From Trueperaceae bacterium (lineage in GTDB: Bacteria > Deinococcota > Deinococci > Deinococcales > Trueperaceae), in contig SLRS01000027.1 in the NCBI GenBank assembly GCA_007130855.1, positions 1 through 42,750 on the forward strand: a stretch of DNA of 42,750 nucleotides. The letters run 5' to 3'. The notes below the pieces were generated by a model. That model saw nothing but the letters and a program-made list of their open reading frames with translations, was not told the DNA's origin and did no database searches. Each line of letters begins with the position of its first letter. The first letter of the stretch is position 1. The position numbers were made by a program, and so were the translations under genes. Positions 1-42,750 of this stretch are shown in pieces.

Positions 1-57
1 CGGGTCGGGCGGCGCGCCCTGCCGCGCGGGCGGCGCGCTGGCCGGTCCACCCCTGCG

Positions 58-1056
58 TCACTCGCCCGTCAGGGCGAACTGCTCGGCCGAGTAGCTCGTC
101 GGCAGGGTCGCGTCGATGGCCTCCACGAAGCGGAAGCGGACGTCCTGGCGAATGCGGTCGGTCTCGAGCCGGATCCCGGCCGCCTCGTCGACCGCCACCG
201 CCGGCGCGCCGATCACTTCCGCCACCTCTTCGTCGTCGTCGTAGAACACGACCTCGCCTCGACTGGTGATGGGGCCGTCGACCACGACGACCGCGCCGCT
301 GGCGAAGAGGGCCTTCAGGTCGGTCAGGACGCGGATCTCGTCGGCCTCGATGGTGAGCGGCCCGTCGTCGCTCGAGCGCGTCACGCGTGCGCGGGCGTCG
401 TCCGAGGTCAGCTGACCCAAGTCACGCGCCTCCTCGAACAGCAAGCGTTGGGCCTCGGCCGTTTGATCGCCGTTCACCAGCAACACCTGCCCCTCGGAGA
501 TGCTGACGTCGGTGTCGACGTCGAAGGTGACGGTGTCCGCGGTGATGAGCACCTCGTCCTCGCCCTCGGCGGCCGGCGCGATCACCACCCTGGCCCCTCC
601 GATGAGCACGCCGAGCCCGGTCGCCTCGTCGTAGGCCAGGCGCTCGCCGGTTGCCACGAGCCGCCCGCGACTGACGCTGACGCCGCCCTCGAAGTCGGCC
701 TTACGCTGCCCCTGCGCCTGTGACAGCAGCACCTCGTCGGGGCCGCGCAACGCCGCGCGCGGCGCACGGATGGTGAGTGTGGAGACCGTTGCGACGATGC
801 CCTCGGGATCGGGATGCTCGTAGAAGATCGGGCCGAAGCGCAAGTTGCCGCGCTGTGTGCCGCCGGACGAGTCGATCGTGATGATGCGGCGCTCGAGTAC
901 CTCGCTCGGTGGCGCCGAACCCTCACTCTCCTGGGCCCAGGAGGGCGAGCCGGCGAGGACGACGAGGAGCGCGATCAGGCACCAGGCGGGCAGGCGGACC
1001 CTTGGCAGCCGGGCGGCAAGGCGCTGATGACGGGGCGAACGGTACGTCGGGTTCAC
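58..1056 (-). CDS. LptA/OstA-like periplasmic protein
   Basis: A 332-residue protein with an N-terminal signal segment at about residues 24-42 ending in an Ala-Gln type cleavage site (SWAQ). The rest is a long run of alternating short beta strands with repeated 'ADTVTFD', 'ADEIRVL' and 'TDRIRQD' type segments, typical of the OstA/LptA fold that makes a hydrophobic groove for envelope lipids. The start is a GTG that overlaps the stop of the upstream LptC-like gene by 4 nt and has GAGAGGA upstream, so the two are translationally coupled. Family placement is by fold pattern. The ligand is unknown, and if the host is a Deinococcota it may lack classical LPS. Confidence 0.75.
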   Translation of the reverse strand: MNPTYRSPRHQRLAARLPRVRLPAWCLIALLVVLAGSPSWAQESEGSAPPSEVLERRIITIDSSGGTQRGNLRFGPIFYEHPDPEGIVATVSTLTIRAPRAALRGPDEVLLSQAQGQRKADFEGGVSVSRGRLVATGERLAYDEATGLGVLIGGARVVIAPAAEGEDEVLITADTVTFDVDTDVSISEGQVLLVNGDQTAEAQRLLFEEARDLGQLTSDDARARVTRSSDDGPLTIEADEIRVLTDLKALFASGAVVVVDGPITSRGEVVFYDDDEEVAEVIGAPAVAVDEAAGIRLETDRIRQDVRFRFVEAIDATLPTSYSAEQFALTGE

Positions 1057-1640
1057 GGTTGGTCCTCTCGCTGCGGCGATCCGTCGGCGCGGCCGCGCTC
1101 CGCCTCGAACGTGGCGTAGCCGACCGTGCCGGGCCCGCCGGCTTCGAATTCGGTGAAGTCGAACGCGATGCGCATGTCCTCGTAGACGCCGTCGAGGCCG
1201 TCGCCGGTGATCGTCGCGCGCGGCACCGCGAAGCGCGCGGCGCGCTGGTCGATATGGACCTGGCGCCCGTCACGGCCCTCCATGTCGAGTTCCAGGCCAT
1301 CGGCCTGCAGCACGGCGCGCAGATGGTCGCCGCGCAGGTCGTCGTTGCGGTCGATGACCACCTCGGCACCCGCGAGGGTGAAGTCGATGAGGCCCCCTTC
1401 GCTGCGCGCGCCGTCGCGCAGGTCGAACAAGGTGGTGGTCTCGGTCAGCGGGTCGAATGCGGCTTCTGGGACGGCGAACGTCCAGACGGCGTCTGGGTCG
1501 GCCTCCGGGTAGAGCGTCAGCTTGGCATCGAACAGACGGATGCTGGCGTCCGGCGCCTCGGCGCGCCGGTCGGGCAGCAGCGCCAGGACGCCGAGCAAGA
1601 CGAGCACGGTGGTAAGTGCGACGAGCGCCCAACGAAACAC
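1053..1640 (-). CDS. LptC-like membrane-anchored protein
   Basis: A 195-residue protein with one N-terminal membrane segment (about residues 3-20) followed by a beta-rich domain, the topology of LptC-type proteins that pass lipids from the inner membrane to an LptA bridge. It is the first gene of a two-gene operon and overlaps the LptA-like gene by 4 nt. The start is GTG at 1640, and a TATCGT hexamer lies 6 nt upstream, so a leaderless message is likely. The LptC assignment rests on size, topology and partner gene; sequence identity to known LptC is not evident by eye. Confidence 0.6.
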   Translation of the reverse strand: MFRWALVALTTVLVLLGVLALLPDRRAEAPDASIRLFDAKLTLYPEADPDAVWTFAVPEAAFDPLTETTTLFDLRDGARSEGGLIDFTLAGAEVVIDRNDDLRGDHLRAVLQADGLELDMEGRDGRQVHIDQRAARFAVPRATITGDGLDGVYEDMRIAFDFTEFEAGGPGTVGYATFEAERGRADGSPQREDQP

Positions 1641-1646
1641 CCGTAC

Positions 1647-1652
1647 ACGATA
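1647..1652 (-). promoter_or_regulatory. -10 box for leaderless lptC-like mRNA
   Basis: TATCGT on the minus strand is followed by 6 nt and then the GTG start. This fits the TANNNT plus short spacer rule of leaderless genes. No convincing -35 is visible. Confidence 0.5.
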
Positions 1653-1842
1653 CCAACCGCGTCGTGAAACGCCGATGACGCGGGCGCCAAGGGACGCTCA
1701 CGAGGCACCGCGAGGACCGAGGCGCGCGCTCGCGACGGGCGACCTGACGGGCGCGGCGGCGTTCCGTCAACTGCACGACGGACGCGAGGAGCGCCGAGCG
1801 AGGATGATCGGTCTCTCGACGACCCTTTCTCAGGAGGTCCTC

Positions 1843-2328
1843 ATGGCCCGACCCAACCGTGCGCTCGTCCTCGCTTCCGCAACGCTCGTCGGCCTCACCC
1901 TCACGCTGGTGGTGTCGCAAGGCATGATGGGCGCCGAACGCCCGCACTACGCCGACTGGACTCGCCTCAACCCGCAGAAGAACTTCATCCGGAGCGCCCA
2001 CCCCGAGGCCAAGGACGTCTACGTCAACGCGGCCGGCGCCGACGCCGCGCTGACGCGCTCGTTCCCCTTCCCCGCCGGCTCCGAACTGGTGAAGGAGAGC
2101 ATCGACACCGACACGCTGGAGGTGTTCGTCATCACGGCCATGCGCAAGGTCCCGGGCTTCGATCCCGACAACGGCGACTGGGAGTACGGGATGTTCGAGC
2201 GCGGCGACGATGGGGCCTTCTCGGGCATGTGGGCCGACGTCGGCTCCGAGATGCACCAGATGTGCGTGAGCTGTCACACCAACGCGGCCGCCAACGACTT
2301 CGTGTTCCTCAGTTACGCCGGCGACTGA
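1843..2328 (+). CDS. cytochrome P460 family protein
   Basis: A 161-residue protein with an N-terminal membrane/signal segment (about residues 7-26) and a single c-type haem motif, CVSCH, at residues 141-145 near the C-terminus. The body (for example 'ELVKESIDTDT', 'WEYGMFERG') and the short length match cytochrome P460-type proteins, small periplasmic haem proteins of which some oxidise hydroxylamine or act in NO handling. The start is chosen for the strong AGGAGG 6 nt upstream of ATG 1843; the reading frame is open further upstream but without an RBS. It stands alone and faces greA. The substrate cannot be told from sequence. Confidence 0.8.
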   Translation: MARPNRALVLASATLVGLTLTLVVSQGMMGAERPHYADWTRLNPQKNFIRSAHPEAKDVYVNAAGADAALTRSFPFPAGSELVKESIDTDTLEVFVITAMRKVPGFDPDNGDWEYGMFERGDDGAFSGMWADVGSEMHQMCVSCHTNAAANDFVFLSYAGD

Positions 2329-2350
2329 GCAGGGCTCGCGATCAGGGTTG

Positions 2351-2368
2351 CGAGCGCCTCGGCGCTCG
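2351..2368. terminator. small hairpin after the P460 gene
   Basis: CGAGCGCC and GGCGCTCG form an 8-bp stem with a 2-nt loop, just upstream of the larger hairpin at 2378-2406. It may help termination between the convergent genes. Confidence 0.3.
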
Positions 2369-2377
2369 TCACGACCA

Positions 2378-2406
2378 GCGGCGAAGCGCAGCGAGCGCTT
2401 CGCCGC
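2378..2406. terminator. 12-bp perfect hairpin between convergent genes
   Basis: GCGGCGAAGCGC, loop AGCGA, GCGCTTCGCCGC: a perfect 12-bp stem lying between the converging P460 and greA genes. There is no T tract on either side, so it would be a non-canonical bidirectional terminator or a transcript-end stabiliser. Confidence 0.55.
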
Positions 2407-2467
2407 CTCCGCTCATACCGTGGCAGGCGATCCGCGGCGCAGCTGCTGCCGGGGCCCGCGCACCATG

Positions 2468-2935
2468 TCACTCGAACAGGATCGAGACCACCCGGAACCG
2501 CCGCGAGCCGAGCGCCACCTCGTCGCCGGCGCGGCGACCGAGCAGCTGTTGGCCCAGGGGCGATTCATCGGAGATGCGGTTCTCGAGCACGTCGGCCTCG
2601 AGCGAGCCGACGAGGTGGAACACGTGCCGTGAGCCCGACTCGTCCTCGACGTGCAGGCTGGCACCGAGCGTGGCGGGGGCGTCGGCTTCGTTGGCATGCT
2701 CGACCACGACGGCTCGCGCGACGACCTCCTCGAGGTCGGCGATGCGCGCCTCGTTGGCGCTCTGGAGCATGCGCGCCTCGTCGTAGGCGGCGTTCTCACG
2801 AAGATCGCCGTCGGCGAGTGCGGCACCCATGTATTCGGTGAGCTCCTGACGCTTCTCGTCCTTGAGGTAGCGCAGCTCTTCTTTCAGCTTCTCCAGGCCT
2901 TTGGCGGTCAAGTTGATCGGCTTCCGTTCGGACAC
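2468..2935 (-). CDS. greA: transcription elongation factor GreA
   Basis: A 155-residue protein of full GreA length. The N-terminal coiled coil carries the tip motif DLRENAAYDEAR with acidic residues D44 and E47, which enter the RNA polymerase secondary channel and stimulate cleavage of backtracked RNA. The C-terminal FKBP-like domain ends in 'SPLGQQLLGRRAGDEV'. The intact acidic tip supports GreA rather than the inhibitory Gfh1 paralogue known in Thermus. The start is GTG at 2935, preceded by GAGGTGATC, an extended match to the 16S 3' end. A possible -10 (TATACT) lies at 2982-2987. Confidence 0.93.
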   Translation of the reverse strand: MSERKPINLTAKGLEKLKEELRYLKDEKRQELTEYMGAALADGDLRENAAYDEARMLQSANEARIADLEEVVARAVVVEHANEADAPATLGASLHVEDESGSRHVFHLVGSLEADVLENRISDESPLGQQLLGRRAGDEVALGSRRFRVVSILFE

Positions 2936-2981
2936 GTGATCACCTCAGCGCGGCGGGCTTCGGCCGCGGCGGCATTCATGG

Positions 2982-2987
2982 AGTATA
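2982..2987 (-). promoter_or_regulatory. possible greA -10 box
   Basis: TATACT on the minus strand, 46 nt before the greA start codon. It is close to the TATAAT consensus, but no -35 is recognisable at 16-18 bp. Confidence 0.35.
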
Positions 2988-3004
2988 CCGATGCGTTCAA
3001 CGGT

Positions 3005-3032
3005 GCTCCGGTAGCGTCGCTCCGGTAGCATC
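3005..3032 (+). repeat. 14-bp tandem duplication carrying two -10 boxes
   Basis: GCTCCGGTAGCGTC (3005-3018) is followed directly by GCTCCGGTAGCATC (3019-3032). Each unit contains a TANNNT hexamer: TAGCGT at 3012-3017 and TAGCAT at 3026-3031. The second lies 6 nt before the ATG of the hydrolase gene, the spacing expected for a leaderless start. Confidence 0.6.
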
Positions 3033-3037
3033 GACGC

Positions 3038-3994
3038 ATGCTACGCCGTCGCCGCCCTGCAGCGACCACGCGCCGCCCCGCCTGGCCGCTGATCACGCTC
3101 GTTGCCCTGCTGACGCTGGCCGCCCTCGCCTTCGCGCTGGGCGCCGTGATCACCGCTCGACTCACACTGCCCGAGCGCCGTCTCGACGCGGGCGTGACGC
3201 CCGCCGTGCTCGGTGGCTCCTATGAGGATCTGGCGCTGCGCTCGGCCGACGACCGGGCCGTCCTGGCGGCCTGGCTCCTGGGCGTGCCGGCATCGGACGT
3301 CGGCGTGGTGCTCGTCCACGGCAAGGACGGCAGCAGGAGCACCACCTGGGGTGACGGCTTCGTGCGCTTGGCCGTGGCGCTGCAAGACGCCGGTTACCAG
3401 GTGGTCATGCTCGACCTGCGCGGTCACGGCGCCTCGGGAGCCGGGAGCTACGCCTTCGGTTTCCTCGAGCGCTTCGATGTGATCGCCGCCGTCGAGCACC
3501 TCGTGGAGGAGCGCGGCGTGCGGCCGGGGCAGGTGGGCGTGCTCGGCGTATCGCTGGGCGGCGCGAGTGCGATCTACGCGGCCGCGATCGACCCCCGCAT
3601 CGGGGCGGTGTGGTCGGACTCGGCTTATGCCGACATCTACCCGATCATCGAGCAGGAGTGGCCGGCGGCCAGTGGACTGCCGCTCGCGGTGCTGCCGCTG
3701 GTTCGCTGGACGCACCGTCTGCTGCGCGGCTTCGATCTCGTTTCGGTGCGGCCGGTGGACGAGGTGCCCTTCCTCGAACCGCGGCCGCTGATGCTGGTCC
3801 ATGGCAGCGCCGACGTGTTGGTGCCGGTGGCGCACGCGACGATCCTGTCGGCGGCGGCGCCGTGGTCCGGGGTGTGGCTACTCGATGGGGTCGGCCATGC
3901 CGGGGCGTACGGACACGATCCGGCGCTCTACACGCTCCGGGTGAACGAGTTCTTCGACGGGGCGCTGCGCGTTCGGCTGGCGGTGGGGGAGTGA
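3038..3994 (+). CDS. membrane-anchored alpha/beta hydrolase
   Basis: A 318-residue protein with an N-terminal membrane anchor (about residues 17-40), so the catalytic domain probably sits outside the cytoplasmic membrane. The catalytic triad is visible: nucleophile S172 in GVSLGG, D259 in HGSADVLVP and H287 in GVGHAG. The oxyanion-region HGKDG is at residues 94-98. It resembles the BEM46/YqkD-like group of alpha/beta hydrolases. The start ATG 3038 lies 6 nt after TAGCAT and has no Shine-Dalgarno, so leaderless translation is likely. The substrate is unknown. Confidence 0.8.
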   Translation: MLRRRRPAATTRRPAWPLITLVALLTLAALAFALGAVITARLTLPERRLDAGVTPAVLGGSYEDLALRSADDRAVLAAWLLGVPASDVGVVLVHGKDGSRSTTWGDGFVRLAVALQDAGYQVVMLDLRGHGASGAGSYAFGFLERFDVIAAVEHLVEERGVRPGQVGVLGVSLGGASAIYAAAIDPRIGAVWSDSAYADIYPIIEQEWPAASGLPLAVLPLVRWTHRLLRGFDLVSVRPVDEVPFLEPRPLMLVHGSADVLVPVAHATILSAAAPWSGVWLLDGVGHAGAYGHDPALYTLRVNEFFDGALRVRLAVGE

Positions 3995-4108
3995 GGGCAG
4001 CTCAGCGGACGCCAGGTGGGAGCTGGGCTGGGGTCGAAGCCGCGGTGCCCGCTCCGAGGCCACTTCCAGCGGCCCTGGTGACAGGCGTCGGCTCGGTACC
4101 ACGAGGCG

Positions 4109-4137
4109 TTGCGCCGCGCGGCAGCAGCGTCTACCAT
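4109..4137 (+). promoter_or_regulatory. -35/-10 promoter of the tandem PhnB-like gene
   Basis: TTGCGC (4109-4114), 17 bp, TACCAT (4132-4137), then 5 nt and the ATG at 4143. The TTGC-type -35 and 17-bp spacing match the promoters of the two marR genes in this window. Confidence 0.55.
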
Positions 4138-4142
4138 CCGCC

Positions 4143-5045
4143 ATGAGGCGAGACCGGATCGTTCCTTGCTTGTGGTTCGACGACCAGGCCGAAGCAGCGG
4201 CCGCCTTCTACGCGGCTACTCTGCCCGACGCGCGGGTGGGCGAGGTCGCGCGCTACCCCTCTGCCGGGCCGAATCCGAGCGGCAAGCCGCCCGGCAGCGT
4301 GATGAGCGTCGACTTCACCGTCGCCGGGCAGGGCTTCGTTGCCCTGAACGGCGGGCCCGCCTTCGAGCGCAACCCCAGCATCTCGTTCTTCGTGTCGCTG
4401 CCGAGCGCGCCACAGGTCGATCGCCTCTGCCAGGCGTTGCTCGACGGTGGCACGGCGCTCATGCCGCTCGACGCGTACCCCTGGAGCGAGCGCTACGGCT
4501 GGGTGATGGACAGCTTCGGCGTCTCGTGGCAGGTCATGGCCGCACCAGGCGTCGATCGGGCCAAGGTCACGCCGTCGCTGATGTTCACCGGTGCGAACCA
4601 TGGCCGAGCCCGCGAGGCCATCGAGGTCTACGTGGCGGCGTTCCCGGAGGCGCGGGTCGGGGGCATCGAGGTCTACTCGGGCGACGAAGGGCCGGCCGGC
4701 ACCGTCAAGTACGGCAGCTTCACGCTCGATGGCCAGCCCATGGTGGCGATGGACAGCCACGGCGACCACCGCTTCACGTTCAACGAGGGCATCTCGTTGC
4801 AGGTCATGTGTGCCGATCAGGACGAGGTGGACCAGTTCTGGCAGAGGCTCGCCGCGGGCGGCGAGGAGGGCCGCTGCGGGTGGCTGAAGGACCGCTTCGG
4901 GCTGTCGTGGCAGATCGTGCCGGAGACGCTGACCGAGTGGCTGGCGCACCCCGATCCCGGCGCCCGCGACCGTGCCTTCGAGGCGATGCTCGGTATGGGC
5001 AAGCTCGACATCGCGGAGCTGCGGCGGGCGTTGGCCGGGGGCTGA
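4143..5045 (+). CDS. tandem-domain PhnB-like VOC protein
   Basis: A 300-residue protein made of two PhnB/3-demethylubiquinone-methyltransferase-like VOC domains. Domain 1 spans about residues 5-140 (PCLWFDDQAEAAAAFY ... YGWVMDSFGVSWQVM) and domain 2 about 145-270 (MFTGANHGRAREAIEVY ... KDRFGLSWQIVP). Such proteins are metal-dependent or inactive members of the glyoxalase/bleomycin-resistance superfamily; single-domain relatives are near 140-150 residues. Its 3' end converges with the next gene with 24 nt between stops. The reaction is unknown. Confidence 0.8.
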   Translation: MRRDRIVPCLWFDDQAEAAAAFYAATLPDARVGEVARYPSAGPNPSGKPPGSVMSVDFTVAGQGFVALNGGPAFERNPSISFFVSLPSAPQVDRLCQALLDGGTALMPLDAYPWSERYGWVMDSFGVSWQVMAAPGVDRAKVTPSLMFTGANHGRAREAIEVYVAAFPEARVGGIEVYSGDEGPAGTVKYGSFTLDGQPMVAMDSHGDHRFTFNEGISLQVMCADQDEVDQFWQRLAAGGEEGRCGWLKDRFGLSWQIVPETLTEWLAHPDPGARDRAFEAMLGMGKLDIAELRRALAGG

Positions 5046-5069
5046 TCCGAGCGCCCACGCTCCACGAGT

Positions 5070-6347
5070 TCAGGGACCGCACTCCGGGAGCTGCTCGACG
5101 AACGCCACCGCGGCCGGTGGACCGTGCTCGATGGGCCAAGCCATCGGGATGGTGATGCGCCCGACGTCGGGAATCGTGGCGACGACGCTGCCCGACACCG
5201 TCCCCCCTTCGCTCCCGAGCAGCCAGGTGCCGTCGCGTTCGTGCAGCACCGCCTCGAACGACCAGTTGCCCACGAAGTCGACCGCACCACCGACGTCTGG
5301 GAGGATGAGCGTGCCGGACATCGCCCACGACGCGGCCGTCCGCGCACCTGGCTCGGGGGCGGCCGGAAAGGTGAACTGGCCGCTCCCGTGCAGCGTGCCG
5401 CGCACCTCTGGAAGGTCGAAGGTGAGGCTCGACGTGCCGCTCCAATCGCCGCCGAGTCCGTCGCAGCTATGGCTGCGGCCATGGGCCACGACGCCGGCGC
5501 CGGCCTCGGTGTGTTCGACCACGACGTCGCCGCCGACGGTGACGGGCACCAGCGTATCGCCGTCAGCCAAGGCGGTTACCCCTTCGGGGCGCTCGAAAGG
5601 GTAGATCAGGTAGATCGTGGCGTCGCCGGAACGGTCTGACACGTACGTGATCGCGCCGGCGCCGGCGGCGTCGCTCTCGACCCAGCGTCGATCGACGTCG
5701 CCCACGCCGCGCAGATCGACCTGCACGGTACGCTCGGCGAGGACGAAGTCGTCGCAGTCGCGCAGCTCGAAACGGAGCGCGCCCCTCTGCTCGACGGCGA
5801 GCACGAGCGCGGTCGGTGCGGCGTGGAACGAGGCGTAGATCGCGACGTTCGGCTCGCTGCTGCGAATGGCGCGCTGGTGGACGCGGATCAACTCGCGCAT
5901 CGGGGTCAGGGCCGCCGTGACCTCAGCGGCGAGCTCGTGGTCGAGGTCGCTGGGGTCACGGCCGGTCGGATCGGCGCTCGCGCTCGCGTGCGCCACCGGC
6001 CTGCCCCGCGGGTCGGTCAGCGTGAGCGCCACCCCCCGGAGTTCGGCGTCGGGAGCGCTCTGCTGGGCGCTCAGGAGGTACTCGTCGCCACGCAGACTGC
6101 GCTCCGCGATGGCGGGATGCAAGGAGCTCAGGAAACGGACACCAGCGGCGTTCGCGTTCGAGACGCCGTTCAGCGCAAGGGTCTCGAGCCACGCCTCGGT
6201 TCCGTAGGAAGGGATGAAGACGCTCGGCGCGGGGCAGCTCTCGGCGAGGCTCGTCGCCGGCGCAGTGAGCGCGACGAGCGCGGCAGCCAGGAGCAACATG
6301 CGCGAGGTGGGACGGTGGACGAGGACGCGCCGGAGTCTTACGAGCAT
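5070..6347 (-). CDS. secreted protein of unknown function
   Basis: A 425-residue protein with a cleavable signal peptide (membrane segment at about residues 17-33, cleavage near SLAES). The frame is open upstream, but ATG 6347 is chosen because GAGGGAGAG lies just before it and the signal peptide then starts correctly. The mature part has no domain I recognise: the N-terminal half is mixed alpha/beta with 'SERSLRGDEYLLSA'-like text, the C-terminal half is beta-rich with several short 'TFDLPEVRGTL', 'ILPDVGGAVDF' and 'TIPDVGRITIP' repeats that look like related strands. A few cysteines (CPAP, DCDD, HSCDG, PECGP) could form disulfides. Probably extracytoplasmic; function not assigned. Confidence 0.7.
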   Translation of the reverse strand: MLVRLRRVLVHRPTSRMLLLAAALVALTAPATSLAESCPAPSVFIPSYGTEAWLETLALNGVSNANAAGVRFLSSLHPAIAERSLRGDEYLLSAQQSAPDAELRGVALTLTDPRGRPVAHASASADPTGRDPSDLDHELAAEVTAALTPMRELIRVHQRAIRSSEPNVAIYASFHAAPTALVLAVEQRGALRFELRDCDDFVLAERTVQVDLRGVGDVDRRWVESDAAGAGAITYVSDRSGDATIYLIYPFERPEGVTALADGDTLVPVTVGGDVVVEHTEAGAGVVAHGRSHSCDGLGGDWSGTSSLTFDLPEVRGTLHGSGQFTFPAAPEPGARTAASWAMSGTLILPDVGGAVDFVGNWSFEAVLHERDGTWLLGSEGGTVSGSVVATIPDVGRITIPMAWPIEHGPPAAVAFVEQLPECGP

Positions 6348-6477
6348 GGCTCTCCCTCGCGCGCGCGGAGCGCTGCGCCCGGCCGACAGCCACGGTCGTT
6401 CGCCTGCCATCCTAGCAGCCGCGGCGCGTGACGGGCGGGGCGCAGCCGGAGCGCTGCGGCTCTGCCTCGTCGATGGG

Positions 6478-7089
6478 ATGATGGGACGCATGCCCGACGA
6501 ACCGCCCATGTCGGCGAAGGACGCCCGCGTACTCTACGATCTGCTGGACCGTGCTGGCATCGAAGTCTGGATCGACGGTGGCTGGGCGGTGGACGCCCTC
6601 CTCGGCGAGCCGACCCGCCGGCACGCCGATCTCGACGTGGCGCTGGAGACGAAGTCGGTCGGTCGCCTGCACGAGGTCCTGGCCGAGCGCGGCTTCCGCG
6701 AGCGCTGGCGCGACGACAGCAGTCCCTGGAACTTCGTGCTGGGCAACCCGCGGGGCCTCGAGGTCGACGTTCACGCCTTCACCTTCGACGGCCAAGGCGA
6801 CGGCGTCTACGGGCCGCCCGAGAACGGCGAGCGCTATCCGGCCGACGCGCTCACCGGCGAGGGCGTCATCGACGGCCGACGCGTGCGCTGCATCGCGCCG
6901 CTATGGCTGGTCCGCTTCCACGTGGGTTACGAGATCGGGGAGAAGGACGTGCACGACGTCACGGCGTTGTGCGAGCGCTACCGGATCGAACTGCCCGAGG
7001 CATACCGCGGCGCGAACGACAGGGCGCCGACTGGAGCGCGCCGATCGACTCCGCATCGCGCTTGGTCACGGGGCCCTCGGGCTAGTTGA
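6478..7089 (+). CDS. aminoglycoside/lincosamide nucleotidyltransferase-like protein
   Basis: About 203 residues with the nucleotidyltransferase core GGWAVD (residues 34-39) and the metal-binding pair DLD (51-53), followed by 'VDVHAFTFDGQGDG' with a further acidic metal site. This layout matches the ANT(2'')/LinB-like group of small adenylyltransferases that inactivate aminoglycosides or lincosamides, but many chromosomal members have unknown substrates. Several ATGs (6478, 6481, 6490, 6508) are possible and none has a clear RBS. The 3' end overlaps the small convergent gene on the other strand by 8 nt. A resistance phenotype should not be assumed. Confidence 0.75.
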   Translation: MMGRMPDEPPMSAKDARVLYDLLDRAGIEVWIDGGWAVDALLGEPTRRHADLDVALETKSVGRLHEVLAERGFRERWRDDSSPWNFVLGNPRGLEVDVHAFTFDGQGDGVYGPPENGERYPADALTGEGVIDGRRVRCIAPLWLVRFHVGYEIGEKDVHDVTALCERYRIELPEAYRGANDRAPTGARRSTPHRAWSRGPRAS

Positions 7090-7282
7090 GCTCCGCGCGC
7101 AACGGCTCGAAGAACTGCCGCCACGCCTGGGCCCCGGCGCTGGGGCCGACCTGGACCCGTACCATCGCCGGCGGGATGCGCACCGCCGTGGTCCGGGGCG
7201 ACGGCGCGCCGAACGCCAGCAGCCCGACCACGACGGCGGCGACGAGCCGCCGTTGCATCACCTCGAGGACGTCGTCCAGCAT
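7082..7282 (-). CDS. small membrane or secreted protein, unknown
   Basis: A 66-residue ORF that begins MLDDVLEVMQRRLVAAVVVG and has one hydrophobic segment at about residues 12-25. GGGAGG lies 5 nt before the ATG, which is why I favour it over longer versions of the same frame. The C-terminal half ends 'QAWRQFFEPLRAELN'. No family is recognised. It overlaps the end of the convergent nucleotidyltransferase gene by 8 nt. Confidence 0.5.
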   Translation of the reverse strand: MLDDVLEVMQRRLVAAVVVGLLAFGAPSPRTTAVRIPPAMVRVQVGPSAGAQAWRQFFEPLRAELN

Positions 7283-7499
7283 CGCGCCTCCCGTTCGCAG
7301 GGTACGCGATGGCGCCGCGCTCGGTGGTACTGGGCAGTCCCTGGCATGCCGCCGCGCGCCGGCGCACACGCAGCCGCGAGCCCGACCGTCTACGATGTGC
7401 AGCGGAGGTGACCGTCGTGGCCACGGAGGCGTGGCGCTGGCCGGCCGAACTCGCCCCCGTCGAAGGTGTCGGCGGGTTCGACGCGTCGGCCACGTCGAC

Positions 7500-7889
7500 A
7501 TGACGAGCGAGGTGCTCGCTCGCCTGCGCGGCCTCTGTCTGGCACTGCCCGAGGTCGAGGAGCGACTCAGTCATGGCGAGCCCGCCTGGTTCGTGCGCGG
7601 CAAGCGGCTGTTCGTCACCTTCGCGGAGCGGCATCACGACGACCGGGTGGCCTGCTGGTGTGCGGCGCCGCCGGGGGCGCAAGAGGCGTTGGTCGCGCAC
7701 CAGCCGGAGCGCTTCTTCCGACCACCGTACGTCGGGCAGCGCGGCTGGTTGGGCATATACCTCGACGTGCCGGTCGCGTGGGACGAGGTCGAGGAACTGG
7801 TGCGGGACGCCTACCTGGCGGTGGCGCCGAAGCGCCTCGCCGACGCGCTCACACGACCCGCTCTTGCGGAGCGTCCCGGCGACCCATGA
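7500..7889 (+). CDS. MmcQ/YjbR family protein
   Basis: A 129-residue protein with the family hallmarks 'CLALPEVEERLSHGEPAWFV' near the N-terminus and 'VGQRGWLGIYLDV' in the second half. MmcQ/YjbR proteins have a CyaY-like fold and are annotated as possible DNA-binding proteins; no biochemical role is settled. The ATG at 7500 overlaps the stop of a possible 28-codon leader ORF (7417-7503). The next gene follows closely, suggesting co-transcription. Confidence 0.8.
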   Translation: MTSEVLARLRGLCLALPEVEERLSHGEPAWFVRGKRLFVTFAERHHDDRVACWCAAPPGAQEALVAHQPERFFRPPYVGQRGWLGIYLDVPVAWDEVEELVRDAYLAVAPKRLADALTRPALAERPGDP

Positions 7890-7902
7890 CCCGGCTTCGG
7901 CC

Positions 7903-7908
7903 TACGAT
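7903..7908 (+). promoter_or_regulatory. -10-like box before the YdeI gene
   Basis: TACGAT lies 10 nt before ATG 7919. It favours that ATG over the upstream in-frame ATGs at 7886 and 7907. The spacing is at the long end for a leaderless start. Confidence 0.35.
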
Positions 7909-7918
7909 GGACGCGACC

Positions 7919-8503
7919 ATGGAGCCCGTGTACTTCCCCTCGCCCACCGCGTTTCGCGCGTGGCTCGAAGCGCACCACGCCGGCGCCGACGCATTGTGGG
8001 TCGGCTACTACAAGAAGGGTACCGGCATGCCCTCGATGACGTGGCCGGAGTCGGTCGACGAGGCGCTCTGCTTCGGTTGGATCGACGGTCTCCGCCGGAG
8101 CGTGGATGCCGAGCGCTACGCGATCCGCTTCACGCCGCGCCGCCGGGGCAGCAACTGGAGCCAGGTGAACCTGGGCCGAGTGGAGGCCTTGCTGGCTGAG
8201 GGCCGGATGCGGCCGGCCGGGCTGGCGGCGTACGAGGGACGCAAGCCCGATGCGGCGGGGTACACGCTCGCTGAGCGGCCGCACGAGCTGCCCGAGGCAT
8301 ACGCGGATGCCTTCCGCGAGCGCGACGAGGCGGCGTGGGACTTCTTCGCGGCGCAGTCGGCCTCGTACCGCCGCACCGCGATCGGCTGGATCCTCGAGGC
8401 GAAGCGCGAGGAGACGCGCTTGCGGCGGCTCGAGCAGGTCGTCGAGGCGTCGGCGGCGGGGCGGCGCTGGATCCAGGGGGCACCGAAGGGCATGACGCGC
8501 TGA
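7919..8503 (+). CDS. YdeI/OmpD-associated family protein
   Basis: A 194-residue protein with the family text 'WVGYYKKGTGMPSMTWPESV' and 'DEALCFGWIDG', followed by 'IRFTPRRRGSNWSQVN' and the C-terminal helix 'EAKREETRLRRLEQVVE'. The family is widespread and annotated as bacteriocin-protection or DUF1801-associated, with no defined enzyme activity. An alternative in-frame ATG at 7886 forms an ATGA overlap with the MmcQ stop and would couple translation; the family N-terminus agrees better with 7919. In the same frame, directly after the stop, lies a hydrolase remnant. Confidence 0.8.
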   Translation: MEPVYFPSPTAFRAWLEAHHAGADALWVGYYKKGTGMPSMTWPESVDEALCFGWIDGLRRSVDAERYAIRFTPRRRGSNWSQVNLGRVEALLAEGRMRPAGLAAYEGRKPDAAGYTLAERPHELPEAYADAFRERDEAAWDFFAAQSASYRRTAIGWILEAKREETRLRRLEQVVEASAAGRRWIQGAPKGMTR

Positions 8504-8530
8504 TGGAGGGCGGCGACACGCCCCCCGCGC

Positions 8531-8674
8531 TTCGAGGTGCAGGTCGAGACCGTGGCCCGCGCGCTGCCGGACGTTCGCGTGGAGACGCTGGCGGGGCAAG
8601 GGCACAGCGGCGACATCTTCGCGCCGGAGGCTGTAGCCGAGGTGCTGCTGGGGTTCTTGCGCGAGCACACGTGA
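8531..8674 (+). pseudogene. C-terminal remnant of an alpha/beta hydrolase
   Basis: Forty-seven codons read FEVQVETVARALPDVRVETL followed by AGQGHSGDIFAPEAVAEVLL and GFLREHT, the last strand, catalytic-His loop (GQGHSG) and last helix of an alpha/beta hydrolase. No start, nucleophile or acid residue precedes it, and the frame is entered straight from the YdeI stop codon. It is a truncated relic left after deletion of the first roughly four-fifths of a gene. Confidence 0.6.
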
Positions 8675-8696
8675 GGGTGGCGAGGTCACCCGTGCG

Positions 8697-10013
8697 CTAT
8701 CGGCGCGCGACCGCTCGTCGCCGCAGCGACGTGTGCCTCGCCGGATCGAGCAAGCGCAGGTCGATGCCGGGTGGTTCGCCCGCGATCAGCTTCGCGACCA
8801 ACCGCCCGGTGACCGGGCCGAGGCTGAGTCCCATCATGGCGTGACCGGTCGCGACCACCACCCGCGGGTGACGCGGGGTGCGCCCCAAGTACGGCAGACC
8901 GTCGGGACTGACGGGTCGGAACCCCGCCCACGTCGTGGCGGCGTCGAGTTCGGCACGCGCCAGCCGCGGGAAGTAGCGCTGCGCGGACCGCTTGATGCCG
9001 TCGATGCGCGCGGGTGCCAGCCGGGGATCGAAGCCGGCGAGCTCCATCGTGCCGCCGATGCGGAAGCGCCCGCCCACCAGCGTGGCCGACGCCCGCGCCT
9101 CGACCAGGATCGCGGCCGTACGCAGGAACTGGCTCGGGCGCTCGATCGTGAGCGCGTAGCCCTTGCCGGGTTGCAGCAGCAGCCGTAGCCCGAGCTGGCG
9201 GCCGAGCGCCACCGACCAGCTGCCGCCCGCCAGGACCAACGCATCGCCGCGCAGCGTGGGCGCCGTCTCGGGCGCGCGTGTGCCGTCGGCGTCAGCCGCG
9301 CGCAGCGTCGCCGTCACCGCGCCGCCACGTTCGCGCACCGCGACCACCTCGGTCCCGACGATGAAGCGCACCCCGTCGGCCGCGAGGTGCGCCCGCAGCG
9401 CCCGCATGAGCGCCGCGGGGTCGAGGTGGGCGTCCTCGGCCACGTGCACCGCGCCGACGACGTCGAGCTCCACGTCGGGCTCCAAAGCACGCAGCGCCGC
9501 GGCATCGAGGGTCTGCGCGGTGAGGCCCAGGTCGCGCGCCAGCGCTGCCGTCGCGACCTCCTCCTCGAGGCCGGACTCCGTGCGGCACAGCATCAGCAGA
9601 CCTCGCGGGGTGAAGCCGACGTCGATGCCCAACTCGGCGACGAGTTCGTCGTAGAGGCGCCGGCTCACCAGGTTGAGTTGGAGCAGCAGCGGCGCCGCGC
9701 GCTGCACCTGCTCGGCGGTCGCGCTACGCCAGAAGCGCCAGCCCCATTGCAGCAACGCCAGCGACGCCCGCGGCCGCACGTAGAAGGGGCCCGTCGGGTC
9801 GAGCATCCAGCGCAGCGCCTGCCCGACCACGCCCGGCGCGGCGAGCGGCACGAAATGGCTGGGCACGATGATGCCGGCGTTCCCGTGGGAGGCCGCCGCG
9901 TGGCCCTCAGGATCGCGCTCGACGACCGTCAGGTCGAACCCACGGTGGCGCAGTTCACGGGCGGCGCAGAGCCCGACGATGCCCGCGCCCACGACGATCG
10001 CGTGGCGGCTCAT
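8697..10013 (-). CDS. FAD-dependent D-amino-acid (D-hydroxyproline) dehydrogenase
   Basis: A 438-residue DAO/DadA-type flavoprotein. The Rossmann FAD motif VVGAGIVGLCAA is at residues 7-18, the second FAD segment 'LVLAGGSWSVALG' lies mid-protein, and 'GFRPVSPDGLPYLG' with 'VVATGHAMMGLSLGPVTG' near the C-terminus complete the fold. In the O2-tolerant hydroxyproline route such an enzyme oxidises cis-4-hydroxy-D-proline, the epimerase product, to pyrroline-4-hydroxy-2-carboxylate. It is the last gene of the operon, 40 nt after the epimerase. ATG 10013 is chosen because it places the FAD motif at the usual position; upstream in-frame sequence lies over the epimerase. Substrate assignment rests on context. 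Confidence 0.85.
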   Translation of the reverse strand: MSRHAIVVGAGIVGLCAARELRHRGFDLTVVERDPEGHAAASHGNAGIIVPSHFVPLAAPGVVGQALRWMLDPTGPFYVRPRASLALLQWGWRFWRSATAEQVQRAAPLLLQLNLVSRRLYDELVAELGIDVGFTPRGLLMLCRTESGLEEEVATAALARDLGLTAQTLDAAALRALEPDVELDVVGAVHVAEDAHLDPAALMRALRAHLAADGVRFIVGTEVVAVRERGGAVTATLRAADADGTRAPETAPTLRGDALVLAGGSWSVALGRQLGLRLLLQPGKGYALTIERPSQFLRTAAILVEARASATLVGGRFRIGGTMELAGFDPRLAPARIDGIKRSAQRYFPRLARAELDAATTWAGFRPVSPDGLPYLGRTPRHPRVVVATGHAMMGLSLGPVTGRLVAKLIAGEPPGIDLRLLDPARHTSLRRRAVARR

Positions 10014-10053
10014 GGCGAGCCCCGCCGCGGCCGTCGCGGCCGCGCGGCAGACC

Positions 10054-11001
10054 TCACAGCGCCCCCGCGGGCGGGATGCCGTCCCTGAATGGGTCGCCCT
10101 CCTGCCGCACCAACCACGCCTCGGCGGTGACCCAGGCACGGCCGGTGACGACCGGCGCGATCCGACCACCGGGGAGCGGCCGGTAGTGCGCCTCGAAGCG
10201 CGAACCGATCACGCTCTCCTGCAGCCACGGACGACCCGGCTGCAGCGCGCCGTCGTCGGCGAGGCAGGCGAGCTTCGCGCTCGTGCCGGTGCCGCAAGGC
10301 GAGCGGTCGTAGGCACCGCCGGGGCAGAGCACGAAGGCGCGGCCGTCGGCCGTGGGGCTGTCGGCCAGGAGTTCGACGTGGTCGATCTCGTCGCCGTCGT
10401 CCCCGGTGATCCCGGCGGCGGCGAGGCCGCGACGCACCCGCCACGCGAACGCCGTGAGCTCGGGGATCGCTGCGGCCGTGACCCGCAGGCCGTGGTCGCG
10501 GGTCAGGAAGAACCAGTTGCCGCCCCAGGCGACGTCGCCCGTGACCCGGCCGCCGCCGGGCAGGTCGACCGCGACGCCGGCGCGGGCCCGGTAGGCAGGT
10601 ACGTTGTGCACGCTGACGCGGCCGTCTTCGTGGAGCTCTGCCACGACCTCGCCCACCGGAGTCTCGATGCGGTGCCGGCCGGCGCCGAGGCGACCGCGCC
10701 ACGCCAGGCTGGCCACGAGGCCGATGGTGCCGTGGCCACACATGCCCAGGTAGCCGACGTCGTTGAAGAAGATCACCCCGGCGGCGGCCGCCGGGTCGAC
10801 CGGCTCGCATAGGAGCGCGCCCACCAGGACGTCCGAACCGCGCGGCTCGCGGACGACCGCGGTGCGCAGGTCGTCGTGGTCGCGACGCAGGCGGGCGAGG
10901 CGCTCGGCCAGCGGACCGCGACCGAGGTCGGGACCGCCGGCGACCACCAGGCGCGTGGGCTCGCCTTCGGTGTGCGAGTCGATGACGTGGACGCGTGACA
11001 T
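10054..11001 (-). CDS. 4-hydroxyproline 2-epimerase
   Basis: A 315-residue member of the proline racemase family. Both catalytic cysteines are present: C88 in GMCGHGTIG and C236 in [10 protein letters not shown]. As I recall, these are the same positions as in the Pseudomonas aeruginosa hydroxyproline epimerase. Two cysteines indicate a racemase/epimerase, not a 3-hydroxyproline dehydratase, which has Thr at the second position. It interconverts trans-4-hydroxy-L-proline and cis-4-hydroxy-D-proline. The gene sits between hypD and the flavoprotein. A TAAGCT -10 box in the 39-nt gap after hypD could give it its own leaderless transcript. Confidence 0.92.
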
Positions 11002-11008
11002 CGGCGTC

Positions 11009-11014
11009 AGCTTA
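11009..11014 (-). promoter_or_regulatory. internal -10 box before the epimerase gene
   Basis: TAAGCT on the minus strand, then 7 nt, then the epimerase ATG. It lies in the short gap after the hypD stop. No clear -35 is seen, so it is tentative. Confidence 0.4.
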
Positions 11015-11040
11015 CGGTGGCGCCCTCCCGGGCGCCAGCG

Positions 11041-13401
11041 TCACCAACCGCCCTGCGCATTCCGAGAGATGATCTCGTCTTGCAAGTCGCGGCCCAGATC
11101 GACGAAGTAGTCGCTGTACCCCGCCACTCGCACGAGCAGGTCGCGGTAGTCGTCGGGGTGCAGCTGAGCGTCGCGCAGCATCGCGTCGTCGACCACGTTG
11201 AACTGGATGTGGTGACCGTCCAGCCGGAAGTAACCGCGGATCAGGTGCAGCAGCTGCTCCAGGCCCGTGTCGCCCGCCAGCACCTGCGGCAGGAAGCGTT
11301 GGTTGAGCAGCGTCCCACCGGTGCGCAGCTGGTCCATCTTGCCCAGTGAGCGACACACGGCCGTGGGACCGTGGCGGTCGGCACCGTGCGAGGGCGAGGT
11401 GCCGTCGGAGATCGGCAGGCCGGCGCGGCGGCCGTCCGCCGAGGCGCCGAGCTTGCTGCCGAAGTAGACGTGGCACGTCGTCGACAGCATGTTGAGGTGG
11501 TAGCGGCCACCGCGCGTGTTGGAGCGGCCATCGATGCGCTCGAAGAGGGACGCGAAGGCGCGCCGCATGAGGTCGTCCGCCGTGTCGTCGTCGTTCCCGA
11601 AGCGTGGCGTGCGGTTGGCCAGCCGCGCTCGCAGCGGCTCCCGCCCCGCGAAGTCGGCGTCGAGGGCGGCGACGAGTTCCGGCAAGGTGAGCGTGTCGGC
11701 GTCGTAGACGTGCGTGCGGATCGCCGAGAGGGCATCCGTGGTGGTGCCGATGCCGCAGCACTGGATGTAGGTCGTGTTGTAGCGCGGGCCACCGTCGTAG
11801 TAGTCGCGACCGTTGTCGATGCAGTCGGCGATGACGGTCGACAGGAAGGGCGCCGGCATGCGCTGCGCGAACAGCCGTTCGATGCGCTGGTTGACCGCCA
11901 CCTTGGTGTCGATGGCGTGGTCGAGTTGCGCCTCGAAGGCGCGGTACAGGTCGTCGAAGGTGGCGAAGCCTGCCGGATCGCCGCTGCGCGGGCCGACGAC
12001 CGCGCCGGTCCGCGGATCGACGCCGTCGTGCAGGGCGAGTTCGAGCAGCTTCGGCACGTTCACGTAGCCGGTCAGGAGGTAGGCCTCCTTACCGAAGCAG
12101 CCGGTCTCGATGCAGCCGCTGGTCCCGCCCTCGCGGGCGTCTTCGAGGGTCTTGCCGGAGCGCAGCTGCTCCGCGACCACGGCGTCCGCGTTGAACACCG
12201 AGGGGTAGCCGTACCCCTTGCGGATGACCTCGCAGGCCTTGCGGAGGAAGCGGTCGGGCGTCCGGTGGCTGATCTGGACGTTGCTGCCGGGCTGCAACAA
12301 GTGCATTTCGTCGATCACCTCGAGCAGCAGGTACGACACCTCGCTGGTGCCGTCGCTCCCGTCGTGCCGCAGGCCGCCGAGGTTGACGTTGGTGAAGTCG
12401 TTGTAGGTGCCGCTCTCCTCGGCGGTCACGCCCACCTTGGGCGGCGCCGGATGGTTGTTGAACTTGATCCACAGGCACTGCAGCAGCTCCTTGGCGGCCT
12501 CGCGATCGAGTGTTCCGTCGCGCACGCCAGCCTCGTAGAAAGGCTGCAGGTGCTGGTCGAGGTGCCCGGGGTTCATCGCGTCCCAGCCATTGAGCTCGGT
12601 GATCGTGCCGAGGTGCGTGAACCAGTACGTCTGGACGGCCTCCCAGAAGTCGCGCGGCGCGTGCGCCGGCACGAAGCGGCACGCGCGCCCGATGCGTTCG
12701 AGTTCGGTCCGGCGACGTGGGTCGGCGGTGGTGCGCGCCTGGCGCTCGGCCTCCTCCGCGTGGCGTTCGGCGAAGCGGATCGCCGCTGCGCAGGCCAGGT
12801 CCATCGCCGCGAGCTGGTCGTCCTTGGCCTGTGCCGCCGGGTCGCGTAGGAAGTCGAGGGCGGCGCGAGCCGCGGCGATACGCGAGCGCCGGTCGGCGAG
12901 CCCCTCGCGGTAGATGCTGCCGTCGAGGGTGGTGTGGCCGGGCGCGCGCTGCTCCATGAACTCGGTGAACACCCCGGCGTCGTAGGCGCGCTGCCAGGCG
13001 AGCGGTACCAGCGCGAAGATCGCGTCGCGCGTGGTGCGGCCGGTCCAGTAGGGGATGACCTCGCTGCGGTAGGCGTCGATGACATCGGGGTCGACACGGT
13101 AGCGGGTCTTCGCGCGGCGGGCCAGGATCTCGAGGTCCTCCACGCTGTGGCAGGTGAGCTCGGGGAACGTCGGCACCACCTTCGGCGCGGGACCGCGCTC
13201 GCCGACGATGAGCTCGCCTTCGCCCAGGTAGATCGTCTGGTGCTCGCACAACTCCCGGTACACCAGGGCGCGCAGGACCGGCACCGGGTGCTTGCCGTGC
13301 TGTTGGCGGTAGACGCGGGTCACGTGCAGCGCCCGTTCCGCCGATACGGCCGGCTCGGCCTCGAAGCTCCGTTGCCGCAAGCGCGCGATCCGCTCGGTCA
13401 T
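11041..13401 (-). CDS. hypD: glycyl radical enzyme, trans-4-hydroxy-L-proline dehydratase
   Basis: A 786-residue glycyl radical enzyme of full length. The thiyl cysteine and its partner are C430 and E432 in GGTSGCIETGCFG; the radical glycine is G761 in RVAGYSDYF. Residues I recall as substrate contacts in Clostridioides difficile HypD are all present at a constant offset of four: F148, H156, D274, S330, D335 and Y446. HypD removes water from trans-4-hydroxy-L-proline to give pyrroline-5-carboxylate, later reduced to proline. The gene follows its activase by 4 nt. The enzyme is inactivated by O2, so it would work only under low oxygen. Related enzymes acting on D-epimers exist, but the matching contacts favour the L substrate. 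Confidence 0.93.
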   Translation of the reverse strand: MTERIARLRQRSFEAEPAVSAERALHVTRVYRQQHGKHPVPVLRALVYRELCEHQTIYLGEGELIVGERGPAPKVVPTFPELTCHSVEDLEILARRAKTRYRVDPDVIDAYRSEVIPYWTGRTTRDAIFALVPLAWQRAYDAGVFTEFMEQRAPGHTTLDGSIYREGLADRRSRIAAARAALDFLRDPAAQAKDDQLAAMDLACAAAIRFAERHAEEAERQARTTADPRRRTELERIGRACRFVPAHAPRDFWEAVQTYWFTHLGTITELNGWDAMNPGHLDQHLQPFYEAGVRDGTLDREAAKELLQCLWIKFNNHPAPPKVGVTAEESGTYNDFTNVNLGGLRHDGSDGTSEVSYLLLEVIDEMHLLQPGSNVQISHRTPDRFLRKACEVIRKGYGYPSVFNADAVVAEQLRSGKTLEDAREGGTSGCIETGCFGKEAYLLTGYVNVPKLLELALHDGVDPRTGAVVGPRSGDPAGFATFDDLYRAFEAQLDHAIDTKVAVNQRIERLFAQRMPAPFLSTVIADCIDNGRDYYDGGPRYNTTYIQCCGIGTTTDALSAIRTHVYDADTLTLPELVAALDADFAGREPLRARLANRTPRFGNDDDTADDLMRRAFASLFERIDGRSNTRGGRYHLNMLSTTCHVYFGSKLGASADGRRAGLPISDGTSPSHGADRHGPTAVCRSLGKMDQLRTGGTLLNQRFLPQVLAGDTGLEQLLHLIRGYFRLDGHHIQFNVVDDAMLRDAQLHPDDYRDLLVRVAGYSDYFVDLGRDLQDEIISRNAQGGW

Positions 13402-13405
13402 GGCC

Positions 13406-14314
13406 TCAACCTCCGACGACGGCCGTCACCCCGGCCCGGGCGAAGTGGTCCCGGCAGACGTCGAGCGCGGACCGCTGCTGGGGACGGGCGCCGGCGTGCC
13501 GGTAGGGCAGGCCGAAGCGCCGGTGCTTCTCCTCCGCCGCCGCATGGAACGGCAGCAGTTCGACGCGCGGGACGGGTTCGAGGGCGCCGATGAGTGCGGC
13601 CGCGCGCTGCAACTCGGCCGCGCCGTCGTTGTAGCCGGGCACCAGGGGGATGCGCACGAGGACGTCGACGCCCGCGGCCAGGAGCCGGCGCAGGTTGTGC
13701 AGGATCAGGGCGTTGCCGACGCCGGTGCCCTCCCGGTGGCGCTCGTCGTCGGGATGCTTGAGGTCGAACAGGACGAGATCGGCGAGTCCGCCCAAGGCCA
13801 CGGCGACCTCGGTCGGGGCGTAACCCGACGTGTCCAGCACGGTGTGGAGTTGGCGCTCCCGGCAGGCGGACAACAGCGCACTCGTGAACTGCGGCTGCGC
13901 GAGGGGCTCCCCACCGGTGACCGTCACGCCGCCGCCGGACTGGTCGAAGAACGGCAGGTCGCGCTCGATCTCCCGCAGGATCTCCGTGACGCGCATGGAT
14001 CGGCCCACCACCGCGCGCGCCTCGGCCGGGCAGGCGTCGGCGCAGGCGCCGCACACCTCGCAGCGCGCCGGGTCGGTGGCGACGCGGGCGCCCTCCCAGT
14101 GCAGCGCTGCGCGTGGGCAGGCGGCGATGCACGCCCCGCAGTGGAGGCAGCGATGGTCTCGTACGAGCAGTTGCGGCTCAGGCCACTGGCTCTCGGGGTT
14201 GTGGCACCAACTGCAGTGCAGCGGACAGCCTTTCAGGAACACGGCCGTGCGGATACCCGGCCCATCGTGGACCGAGTACCTGCGCAGGTCGAACACCACT
14301 CCGGTCGCCTCCAC
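13406..14314 (-). CDS. radical SAM glycyl radical-activating enzyme for HypD
   Basis: About 302 residues. The radical SAM motif C30-x3-C34-x2-C37 (GCPLHCSWC) is followed by an inserted ferredoxin-like domain with two 4Fe-4S sites (C56/C59/C62/C66 and C85/C88/C91/C95), then TGGEPL for SAM binding. This is the standard layout of activases that abstract hydrogen from the glycine of a glycyl radical enzyme. It is the first gene of the operon and ends 4 nt before hypD. The start is taken as GTG 14314, giving the usual N-terminus before 'GVVFDLRRYSVHDGPG'; no strong RBS is seen, and the frame runs open further upstream. Confidence 0.9.
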   Translation of the reverse strand: MEATGVVFDLRRYSVHDGPGIRTAVFLKGCPLHCSWCHNPESQWPEPQLLVRDHRCLHCGACIAACPRAALHWEGARVATDPARCEVCGACADACPAEARAVVGRSMRVTEILREIERDLPFFDQSGGGVTVTGGEPLAQPQFTSALLSACRERQLHTVLDTSGYAPTEVAVALGGLADLVLFDLKHPDDERHREGTGVGNALILHNLRRLLAAGVDVLVRIPLVPGYNDGAAELQRAAALIGALEPVPRVELLPFHAAAEEKHRRFGLPYRHAGARPQQRSALDVCRDHFARAGVTAVVGG

Positions 14315-14640
14315 GCACCAGCCCCGTCCGCGGCGTTGCGCCGTCGGCGCCCGAAACCACGACGAACGAAGCCTCGCCCGGCGGGCTCCCCGGCGCGTGG
14401 CGCACCCAGTTCCACACCACGCTACGCGCGATCGCGAGCGCCCAGCGAGGGACATGTGTCGCGCTGCGGTCTCGTGGCGTCGCAGGCGCAAGAGCCCGCC
14501 TCGCGGTGGTGCACGAAGCCGGGCGCTCGAGCCGCGGGCGGTCGCCCGAGGTCATGTCGGACGGATGCCGGAGCCTGGAACGTCTTGACTCAAGGTTCGA
14601 GTAGGCCGTGCAACGTCAGGGTGATGAGGGGCTGGCCGCG
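14315..14640. other. intergenic stretch, no gene recognised
   Basis: Upstream of the hydroxyproline operon I find no supported gene, no convincing promoter and no riboswitch-like fold. The minus strand reads a short protein-like text ('RWALAIARSVVWNWVRHAPG') near 14380-14450 that may be a fragment of a lost gene, but I cannot assign it. Confidence 0.4.
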
Positions 14641-14690
14641 GCGGGAGGCGAGTTCGGCGAACCCGTCTTCGAAGCCTCCGGCGCCGCGCC

Positions 14691-14771
14691 CTGCGCGACG
14701 CGCTGCCGACGCTGCTCGGCGACGTGCAGGGCGACGAGCGCGACGTCCTGCTCACCATCGCTCGCACGTGA
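14691..14771 (+). pseudogene. probable remnant of an AadA-like nucleotidyltransferase
   Basis: The frame reads LRDALPTLLGDVQGDERDVL followed by LTIART and a stop. The segment 'GDERDVLLTIAR' resembles the 'GDERNVLLTLAR' motif in the C-terminal helical domain of aadA-type aminoglycoside adenylyltransferases. There is no intact N-terminal catalytic domain upstream; a possible match ('EFGEPVFEA') sits in another frame just before. Assignment is by motif only and the remnant is short. Confidence 0.4.
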
Positions 14772-14841
14772 AGGACCGCGGTCAGCGGCTGCGGCAGGAG
14801 GTCGAGCGGGCGTGCGCCAGCTGAGGTTCATCGGGCCGGCC

Positions 14842-15053
14842 TCACGCTGGCGGCCAGGCCCCCAGGATGGCGCCGGCGATCGTGAGCGCGAGCACGTGGT
14901 AGCCGCCCGATGAGGAACAGCGGGGGCTTCGGCTCGCGAGAAGCCGACGGCCTCCATCCACGGTTTGCTCAACGCCATGTACCAGCCGGCCCCGAGTGCG
15001 AAGTACACCGCCGCCGCCACCAAGACGGCCCAGAGGTTCACGGTGAAGTCCAT
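14842..15053 (-). pseudogene. DUF1761 membrane protein gene with internal deletion
   Basis: The first 40 or so codons from ATG 15053 read as a normal DUF1761 N-terminus (VNLWAVLVAAAVYFALGAGW, then 'KPWMEAVGF'). The last codons, in another frame, read 'SGGYHVLALTIAGAILGAW', the normal C-terminal helix. The middle of the protein, which should hold about two more helices, is missing and the frame changes at the junction near 14910-14940. The RBS GGAGGTGC before the start is still intact, so the deletion may be recent. Confidence 0.65.
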
Positions 15054-15209
15054 GCCAGCACCTCCTCACGCAACCGCGATCGACCCATCATGCACGAACG
15101 TTCGCCGCGGCACGAGCGGCTCCTCCCTGGCGCCACGCGACGTGGGCTCGCGCATCGCGTCCGCCCCCTGCCCTCGTGGCCCTTCATCGTGCCGTAGGCT
15201 GGGCGGGCC

Positions 15210-15797
15210 ATGGACGTCGTGACCCACCCGCTCACGGAAGCGCGTTGGCCTGACCTCGAGGCCGTGTTCCTCGCCAAGGGCTGCTCGATGGCGCGCGGCT
15301 GCTGGTGCATGTACTACCGGGAGACGGGCCGGGTGGACCCGCCCGCTGGGGTCGGAGTGGCGGCCGATCGACGCGCCCGGCTGCACGCGCTCGCCGGGGC
15401 CCATCCGCCCGTCGGGTTGATCGCCTACGCCGGCGGGGTGCCCGTGGGCTGGGTGGCGGTGGCGCCGCGCGCGCAGTACCCGCGGTTGGTGCGTTCGCCG
15501 GTCGCCAAGGCGGTCGACGACCTGCCGGTGTGGTCGGTGGTGTGCTTCGTGGTGCCGTCGCCGTACCGCGGGCGTGGTGTGGCGAGGGCGCTGCTGCGCG
15601 GCGCGATCGAGCATGCCGAGGCGTACGGCGCGATCGCGCTCGAGGCGTACCCGATCGACAAGGCGGAGCGGAGCGACGCGTCATTGCTGTGGAACGGTAC
15701 GTTGTCGATGTTCGAACGCGAAGGGTTCGTCGAGGTAGCGCGCCGCCGGCCCGAGCGGCCCGTCGTCCGCATGAGACTTGGCGGCGCCACGTCGTGA
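15210..15797 (+). CDS. GNAT family N-acetyltransferase
   Basis: A 195-residue GNAT protein with the acetyl-CoA loop in 'VPSPYRGRGVARALLRG' (motif A, consensus R/Q-x2-G-x-G/A) and a C-terminal 'SMFEREGFVEVARR'. The Cys-rich start (SMARGCWCMYY) is seen in a subgroup of uncharacterised GNATs. A TAGGCT box lies 9 nt before the ATG. It is followed by a DHFR-like gene after 15 nt and probably forms an operon with it. Substrate unknown. Confidence 0.82.
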   Translation: MDVVTHPLTEARWPDLEAVFLAKGCSMARGCWCMYYRETGRVDPPAGVGVAADRRARLHALAGAHPPVGLIAYAGGVPVGWVAVAPRAQYPRLVRSPVAKAVDDLPVWSVVCFVVPSPYRGRGVARALLRGAIEHAEAYGAIALEAYPIDKAERSDASLLWNGTLSMFEREGFVEVARRRPERPVVRMRLGGATS

Positions 15798-15812
15798 CCG
15801 GCCGGTGATCCG

Positions 15813-16355
15813 ATGAGGCGGGTGCGCTACCAGGTCGCTTGCAGCCTCGACGGGTTCATCGCGGGTCCGGACGACGGCTTCGACTGGATCCCAGCAGAGC
15901 CGTCGTTCGACGTCGCGGCGCACTACGCCGAGTTCGACACGCTGGTGATGGGGCGGCGCACCTACGAGATCGTCCGGGCCACCGGCGAGCGCTTCCGCGG
16001 CAAGCAGGTCGTCGTGGTGTCGAGGACGCTGCGGCCGGATGAGCATCCCGAGGTCGAGGTGGTGAGCGAGGGCCTCGAGGACCGGATCCGCACGCTGCGC
16101 TCCGAGCCGGGCCTCGACATCTGGCTGTACGGAGGCGGCGAGCTCTTCGCGCAACTGCTCGGCTGGGGCCTCGTCGACACCGTCGAACCCGCCATCATCC
16201 CGATCCTGCTGGGAGGCGGGAAGCCCTTCCTAGCCGCGCCCGCGGTGCGTCGGCGGCTGACGCTGGTGCGCCACCGAGCGTTTCCGAGCGGGATGCTGCT
16301 CATCGAGTACGAGGTGCACAACGAGCGCGCCGGTGTGGAGGCGGCTCCGTCCTGA
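15813..16355 (+). CDS. dihydrofolate reductase family (RibD-C-like) protein
   Basis: A 180-residue protein with the RibD/DHFR-like fold: 'VACSLDGFIAGPDDGFDWI' at the N-terminus, 'MGRRTYEIV', 'IWLYGGGELFAQLLGWGLVD' for the NADPH-binding loop, and 'PILLGGGKPF'. These YwjB-type reductases are not true folate reductases and have unknown substrates. GGTGATC directly upstream pairs with the 16S 3' end. It is the first of three members of this family in the window. Confidence 0.85.
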   Translation: MRRVRYQVACSLDGFIAGPDDGFDWIPAEPSFDVAAHYAEFDTLVMGRRTYEIVRATGERFRGKQVVVVSRTLRPDEHPEVEVVSEGLEDRIRTLRSEPGLDIWLYGGGELFAQLLGWGLVDTVEPAIIPILLGGGKPFLAAPAVRRRLTLVRHRAFPSGMLLIEYEVHNERAGVEAAPS

Positions 16356-16457
16356 CGGCATCGCCGGAGCCGCGGGATGCCACACGATCTCGGCCGTCGG
16401 GCACCGGTGTGGGGGTATCATCGTCGCGCCCGACGAGCACACCGAGGGGTGACGGAC

Positions 16458-16934
16458 ATGGACCTGGCGATCGTTCCTCTGGATCCGGACCACATCGAAG
16501 CGCTGACCGAGGTCATGACCCGGTCGTTCGACGACGACGCGAAGCGGCACCTCGGCACCGACCGCGGAGGCCCGCCGGGCTACGACACTGGCGAGTTCCT
16601 GCGCAAGCACGGGCTCGATCCCGGCGCGAGCGCGTTCGAGGCCGTCCTCGACGGCCGACCCGTCGGTGCTGTCATCTCGTTCCCGCGACCGGATGGTCAC
16701 CACGTGGTGGGCTGCGTGTTCACGGACCCGGAGGTGCAGCGGCGCGGGATCGGCTCGGCCCTCATGCGACACGTCGAGGACGCCCATCCCTGGATCTCGT
16801 GGACCCTGGAGACCCCGGGCTTCGCCATCAGCAACCATCGTTTCTACGCCGAGAGGTGCGCTTACCGCAAGGTCGACGAGCGCGACGATCCCGATGGCGT
16901 GGGCACGTTGTTCGTGTTCCGCAAGGTGCACTGA
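16458..16934 (+). CDS. GNAT family N-acetyltransferase
   Basis: A 158-residue GNAT protein with motif A 'FTDPEVQRRGIGSALMRHVE' and a C-terminal 'FYAERCAYRKVDERDD'. ATG 16458 is chosen for the GAGGGG 8 nt upstream; a TATCAT box at 16416-16421 may be its -10, giving a short leader. Substrate unknown. Confidence 0.82.
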   Translation: MDLAIVPLDPDHIEALTEVMTRSFDDDAKRHLGTDRGGPPGYDTGEFLRKHGLDPGASAFEAVLDGRPVGAVISFPRPDGHHVVGCVFTDPEVQRRGIGSALMRHVEDAHPWISWTLETPGFAISNHRFYAERCAYRKVDERDDPDGVGTLFVFRKVH

Positions 16935-17115
16935 GCGTCGCTGGCGTCCGCGTCCGTTCGTCGCCGCACGCGAAGGTCCGCGTTCTCTCCGCCCGGGTCC
17001 GGGCCGCCGCCAGGTTTCCCCCCATCGGCACGTGGTGGCGGTAGAGCGTCACGATCTCCTGCTTGGTCAGGACCCGCTGCAGGGCCAGGGCGACCCCGGC
17101 CTGGCGCAGCTTGCC
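16935..17115. other. intergenic stretch with unassigned protein-like text
   Basis: The minus strand reads 'GVALALQRVLTKQEIVTLYR' and continues 'HHVPMGGNLAAAR' here. It is protein-like but has no start, and I cannot place it in a family. It may be another decayed gene joined to the hydrolase remnant at 17116-17257. Confidence 0.3.
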
Positions 17116-17257
17116 CGACCAGGACGGCGAACTGGTGGAGGCTCGAGCCGAGGCCGTGGACGAACGCCAACACAGGTGCGCCCTGTGGGCCGCCGAGCGC
17201 GTACGCCATGGTGATACCGGTCGGCAGCGTCGCGGTTCTGGTATGCACCGCGTCCAT
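17116..17257 (-). pseudogene. N-terminal remnant of an alpha/beta hydrolase
   Basis: From ATG 17257 the frame reads 'LPTGITMAYALGGPQGAPVL' and 'AFVHGLGSSLHQFAVLV', the first strands and oxyanion HG loop of an alpha/beta hydrolase, and then becomes unlike any hydrolase. There is no nucleophile elbow or later triad residue. The promoter survives: TACCAT (17264-17269) lies 6 nt before the ATG, the leaderless spacing. Confidence 0.6.
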
Positions 17258-17263
17258 GTGGTC

Positions 17264-17269
17264 ATGGTA
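17264..17269 (-). promoter_or_regulatory. -10 box of the truncated hydrolase gene
   Basis: TACCAT on the minus strand, 6 nt before ATG 17257. It is an example of a leaderless promoter outliving the gene. Confidence 0.45.
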
Positions 17270-17501
17270 TCGGGCGCTGCGGCCGGCTGGCCAGCGACCT
17301 TCCAGGTTTCGCGCGTGCCCCATCGAGGCCCCGGGTACGAGGCTGGATGACGCCTCGGGCGTCGACGAGTGGCAGCGACGTTCGCCGGTTGGAGCCCTTC
17401 GCGCCCGAGGAGATCCGCACGGTTGCAGCGGAGTGGCAAGCGCCTGGCGGAACGCCTCGCGACGCGCCCGCTGACACCCCTTCCCGCACGCCACCGAGCG
17501 G

Positions 17502-17507
17502 TAACGT
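17502..17507 (+). promoter_or_regulatory. -10 box of the TSUP exporter gene
   Basis: TAACGT followed by 6 nt and the GTG start at 17514. It supports the GTG as the true start. No -35 is clear. Confidence 0.45.
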
Positions 17508-17513
17508 GTTGCG

Positions 17514-18305
17514 GTGAGCCCAGCCTTCTGGACCGACCTGCTCGCGCAGACCCACTTCACCGACGCAGGCACGCTCCTGGCGGGGCTGGCGGCGGTGACG
17601 CTGGTGGGCATCTCGAAGGGGGGCCTGGGCGGGGCCTTCGCGCTGATGGGGGTGCCGGTGCTGGCGTTGGTGATGCCGCCGGTGCAGGCTGCGGCGCTGC
17701 TGCTGCCGCTGCTGTTGATGATGGACGCGGTCGGCTTGTGGACGTGGCGCGGCTTCTTCGACCGGGCCACGCTCGTCGCGATGCTGCCCGCCGCGGTGCT
17801 GGGTGTTGGACTGGGTTGGCTCACGGCGGCGGCCACGCCCGAGGGGCTGGTGCGGCTGATCGTGGGGTTGGTGGCGCTGGCGTTCGTGCTGCGGTCGCTG
17901 CGGCCGACGCGCGCCACGCCTACGCGCACGCCCTCACGCTGGTCGGCGTGGTTCTGGGGCAGCCTGGCCGGCTTCACGTCGTTCGTCGCGCACGCTGGAG
18001 GCCCGCCCTACCAGGTCCACACCCTGCCGCTGCGGCTGGACCCGCGCGTTTACACCGGCACGAGCGTGGTCTTCTTCGCGACGGTGAACGTGGTGAAGGT
18101 GCTGCCGTACGCGGCGCTCGACCAGTTGGACGGCCGGACGCTGCTCTCGGCCGCACTGCTCGTGCCGCTGGCGGTGCTGGCGGTGCTGGCCGGCGCGGCG
18201 CTGGTGCGCCGCATGCAGCCGACGGTGTTCTACCCGTTCATGTACGCGATGGTCGCGCTGGTCGGGCTGCGCCTCGTCTACGACGGGGTTCGCGCGTTGC
18301 TGTAG
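17514..18305 (+). CDS. TauE/SafE (TSUP) family anion exporter
   Basis: A 263-residue integral membrane protein of the TSUP family, with about seven to eight hydrophobic helices. The first repeat has 'GISKGGLGGAFALMGVPVLA' and the second 'WGSLAGFTSFVAHAGGPPYQ', the two conserved half-repeat motifs. Members export or import sulfite, sulfoacetate or other sulfonate-linked anions; the substrate cannot be told here and no sulfur gene is adjacent. The start is GTG with a leaderless-type -10. Confidence 0.88.
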   Translation: MSPAFWTDLLAQTHFTDAGTLLAGLAAVTLVGISKGGLGGAFALMGVPVLALVMPPVQAAALLLPLLLMMDAVGLWTWRGFFDRATLVAMLPAAVLGVGLGWLTAAATPEGLVRLIVGLVALAFVLRSLRPTRATPTRTPSRWSAWFWGSLAGFTSFVAHAGGPPYQVHTLPLRLDPRVYTGTSVVFFATVNVVKVLPYAALDQLDGRTLLSAALLVPLAVLAVLAGAALVRRMQPTVFYPFMYAMVALVGLRLVYDGVRALL

Positions 18306-18500
18306 GCGCTCGACGTGGAGGCCGGGGAGCGGCGTGGCAGGAAGAGGGCGGCGTCCGTGCGACCGGTATCGAGTCCGGACAGGGGCGACCGGACGGGCCG
18401 CGGTCGCCTGTGGACACCGTGCGCGCCGAACGAGTAGGCACAGTGGTGGCATGCCGGGGCGACCGATGCCACATGCCCGGCACGGGGGAGGAGTCGACCG
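18306..18500. other. intergenic stretch, nothing recognised
   Basis: 195 nt without a supported ORF, hairpin or promoter, apart from the GGGAGGAG ribosome binding site of the next gene at its right end. Confidence 0.4.
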
Positions 18501-19481
18501 ATGGACACGGACCGACGACGACGTGAGGCACCGAGCGATCCGGTCCTGCGCTGGCTGCTCGACGGCGACCCGTCGGTCCGCTGGCAGGTCCTGCGCGACC
18601 TGACCGACGCACCGGCGCACGAGGTCGAGGCCGAGCGCGCACGGGTCGCCAGCGAAGGGTCAGGTGCGGGCCTGCTCGCCCTGCAAGGGCATGACGGCGC
18701 CTGGGGCGGGGCGGCGTGGAACCGCGGCTGGGACTCCACCATGCACGTGTTGTGGTTGCTGTGGCTCCTCGGGGTCGACCCCGCCAGCGACGAGGCGACG
18801 CGCGCGGTCGGCCTCGTCCGCGACCGCGTGACCTGGCGGGGCGCGGGGCCGCCCGAGTGCGACGGCAACCGCTTCTTCGAGGGGGAGGTCGAGGCGTGCA
18901 TCAATGGTCAGGTGGCGGCGGCCGGAGCGTACTTCGGCCAGGACGTCGGTGGCATCGTCGCGCGACTGCTCGGTGAACAGCTCGACGACGGCGGCTGGAA
19001 CTGCGACGCGCCACACGCCTCGACGCGGTCGTCGTTCAACACCACGATCTGCGTGCTGGAGGCGTTGCTCGAGCACGAGCGAGCGACCGGATCGAGCCCG
19101 AGGGTGACCGAGGCGCGGCGTCGCGGCGAGGCGTACCTGCTCGAGCGTCGTCTGTTCCGTCGGCGTTCGACCGGCGAGGCGATCACGGCGGACCGCAAGG
19201 GTGGCGCCTCGTGGGCGCGCTTCGCCTTCCCGACGTGGTGGCATTACGACGTGCTGCGCGCCTTGGACTACCTGCGTAGCGCCGGTGTCGTGCCGGACGA
19301 GCGGGTGGCCGAGGCGGTCGAACTCGTGCAGTCGAAGCGCGGCGACGACGGCCGGTGGCCGCTCGAGGCCCGCTACGCCGGGGTGATGCCGATCGAGTGG
19401 GGCGAGCGTGAGGGCTGGCCGAGCCGCTGGATCACCCTGCGCGCGTTGCGGGTGCTCGACTGGTACGGCGCGCGCCATTGA
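18501..19481 (+). CDS. squalene cyclase/prenyltransferase-like repeat protein
   Basis: A 326-residue alpha/alpha-toroid protein. It has recurring 'DDGGWNCD' and 'GDDGRWPLEARYAG' segments (QW-like turns) and helices such as 'TTICVLEALLEHE' and 'WITLRALRVLDWYG'. It is much shorter than squalene-hopene cyclases (over 600 residues) and lacks a DxDD acid motif, so it is probably not a cyclase. It resembles the stand-alone prenyltransferase/squalene-oxidase-repeat proteins of unknown function in soil bacteria. ATG 18501 follows GGGAGGAG. Confidence 0.7.
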   Translation: MDTDRRRREAPSDPVLRWLLDGDPSVRWQVLRDLTDAPAHEVEAERARVASEGSGAGLLALQGHDGAWGGAAWNRGWDSTMHVLWLLWLLGVDPASDEATRAVGLVRDRVTWRGAGPPECDGNRFFEGEVEACINGQVAAAGAYFGQDVGGIVARLLGEQLDDGGWNCDAPHASTRSSFNTTICVLEALLEHERATGSSPRVTEARRRGEAYLLERRLFRRRSTGEAITADRKGGASWARFAFPTWWHYDVLRALDYLRSAGVVPDERVAEAVELVQSKRGDDGRWPLEARYAGVMPIEWGEREGWPSRWITLRALRVLDWYGARH

Positions 19482-19551
19482 CGCGGCCGCGGGCCTCGCG
19501 GCCCGTGTCGCCGGTCCGGCGAGCGGAGCGCGGCGGACGGCGGGCGGGTCG

Positions 19552-19823
19552 CATCTTCGCGAACGCGGCGTACGCGGCGTCGACGTCCTCGACGGCGAGG
19601 ACGAGCGCCGGCGTCGAGTCGCCCTCGCGCTCGGCCCGTTCAGCGGAGGCAGGGGTCAACAGGATCCTCGTGGCGGCCCCCGGGATCTCCAACTCGAGCC
19701 AGCGCCACGCGCCCGGTACGGGTCGTCGCGGGCCACGCGCAACCCGAGCCGCTCGGTGTAGAACCGGACCGCGCGGTCCTGCTCGCGCACCGGCAGATCG
19801 GCGAACAACACGTGATCGATCAT
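19552..19823 (-). pseudogene. frameshifted and truncated glyoxalase/VOC gene
   Basis: From ATG 19823 the frame reads 'MIDHVLFADLPVREQDRAVR' and 'FYTERLGLRVARDDPYRA', a typical VOC N-terminus. A frame change near 19705-19725 is needed to continue as 'RWLELEIPGAATRILLTPAS' and 'TPALVLAVEDVDAAYAAF'. After about residue 90 the match ends, so the C-terminal metal-ligand strands are missing. GGAGGG before the start is intact. Confidence 0.65.
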
Positions 19824-19826
19824 CAT

Positions 19827-19991
19827 CCCTCCTGGCGTCGTGGTCTCCTGCGGCAGGGCGGTGTCACCTCATCGTCTTCGTGCGGCGCCTCACCATCGCC
19901 TTCTGGCGGCGCCCCACGGACCCGCCCTTCCCGGCCGCCATCGGCGCTGTGCGGCGCTCACCGCCGGTCGTCAGCCTCGGCAGGCTTGCGG
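19827..19991. other. intergenic stretch, nothing recognised
   Basis: This stretch between the start of the VOC remnant and the -10 box of the AlkZ-like gene holds no ORF or hairpin I can support. Confidence 0.4.
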
Positions 19992-19997
19992 TAGCTT
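19992..19997 (+). promoter_or_regulatory. -10 box of the AlkZ-like gene
   Basis: TAGCTT, then 6 nt, then ATG 20004. There is no Shine-Dalgarno, so the message is probably leaderless. Confidence 0.45.
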
Positions 19998-20003
19998 CCG
20001 ATC

Positions 20004-21140
20004 ATGGGCCTCTCTCGCCACCAGCTGAACCGAGCCACGCTCGCCCGCCAACTCCTGCTCGAGCGCGAGCGGCTCCCGCTGATCAACGCCGTGCGCCGCC
20101 TCGTTGCGCTCCAGGCGCAGGAGCCAGCTTCACCCTACGTGGCCTTGTGGAACCGCCTGGGCGAGTTCGATCCGGCGGAACTCGACGCCGCGTTCCACTC
20201 GTACGCGCTCGTGAAGGCGCCGCTGATGCGGATCACGCTACACGCGGTCGCCGCCGAGGACCGTGCCGCGTTTCACGAGGCGATGCGAACGACGCTGCGC
20301 GCCGCCCGCCTGGACGACCAGCGCTTCCGCTCGACCGGGCTCACCGCAGCCGACGCTGACGCGCTGACGCCACACCTCCTCGCCTTCGCGAAGCGGCCCC
20401 GGCGCCGGGAGGAGATCGAGGCGATGCTCGCCGGACGCATGGGCACTCCACCCCAGCCAGGTGTGTGGTGGGCGCTGCGGACCATCGCACCGCTCCTGCA
20501 CGCCCCCACGGACCGACCCTGGTCGTTCGGCCAGGTGCCATCGTTCGTCGCCGCACCGGACGCAGAGGAGCCCGCCGACCACGCGGAGTCGCTGCAGCGG
20601 CTCGTCCTGCGCTACTTGGAGGGGTTCGGGCCTGCATCTCGGAGGGACTTCGCCCAGTTCGCGCTGCTGCGGCAGGCCGAGGTCCGGCCCGCCTTCGAGG
20701 GGTTGGCCGACATGCTCGTGGAGCTCGAGGGCCCCGAGGGCGAGCTGCTCTACGACGTCTCAGGCGCGCCGCGGCCGGACGGCGACGCGCCGGCGCCGCC
20801 GCGGCTCATGGCGATGTGGGACTCGGTGCTGCTGGCGTATGCCGACCGGAGCCGGATCGTCCCGGCCGCGTACCGTTCGCACGTCATCCGCCGCAACGGC
20901 GACGTGCTGCCGACCGTGCTCGTCGATGGCTTCGTGTGCGGGGTGTGGCGACAGGTCGACGGCGGCGTCGAGGTCACGGCCTTCCGCGAGCTGCCCCGCG
21001 ACGCCTGGGACGAGATCGAACGGGAGGCGCGCGAGCTGCTGATGCTGCTCGCCGACCGGGACGGGGCCGTGTACGGGCGTTATCAGCACTGGTGGACGAG
21101 GTTCTCGGGCGCCCAGGTCCGGGTGATGCAGCAGGGCTGA
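20004..21140 (+). CDS. AlkZ/YcaQ-like winged-helix DNA glycosylase
   Basis: A 378-residue protein of the HTH_42 family. The catalytic loop Q37-A38-Q39 in 'RRLVALQAQEPASPY' matches the Q-x-Q motif of AlkZ-type glycosylases, which unhook interstrand crosslinks or bulky adducts; the YcaQ/AlkX subgroup has Q-x-D. Later segments 'VLRYLEGFGPASRRDFAQF', 'MWDSVLLAYADRSRIVP' and 'VLVDGFVCGVWR' are family hallmarks. Founding members protect antibiotic producers, but no biosynthetic cluster is visible, so it is more likely a general repair enzyme. Confidence 0.82.
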   Translation: MGLSRHQLNRATLARQLLLERERLPLINAVRRLVALQAQEPASPYVALWNRLGEFDPAELDAAFHSYALVKAPLMRITLHAVAAEDRAAFHEAMRTTLRAARLDDQRFRSTGLTAADADALTPHLLAFAKRPRRREEIEAMLAGRMGTPPQPGVWWALRTIAPLLHAPTDRPWSFGQVPSFVAAPDAEEPADHAESLQRLVLRYLEGFGPASRRDFAQFALLRQAEVRPAFEGLADMLVELEGPEGELLYDVSGAPRPDGDAPAPPRLMAMWDSVLLAYADRSRIVPAAYRSHVIRRNGDVLPTVLVDGFVCGVWRQVDGGVEVTAFRELPRDAWDEIEREARELLMLLADRDGAVYGRYQHWWTRFSGAQVRVMQQG

Positions 21141-21151
21141 CGCGACGCGGC

Positions 21152-21481
21152 CTACGACCGGCGAATGCCACTGACGCCGGGATGAGGCTCCCGATGTTCC
21201 TCTCCGAGCCGCTCGCTCCGGTACCGCTGGAGGGGCCCGAACCATGCGTCGAGCCGTTGGAACGACTGGCTGGAGAGCTCGTAGCGACGCTCGCGGCCGG
21301 TCTGGCGGTCCTGCACCAGGTCGGCGCGGCGCAACACACCCAAGTGCTCCGATACCGCCGATCGGCTCAACCGGAACTCGCGCGCGAGATCGCCAGGCGA
21401 TCGCGGCCCCTGGATCAGGAGTTCCAGGAGCTTGCGCCTGACCGGGTTCGCCAAGGCGAAGAAGGTGCGGTTCCCGATCAC
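21152..21481 (-). CDS. ArsR-family transcriptional regulator
   Basis: A 109-residue winged-helix repressor: 'FFALANPVRRKLLELLIQGP' is the dimerisation and first helix region, 'SPGDLAREFRLSRSAVSEHL' the helix-turn-helix, and 'GRERRYELSSQSFQRLDAWF' the wing. No metal-binding CxC is visible on the recognition helix. GTG 21481 is chosen to give the usual length. An inverted repeat upstream (21509-21532) may be its operator. It is divergent from a marR gene. In similar loci ArsR proteins control SRPBCC or DHFR-like genes. Confidence 0.83.
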   Translation of the reverse strand: MIGNRTFFALANPVRRKLLELLIQGPRSPGDLAREFRLSRSAVSEHLGVLRRADLVQDRQTGRERRYELSSQSFQRLDAWFGPLQRYRSERLGEEHREPHPGVSGIRRS

Positions 21482-21508
21482 GCGGCGATGAGGTGTAGGA
21501 GAACGCCG

Positions 21509-21532
21509 ACACGTCAGTGGGCTCCGACGTGT
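21509..21532. promoter_or_regulatory. inverted repeat, possible ArsR operator
   Basis: ACACGTC (21509-21515), 10 nt, GACGTGT (21526-21532): a perfect 7-bp dyad 28 nt before the ArsR start, well placed for autoregulation. Confidence 0.45.
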
Positions 21533-21630
21533 GTGATCGCGGGCATGGTGTTCCCTCGAACCACACGCGCCTCCGGTCGAAGCGCGGGCGTCGCCTCGGT
21601 GTGCGCTCGCCCCCACGCTCCGGCTCGGGC

Positions 21631-21659
21631 TTGCAATCGTCGATAGGTGTGTATACACT
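21631..21659 (+). promoter_or_regulatory. marR promoter with palindromic operator (copy 1)
   Basis: TTGCAA (21631-21636), 17 bp, TACACT (21654-21659), then 8 nt and the GTG start at 21668. The palindrome GTGTATACAC (21649-21658) overlaps the -10, so a bound repressor would block polymerase. The same elements, spacing and palindrome stand before the second marR gene at 37493-37521. Confidence 0.7.
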
Positions 21660-21667
21660 CTTCAACT

Positions 21668-22093
21668 GTGTCGGAGCCCGTACCCCTCAGCGCGACCAAG
21701 GCCTGCCCCTGCCTCGCTGCTCGCCGGCACGCGCGAGCGCTGACGCGCCACTTCGACGCCTACTTGCGTCCGTGTGGTCTGCGCTCGACGCAGTTCTCGG
21801 TGCTGGCGGCATTGGCCCAGACCGGTCCCACGGGCCGCGGCCGGCTCGCCGAGGTGCTCGGCCTCGAGCGCACTACCCTCACCCGCAGCGCAGCCACCCT
21901 CGAGCGGCAGGGCTGGCTCGCGACGCTGGAGACCGCCGACGGGCGCGAACGCCCTCTCGAACTGACTTCGGCCGGCCGCCGCGCCCTCGACGCCGCGTTG
22001 CCGGCCTGGAAGGCGGCGCTGGACCGATGCGACCCGGGGCTGGACCGGCTCCCACGACCGACGCGCAGGAGAGGAGACACCCCGCATGCGTGA
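21668..22093 (+). CDS. MarR-family regulator, copy 1
   Basis: A 141-residue MarR protein. It has 'FDAYLRPCGLRSTQFSVLAA' before the helix-turn-helix, 'RGRLAEVLGLERTTLTRSAA' as the recognition region and 'GRERPLELTSAGRRAL' as the wing. A CPC motif lies near the N-terminus (KACPCLAARR) and is kept in the paralogue at 37071-37484; by eye the two share about four in five residues over the first 118. It is followed by a DUF899 remnant, the same partner as the paralogue. The GTG start is set by the promoter, 8 nt after the -10. The CPC pair could sense oxidants; this is inference. Confidence 0.85.
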   Translation: MSEPVPLSATKACPCLAARRHARALTRHFDAYLRPCGLRSTQFSVLAALAQTGPTGRGRLAEVLGLERTTLTRSAATLERQGWLATLETADGRERPLELTSAGRRALDAALPAWKAALDRCDPGLDRLPRPTRRRGDTPHA

Positions 22094-22126
22094 CGACCGA
22101 TCGGCCACAACGACGAGGAGGACGAC

Positions 22127-22300
22127 GTGACACGGGTACCCGACGTCGACGTGGCTGGGCTCGAGCTGACCGAGGTCGTGCCGTACGAGACCTGGCTACG
22201 CGCGCGTGGCCACCTCGACCCAGCTGCGCGCGCGCGACGAGCTTCGTCCTGGTGTCGCGCGCACCATACCCGGAGTTCGATCACGAGCGCCGCCATACCG
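22127..22300 (+). pseudogene. decayed DUF899 (thioredoxin-like) gene
   Basis: From GTG 22127, with GAGGAGG upstream, the frame reads 'VAGLELTEVVPYETWLRARG', matching the N-terminus of the intact DUF899 protein at 36252-37058. Then about 100 codons, including the CxxC site, are gone. A different frame continues 'ATSFVLVSRAPYPEF' and soon 'RRHTAGSAY', matching two later blocks of the intact copy. So there are at least two internal deletions with a frame change. Confidence 0.7.
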
Positions 22301-22397
22301 CTGGTAGCGCCTACCCGACCGGTATCACGTCGCAGCGCGACACAGCGCGGTGGAGCGAGTTCGGGGCGCGACATCGAACGGATGAAGGGATAGGACG

Positions 22398-22961
22398 ATG
22401 GGCAAACTGACGTACGGGATGTTCATGTCGCTCGACGGCTTCCTCTCGGGTCCGACGGAACACTTCGACGAGGAGGTAAGTCGGTTCATCAACGATGAGA
22501 TGCGCAGGTACGGCACCGAGATCTACGGCCGGCGCATGTACGAAGCGATGCTCTACTGGGAAACCTACGAAGGGCAGCAGGGCGGATCGTCCGGGTTCGA
22601 GGACGAGTTCGCTCGCATCTGGAAAGGACTCGACAAGATCGTGATCTCCTCGACGCTCGACCGGGTGTCGAGTGGCAACACGACACTCGTGCGCGAGTTT
22701 CGAGCTGATGAGATCCGGCAGCTCAAGGCGGCATCGACCCGCGACATCTCGGTCGCCGGACCGACGCTGGCTGCGCAGTTCATCAACGCGGGGTTGGTGG
22801 ACGAGTATGCGCTGTACTCCGTGCCGGTGGTCATCGGTTCGGGCGATCCGGTGTTCAAGGACCTCGAGGGACGGTTGGACCTCGACCTCGTCGAAGAGCG
22901 CAGGTTCGCCTCGGGCATGGTGTTCATGCGCTACGAACCTGGTGTCACTCGGGAGGCATGA
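22398..22961 (+). CDS. dihydrofolate reductase family (RibD-C-like) protein
   Basis: A 187-residue protein with 'YGMFMSLDGFLSGPTEHFDE', 'EIYGRRMYEAM' and 'ISVAGPTLAAQFINAGLVDE', then 'PVVIGSGDPVF', all standard for the YwjB/RibD-C group of NADPH reductases of unknown substrate. AAGGGATAGGA precedes the ATG. Its stop overlaps the next gene's start by 4 nt. The gene pair uses more A/T than its neighbours, which hints at a separate origin. Confidence 0.85.
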   Translation: MGKLTYGMFMSLDGFLSGPTEHFDEEVSRFINDEMRRYGTEIYGRRMYEAMLYWETYEGQQGGSSGFEDEFARIWKGLDKIVISSTLDRVSSGNTTLVREFRADEIRQLKAASTRDISVAGPTLAAQFINAGLVDEYALYSVPVVIGSGDPVFKDLEGRLDLDLVEERRFASGMVFMRYEPGVTREA

Positions 22962-23617
22962 CCGTGGCACGAGTGCGCGTCGCGAGTTTCACCATCTCGC
23001 TCGACGGATACGGAGCCGGTCCGAACCAAGACATCGACCATCCACTCGGCGTCGGCGGAGAGGATTTGGCTCAGTGGCTCTCCCCGACACGCACGTTCCA
23101 GCGCACCTTGTTCCGCAAGGAGGGCGGCACGGCCGGGGTAGACGACGACTTCGCCGCACGTGGCTTCGAGAACATCGGGGCTTGGATCCTCGGGAGGAAC
23201 ATGTTCGGTCCCGTGCGCGGTCCCTGGCCGGACATGACCTGGAGAGGGTGGTGGGGGGACGAACCGCCGTATCACGTTCCCGTCTTCGTCTTGACCCATC
23301 ACGCGCGTCCACCCCTCGAGATGACTGGCGGCACGACGTTCCACTTCGTCACGGGAGGCATTCACGAGGCTCTCGACCGTGCACGCGCGGCGGCCGGCGA
23401 ACTGGACGTGCGGATCGGCGGTGGGGCGAACACCATCCAGCAGTACCTTCGTGCTGGCCTCGTCGACGAGCTGCACCTCGCGATCGCCCCAGTGCTGTTG
23501 GGTGGTGGAGAGGGGCTGTTCGAAAGGGTCGACATGCGGGCATCGGGTTTCGAGTGCGTCCAGTTCACGGCGTCGGAGAAAGCCACCCATGTCGTACTGC
23601 AGCGCCGTGACGCCTGA
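22958..23617 (+). CDS. dihydrofolate reductase family (RibD-C-like) protein
   Basis: A 219-residue second reductase, translationally coupled to the first by an ATGA overlap. It shows 'SFTISLDGYGAGPNQDIDHP', 'WILGRNMFGPVRGPWPD', 'DVRIGGGANTIQQYLRAGLV' and 'APVLLGGGEGLF'. This longer form, with the GRNMFGP motif, is a distinct subgroup from the upstream partner, so the pair is not a recent tandem duplication. Substrate unknown. Confidence 0.87.
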   Translation: MTVARVRVASFTISLDGYGAGPNQDIDHPLGVGGEDLAQWLSPTRTFQRTLFRKEGGTAGVDDDFAARGFENIGAWILGRNMFGPVRGPWPDMTWRGWWGDEPPYHVPVFVLTHHARPPLEMTGGTTFHFVTGGIHEALDRARAAAGELDVRIGGGANTIQQYLRAGLVDELHLAIAPVLLGGGEGLFERVDMRASGFECVQFTASEKATHVVLQRRDA

Positions 23618-23701
23618 CGACAGGGCCTTGGAGTCGACCGATCGCTGGCGGCACCTACACACCGCGTATCACGACGATGCGCGACACAACGAGGAGGATC
23701 G

Positions 23702-24160
23702 ATGATGAAACGCGCGACCCCCTACCTGTACTTCGTCGGCAAGACCGAAGAGGCGTTCGAGTTCTACCGCAGTGTGTTCGGCGGCGAGTTCACCGCCGTC
23801 ATCCGCTACCGCGACATGCCGTCGCCGGAAGCGGAGGACGGCGCGAGCGACCTCGGCGAGGACGCCGACCTGATCGCCCACATCTCGCTGCCGATCGCGC
23901 GCGAGACGTCCTTGATGGGGTCGGACGTGTCGTCGTCCGGTGCGGCCGCGTACACCGTCGGCACCAACGTCGAGATCCACTTGGAGGCCGAAGACGCCGA
24001 CGAGGCCCGGCGCGTGTTCGACGCCCTCAGCGAGGGCGGCACCACGCAGATGCCGCTCGAGCCTTCGCCCTGGTCCGCGCTCTTCGGTGCGTGCATCGAT
24101 CGGTACGGCATCCGCTGGCTGATCGACTACACCGGCGACGTCGAGTTCGCTCCCGGCTGA
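23702..24160 (+). CDS. PhnB-like VOC family protein
   Basis: A 152-residue single-domain member of the PhnB/glyoxalase superfamily: 'TPYLYFVGKTEEAFEFYRSV' at the start, 'NVEIHLEAEDADEARRVFDA' in the middle and 'ALFGACIDRYGIRWLIDY' at the end. Two adjacent ATGs (23702, 23705) follow GAGGAGG. Close in type to the tandem version at 4143-5045. Often found beside ArsR and DHFR-like genes, as here. Reaction unknown. Confidence 0.85.
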   Translation: MMKRATPYLYFVGKTEEAFEFYRSVFGGEFTAVIRYRDMPSPEAEDGASDLGEDADLIAHISLPIARETSLMGSDVSSSGAAAYTVGTNVEIHLEAEDADEARRVFDALSEGGTTQMPLEPSPWSALFGACIDRYGIRWLIDYTGDVEFAPG

Positions 24161-24170
24161 AGCGCAACGC

Positions 24171-24400
24171 CTAGCACGCCGGGCGGCCCGTCGTTGCGAG
24201 TGCGGCTCGAGCAACGGGTGGTGCGCGCCTGCCGCCGCCTCGAGCGAGAGGAGCTGCAGGAGGTGGTCGCTCTCGGGAGGGGTGAGCGTGCGCGCGGGAA
24301 CGTGACCGAGGTCGTGGAGGACGCCGCGCGGTCTGCGCGCAGGTGGCGGAAGGCTTCCGGGTGGAGATCGGCGCGCAACCAGATGGGGATGTGCGTTTCA
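24171..24400 (-). pseudogene. unassigned remnant requiring a frameshift
   Basis: The minus strand reads 'THIPIWLRADLHPEAFRHLR' and 'ADRAA' in one frame and continues 'VLHDLGHVPARTLTPPESDH' and 'LLQLLSLEAAAGAHHPLLEP' in another, up to a stop near 24174. Both halves look like one protein with a single-base frame change. No start is visible before the stop of the serine hydrolase gene. I do not recognise the family. Confidence 0.35.
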
Positions 24401-24406
24401 CGTGCG

Positions 24407-25495
24407 TCAGCGCACTGCCCTCATGATGCGCACCATCGCCGAGACCGCTGCACCGTGACCCATCCCACTGAGCTGGTTGACGGTGCCGGTGAAGTAGAGG
24501 TCGCGCTGCGGGTTGTGGAAGGCGAAGGCGCCGGATTGGCCCCAGAAGCCCAAGAGTTCGCCGATCGGGGTCAGGGGTGAGAGGACCCAGGGGACCCACT
24601 GCTTCTCGAGGCCGATGCCGAAGTCGAACTGCCCGGGGAAGTAGATGCGGTTCCATCGTTTGAGCGTCTCCACGGTCTCCGGCGGGAAGAAGCGGCCCCT
24701 GAAGAAGGCCTTGGCGAACGTCATCACCTCGGCGGCGGTGGAGACGATCCCGCCCTCGGCCGTCACCGAGGCGATGTAGCGCGGCACGTGCAGCGGCGCG
24801 TCCTTGTAGTACATCGGCGCCGGCCGCGTGTCGGCCGGGTCGCTGAAGGCGTAGGTCTCGCGCAGGTCGAGCTCGTCGAAGATGAACGCCTGGAAGACCT
24901 CCGCGATGGGCTTGCCCGTGACGGTCTCGATGATCCGACCGAGCAACTCGTAGTTGGTGTCGGAGTAGTGGACCTTGCCTGCTTGCCCCGGCAGGAACCG
25001 GGGCCTCAACGTACGCACGCGCTCGACGATCCGCTCGAGTGGCCAGGCTTCGTCCTGCCCCTGAAGCAGGGCAGCGCTCGCCTGGCGCCCGTCGGGTCCC
25101 TTGCCGAAGAAGTAGTCGGTCAGGCCCGACGTGTTCGAGATGAGGTGCTTGACGGTGATCTCGTGGGTCCGGTCGACCCCGTTCATCACGTGGAGTCCCT
25201 GGATCTGTCCGCTCGGGAGGTGACGCTCGATCGGATCGTCGAGGCCGAGCCGCCCCTCCTCGCGCAGCCGGAGCACCACGACCGTGACGTACATCTTGGT
25301 GACGCTAGCGATGAAGTACTGCTCGTCGGCCTGCAGGTTCCCCGCGGCGCCGGTCCACGACAGGCTCCGCCCGCCATCCTCGACGCACAGGATCGCACCG
25401 TGCACGGCGCGGCCGCGGACCATGCGCCTTACGCTCTCCTCGAGGAACGCGGCATCCGGGTAGCGCTTCGCGGGTTTCGTGGCACCTTCTACCAT
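24407..25495 (-). CDS. serine hydrolase, beta-lactamase class C/DD-peptidase fold
   Basis: A 362-residue S12-type protein. The nucleophile motif is SVTK (S64-K67), the second motif is YSD (177-179) where class C enzymes have YxN, and 'WGQSGAF' near the C-terminus takes the place of the KTG/HxG box. There is no signal peptide, so it is probably cytoplasmic and more likely an esterase or D-aminopeptidase-like hydrolase than a beta-lactamase. ATG 25495 follows GAAGGAG. It is divergent from an ArsR-type regulator across an operator-like dyad at 25649-25684, which may control it. Confidence 0.82.
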   Translation of the reverse strand: MVEGATKPAKRYPDAAFLEESVRRMVRGRAVHGAILCVEDGGRSLSWTGAAGNLQADEQYFIASVTKMYVTVVVLRLREEGRLGLDDPIERHLPSGQIQGLHVMNGVDRTHEITVKHLISNTSGLTDYFFGKGPDGRQASAALLQGQDEAWPLERIVERVRTLRPRFLPGQAGKVHYSDTNYELLGRIIETVTGKPIAEVFQAFIFDELDLRETYAFSDPADTRPAPMYYKDAPLHVPRYIASVTAEGGIVSTAAEVMTFAKAFFRGRFFPPETVETLKRWNRIYFPGQFDFGIGLEKQWVPWVLSPLTPIGELLGFWGQSGAFAFHNPQRDLYFTGTVNQLSGMGHGAAVSAMVRIMRAVR

Positions 25496-25648
25496 GCGAC
25501 TCCTTCGTTGCTGGGCACGACCTCCGACCCGACGTGTGGCCCTATCGCCCTCGGCTCGATTGCATCCCGGTCGCGGCTGCGCCCAGGATACGTTGGCCGT
25601 CACCCCAGCGTGCAGAGCCGGCACGTGCCCCAGCATGCGACGACTGAC

Positions 25649-25684
25649 GTTGACGACCATCAAGCTATATTGATGTGTGTCAAC
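25649..25684. promoter_or_regulatory. 36-bp nested dyad, ArsR operator candidate
   Basis: GTTGAC-N3-CATCAA-N6-TTGATG-N3-GTCAAC: two nested perfect 6-bp inverted repeats around a TATA-rich centre (GCTATA). It lies between the divergent ArsR-type regulator and serine hydrolase genes, 20 nt before the regulator start. The size and ATCAA/TTGAT half-sites are those of ArsR-family operators. Confidence 0.65.
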
Positions 25685-25704
25685 ATAGCCTCGGAGGTAC
25701 GCCC

Positions 25705-26286
25705 ATGCCCGCCGCACGCCCTACCGACACGACCCTGCTCGACTTCTTCAAGGCCCTTGCCGACGCCAATCGGCTCAGACTGATCGGCGTCCTGGCGCAC
25801 GAGCCGCAGTCGGTGGAGGACCTGGCGGCCGCGCTCGATCTCGACTCCTCGACCGTGTCGCATCATCTCAAGCGCTTGGCGCACGTCGGCTTGGTCGCGG
25901 CCCGCGCCGACGGGCCCTACAACGTGTACTCGCTCGATCTCGAGACGCTTCAGCGCATGGCGCGCGAGCACCTCGCCGAAGAGGCGCTGCCGCGCCTCGC
26001 CGGCGACGCCGATCTCGGCGCCGCCGAACGGAAGGTGCTCTCGACGTTCTGCGACGCCGAAGGGCGCATCGTGTCCTTTCCGAGCCAGCAGAAGAAGTAC
26101 CTCGTCTTGGTACGTCACACGTTGCAGGCATTCGAGCTGGGCGTGGAGTACGACGAGGCGCAGGTGAACGAGCGTCTGGCGCGCTTCAACGACGACACGG
26201 CGCGCCTGCGCCGCAGCCTCCTCGACTTCGGGTACATGCGCCGTGATCGCGACGGCGGACGCTACTGGCTCGTGGACGAAGCGTGA
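25705..26286 (+). CDS. ArsR-type regulator with C-terminal DUF2087
   Basis: A 193-residue protein. The N-terminal winged helix shows 'DFFKALADANRLRLIGVLAH', 'SVEDLAAALDLDSSTVSHHL' and 'GLVAARADGPYNVYSL'. The C-terminal third 'QVNERLARFNDDTARLRRSL' and 'LDFGYMRRDRDGGRYWL' is DUF2087, often fused to ArsR domains. ATG 25705 is chosen for GGAGG upstream; an earlier in-frame ATG at 25675 lies inside the operator. It probably represses itself and the divergent serine hydrolase. Confidence 0.87.
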   Translation: MPAARPTDTTLLDFFKALADANRLRLIGVLAHEPQSVEDLAAALDLDSSTVSHHLKRLAHVGLVAARADGPYNVYSLDLETLQRMAREHLAEEALPRLAGDADLGAAERKVLSTFCDAEGRIVSFPSQQKKYLVLVRHTLQAFELGVEYDEAQVNERLARFNDDTARLRRSLLDFGYMRRDRDGGRYWLVDEA

Positions 26287-26557
26287 CAGCGAAGACGACC
26301 GCAGCTCGGCGGGCAGCCGAGCGTCCACCGCGCTCCTGGTCGCGTCGGCCGTGCTGCCGCAGCGGCGCGCACGCGTCGCCCCCCGAACCGAGCGCTCCCG
26401 CGGCTCCAGTCGAGGTACCAGCGGGGGGAGACACCTCGTTGCGCCGACCGCCGCGACGGCGGCGAACGGGCGAGGGTACGCACCGCTGCGCCACGGTGCC
26501 GCCGCCAGGCTCCTTGGCGACCCGCTCCTTGTGCTACGCTTGCTACGGAGACTCGCC
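26287..26557. other. intergenic stretch before the toxin-antitoxin pair
   Basis: About 270 nt with no supported gene. Near the right end, TACGCT (26535-26540) may be a -10 for the antitoxin gene, and GGAG precedes its GTG start. Confidence 0.35.
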
Positions 26558-26803
26558 GTGCCCAAGACCATCGCCCATCGCGAACTCAGGAACCACAGCA
26601 GCGAGGTGCTGCGGCGCGTCCAGGCGGGTGAGACCATCCTGGTCACGAACCACGGTGAGGTCGTCGCCGTGCTCTCGCCGCCCGCGCAGGGGCTGACGCC
26701 TCGCATCGTCGTGGCGAAGCAGCGCGGCGGCTTCGCCACGATCCCGCGGGTGCGTTCGGCCGAGCCGACACGAGCGGCGCTCGACGCCCTGCGCGAGGAG
26801 TGA
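26558..26803 (+). CDS. Phd/YefM-family antitoxin
   Basis: An 81-residue protein with the Phd/YefM N-terminal signature 'AHRELRNHSSEVLRRVQAGE' and 'ILVTNHGEVVAVLSPP', which forms the DNA-binding dimer; the C-terminal tail would neutralise the toxin. The start is GTG 26558 with GGAG upstream. The PIN toxin gene starts 4 nt after its stop, as expected for an autoregulated pair. Confidence 0.87.
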   Translation: MPKTIAHRELRNHSSEVLRRVQAGETILVTNHGEVVAVLSPPAQGLTPRIVVAKQRGGFATIPRVRSAEPTRAALDALREE

Positions 26804-26807
26804 AGGC

Positions 26808-27200
26808 GTGCGCCACTACCTCGACACCTCCGCGGCGGCGAAGCTGCTCGTCGAGGAGGCGCAGTCCGATGCACTCGCGGCGTTCTTGGACCGTGCCCTC
26901 GCCGATGGCGACGACGTCGGCTCGAGCCTGCTGCTCGAGACCGAGCTGCGTAGGCTGGGGATCCGTCTGGCGATCCCGCAGGAGCGCGTGACGCTGGTGC
27001 TGGAACGCTTGGCGTTGCTCGTGCCCGACGGCGACGTCTTCCGCAACGCCGGCCTGCTGCCGGGCGCGGCGTTGCGGAGCCTCGACGCGCTGCACGTCGC
27101 TGCTGCCCTGCGCTGGGGCGCGGACGGTGTGGTGACGTACGACGAGCGTCAGGCGGTCGCGGCGCGATCCGTGGGCTTGAGCGTCACGGCGCCGACGTGA
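26808..27200 (+). CDS. PIN-domain ribonuclease toxin, VapC-like
   Basis: A 130-residue PIN protein. The acidic metal-binding residues are visible: D6 in HYLDTSAAAKLL, E44/E46 in LLLETELRRL, D93 in SLDALHVAAA and D112 in VTYDERQ. PIN toxins cleave tRNA or rRNA. The start is GTG 26808. It overlaps no other gene and ends before a hairpin at 27248-27264. Confidence 0.87.
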   Translation: MRHYLDTSAAAKLLVEEAQSDALAAFLDRALADGDDVGSSLLLETELRRLGIRLAIPQERVTLVLERLALLVPDGDVFRNAGLLPGAALRSLDALHVAAALRWGADGVVTYDERQAVAARSVGLSVTAPT

Positions 27201-27247
27201 GCCGACCGGCGCCTCACGCGGCAGCCCACGGGGTGACGAGCGGCTTA

Positions 27248-27264
27248 CGGCGGCAGCGCCGCCG
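27248..27264. terminator. GC hairpin between convergent vapC and sugar operon
   Basis: CGGCGGC, loop AGC, GCCGCCG: a 7-bp perfect stem between converging genes. No T tract, so its role as terminator is tentative. Confidence 0.4.
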
Positions 27265-27282
27265 CGACCGTGTCAGCCGCGT

Positions 27283-28698
27283 CTAGGCGTGCCAATACGT
27301 GTCCCAGCCCAAGTAGTTCGAGAACGCTTCATGCAGCACGGCGGCCGAGTGGGATTGGGTCATCGCGACGTGGTGCTCGAACCCGTGTCTGCAGACGTAC
27401 TGCATCAGGTGCTGCAGGCGCGGAACGACGGCGACGGCATACGTCCCGAAGGTCTCGAGCGGATCATCGGTGAGCCGCCCTTCACCGACATACGCCCGGA
27501 TGGCTCCATCGGCGTCGGAGGTCGTGATCCGTCCATAGGTCAGCGTGCCTTCGGGGGTTCGCCCAGCGAGTGCACCATAGGTGTTCTCGATCCCCAGCGT
27601 GGATCCGAGGATCGGCGCGTTGGCGATCTTGCCGCCAGGGATGAAGCTCTTCGCCCAGTTGCCGCAATGGAACAAGACGCAGCGGTCCGGATCGTCGGCG
27701 TAGTTGTTGTTCCAGTCCACCAGCGCGCTCGGGCTCCCGCAAGCCAGCTGCATGGCGACCATCGTGACGACGCCGGTGACATCGACTTCGCACGCGCTCG
27801 GCAGGAAGCTCTCGCTCATCATGCTCATCGAGGTGCAGACGTTGCAACCCCAGTTCTGCTGCACGGAGGTCCAGCACTGGATGGCGGTCGCGTCGATGCG
27901 GTTCTCGCTCATCCATTCGCGCAGCGCCAGGTCGAGCCGCGCCATCTGCGTGAGGCGATCGTCGGGTACGCCACTCGCCGGGAGGAAGGAGGTCATCTCC
28001 TCCACGCGCGCCTTCACCTCCGCCGCGTCGCGGCCATAACGCTCGGCGGCGCCGAGGATCTCGGAGAGATCGACGGTCGAGACGTTGATGCCCGCGCGAT
28101 CGAGGATCTTCTCCGAGTAGCGAACGGTGTTGAAGGCTCCCGGCCGTGCCCCCACGGCCCCGACCCTGAGTCCGCGGATGCCTGCCACCACCCGGCAGAC
28201 GGCCACGAACCGTTGCAGGTCCAGGACGAAAGAGGGGTCATCCGGGTGAACGGTATGGCGCGATGTCAAGGTGAACGGGATGGCACGCTGCTTCAAGTTG
28301 TTGCAGACCGAGATCTTGCCGCAGAACGCGTCGCGGCGCGTGGCCGGGGAGAGCTGGTCCAGTGAATCCGGATAGGCGTGGACGAGCACGGGCACCTTCA
28401 GCCCCGACATCCGCAGCGTATCCACCACGGCCTTCTCATCGCCGAAGTTCGGGAGGCAGACGAGCACTCCGTGGATCTCTCGCTCGTGCTTGCGGAACAA
28501 GTCAGCGCAAGCCTCTGCATCGGCATAGGTCTGCACGCCGCCGAGGTGGGTGGTCTGCTCGTCGACGAGCAGCGCCCTGATGCCTTCGCGCTCCAAGAGC
28601 TTCCCGATGTCGCGGCGCGCCTCCGTCACGAGGTGATCCGGGAAGAACTCCCGGTTGCCGAAGATCACGCCGAGGGTTACCTGCGAGTCTGGTTTCAT
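27283..28698 (-). CDS. L-fucose/L-arabinose isomerase-like protein
   Basis: A 471-residue protein of the fucose/arabinose isomerase-like family. The N-terminal domain has 'VCLPNFGDEKAVVDTLRMSG' and the core 'AIQCWTSVQQNWGCNVCTSM' with 'SACEVDVTGVVTMVAMQLA', the region that supplies acidic metal ligands (E and D of CEVD). 'FHCGNWAKSF' lies in the C-terminal domain. Together with the kinase and aldolase genes upstream it should convert an aldose to a ketose. It is the last gene of the operon, separated from the aldolase by 158 nt. ATG 28698 has GGAGG 9 nt upstream. The sugar is not identified. Confidence 0.82.
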   Translation of the reverse strand: MKPDSQVTLGVIFGNREFFPDHLVTEARRDIGKLLEREGIRALLVDEQTTHLGGVQTYADAEACADLFRKHEREIHGVLVCLPNFGDEKAVVDTLRMSGLKVPVLVHAYPDSLDQLSPATRRDAFCGKISVCNNLKQRAIPFTLTSRHTVHPDDPSFVLDLQRFVAVCRVVAGIRGLRVGAVGARPGAFNTVRYSEKILDRAGINVSTVDLSEILGAAERYGRDAAEVKARVEEMTSFLPASGVPDDRLTQMARLDLALREWMSENRIDATAIQCWTSVQQNWGCNVCTSMSMMSESFLPSACEVDVTGVVTMVAMQLACGSPSALVDWNNNYADDPDRCVLFHCGNWAKSFIPGGKIANAPILGSTLGIENTYGALAGRTPEGTLTYGRITTSDADGAIRAYVGEGRLTDDPLETFGTYAVAVVPRLQHLMQYVCRHGFEHHVAMTQSHSAAVLHEAFSNYLGWDTYWHA

Positions 28699-28856
28699 GT
28701 AGCGTCTACCTCCGCTTCTTCGCGTGCTCGATCCGCTCGGGCTCTGCTCGATGGCCCTGACGTGCTCGCGGTCCTTGGTCGACTCGGCCCTCGTCGACGC
28801 AACCAAGGGTCATCGCGGGCGTCCTGGGAAGACGCCGTCTCCCGTGGGGGCGTGCA
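28699..28856. other. 158-nt gap inside the sugar operon
   Basis: This gap between the aldolase stop and the isomerase start is long for an operon. It contains a weak hairpin (GGGAAGAC, loop GCC, GTCTCCC, one bulged base) near 28827-28845 that might process or partly terminate the transcript. No ORF is supported. Confidence 0.35.
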
Positions 28857-29750
28857 TCAGCCGTGAGACGCCTGCTGCGCGGGCAGCCGGACGAAGTCCG
28901 AGGCCCGCCCTGCGCTGCCGAGAAGCCCGATGACGTGCCGGGTTTGACCCTCGAAGAAGTCGACCGCATGTGCCACGACCTCATGGTACGGCGGATGGCG
29001 ATCGTCGTCACCGATCCTCTCCTTGAGCGCCTCCCAGGCATGCATCGCGATCCCGGTGTAGAAGTGGACGTTGCTGATGCCTGCCGCCACGATGGCCGGG
29101 TAGACGTCATCCGGCAGTCCTGATCCTCCGTGCATCACGAGTGGGGTGTCGGTGATCGCGGCGATCCTCGCGACGAGCTCCAGATCGATCGTCGGCTCGC
29201 CGCGATAGCGGCCGTGGACGTTTCCGAAGGAGATCGCCAGCGAGTCGACCCCGGTGCTGGCGATGAAGTCCAGCACCAGGTCGGGATCGGTCGTGTAGCC
29301 GGTCGGGTCGGCCGTGCCCCCGCGAAGCGCCGAACCGCCGACCGACCCCAACTCGGCCTCCACGCAAGCATCGAAGGCGTGTGCCATCATGACGATCTCG
29401 CGCGTCCGGGCAACGTTCTCTTCGAAGGGGAGGTCGGACCCGTCGAACATGACGGAGCCGACGCCCAGGCGCAAGGCCCGTGCGATCTGGGCATGGCTCT
29501 TACCGTGCTCCAGTTGCACGGCGACCGGAACCGTGGCGCGCTCTGCTGCGTTCAGGATCATCGGGAACGCGATCTCCATGGGTACGCTGGCGAACACCTC
29601 CGGAGCCAGGCCCAGCGCGATCGGGGAGTCGAGCGCTTCCGCGGCACGGATCTCGCCATGGGTCATCTCGAGGTTGCCGCCGAGCAGGTGCGGGATCGCA
29701 TAACGGTTGCTCCTGGCGGTGCGTTGCAAGTCGGCGAGCTTGTAGATCAT
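28857..29750 (-). CDS. class II (zinc) aldolase, fructose/tagatose-bisphosphate aldolase family, divergent
   Basis: A 297-residue TIM-barrel aldolase. Zinc-site and glycine-loop features are present: H82, the E of 'VEAELGSVGG', the H of 'VHGRYRGEP' and 'LVMHGGSGLPDD'. Two conserved motifs are altered. The catalytic Asp-His pair of family members (LDHG) is E81-H82 (LEHG), and the KINIGTD-type strand is 'NVHFYTG', losing the usual Asn and Asp. It should cleave a ketose phosphate from the neighbouring kinase into dihydroxyacetone phosphate and an aldehyde, but the changes suggest an unusual substrate. It starts 27 nt after the kinase gene. Confidence 0.82.
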   Translation of the reverse strand: MIYKLADLQRTARSNRYAIPHLLGGNLEMTHGEIRAAEALDSPIALGLAPEVFASVPMEIAFPMILNAAERATVPVAVQLEHGKSHAQIARALRLGVGSVMFDGSDLPFEENVARTREIVMMAHAFDACVEAELGSVGGSALRGGTADPTGYTTDPDLVLDFIASTGVDSLAISFGNVHGRYRGEPTIDLELVARIAAITDTPLVMHGGSGLPDDVYPAIVAAGISNVHFYTGIAMHAWEALKERIGDDDRHPPYHEVVAHAVDFFEGQTRHVIGLLGSAGRASDFVRLPAQQASHG

Positions 29751-29777
29751 CGTTCCCCCGCGAAGGCCGAGCGCGCG

Positions 29778-31328
29778 TCAGGGCTCCGCATGCTTCCGCC
29801 GCAGCAGGGCCAACTCGACGAAGTCCTGCCTGAGGTGCTCGTAGAGCGACCTGTAGATGGCGTAGTAGTCCATGTACATCTCGTGCAGCTTCCGGTCGGG
29901 CTCGAGCGGCTCGATGTACTCGGCCTTCTCTTTGGCGATCGAGTAGTCGTCGAACACGCCGACGGCTTTGCCGGCAAGCAGGCAATCTCCGTACGGCGCG
30001 CCGATCCGGTTCTTGAGCAAGACCGTGGGTTGGTCGAAGACGTTGGTGATGATCTGGCGCCACAGCCTGCTCTTCGCCCCACCCTCGTTCATCACGATCG
30101 GGAAGTTGAGCTTGCCGAGATCGTGCTTGATGAGCTCGTACGAATGGAAGAGCGCATACGCAACGCTTTCCATCATGGCCCTCACGACATGGCCCTTGTG
30201 GTGGTTGAGTGAGAGCCCGAAGATGACGCCGCGTGCGTCGGCGTCCCAGATCGGTGTCCGCTCGCCCATCAGGTAGGGGAGGATCACGAGCCCTTCGCAA
30301 CCGGGCGCCACGCGTTCCGCCTCATAGTTCAGCAGATCGTACGAGCTGACGCCGGCGATCTTCTCGATGGCCATCTCGAGCGGGGAGAAATTGTCCCGCA
30401 TGTACCGGATCAGTTGGCCGCCGGTGGTCGTGGTGGGGATGACCACGTAGGTGTTCTCGGAGTCCACCGTGTAGGCGCAGTTGATCATCGTGTCCAGGAA
30501 GGTCCGGTGCTGGTGGATCACGCCGAAGTTCCCGCAGGTGCCGAGGTTCATCTGGATGTCACCGGGGTCGATGGCGCCTCCGCCGAGCCATCCGGCACAC
30601 GCATCGACCTGCCCGGAGACCACGGGCGTCCCGGGAGCCAGCCCGGTCTCCGCGGCGGCCGCTGCGGTCACCGACCCGACGATCGCTTCGCACGGGGTCA
30701 CGCTCGGGAGCAAGGCACGGTCGAGGCCCACTCGCTCCAACAGCGCTTCGTCGAACGCGTTCGTACGGATGTCGTAGGCGATGCCGTAGAGGGGACCGGA
30801 ACTGAAGTTGATGTTGCTGACCCCCGTCAGTCGGTACTTGATGAAACTGTCGGCGGTGTGGATCATCGCGATCCGCTGGTAGAGCTCCGGACGATGGTTG
30901 CGCTCCCAGAGCACGTTGACCAGCGACGGATGATCCTCGAGCCTGTTGCCCGTGACATCGAACATCCGTTTCTCGCCGATGGTCTCCCTGAGCCACGCGA
31001 CCTCGGCCGTGGCCCTCCTGTCCATCAGGTTGTAGGCGTTGCAGAGGGGATCACCGTTCGCATCCAGCATCACGAGCGAGGGCAGGGCGGTCGAAGTCGC
31101 GATCGCCTGGATGTCGGCAGGGCGGACGCCACTCTTGGTCAGGCACTCGTCGATGATCTCGCACGTCACCCGCCAGTAGTCCTCGACCCGATGTTCGGAC
31201 CATCCAGGATGACTCGTGACGAGCTCGTACTCCCGGAACGCGTACGCCAGGACATTCAGCTCCGCATCGGTGATGCAGCCTTTCGCGCCACCGGTTCCGT
31301 AGTCCACCCCGAGCAAGCAGTTCGGCAT
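29778..31328 (-). CDS. FGGY-family sugar kinase
   Basis: A 516-residue FGGY kinase. The N-terminal phosphate-1 loop 'LLGVDYGTGGAKGCITD', the hinge 'GQVDACAGWLGGGAID', the adenosine region 'LPYLMGERTPIWDADARGVI' and 'MNEGGAKSRLWRQIITNVF' are all intact. FGGY kinases phosphorylate ketoses or polyols; subgroup residues do not identify the sugar to me. It is the first gene of the three-gene operon. ATG 31328 lies 38 nt after an extended -10. Confidence 0.88.
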   Translation of the reverse strand: MPNCLLGVDYGTGGAKGCITDAELNVLAYAFREYELVTSHPGWSEHRVEDYWRVTCEIIDECLTKSGVRPADIQAIATSTALPSLVMLDANGDPLCNAYNLMDRRATAEVAWLRETIGEKRMFDVTGNRLEDHPSLVNVLWERNHRPELYQRIAMIHTADSFIKYRLTGVSNINFSSGPLYGIAYDIRTNAFDEALLERVGLDRALLPSVTPCEAIVGSVTAAAAAETGLAPGTPVVSGQVDACAGWLGGGAIDPGDIQMNLGTCGNFGVIHQHRTFLDTMINCAYTVDSENTYVVIPTTTTGGQLIRYMRDNFSPLEMAIEKIAGVSSYDLLNYEAERVAPGCEGLVILPYLMGERTPIWDADARGVIFGLSLNHHKGHVVRAMMESVAYALFHSYELIKHDLGKLNFPIVMNEGGAKSRLWRQIITNVFDQPTVLLKNRIGAPYGDCLLAGKAVGVFDDYSIAKEKAEYIEPLEPDRKLHEMYMDYYAIYRSLYEHLRQDFVELALLRRKHAEP

Positions 31329-31366
31329 AGCCACCCCACCAACGTAGGTCCGGCGTTGTGCGGCTG

Positions 31367-31372
31367 ATTGTA
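31367..31372 (-). promoter_or_regulatory. extended -10 promoter of the sugar operon
   Basis: TACAAT on the minus strand, preceded by TGC so that it forms TG-N-TACAAT. Transcription would start about 33 nt before the kinase ATG. No -35 is clear, which is usual for extended -10 promoters. Confidence 0.55.
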
Positions 31373-31569
31373 GCAGGCTGCCAGCGGAAGCGGCCGGACA
31401 CCCCGGAGCCAGGCACCTCCCTTCGGAACGCTGGCTGCGGCGCGTGGCGCTCGGGCGCCACGACGCACACGAGCATCCACTGGGTAGGCTGACGCGGCGG
31501 TGCTCGCGACACGCGCCGTGACGGCACGCGGCCGTGGCCGCGTGGCACTGACCGAAGGGGGAGCGGGTC

Positions 31570-32133
31570 ATGGGACGGACACCTGAAGTGAACGCGGAAC
31601 GGCGTGAGGAGCTTCTCGCTGGGCTCCAGGCTCGGTTCGAGGCGCACATGGAGCGGCACGAGAGCATCACGTGGGCCGACGCGCGAGCGCGGCTCGAAGC
31701 CCACCCGGAGAAGCTCTGGTCGCTCGAGCGAATGGCGTCGACGGGCGGCGAACCTGACGTCGTGGGGCGCGACGACGCGACCGGCGAAGTGATCTTCGTC
31801 GATTGTTCGAAGCAGAGCCCGAAGGGCCGTCGGAGCCTCTGTTACGACCGCGCTGCCCGGGAGGCGCGGAAGAAGTTCCCGCCCGCGGACGACGCGGTGA
31901 GCATGGCGGCCGCCATGGGCATCGAGCTCCTGAACGAGGTCGAGTACCGGGCCCTGCAGCGGCTCGGAGCGTTCGACACCACGACCTCGAGCTGGATCGC
32001 CACGCCGAGCGCCATCCGCGACCTCGGTGGCGCGCTGTTCTGCGACCGTCGTTACGACACGGTGTTCGTGTACCACAACGGCGCGGACTCGTACTACGGC
32101 GCGCGCGGGTTCCGCGGCTCGCTGCGGGTCTGA
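31570..32133 (+). CDS. DUF4256 family protein
   Basis: A 187-residue protein that matches DUF4256: 'LLAGLQARFEAHMERHESIT', 'WSLERMASTGGEPDVVG', 'VIFVDCSKQSPKGRRSLCYD' and 'LNEVEYRALQRLGAFDTTTS' are its conserved blocks. No function is known. GGGGGAGCGG precedes the ATG. It stands alone between the two minus-strand operons. Confidence 0.82.
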   Translation: MGRTPEVNAERREELLAGLQARFEAHMERHESITWADARARLEAHPEKLWSLERMASTGGEPDVVGRDDATGEVIFVDCSKQSPKGRRSLCYDRAAREARKKFPPADDAVSMAAAMGIELLNEVEYRALQRLGAFDTTTSSWIATPSAIRDLGGALFCDRRYDTVFVYHNGADSYYGARGFRGSLRV

Positions 32134-32170
32134 GCGCTGACCGCCTGGCCCAGGCCCGTGCCGTCGCCCG

Positions 32171-32986
32171 CTACCCTTCGGCGGCTGCGTCGAGCCCCGC
32201 GTACCGGTCCGTGCCGAGGACGAAGCCACCGTCGACGAGGAGCTCCGCGCCGGTGATGTAGTCGGCGTCGGGGCCGACGAAGAAGCGCACAGCCTTCGCG
32301 ACGTCGTCCACGGTCGCCAGCCGGCCCCAGGGGATGGTGGCCGCGCCGGCGGCCCGGAGTTGCGCCTCGCTGTAGTGCTTGCGTTCTCCGGGCGTGTCCA
32401 CCCAGCCAGGAACGACCTGGTTGACGTTGATGTGCTTCGGGGCGAGCTCGCCGGCGATGGACTTGGCGAAGTGGCTCCCCGCCGCCTTCGCCATGTTGTA
32501 GGCGGAACTGCCGGCGATCGGCAGGAAGGCCCGCACGGACCCGATCAGCACGATCTTGCCGCGGCTCTCCCCCAGCGGCTCCTGCCGCACCATCTGCTGC
32601 GCGGCGAGTTGCGCCACGTGCACGACGCCGAGTTGCATGACCTCCAGGGTGCGTCGGAAGCCCTCCCAGCTCGCTTCGAGGATCGGTTCGCGCACGGACG
32701 AGGCGTGGCTGGTCACCACCACGTCGAGCCGCCCGAACTGCGCCACCGTGGCCTCGACCATCTCCCGCACCGCCGCGCGGTCGGAGACGTCGATCGCGTG
32801 GATCACGGCCTCACGGCCGCGTGCTCGGACCTCCCGAGCCACCTCCGCGGCATCCTCGCCACCGGCGACATCGCTCACGACGATGTCGAGGCCCCCCGCG
32901 GCGAGCATGAGCGCGACTGCGCGCCCGATACCGCGCGCACCGCCCGTGACGAGCCCCACGCGCCCGATCAGCGTCGGCTCAGCCAC
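32171..32986 (-). CDS. short-chain dehydrogenase/reductase
   Basis: A 271-residue SDR. The cofactor loop TGGARGIG is at residues 14-21, the catalytic Ser is S150 and the Tyr/Lys pair is Y163/K167 (YNMAK). The structural NNAG motif is replaced by SHAS, seen in some sugar and polyol dehydrogenases. 'DV' at 40 and 'ID V' near 65 place cofactor-binding acidic residues, favouring NAD(H). It overlaps the aminotransferase gene by 8 nt and closes a three-gene operon. Substrate unknown. Confidence 0.87.
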   Translation of the reverse strand: MAEPTLIGRVGLVTGGARGIGRAVALMLAAGGLDIVVSDVAGGEDAAEVAREVRARGREAVIHAIDVSDRAAVREMVEATVAQFGRLDVVVTSHASSVREPILEASWEGFRRTLEVMQLGVVHVAQLAAQQMVRQEPLGESRGKIVLIGSVRAFLPIAGSSAYNMAKAAGSHFAKSIAGELAPKHINVNQVVPGWVDTPGERKHYSEAQLRAAGAATIPWGRLATVDDVAKAVRFFVGPDADYITGAELLVDGGFVLGTDRYAGLDAAAEG

Positions 32987-34307
32987 CAGCGCCTCGCTCG
33001 TCGCCCAGGTGGGCCCGACGCACCTCCTGAAGCGCCGCCTCGAAGACGTCGGCGACGCGCGCTAGGTCGGCATCGCCGTGCGCCGCCGAGAAGCCGTGAT
33101 GCGGTGACACCGCCAGGTAGACGCCGCGCTCGAAGCATGCCGCGATGAAGGTCATGAGCATGGCGCGATCTTGCGTGGCGGCCTCACGGTAGTTGGTGAC
33201 GGGCCCGTCCACACCGAAGTAGAGGCCGAAGCGCGGACCGACGTGTTGCAGTCGGACCCGTACCCCGCTGCGGTCGATCGCTTGCTGGAAGGCGCCGTAG
33301 AAGCGATCGGCTCGGGCATTGAGCGTTTCGAAGAAGCCAGGCCGCGCGTACTCGCGGAGCGCGGCGCGAGCCGCCTTGACGGCGGTGAGGTGCGCCAGGT
33401 AGGTGCCGCTCATCTCGCTGTCGCCGATGGGCCGCAGGTGTTCCATGATGGCGCGCGTTCCGGCGAGGGCGCTGATGGGCAGACCTCCACCGAAGGCCTT
33501 GCCGATCGCGCAGAGGTCGGGCGTGACGCCGAGGTAGCCCTGCGCGCAACGCCGGTGCATGCGGAAGGCGGTGAGGATCTCGTCGAAGAAGAGGACGACG
33601 CCGTACTCGGTGCAGAGCTCCCGGCAGCGCTCGATGAAGCCCACGAGTGGCACGATGCAGCCGGAGTCGTAGTTGATGGGCTCCATGAAGAGCGCGGCCG
33701 TCTCGTACCCGTGTGTCCGGAAGGCGCGCTCGAGGCTCTCGACGTCGTTGAAGGGCAAGACGACGAGCTCGCGCGCCAGATCCGGTGGCATCCCGGCGGA
33801 CTCCGGGTACGGTGTCGGGCGCTCGGCCGGACCAGCCATGTCGATCGGCGGCGCGACGCTGTAGTTCAACAGGTCCGAGTAGCCGTGGAAGTGCCCTTCG
33901 AACTTCATGACCATCCGGCGGTCCGTGGCGGCGCGGGCGAGCCGCAGTCCGTGCATGACGGTTTCGGTCCCGCTGCCGGCGAAGCGCACCATGTCCGCGC
34001 ACGGCACCATCTCGACGACCTGTTCGGCGAGTCGCGCGTGGTCTTCCGTCTCGTAAGCGCAGATCACCCCCTGTGCCAGCGCCTCCCGCACCGCCGCGGT
34101 GACCGCAGGATGGTCGTGTCCCAACAACGACGCCCCATGGGAGACGCACATGTCGATGAACTCGTGCCCCTCGATGTCGAACACCCGCGCGCCGTCGCCG
34201 CGCTCGAGGTAGAGCGGGTGGCCGAGCGCCGCATTGGCCCTCGCGGTGGCGCTCACCCCTCCGGGCATGAAGCGTTGCGCGAACTCGAAATGCTTCACGT
34301 ACGACAT
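32979..34307 (-). CDS. class III aminotransferase, glutamate-1-semialdehyde aminomutase-like
   Basis: A 442-residue PLP enzyme. K270 in 'CAIGKAFGGGLPISALAG' is the Schiff-base lysine, D242 in 'VVLFFDEILTAFRM' pairs with the pyridine nitrogen, and GSGTE (111-115) binds phosphate. It resembles HemL but has a longer length and sits between two SDR genes, so it probably transaminates a sugar- or polyol-derived aldehyde or ketone rather than making 5-aminolevulinate. GGAGGGGA precedes the ATG. Confidence 0.88.
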   Translation of the reverse strand: MSYVKHFEFAQRFMPGGVSATARANAALGHPLYLERGDGARVFDIEGHEFIDMCVSHGASLLGHDHPAVTAAVREALAQGVICAYETEDHARLAEQVVEMVPCADMVRFAGSGTETVMHGLRLARAATDRRMVMKFEGHFHGYSDLLNYSVAPPIDMAGPAERPTPYPESAGMPPDLARELVVLPFNDVESLERAFRTHGYETAALFMEPINYDSGCIVPLVGFIERCRELCTEYGVVLFFDEILTAFRMHRRCAQGYLGVTPDLCAIGKAFGGGLPISALAGTRAIMEHLRPIGDSEMSGTYLAHLTAVKAARAALREYARPGFFETLNARADRFYGAFQQAIDRSGVRVRLQHVGPRFGLYFGVDGPVTNYREAATQDRAMLMTFIAACFERGVYLAVSPHHGFSAAHGDADLARVADVFEAALQEVRRAHLGDERGAGG

Positions 34308-34352
34308 GGGTCCCCTCCGCCCGACAGGTGCGGGCAGCGCCGAGCGCGACCG

Positions 34353-35147
34353 CTAGGCATCGTCGCCGACGGTGGCCTTGGTCGCGCCGGTGGATATCCC
34401 GCCATCGACGAGGATGGTCTGCCCCGTCATGTACGCGCACGCGTCGGAAGCGAGGAAGACCACCGCGCCGTCGAGGTCGTGGGGCTGGCCGTGCCGACCG
34501 AGGGGAATGCGCTCCTCCAAGTACGCGACCCACGCCGCATCGCGATAGAGCACCCGGTTCTGGTCGGTCTCGAACCAACCTGGAGCCAGGCAGTTCACGG
34601 TGATCCCGTTCTCGCCCCACTCGTCGGCGAGGCTCATGGTCAGCTGCTTCACCCCGCCGCGGCTGGCGCAATAGGGAGCGATGCCGGCGTAGCCGAACAC
34701 GCTCGTCACCGAGCCGATGTTCACCACGCGCCCATAGCCGCGGGCGATCATCCTCCTCGCCACCGCCTGCGCCACGAAGAAGGCACCCCGTAGGTTCGTG
34801 TCCAACACGCTGTTCCAGTCGTCCCACGTCACCTCCACCGCCGGCTTGCGGATGTTCACGCCAGCGTTGTTGATGAGGATGTCGATCTTGCCGTAGCGCT
34901 CCTGCGCCGCCTCGACCATGCGCTCGATGCTCGCGAGGTCGCGCACCTCGAGCTCGAGGGGGAGCGCGCGGCGGCCCAGGTCCTCGACCGTCTGCCGGGT
35001 CTCCGCGAGGGCCTCCAGCCTGCGGCTGGTGATGACCAGATCGGCGCCGGCAGCGGCGAGGGCGCGGGCGAAGTGGGAGCCCAGGCCCCGGCTGGCCCCC
35101 GTGACGATCGCCGTCTTGCCGCTGAGATCGAAGTGGTCGGCCATCAT
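34353..35147 (-). CDS. SDR with Y-x3-R in place of Y-x3-K
   Basis: A 264-residue SDR with TGASRGLG (16-23), NNAG (93-96), S146 and Y159, but the catalytic lysine is R163 (YCASR). The rest resembles gluconate 5-dehydrogenase-type SDRs. ATG 35147 is chosen because TATCAT lies 7 nt upstream, the leaderless spacing; an in-frame ATG at 35156 overlaps that box. It is the first gene of the SDR-aminotransferase-SDR operon. Loss of the lysine may lower activity or change chemistry. Confidence 0.85.
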   Translation of the reverse strand: MMADHFDLSGKTAIVTGASRGLGSHFARALAAAGADLVITSRRLEALAETRQTVEDLGRRALPLELEVRDLASIERMVEAAQERYGKIDILINNAGVNIRKPAVEVTWDDWNSVLDTNLRGAFFVAQAVARRMIARGYGRVVNIGSVTSVFGYAGIAPYCASRGGVKQLTMSLADEWGENGITVNCLAPGWFETDQNRVLYRDAAWVAYLEERIPLGRHGQPHDLDGAVVFLASDACAYMTGQTILVDGGISTGATKATVGDDA

Positions 35148-35154
35148 GCCTCGC

Positions 35155-35160
35155 ATGATA
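35155..35160 (-). promoter_or_regulatory. -10 box of the SDR-aminotransferase operon
   Basis: TATCAT on the minus strand, then 7 nt, then ATG 35147. Confidence 0.45.
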
Positions 35161-35347
35161 GGTCAGGTCCTGCCAGCGCCGACGCGTTCGGGGCGGGGCA
35201 CGGCTCGCGAACAGCTGGGGCAGCAACACCTCATCGGCCCTTGCGGCCAGGCCCCAAACGCTGTCGGATGGCTGAAGCCGCCGCGTAGCCGTTGGGCTCG
35301 GCGACGAATGCGGAGGACGGGAGCGGTGGGGCGCGCACCATGCGCGC
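35161..35347. other. divergent intergenic stretch
   Basis: Apart from the minus-strand -10 at its left edge, nothing clear is seen before the mntA-like gene; that gene has no strong ribosome binding site. Confidence 0.3.
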
Positions 35348-35758
35348 ATGTCGAGCGAGGCATTGCGTCGGGAGATCGTGCGGGTGCTGCGCGCAGCGAT
35401 CCCCGGCCTGCAGCTCGTACTCCTGTTCGGTTCGCACGCGCGCGGCGACACGACGCCGGCGAGCGACGTCGACGTGGCCTTCCTCGCCTCCGAGTCGCCG
35501 GCTCCCTCGCTCGTGCTCGCGGCTCGGCAGCAGCTCGAGCGGGCGACCGGTTCCGACGTCCATCTGATCGACCTGCGCACCGCGAGCACGGTGTTCCGGC
35601 ACGAGATCGTGCAGTGGGGCGAGGTGCTGCTGAGCGTTGGTGGTGCCGAGGTCGAGGCGTTCCTCGACTTCGCGCTGCGCGACTACGTCCGCTTGAACGA
35701 GGAGCAAGCCGGCATCCTCCAGGACATCCGAGAGCGGGGCCGCGTCCATGGTCGTTGA
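35348..35758 (+). CDS. mntA: MNT-type nucleotidyltransferase antitoxin
   Basis: A 136-residue minimal nucleotidyltransferase with the core G28-S29-x10-D40-x-D42 (GSHARGDTTPASDVD). In type VII toxin-antitoxin systems MntA-like proteins AMP-modify the HEPN toxin on a tyrosine near its active site. The next gene is such a toxin and overlaps it by 11 nt, so the pairing is secure. The C-terminal helix 'FALRDYVRLNEEQAGILQDI' is also typical. Confidence 0.87.
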   Translation: MSSEALRREIVRVLRAAIPGLQLVLLFGSHARGDTTPASDVDVAFLASESPAPSLVLAARQQLERATGSDVHLIDLRTASTVFRHEIVQWGEVLLSVGGAEVEAFLDFALRDYVRLNEEQAGILQDIRERGRVHGR

Positions 35759-36161
35759 CGTGGTGATGAACAAGGCGGCCACCATCGAGCGCTGCTTGGC
35801 GCGCGTGCGCGAGGAGTTCGGCGCAGACGGCGCCGAGCTGGGTGTCGATCAGCGCCGTCAGGACGCGCTCGTGCTGAATCTGTTGCGGGCGTGCGAGACC
35901 GCCATCGACCTTGCGATGCAGGCGGTGCGTGTGCGCGGGCTCGGGGCTCCCCAGAGTAGCCGTGATGCGTTCGCGAAGCTCGTCGAGGCCGGCCTCCTCG
36001 GGCGCGGGGTCGGCGACGACCTACAGCGCATGGTGGGGTTCCGCGACATCGCCGTCCATCGCTACCAGGACCTGGATCTCGACGTGCTGCGTGCGATCGT
36101 GCGCCAGGAGCTGGGCGGCTACGGCGCGTTCATCACCGCGATGCTGCGGGCAAGCGACTGA
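35748..36161 (+). CDS. hepT: HEPN-domain toxin HepT
   Basis: A 137-residue HEPN protein. The RNase motif R-x4-H-x-Y is R99-H104-Y106 (RDIAVHRY); Y106 is the tyrosine expected to be adenylylated by the antitoxin. All catalytic residues are intact, so the system could be active. ATG 35748 lies inside mntA; GTG 35760 and ATG 35766 are alternatives. Confidence 0.87.
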   Translation: MVVDVVMNKAATIERCLARVREEFGADGAELGVDQRRQDALVLNLLRACETAIDLAMQAVRVRGLGAPQSSRDAFAKLVEAGLLGRGVGDDLQRMVGFRDIAVHRYQDLDLDVLRAIVRQELGGYGAFITAMLRASD

Positions 36162-36171
36162 GGCCCGAACG

Positions 36172-36194
36172 CCTAGCGACACGATGAAGCTAGG
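36172..36194. terminator. weak dyad between convergent genes
   Basis: CCTAGC (36172-36177), 11 nt, GCTAGG (36189-36194), between the convergent hepT and DUF899 genes. The loop is long and there is no T tract. Confidence 0.25.
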
Positions 36195-36251
36195 GCTAAC
36201 GCCGTGCCAGTCCGGGCCATGTCGCTGGTGCTCACGGAGCGTCGCGCCGGG

Positions 36252-37058
36252 TCACAGAGCGGGATACTCGTCGGGATACGGCATCGTCGGGCTCCCCGCC
36301 TGGAGGGCGAGTCCCGTCGTCCGGCCCTCGGGCTCCTCCCACGGCTCTTGGCGCCCGAGGGCGGTGAGGTCGAGGAGGTCGTTGGAGGTGCCGACTTCGG
36401 CGCCCCGCGCGTAGGTCGAGTACGTGTGGAACACGCGTTCGCCCACGCGCAGGAAGGCGCTGAGGCCGGGGAGCTCGATCGGCTGCTCGCCCTCGACGTA
36501 GTACGCCGTGCCGGCCCGCTCGTGCTCATCACGCGTGCGGTAGTTGTACTGCAGTGGGGCGACGCGTTCGTCGAGGGTGACGTGGAAGTCGTAGTTGAAG
36601 GGTCCCGAGCCCGAGGAGTACCACGGCATGCGCCAACCCATCCGTGCTCGGAAGGCCGCGAGCTTCGGGTACGGCGCTCGCGACACCAGCACGAAGGTCG
36701 TTGAGCGAGCTCGCAGGTGGTTGAGGTGGCCGCGCGCGATCTCGTCGACCGCTGCTGAGCAACTTCGGCAGGGCAGGTCCCAGTCCGGACCGTACATCAC
36801 GTGCTGGACGATCAGTTGGACGCGGTCTTCGAACAGGTCGAGCAAGCTGGCCTCGCCGTTCGGACCGTCGAAGCGGTAGTCGGTCGTCATCTCCACCATC
36901 GGCAGGCGTCGCCGCTGCGCGTTGAGCGCGTCGCGCTCGCGCGTGAGCGCCTTCTCGCGCTCGAGCAGGTCGGAGCGCGCCTGAAGCCAGGTCGTGCGCG
37001 GGACGATCTCGGGCAGGTTCAGGCCCTCGAGGCCGCCGTTCGTATGGTCATCGGTCAT
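36252..37058 (-). CDS. DUF899 thioredoxin-like protein
   Basis: A 268-residue DUF899 protein. The thioredoxin-like domain has the CxxC site 'DLPCRSCSAAVDEIARGHLN' and the strand 'TTFVLVSRAPYPKLAAFRAR', then 'RMGWRMPWYSSG' as in the family. Such proteins are predicted redox enzymes without known substrate. ATG 37058 is chosen because AAGGGG overlaps the marR stop 8 nt upstream; GTG 37067 is possible. The gene is co-transcribed with and coupled to the marR gene. A decayed copy lies at 22127-22300. Confidence 0.85.
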   Translation of the reverse strand: MTDDHTNGGLEGLNLPEIVPRTTWLQARSDLLEREKALTRERDALNAQRRRLPMVEMTTDYRFDGPNGEASLLDLFEDRVQLIVQHVMYGPDWDLPCRSCSAAVDEIARGHLNHLRARSTTFVLVSRAPYPKLAAFRARMGWRMPWYSSGSGPFNYDFHVTLDERVAPLQYNYRTRDEHERAGTAYYVEGEQPIELPGLSAFLRVGERVFHTYSTYARGAEVGTSNDLLDLTALGRQEPWEEPEGRTTGLALQAGSPTMPYPDEYPAL

Positions 37059-37070
37059 GCCGCTCACCCC

Positions 37071-37484
37071 TTACCGCTGTGGCATGGCGTGCGCCGCGGG
37101 ATCGCCGCGGGCTTCGTGGTCGAGCCGATCGAGCGCCTCCTTCCAGGCCGGCAGGGCCGCGTTCAGCGCGCAGCGCCCGGCCTCGGTCAACGCGAGCGGG
37201 CGCTCGCGTCCGTCGTCCGCCTCCAGTGTCTCGATCCACCCCTGCCGCTCGAGCGTAGCGGCGCTGCGGGTCAACGTCGTCCGGTCGAGGCCGAGCCCGT
37301 TGGCGAGTCGTCCCCGGCCGGTCGGGCCGCGCTGCGCCAGGGCGGCGAGCACGGAGAACTGCGTGGAGCGCAGTCCACGAGGCCGCAGGTAGGCGTCGAA
37401 GTGCCGTGTGATGGCGCGGGCACGCCGTCGGGCAGCCAGGCAGGGGCAGGCTCTGGTCATGGTGAGGTCGACTGGCGGACACAC
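37071..37484 (-). CDS. MarR-family regulator, copy 2
   Basis: A 137-residue MarR protein closely matching copy 1 at 21668-22093, including the N-terminal CPC motif (RACPCLAARR), 'LRPRGLRSTQFSVLAALAQ' and 'LGLDRTTLTRSAATLERQGW'. The GTG 37484 start is fixed by the promoter: TACACT ends 8 nt upstream, the same as in copy 1. It probably represses its own operon with the DUF899 gene through the palindrome over the -10. The CPC pair beside a CxxC thioredoxin-like partner suggests an oxidant or electrophile signal; this is inference. Confidence 0.86.
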   Translation of the reverse strand: MCPPVDLTMTRACPCLAARRRARAITRHFDAYLRPRGLRSTQFSVLAALAQRGPTGRGRLANGLGLDRTTLTRSAATLERQGWIETLEADDGRERPLALTEAGRCALNAALPAWKEALDRLDHEARGDPAAHAMPQR

Positions 37485-37492
37485 GATGGGTA

Positions 37493-37521
37493 AGTGTATA
37501 CACACGTATCGTCGGGTGCAA
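37493..37521 (-). promoter_or_regulatory. marR promoter with palindromic operator (copy 2)
   Basis: On the minus strand: TTGCAC (37521-37516), 17 bp, TACACT (37498-37493), 8 nt, GTG 37484. The palindrome GTGTATACAC (37494-37503) overlaps the -10. The elements and distances equal those of copy 1. Confidence 0.7.
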
Positions 37522-37731
37522 GCGGCCGCGGCCGCGGCCGCGCTGGTGCTGAGCGTCGGCTGCAGCCGCGCCACGGTTTCGACGGCGTGTCGAGCCGGTT
37601 CTCCTACCAGCGACCCCGCCCTTCGGCGGGTGTCGGATGATGTCGCTTGCCGTCACCGTTGGGGGGACGGGCTTTGCGGGGAGCGCTGGCGAAGCGCGCG
37701 AGCCCTGGCAGGCCCGCGGAGAGGAGGAGCC
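37522..37731. other. divergent intergenic stretch with GC-rich repeat
   Basis: It begins with a perfect (GGCCGC)n-like run at about 37522-37541 and contains a small hairpin CCCGCC-CTTC-GGCGGG (37615-37630). No -10 for the ABC operon is clear; GAGAGGAGGAG precedes the first ABC gene. Confidence 0.4.
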
Positions 37732-38952
37732 ATGTGCCGAGCAGTGCTGGTGCTCGCTTGGAGGAACCTGTTGCGGCAGCGGCGACGCAGCATGCTCTTG
37801 GTGATCGTGGTCGGCTTCGCCACGGCCGGCACGGTGTTCTTCTGGGGCTTCGTCGACGGGTTCGAGCACTCGGTGATGGCCGGCCACGCCCGCTTCATCG
37901 GCGCGCCCGTCCTGGTGATGACGGTCGGTCAGCGCGCCGATCCCGACGTGGAGCACGCGCTCTCCGACCTGAGTTTGGTGGCGCAACTCGAGCGGCACCC
38001 GGCCGTGGCGGCGGCGGTGCCCAGGCTCGAGTTCACCGGGCTCGGCCGTAGCGCGTACGCCAGCGCACCGTTGGCGCTGCGCGGTGTCGACCCGGAATGG
38101 GAGCACCTGGTGAGCGACGTCCCGCAGCACGTTCGCGAGGGACGCATGCTGCACGCCCCCGGCGAGGCGGTCCTCGGCGTGGACCTGGCGGAGCGCCTCG
38201 ACGTGCGCATCGGGGAGCGCCTTGCGCTCGACACGTCGGGGATCGCGGGCCCGCGGGCCGCCGGCCTGACCGTGGTTGGGCTGATCGACTCCGGCATGGC
38301 GTTCGTCGACCGAGGGGCCGTGCTGGTCCACCTCGACCAGGCGCGTGCGCTCACCGGTGTGAAGACGGCGACCGCGGTCGCGCTCGACGTCGCCCGCGGC
38401 CGGGAGGAAGTCGTCGCCGCCGAGTTGAACGCCCGCCTGCCGGCGGACGTGCGGGCCTTCGGCGTGCGCGAACTCCTCGGCCCGGTACGCGAGCACTTCA
38501 CGGCCCACAGCAACCGCATGCTCGTGATCGGCGGCATGTTCGCCGTCTTCGCGGCCATGGCGGTGACCAGCACGGTGCTGGTGTCGGTGATCGAGCGCAC
38601 GCGGGAGTTCGGGGTGATCGCCGCGCTCGGCCTGGCGCCGGGGCCCCTGAGCGCCATGGCGGTGGCCGAGGCCGTTCTCGGCACGGTCCTCGGCTATGGG
38701 GTAGGGCTCGTCGCCGGCTACGCCGTGCTGTGGTGGCTGAGTAGCGTCAACGTGCTCGGGCCGCTGCTCTTCGCCTCCTTCGATGCGGCCTTCGCCTCGC
38801 TCGGTCTCTCGGGCGACTTCTACATGGCCGTCCAGCCGGCGTACGTCGGCTACGCCACGGCCACCATCGTCGTCGCCGCCGTCTTCGCCATCCTCGTCCC
38901 GGCGCGGAGGCTCTGGCGACTCGAGCCGGCCAGCGCCATGCGCGTCGGATGA
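37732..38952 (+). CDS. ABC transporter permease, FtsX/LolC-MacB type
   Basis: A 406-residue permease with one N-terminal membrane helix (about 21-43), a large extracytoplasmic domain, and three C-terminal helices. The FtsX block is visible as 'NRMLVIGGMFAVFAAMAVTS' and 'VIERTREFGVIAALGLAPG'. LolC/E-type permeases extract lipoproteins or export lipids from the inner membrane. GAGGAGG precedes the ATG. It is the first gene of a five-gene operon and pairs with the second permease at 39717. Confidence 0.88.
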   Translation: MCRAVLVLAWRNLLRQRRRSMLLVIVVGFATAGTVFFWGFVDGFEHSVMAGHARFIGAPVLVMTVGQRADPDVEHALSDLSLVAQLERHPAVAAAVPRLEFTGLGRSAYASAPLALRGVDPEWEHLVSDVPQHVREGRMLHAPGEAVLGVDLAERLDVRIGERLALDTSGIAGPRAAGLTVVGLIDSGMAFVDRGAVLVHLDQARALTGVKTATAVALDVARGREEVVAAELNARLPADVRAFGVRELLGPVREHFTAHSNRMLVIGGMFAVFAAMAVTSTVLVSVIERTREFGVIAALGLAPGPLSAMAVAEAVLGTVLGYGVGLVAGYAVLWWLSSVNVLGPLLFASFDAAFASLGLSGDFYMAVQPAYVGYATATIVVAAVFAILVPARRLWRLEPASAMRVG

Positions 38953-38981
38953 CACCGCGCGCAGCGAGTGACGGAGGGATC

Positions 38982-39716
38982 ATGCGACACGTCCTGGTCA
39001 GCCTCACGCTGGTACTGCTCGCGGGTACCACGCTTGCTCAGGTCGACGCCGCTGAGGTCCTGGCCAGGGCCATGGGGCACCTCCGCGGCGGCGAGCTCGT
39101 CGCCACGATCGAGCTCCACGTCACGCGGCCCGACCGCGTGACCCGCTACCTGCTGGAGCTCGTCACCGACGGCGACACCGCCGGGCTCGGGCGCGTGCTC
39201 ACGCCCCCTCGCGACGCCGGCCAGGCGTTCTTGCGCGGTGGCGACAACCTCTTCGTGTACCACCCACGCGTCGGGCGCGCCCTGCGCCTGCCGCCCAGCG
39301 GACGCAGCGACAACTTCCTCGGCTCGGACATCACCTACGGCGACTTCGCCGGACGGGACCTGGAGCGCGACTACCAGAGCCGCGTGCTGCGCGAGGACGG
39401 CACGACCGTGGTCCTGGAGCTGCTCGCCCGGCCCGACGCGCCCACGCCCTTCGGCCGCGTGCTGCTCACGCTCGCTGCCGACACCTTGACTCCGCTCGAG
39501 CAGGTCTTCGAGGACCAGCGCGGCGCGGCGGTGCGCAGGATCGAGTTCGGTGACCACGTCGAGTCGAACGGCCGGCGCTTCCCGACCACGCTCGTCGTGG
39601 AGGACCTGACGCGAGCGGGCCACGAGACCGTCGTCCGCTACGTTCGCTTCTCGTTCGACAGCACGGTCCCAGCGAGCTGCTTCGAGCAGCGCGCGCTCGA
39701 AGTGGGGTGCATGTGA
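38982..39716 (+). CDS. LolA-like outer-membrane lipoprotein-sorting protein
   Basis: A 244-residue protein with a signal peptide (hydrophobic residues about 4-17, cleavage near TLAQ). The mature part follows the 'outer membrane lipoprotein-sorting protein' family: 'QAFLRGGDNLFVYHPRVGRA', 'LPPSGRSDNFLGSDITYGDF' and 'DYQSRVLREDGTTVVLELLA', with 'LTPLEQVFEDQRGAAVRRIE'. The LolA/LolB fold carries a lipid or lipoprotein across the periplasm. Lying between two permease genes, it probably receives cargo from them. CGGAGGG precedes the ATG; its stop abuts the next start. Confidence 0.85.
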   Translation: MRHVLVSLTLVLLAGTTLAQVDAAEVLARAMGHLRGGELVATIELHVTRPDRVTRYLLELVTDGDTAGLGRVLTPPRDAGQAFLRGGDNLFVYHPRVGRALRLPPSGRSDNFLGSDITYGDFAGRDLERDYQSRVLREDGTTVVLELLARPDAPTPFGRVLLTLAADTLTPLEQVFEDQRGAAVRRIEFGDHVESNGRRFPTTLVVEDLTRAGHETVVRYVRFSFDSTVPASCFEQRALEVGCM

Positions 39717-40940
39717 ATGATCACGCTGGCCTGGCGCAACCTGTGGCGCCAACGCGGGCGCGGACTCGCCACGCTCTTCGCGACCGCTGCCGTCGTGGCG
39801 CTGATCCTCGTCAACCTCGGCGTCAAGGGCGGGCTGATGAACGCCTCCTTCCAGGACGTCACCCGACTGGGCGGTCACCTGCAAGTCCTCGTCCCCGACC
39901 AGCTGGCGCTGCAGGGCTTCGAGGCCGGACTCCTCCACGACCTCGGCGGCATCACCAGCGCGGTCGTCGACGTCGACGCCTCCGCTGTCGCGGTGCCGGT
40001 CCTCGACGTGCCGGCGCTCGCTGCCGGCGAGGCCCGCTCACGGGGTATCCGCGTCACGGGCGTGAGCCACCCGCCGCCGTTGGGGACGACTTTCGCCGCA
40101 AACTACCTCGCTGACGGGCGCCTACCCGAGGCCGGCGACGTGGAGGGCATCGCGCTCGGCGCGGCCCTCGCGCGATCGCTGCAGGTCGACGTGGGTGACG
40201 GCGTGATCCTGTACGCGCCCGGCACCGCAGGAATCGGCGCGGCCGCGTATGCGGTGATCGGTCTGCTCGAGCTCGGCGACCCCTTCCTCGAGGGTCGCAC
40301 GGCCTACCTCTCGCTGGAGGCCGCGCAGGAGCTCGCCGCGCCGGGTCGCGCCACCCGGGTCGAGGTGTACCTCCCCGGCCTTGTGCGTCTCGCGGACGAC
40401 CACCGGGCCGACGCCATGCGCGGCGCCTTGCAGGCGCGTCTCGGGGACGCGCGGGTCGAGACGTGGCGGGAGGTCGAGCCCTCGAAGGCAGGGCTCATCA
40501 CCGCCCTCGACCAGATGCTCTACGCGATCGCCGGGCTCTTCTTCGTCCTGGCGGGGCTCATGGTCGTCAACACCTGCTACCTGAGCCTGATCGAACGCAT
40601 CCGGGAGTTCGGCACCATCATCTCGCTCGGGGCCACGCCGGGCACGGTCATGCGGATGATCCTCAGCGAGAGCCTGCTGCTCTGTACGGGCGGCGCACTG
40701 GTCGGCGCGGTCGTGGGGCTCGCGGCGGTCGGCGTGATGGCGCGCGGCGTGCGGTTCCCGGAGGCCTTGGGCGCCCTCGACACCTTCGGCCTGCCGCAGA
40801 CGTTCTACGCCAGCCTCTCCACCGCCGAAGGCCTGCTCACCGTGCTCCTCACCATCGCGATCGGCGTCCTCGCGTCGCTGTGGCCGGCCCTGCTCGCGGC
40901 CCGCCTCGCGCCGGTCGAGGCCATGCGCTTCGCTCCCTGA
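39717..40940 (+). CDS. ABC transporter permease, FtsX/LolE-MacB type
   Basis: A 407-residue second permease of the same topology. The N-terminal helix starts at 'TLFATAAVVALILVNLGVKG' and the FtsX domain includes 'LYAIAGLFFVLAGLMVVNTC' and 'LIERIREFGTIISLGATPG'. It starts one base after the LolA-like stop. With the first permease it should form a heterodimer served by one ATPase. Confidence 0.88.
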   Translation: MITLAWRNLWRQRGRGLATLFATAAVVALILVNLGVKGGLMNASFQDVTRLGGHLQVLVPDQLALQGFEAGLLHDLGGITSAVVDVDASAVAVPVLDVPALAAGEARSRGIRVTGVSHPPPLGTTFAANYLADGRLPEAGDVEGIALGAALARSLQVDVGDGVILYAPGTAGIGAAAYAVIGLLELGDPFLEGRTAYLSLEAAQELAAPGRATRVEVYLPGLVRLADDHRADAMRGALQARLGDARVETWREVEPSKAGLITALDQMLYAIAGLFFVLAGLMVVNTCYLSLIERIREFGTIISLGATPGTVMRMILSESLLLCTGGALVGAVVGLAAVGVMARGVRFPEALGALDTFGLPQTFYASLSTAEGLLTVLLTIAIGVLASLWPALLAARLAPVEAMRFAP

Positions 40941-41016
40941 CGCGTTGACCCTGGCCGCGAGCAGGGGCCCGAAGGACGCCAAGCCGAGCTCTGATCTCAG
41001 TGGAAGGGGAGATCCG

Positions 41017-41760
41017 ATGACCAGCATCGCGTTCACACCGCAGCCGATCCTCGACCTCAGCCGAGCAACCCACACCCGAGCCGTCGTGCGCACCCACGCC
41101 TTGCGCAAGACCTACCGCGTCGGCAGCGTCGAAGCGCGTGCGCTGCGCGGCGTCGACCTGACGATCCATCCTGGTGAGTTCACCGCCATCGCCGGGCCGT
41201 CGGGCAGCGGCAAGAGCACCCTGCTGCACCTCATCGGCGGCCTCGATCGACCGACCGGCGGAGAGGTCTGGTTCGAGGAGCGGCGCATCGACACGCTCTC
41301 GAGGACCCAGCTCGCCGAGCTGCGGCTGCACCGCATCGGCTTCGTGTTCCAGGCCTACAACCTCATCCCCGTCCTGAGCGCGCTGGAGAACGCCGCCTTC
41401 GTGCTCGAGCTGCGCGGCGTCGCTCGCCGGGAGCGGGAGGAGCGGGCACGGCGCGCGCTCCACGAGCTCGGGCTCGATGGCTTCGAGCGGCGGCGTCCCA
41501 ACCAACTCTCCGGCGGTCAGCAGCAGCGCGTCGCGGTGGTCCGGGCGCTGGCCGCCGAGCCGAGCATCATCCTGGCCGACGAGCCGACGGCGAACCTCGA
41601 CGGCAAGGCCGGGATCGCCCTCATCGAGGTCATGCGGCGGCTGAACGAGGAGCACGGCACCACCTTCGTCTTCAGCACGCACGACCCCAGGCTGCTCGAG
41701 CGCGTCACCCGCACCGTCATGCTGGAGGACGGTCGGGTCGTCGACGACGACGGGGCATGA
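41017..41760 (+). CDS. ABC transporter ATPase, LolD/MacB type
   Basis: A 247-residue ATPase with Walker A GPSGSGKST (60-68), signature LSGGQ (164-168), Walker B ILADEP (185-190) and H-loop H222. It matches the LolD/MacB/FtsE group that powers FtsX-type permeases. The N-terminus has about 27 extra residues before the first strand. ATG 41017 follows GGAAGGGGA. Its stop overlaps the next start by 4 nt. Confidence 0.92.
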   Translation: MTSIAFTPQPILDLSRATHTRAVVRTHALRKTYRVGSVEARALRGVDLTIHPGEFTAIAGPSGSGKSTLLHLIGGLDRPTGGEVWFEERRIDTLSRTQLAELRLHRIGFVFQAYNLIPVLSALENAAFVLELRGVARREREERARRALHELGLDGFERRRPNQLSGGQQQRVAVVRALAAEPSIILADEPTANLDGKAGIALIEVMRRLNEEHGTTFVFSTHDPRLLERVTRTVMLEDGRVVDDDGA

Positions 41761-42734
41761 GGCGGATCGTCGGCCTCTGCTTGCTGCTGGCGTCGTCCGC
41801 CGGCGCGCAGACGCTGCGGGGCGAGCTCGCCCTGACCGCGCACCTCCATGGTGCCGCTGCCCCGCCGGAGGCGAGCTGGTCGCTCGCCGGCCGACTCGAT
41901 GCCAGGTACCCCGCTGCCCCGTTCGAGCTCGCACTCGTCGCCGAGCCGACGCTGCGCTTCGGACCCCGACCGCGCCTCGAGCTGCGCGTCTCGGATGCCC
42001 TGGTGCGGTACCGCTGGAGAGACCTGGAGGTGAGCGCGGGCCTCGAGCGGCTGCCCCTGGAGACTGCCCGCTTGAGCCTGCCGTACGCGGTCGGAGCGCC
42101 ACCCTCAGGCGGCGTCCGGTCCGGCGTACCGGGACTGCGCCTGCGCTGGTTCAGTGAGCGGACTGAAACGCGGCTCGCCGCCTTCTACGCCGACGGCGGG
42201 CCAGCGGGGGCCGTCAGCCTCCGCCGCGAGCTCGAGCGCGCCGAGCTCGAGGGGCATCTCGTGGTGAGCGGCGACAGGGCGGCGCTGGGGATGAGCGGCA
42301 GCGGCCTGCTCGGCGCCACGGTCCTCTATGGCGAGGTGTGGCTGCTCACGGGCCCGCTCGAGCCCCGCGCCGCGCTGGGGGCGACGGGCGCGTTCGGCGG
42401 GGTGCATTGGACGCTCGAGGCGGCGTACCTGGTCCCGCCGGGCGGGCAGTGCGCCCGCCCGACCGTCGCGGCGGTGCTGGCCGGCCGGGCCGCCGAGCAC
42501 GTCGACTGGCGGGTGGTCGGCGGCGCGTCCCTCGGTGCAGCGTCGCCTGCCGCGTCCCCCGGCGGGACGTCTCCTGGCAGCGCCGCGCCCGACCGGCAGG
42601 TGCTGACCGGCCAGGCAGCCGCCGCCGTCACCTACCTCCAGCAGGACCGTGACGTGCGCATCGAGCTGAGCGCTTTGCTCGGACCGTTCGGCCGCCGGCT
42701 CGGCATCGGCGTCGAGACCCGGGCGTACCTGTAG
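41757..42734 (+). CDS. probable outer-membrane beta-barrel protein
   Basis: A 325-residue protein with a signal peptide (cleavage near AGAQT, residue 18). The mature part is a chain of short amphipathic beta strands ('LRGELALTAHLHG', 'LELRVSDALVRYRWRDLEVS', 'VRIELSALLGPFG') and ends in an aromatic/leucine-type C-terminus (ETRAYL), as in outer-membrane barrels. It is coupled to the ATPase by an ATGA overlap and would be the outer-membrane end of the transport system. I recognise no family. Confidence 0.7.
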   Translation: MRRIVGLCLLLASSAGAQTLRGELALTAHLHGAAAPPEASWSLAGRLDARYPAAPFELALVAEPTLRFGPRPRLELRVSDALVRYRWRDLEVSAGLERLPLETARLSLPYAVGAPPSGGVRSGVPGLRLRWFSERTETRLAAFYADGGPAGAVSLRRELERAELEGHLVVSGDRAALGMSGSGLLGATVLYGEVWLLTGPLEPRAALGATGAFGGVHWTLEAAYLVPPGGQCARPTVAAVLAGRAAEHVDWRVVGGASLGAASPAASPGGTSPGSAAPDRQVLTGQAAAAVTYLQQDRDVRIELSALLGPFGRRLGIGVETRAYL

Positions 42735-42750
42735 GCGTGCGCCGCGCGGA

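Follow-up and report, generated by a model that had tools for sequence, protein, structure and literature searches.

A five-gene operon on contig SLRS01000027.1, from a Trueperaceae MAG (Deinococcota), appears to encode everything needed to take some greasy molecule from inner to outer membrane: an ATP-driven pump, a soluble carrier and an outer-membrane barrel. The genes occupy positions 37732-42734 of the window, by which we mean the whole 42,750-nucleotide stretch analysed, and all lie on the forward strand. In order, the products are a permease of FtsX/MacB type, a carrier from the LolA superfamily, another permease, an ATPase resembling LolD and a beta-barrel. The operon is probably a dedicated ABC-powered exporter that passes an apolar molecule or lipid to the LolA-like carrier and on to the barrel, a reading in which we infer both the substrate and the direction of transport.

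Gene layout and protein families

Coordinates and domain searches bear out the first-pass annotation of this DNA, which had described five close or overlapping genes in this order. The permease 1 gene (37732..38952) has a good Shine-Dalgarno sequence (GGAGAGGAGGAGCC) upstream of its ATG at 37732, and its product matches Pfam FtsX (48.8 bits) and MacB_PCD (46.4 bits). It overlaps by 4 bp the carrier gene (38949..39716; likely start Met12, at 38982), which is followed with no gap by permease 2 (39717..40940; Pfam FtsX, 56.1 bits). The ATPase gene (41017..41760; ABC_tran, 122 bits) begins 76 bp further on, or 4 bp if an upstream TTG start is used, and overlaps by 4 bp the barrel gene (41757..42734), only 16 bp 3' of which the contig ends. 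The FtsX-type permeases and separate ATPase (Pfam FtsX, MacB_PCD and ABC_tran) place the engine in the type VII (FtsX/MacB/LolCE) class of ABC systems. The best NCBIfam match of the ATPase is LolD (TIGR02211), at 216 bits, under the equivalog cut-off of 307.75.

The carrier belongs to the LolA3/PF17131 type, as distinct from canonical LolA. It scores 118 bits against PF17131 (LolA_like), where the gathering cut-off is 30, and has a signal peptide without a lipobox. Its AF2 model (pLDDT 91.0, pTM 0.83) adopts the LolA fold, with the LolA-superfamily structures 3BUU, 3BK5 and 9TP6, the last being P. gingivalis LolA3, as the best Foldseek matches (TMq 0.74-0.77). Two cysteines lie near the C-terminus, at positions 244 and 254, and this C-x9(11)-C pair is found in all 25 operon carrier orthologues and in none of six distant family members.

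The last gene, annotated in the first pass as a barrel candidate, gives a confident barrel model (18 strands, pLDDT 90.9, pTM 0.83). The even strand number and a signal peptide ending in ...SAGAQ fit an outer-membrane barrel, which the model predicts to be OprD/porin-like. Foldseek searches of the PDB place the model nearest to OprD/Occ, AlgE and MOMP (E 4.5e-10, TMq about 0.63), and a BFVD fold search returned generic porins only. A long loop that connects strands 5 and 6 (98-123, the L3 position) is conserved, and 15 of 25 homologues end in a C-terminal F. The barrel matches no known Pfam or PDB sequence family, and none of the 25 homologues has a Pfam family either; a barrel family that lacks a Pfam model now has a function hypothesis. 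We also note that the likeness of the barrel to uptake porins is no weaker than its likeness to export channels, which counts against the exporter reading.

Distribution and genomic context

The five-gene order is shared by multiple genera, being present in other Trueperaceae, Meiothermus, Thermus and Marinithermaceae, as well as in MAGs labelled Bacillota and Armatimonadetes. The order is therefore conserved well beyond one species; this and the barrel prediction were the two points on which the first-pass annotation had staked its reading, and both have held up. Carriers of the operon include named cultivable species, such as Meiothermus rufus and several Thermus. Permease 2 keeps its position between carrier and ATPase in relatives.

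Co-occurrence was counted in 61 Deinococcales genomes, as raw counts with kinship ignored. Permease 1 orthologues (43-56% identity) are found in exactly those genomes that are positive for the LolA-like carrier (24/24), and neither occurs without the other. The carrier is accompanied by the barrel in 21 of the 24 genomes, and the barrel is found alone in one. Contig breaks fall at the locus in two of the three carrier-only genomes, and in two Trueperaceae genomes the barrel and the other four genes lie on different contigs, a point against the exporter reading. In one genome (G022) carrier and barrel are kept together with the ABC genes not adjacent, so this pair forms a unit in itself. Neither a substrate gene nor a biosynthetic gene is a conserved neighbour of the operon, which also counts against the exporter reading.

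The distribution is patchy among Deinococcales, and the operon was not found in the six other genomes of the host genus. These genus-mates share the neighbouring DNA, at roughly 76-89% identity, as far as a DUF899 gene (36252-37067) and the divergent MarR-family gene next to it (37071..37574, reverse strand; Pfam MarR); the operon alone is missing. The flanking DNA is thus native, and contamination or a misbinned contig can be ruled out.

Most Deinococcota relatives have a MarR-family gene as the first gene of the operon, which suggests that a small hydrophobic ligand acts as inducer. The operon-type MarR is missing, as a point against the exporter reading, from the window and from the Bacillota-labelled MAGs, where no conserved regulator is evident 5' of the operon. 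The MarR gene of the window itself can be discarded as the operon regulator: the operon-type MarR profile does not detect it and it goes with DUF899, the two regions being retained in genus-mates that lack the operon.

Relation to the Lol pathway

The operon is not the classical Lol system, because the tests for canonical LolA, LolB and the LolCE equivalog all fail and every genome examined has a separate LolCE-like permease that scores better than the operon permeases. Canonical LolA (PF03548) has no match in the host genome and is likewise missing from 59 of the 61 genomes searched, and LolB (PF03550) is found in none of the 61, the E. coli positive control having been detected. Against the LolC/E equivalog TIGR02212 the operon permeases score about 74 and 73 bits, where the cut-off is 362. 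Proteobacterial LolABCDE shares a type VII ABC engine and a LolA-fold carrier with the operon but has a PF03548 LolA, a LolB acceptor and no barrel. The missing canonical LolA and LolB, the universal LolCE-like permease and the patchy presence of the operon rule out a housekeeping Lol function; the last two argue for an accessory role.

The earlier annotation had set this grouping of inner-membrane engine, LolA-like carrier and possible outer-membrane acceptor apart from the classical Lol arrangement, and the analysis of this conserved operon supports it. Its suggested cargo, a specific lipid or lipoprotein, fares unevenly. Movement of a specific lipid or similar molecule is reasonable, since a conserved engine-carrier-barrel operon is not classical Lol; a lipoprotein is the weaker choice given the lack of LolB and canonical LolA, the LolA3-type carrier and the separate LolCE-like permease. 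A link to the LptA/LptC-like genes with which the window starts, also proposed, finds no support: the LptA-like gene lies about 36 kb away and is found in 39 of 41 relatives, irrespective of the operon.

A lipoprotein route could still take the form of an accessory Lol variant, in which the ABC transporter would extract a lipoprotein, or a small set of them, for transport by the LolA-like protein, and the barrel would stand in for LolB as outer-membrane receptor, insertase or surface-exposure channel. The predicted LolA fold of the carrier and the presence of Lnt (lipoprotein triacylation) in all 61 genomes are consistent with this, as are the best scores of the engine, which are to LolCE and LolD models but stay under the equivalog cut-offs. 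Two published clusters point the same way. Borrelia BBJ23-29 likewise groups a MacB/LolE-like ABC transporter, a LolA-like carrier and an outer-membrane barrel, and an inferred role with lipoproteins or another non-polar ligand has been proposed for it (PMC13078400); it differs in its Omp85/BamA-type barrel, single homodimeric permease and two TPR proteins, whereas the operon barrel has no Omp85 match and is OprD-like, with 18 strands. The Halanaerobiales LolA-LolC/E-LolD cluster, from a diderm Terrabacterium, groups a carrier, two permeases and an ATPase and is classed as a Lol system, with no barrel reported (PMC5007114). Against the variant, canonical LolA and LolB are both absent and the operon has no gene for a lipobox protein. 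P. gingivalis LolA3 shows only very weak LolB binding, and the signature residues of LolA and LolB are missing from it (PMC13103446); deletion of lolA3 in Flavobacterium leaves gliding and amylase secretion unaffected (PMC11885536), and diderm Terrabacteria are reviewed as having no outer-membrane lipoproteins (PMC11784454). We therefore regard the accessory Lol variant as unlikely.

The same review describes diderm Terrabacteria as being without a Lol pathway, with Halanaerobia the sole exception, and the origin of LolA as completely unclear (PMC11784454). A type VII transporter with a LolA-fold carrier and a barrel can now be placed in Deinococcota, and likewise in MAGs that bear Bacillota and Armatimonadetes labels. 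We tentatively raise, at a low but not negligible probability, the idea that a lipid export machine of their own exists in diderm Terrabacteria, driven by an ABC engine, using a LolA-fold carrier and ending in a barrel, either a separate branch of Lol or a relic from near its origin, with the barrel replacing LolB. Such a machine would inform the origin of LolA and the delivery of lipids to the outer membrane in LPS-poor bacteria.

Proposed route and comparable systems

In the favoured exporter reading, the two FtsX/MacB-type permeases would assemble with the ATPase into a type VII ABC engine that, judging from its family, extracts the substrate from the outer leaflet of the inner membrane or from the periplasm by mechanotransmission. 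The apolar substrate, for example a lipid, a pigment-like isoprenoid or a toxic hydrophobe, would pass to the soluble LolA-fold carrier, whose fold suggests a shielded groove that protects it across the periplasm. The carrier may then dock on the 18-stranded porin-like barrel, and the barrel would release the cargo into the outer membrane or across it.

Transport in the opposite direction, with the barrel admitting a hydrophobic compound, the LolA-like protein carrying it inward and the ABC transporter inserting it into the inner membrane for maintenance, would suit a barrel model that lies nearest to the substrate-specific OprD/Occ uptake porins and whose long loop, placed where L3 forms the constriction, is conserved. 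Type VII FtsX/MacB ABC systems are, however, known as exporters or mechanotransmitters, and catabolic genes for an imported substrate are not conserved alongside the operon. The phenotype of the comparable AmeABCD system is one of tolerance (PMC6394551), and we consider inward transport improbable. Least probable of all is a MacB-like mechanotransmission pump for efflux or stress with carrier and barrel as loosely associated accessories, since the MacB_PCD domain of permease 1 and the MarR-type regulation in relatives are set against an operon that lacks a membrane-fusion adaptor (MacA) or TolC gene and a carrier that is never separated from permease 1 in the 61 genomes.

The exporter reading is further informed by systems that co-encode an engine, a carrier and a barrel. 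AmeABCD of Castellaniella defragrans, a dedicated hydrophobe system whose deletion reduces monoterpene tolerance (PMC6394551), combines an RND (HAE3) engine, the LolA-superfamily protein AmeB and the DUF1302 barrel AmeA. The operon likewise co-encodes a LolA-fold carrier with a barrel, but its engine is an ABC transporter and not RND, its barrel has no DUF1302 match, and AmeABCD has the additional protein AmeC. An iron-regulated P. gingivalis cluster that includes an MMPL transporter has a gene annotated like LolA3, which may be LolA3 itself (PMC10434189). In a plasmid collection, a search for named homologues gave four distant matches only, and three loci with ABC and PF17131 clusters were found, in Vibrio, Persicobacter and Bdellovibrio; no Pfam family matches the 422-aa ORF that lies 3' of the ATPase in Vibrio.

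Deinococcota themselves also have operons of AmeABCD-like layout, with an RND pump, PF17131 and a DUF1302 barrel (loci L154-L163). These share with the operon the lineage, the carrier family and a barrel following the carrier; they differ in the RND engine and in a barrel of about 410 aa that is above the DUF1302 cut-off in three of five tested. A TetR-type regulator adjoins them in both loci tested (n=2). Profile comparison of the two barrels (hhalign probability 93%) suggests that they may be homologous. The same carrier family plus a barrel is also found with a different ABC gene order. Since carrier-plus-barrel pairs also come with RND engines, a modular class of hydrophobe exporters, composed of an engine, a LolA-like carrier and a barrel, seems likely.

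Gene content and the predicted barrel

The window is an entire contig (42,750 bp) of a 3.55-Mb MAG in 287 contigs, whose relatives by named matches are Trueperaceae, Thermaceae and their neighbours, making the host a member of Deinococcota. On its plus strand, five genes at 37732-42734 are joined by 4-bp overlaps or small gaps, and 16 bp of contig remain 3' of the last. Pfam assigns FtsX and MacB_PCD to permease 1 (37732-38952), LolA_like (PF17131, 118 bits) to the carrier (38949-39716), FtsX to permease 2 (39717-40940), ABC_tran to the ATPase (41017-41760), and no family to the last gene (41757-42734). The top NCBIfam names for the operon are LolCE and LolD, all far under their cut-offs.

The first-pass annotation proposed the last gene as a beta-barrel, and structure prediction agrees. 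From an alignment of 25 sequences (A2), AlphaFold2 predicts 18 strands (pLDDT 90.9, pTM 0.83), and the top solved structures in Foldseek are OprD/Occ porins, along with AlgE and MOMP (E ~1e-10 to 1e-8, TM ~0.6, identity ~10%). Residues 98-123, the most conserved of the compared segments, form a long link between strands 5 and 6 at the porin L3 position; outward connections are otherwise mostly very short, except for the long, variable one between strands 15 and 16 (262-280). With 0/25 members matching a relevant Pfam family or a PDB sequence, this family has no annotation in either library.

The carrier model (AlphaFold2, pLDDT 91.0) is nearest to 3BUU, 3BK5, 9TP6 (P. gingivalis LolA3) and 4Z48 (TMq 0.73-0.77); canonical LolA structures reach 0.34-0.46 in the fold comparison. 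Its signal peptide, as read in the sequence, lacks a lipobox. Two C-terminal cysteines, 10-12 residues apart, occur in 25/25 operon carriers and in none of six distant PF17131 members examined; we infer that they form a disulfide.

Conservation and genomic neighbourhood

The five-gene order is kept beyond one species. In relatives, some of them MAGs, permease 1, carrier, permease 2 and ATPase are followed by the barrel, often with a 4-bp overlap. In 19 named loci a profile search places it immediately 3' of the ATPase; in five Thermus loci a shorter, divergent barrel was assigned by position. MAGs carrying the label Bacillota, Clostridia or Armatimonadetes have the operon too; we suspect that some of them belong to the class Limnochordia, whose envelope is diderm (PMC11456536). 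The operon is absent from many Trueperaceae, all six genus-mates and the sampled Deinococcaceae-like family.

Among 61 Deinococcales genomes, permease 1 and carrier occur together in 24/24 cases. Carrier and barrel coincide in 21, with three carriers and one barrel alone (Fisher p 3e-12, no phylogenetic correction). In three of these four exceptions (G053, G055, G016) the contig breaks off at the locus; in the fourth, G058, a barrel was looked for and not located. In two genomes (G007, G023) quartet and barrel lie on different contigs. On chromosome CP070651 (G022), carrier and barrel adjoin without ABC genes, and three permease-1/permease-2 pairs lie at other sites, as though a single carrier and barrel served several engines. 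The sole carrier-barrel pair there is locus L071; the permease pairs (L164:5591-8228, L165:6497-9032, L166:5333-9354) have no adjacent carrier.

All seven upstream ORFs tested are MarR genes. In most Deinococcota loci, a profile built from genes of this kind finds one adjoining permease 1, frequently with a 4-bp overlap; it has no match at the operon in the window or in Bacillota-labelled MAGs. The window's divergent MarR gene, with a DUF899 gene directly downstream (36252-37574), accompanies DUF899 in genus-mates lacking the operon; a close paralogue lies at 21647-22093 (207 bits). Also in the window are a typical toxin-antitoxin pair of MNT-like nucleotidyltransferase and HepT-like genes (35348-36161) and a pyruvate-formate-lyase-like glycyl radical enzyme adjoining a proline racemase family gene (10054-13401), perhaps a hydroxyproline pathway.

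Proposed function and relation to Lol

We infer, for substrate and direction alike, that the operon is probably a dedicated exporter. The ABC engine would drive export of an apolar substrate, which would pass to the LolA-fold carrier and then to the porin-like barrel. The suggested partnership with an LptA-like gene from the beginning of the window is not claimed, since that gene occurs in nearly all relatives, operon or not.

A lipoprotein-specific role is an unlikely rival reading. Lnt is universal in the genome set, so triacylated lipoproteins may exist. A housekeeping Lol role is rejected, because canonical LolA (missing in 59/61 genomes, host included) and LolB (0/61) are lacking, the operon is patchy, and the LolCE-like match found in 61/61 is, for most genomes, a permease other than those of the operon (140-245 bits against 73 bits). 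One such LolCE-like permease (L171:1146-2327, contig C37 of G000; 217 bits to TIGR02212, under cut-off) has counterparts throughout the searched Deinococcales, where LolB is missing and canonical LolA nearly so. According to a review, diderm Terrabacteria have no Lol pathway and LolA is of unclear origin (PMC11784454).

Other engine, carrier and barrel layouts

Besides the candidate ABC exporter, Deinococcota carry RND(MMPL)-PF17131-barrel operons (L154-L163, e.g. L158:3933-8409 and L160:4184-8517; barrel ~410 aa, DUF1302-like), with TetR genes in 2/2 loci tested and the DUF1302 gathering score reached by 3/5 barrels tested. This layout matches AmeABCD of Castellaniella defragrans, whose deletion lowers monoterpene tolerance (PMC6394551). 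By hhalign, the RND-type barrel profile matches the operon family at 93% (E 3e-7, N-terminal 125 columns); as repetitive patterns are common to barrels, this is only suggestive of relatedness. There is also a third layout, ATPase-permease-permease-PF17131-barrel. At L167:3735-10153, L169:6468-10861 and L170:2391-8372, an ATPase and two larger permeases precede a PF17131 carrier; in L167 and L170 this carrier precedes a signal-peptide protein weakly similar to DUF1302, and the last L167 ORF continues into a short-chain dehydrogenase domain.

Beyond the phylum, ABC and PF17131 clusters occur in Vibrio, Persicobacter and Bdellovibrio. In Vibrio campbellii (NZ_CP050465, L172:6923-12170), a PF17131 carrier, two FtsX permeases and an ATPase precede a 422-446 aa ORF that matches no Pfam family; this arrangement may be the five-part layout again. 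The literature also describes ABC clusters with LolA-like genes in Borrelia (PMC13078400) and in Halanaerobiales (PMC5007114).
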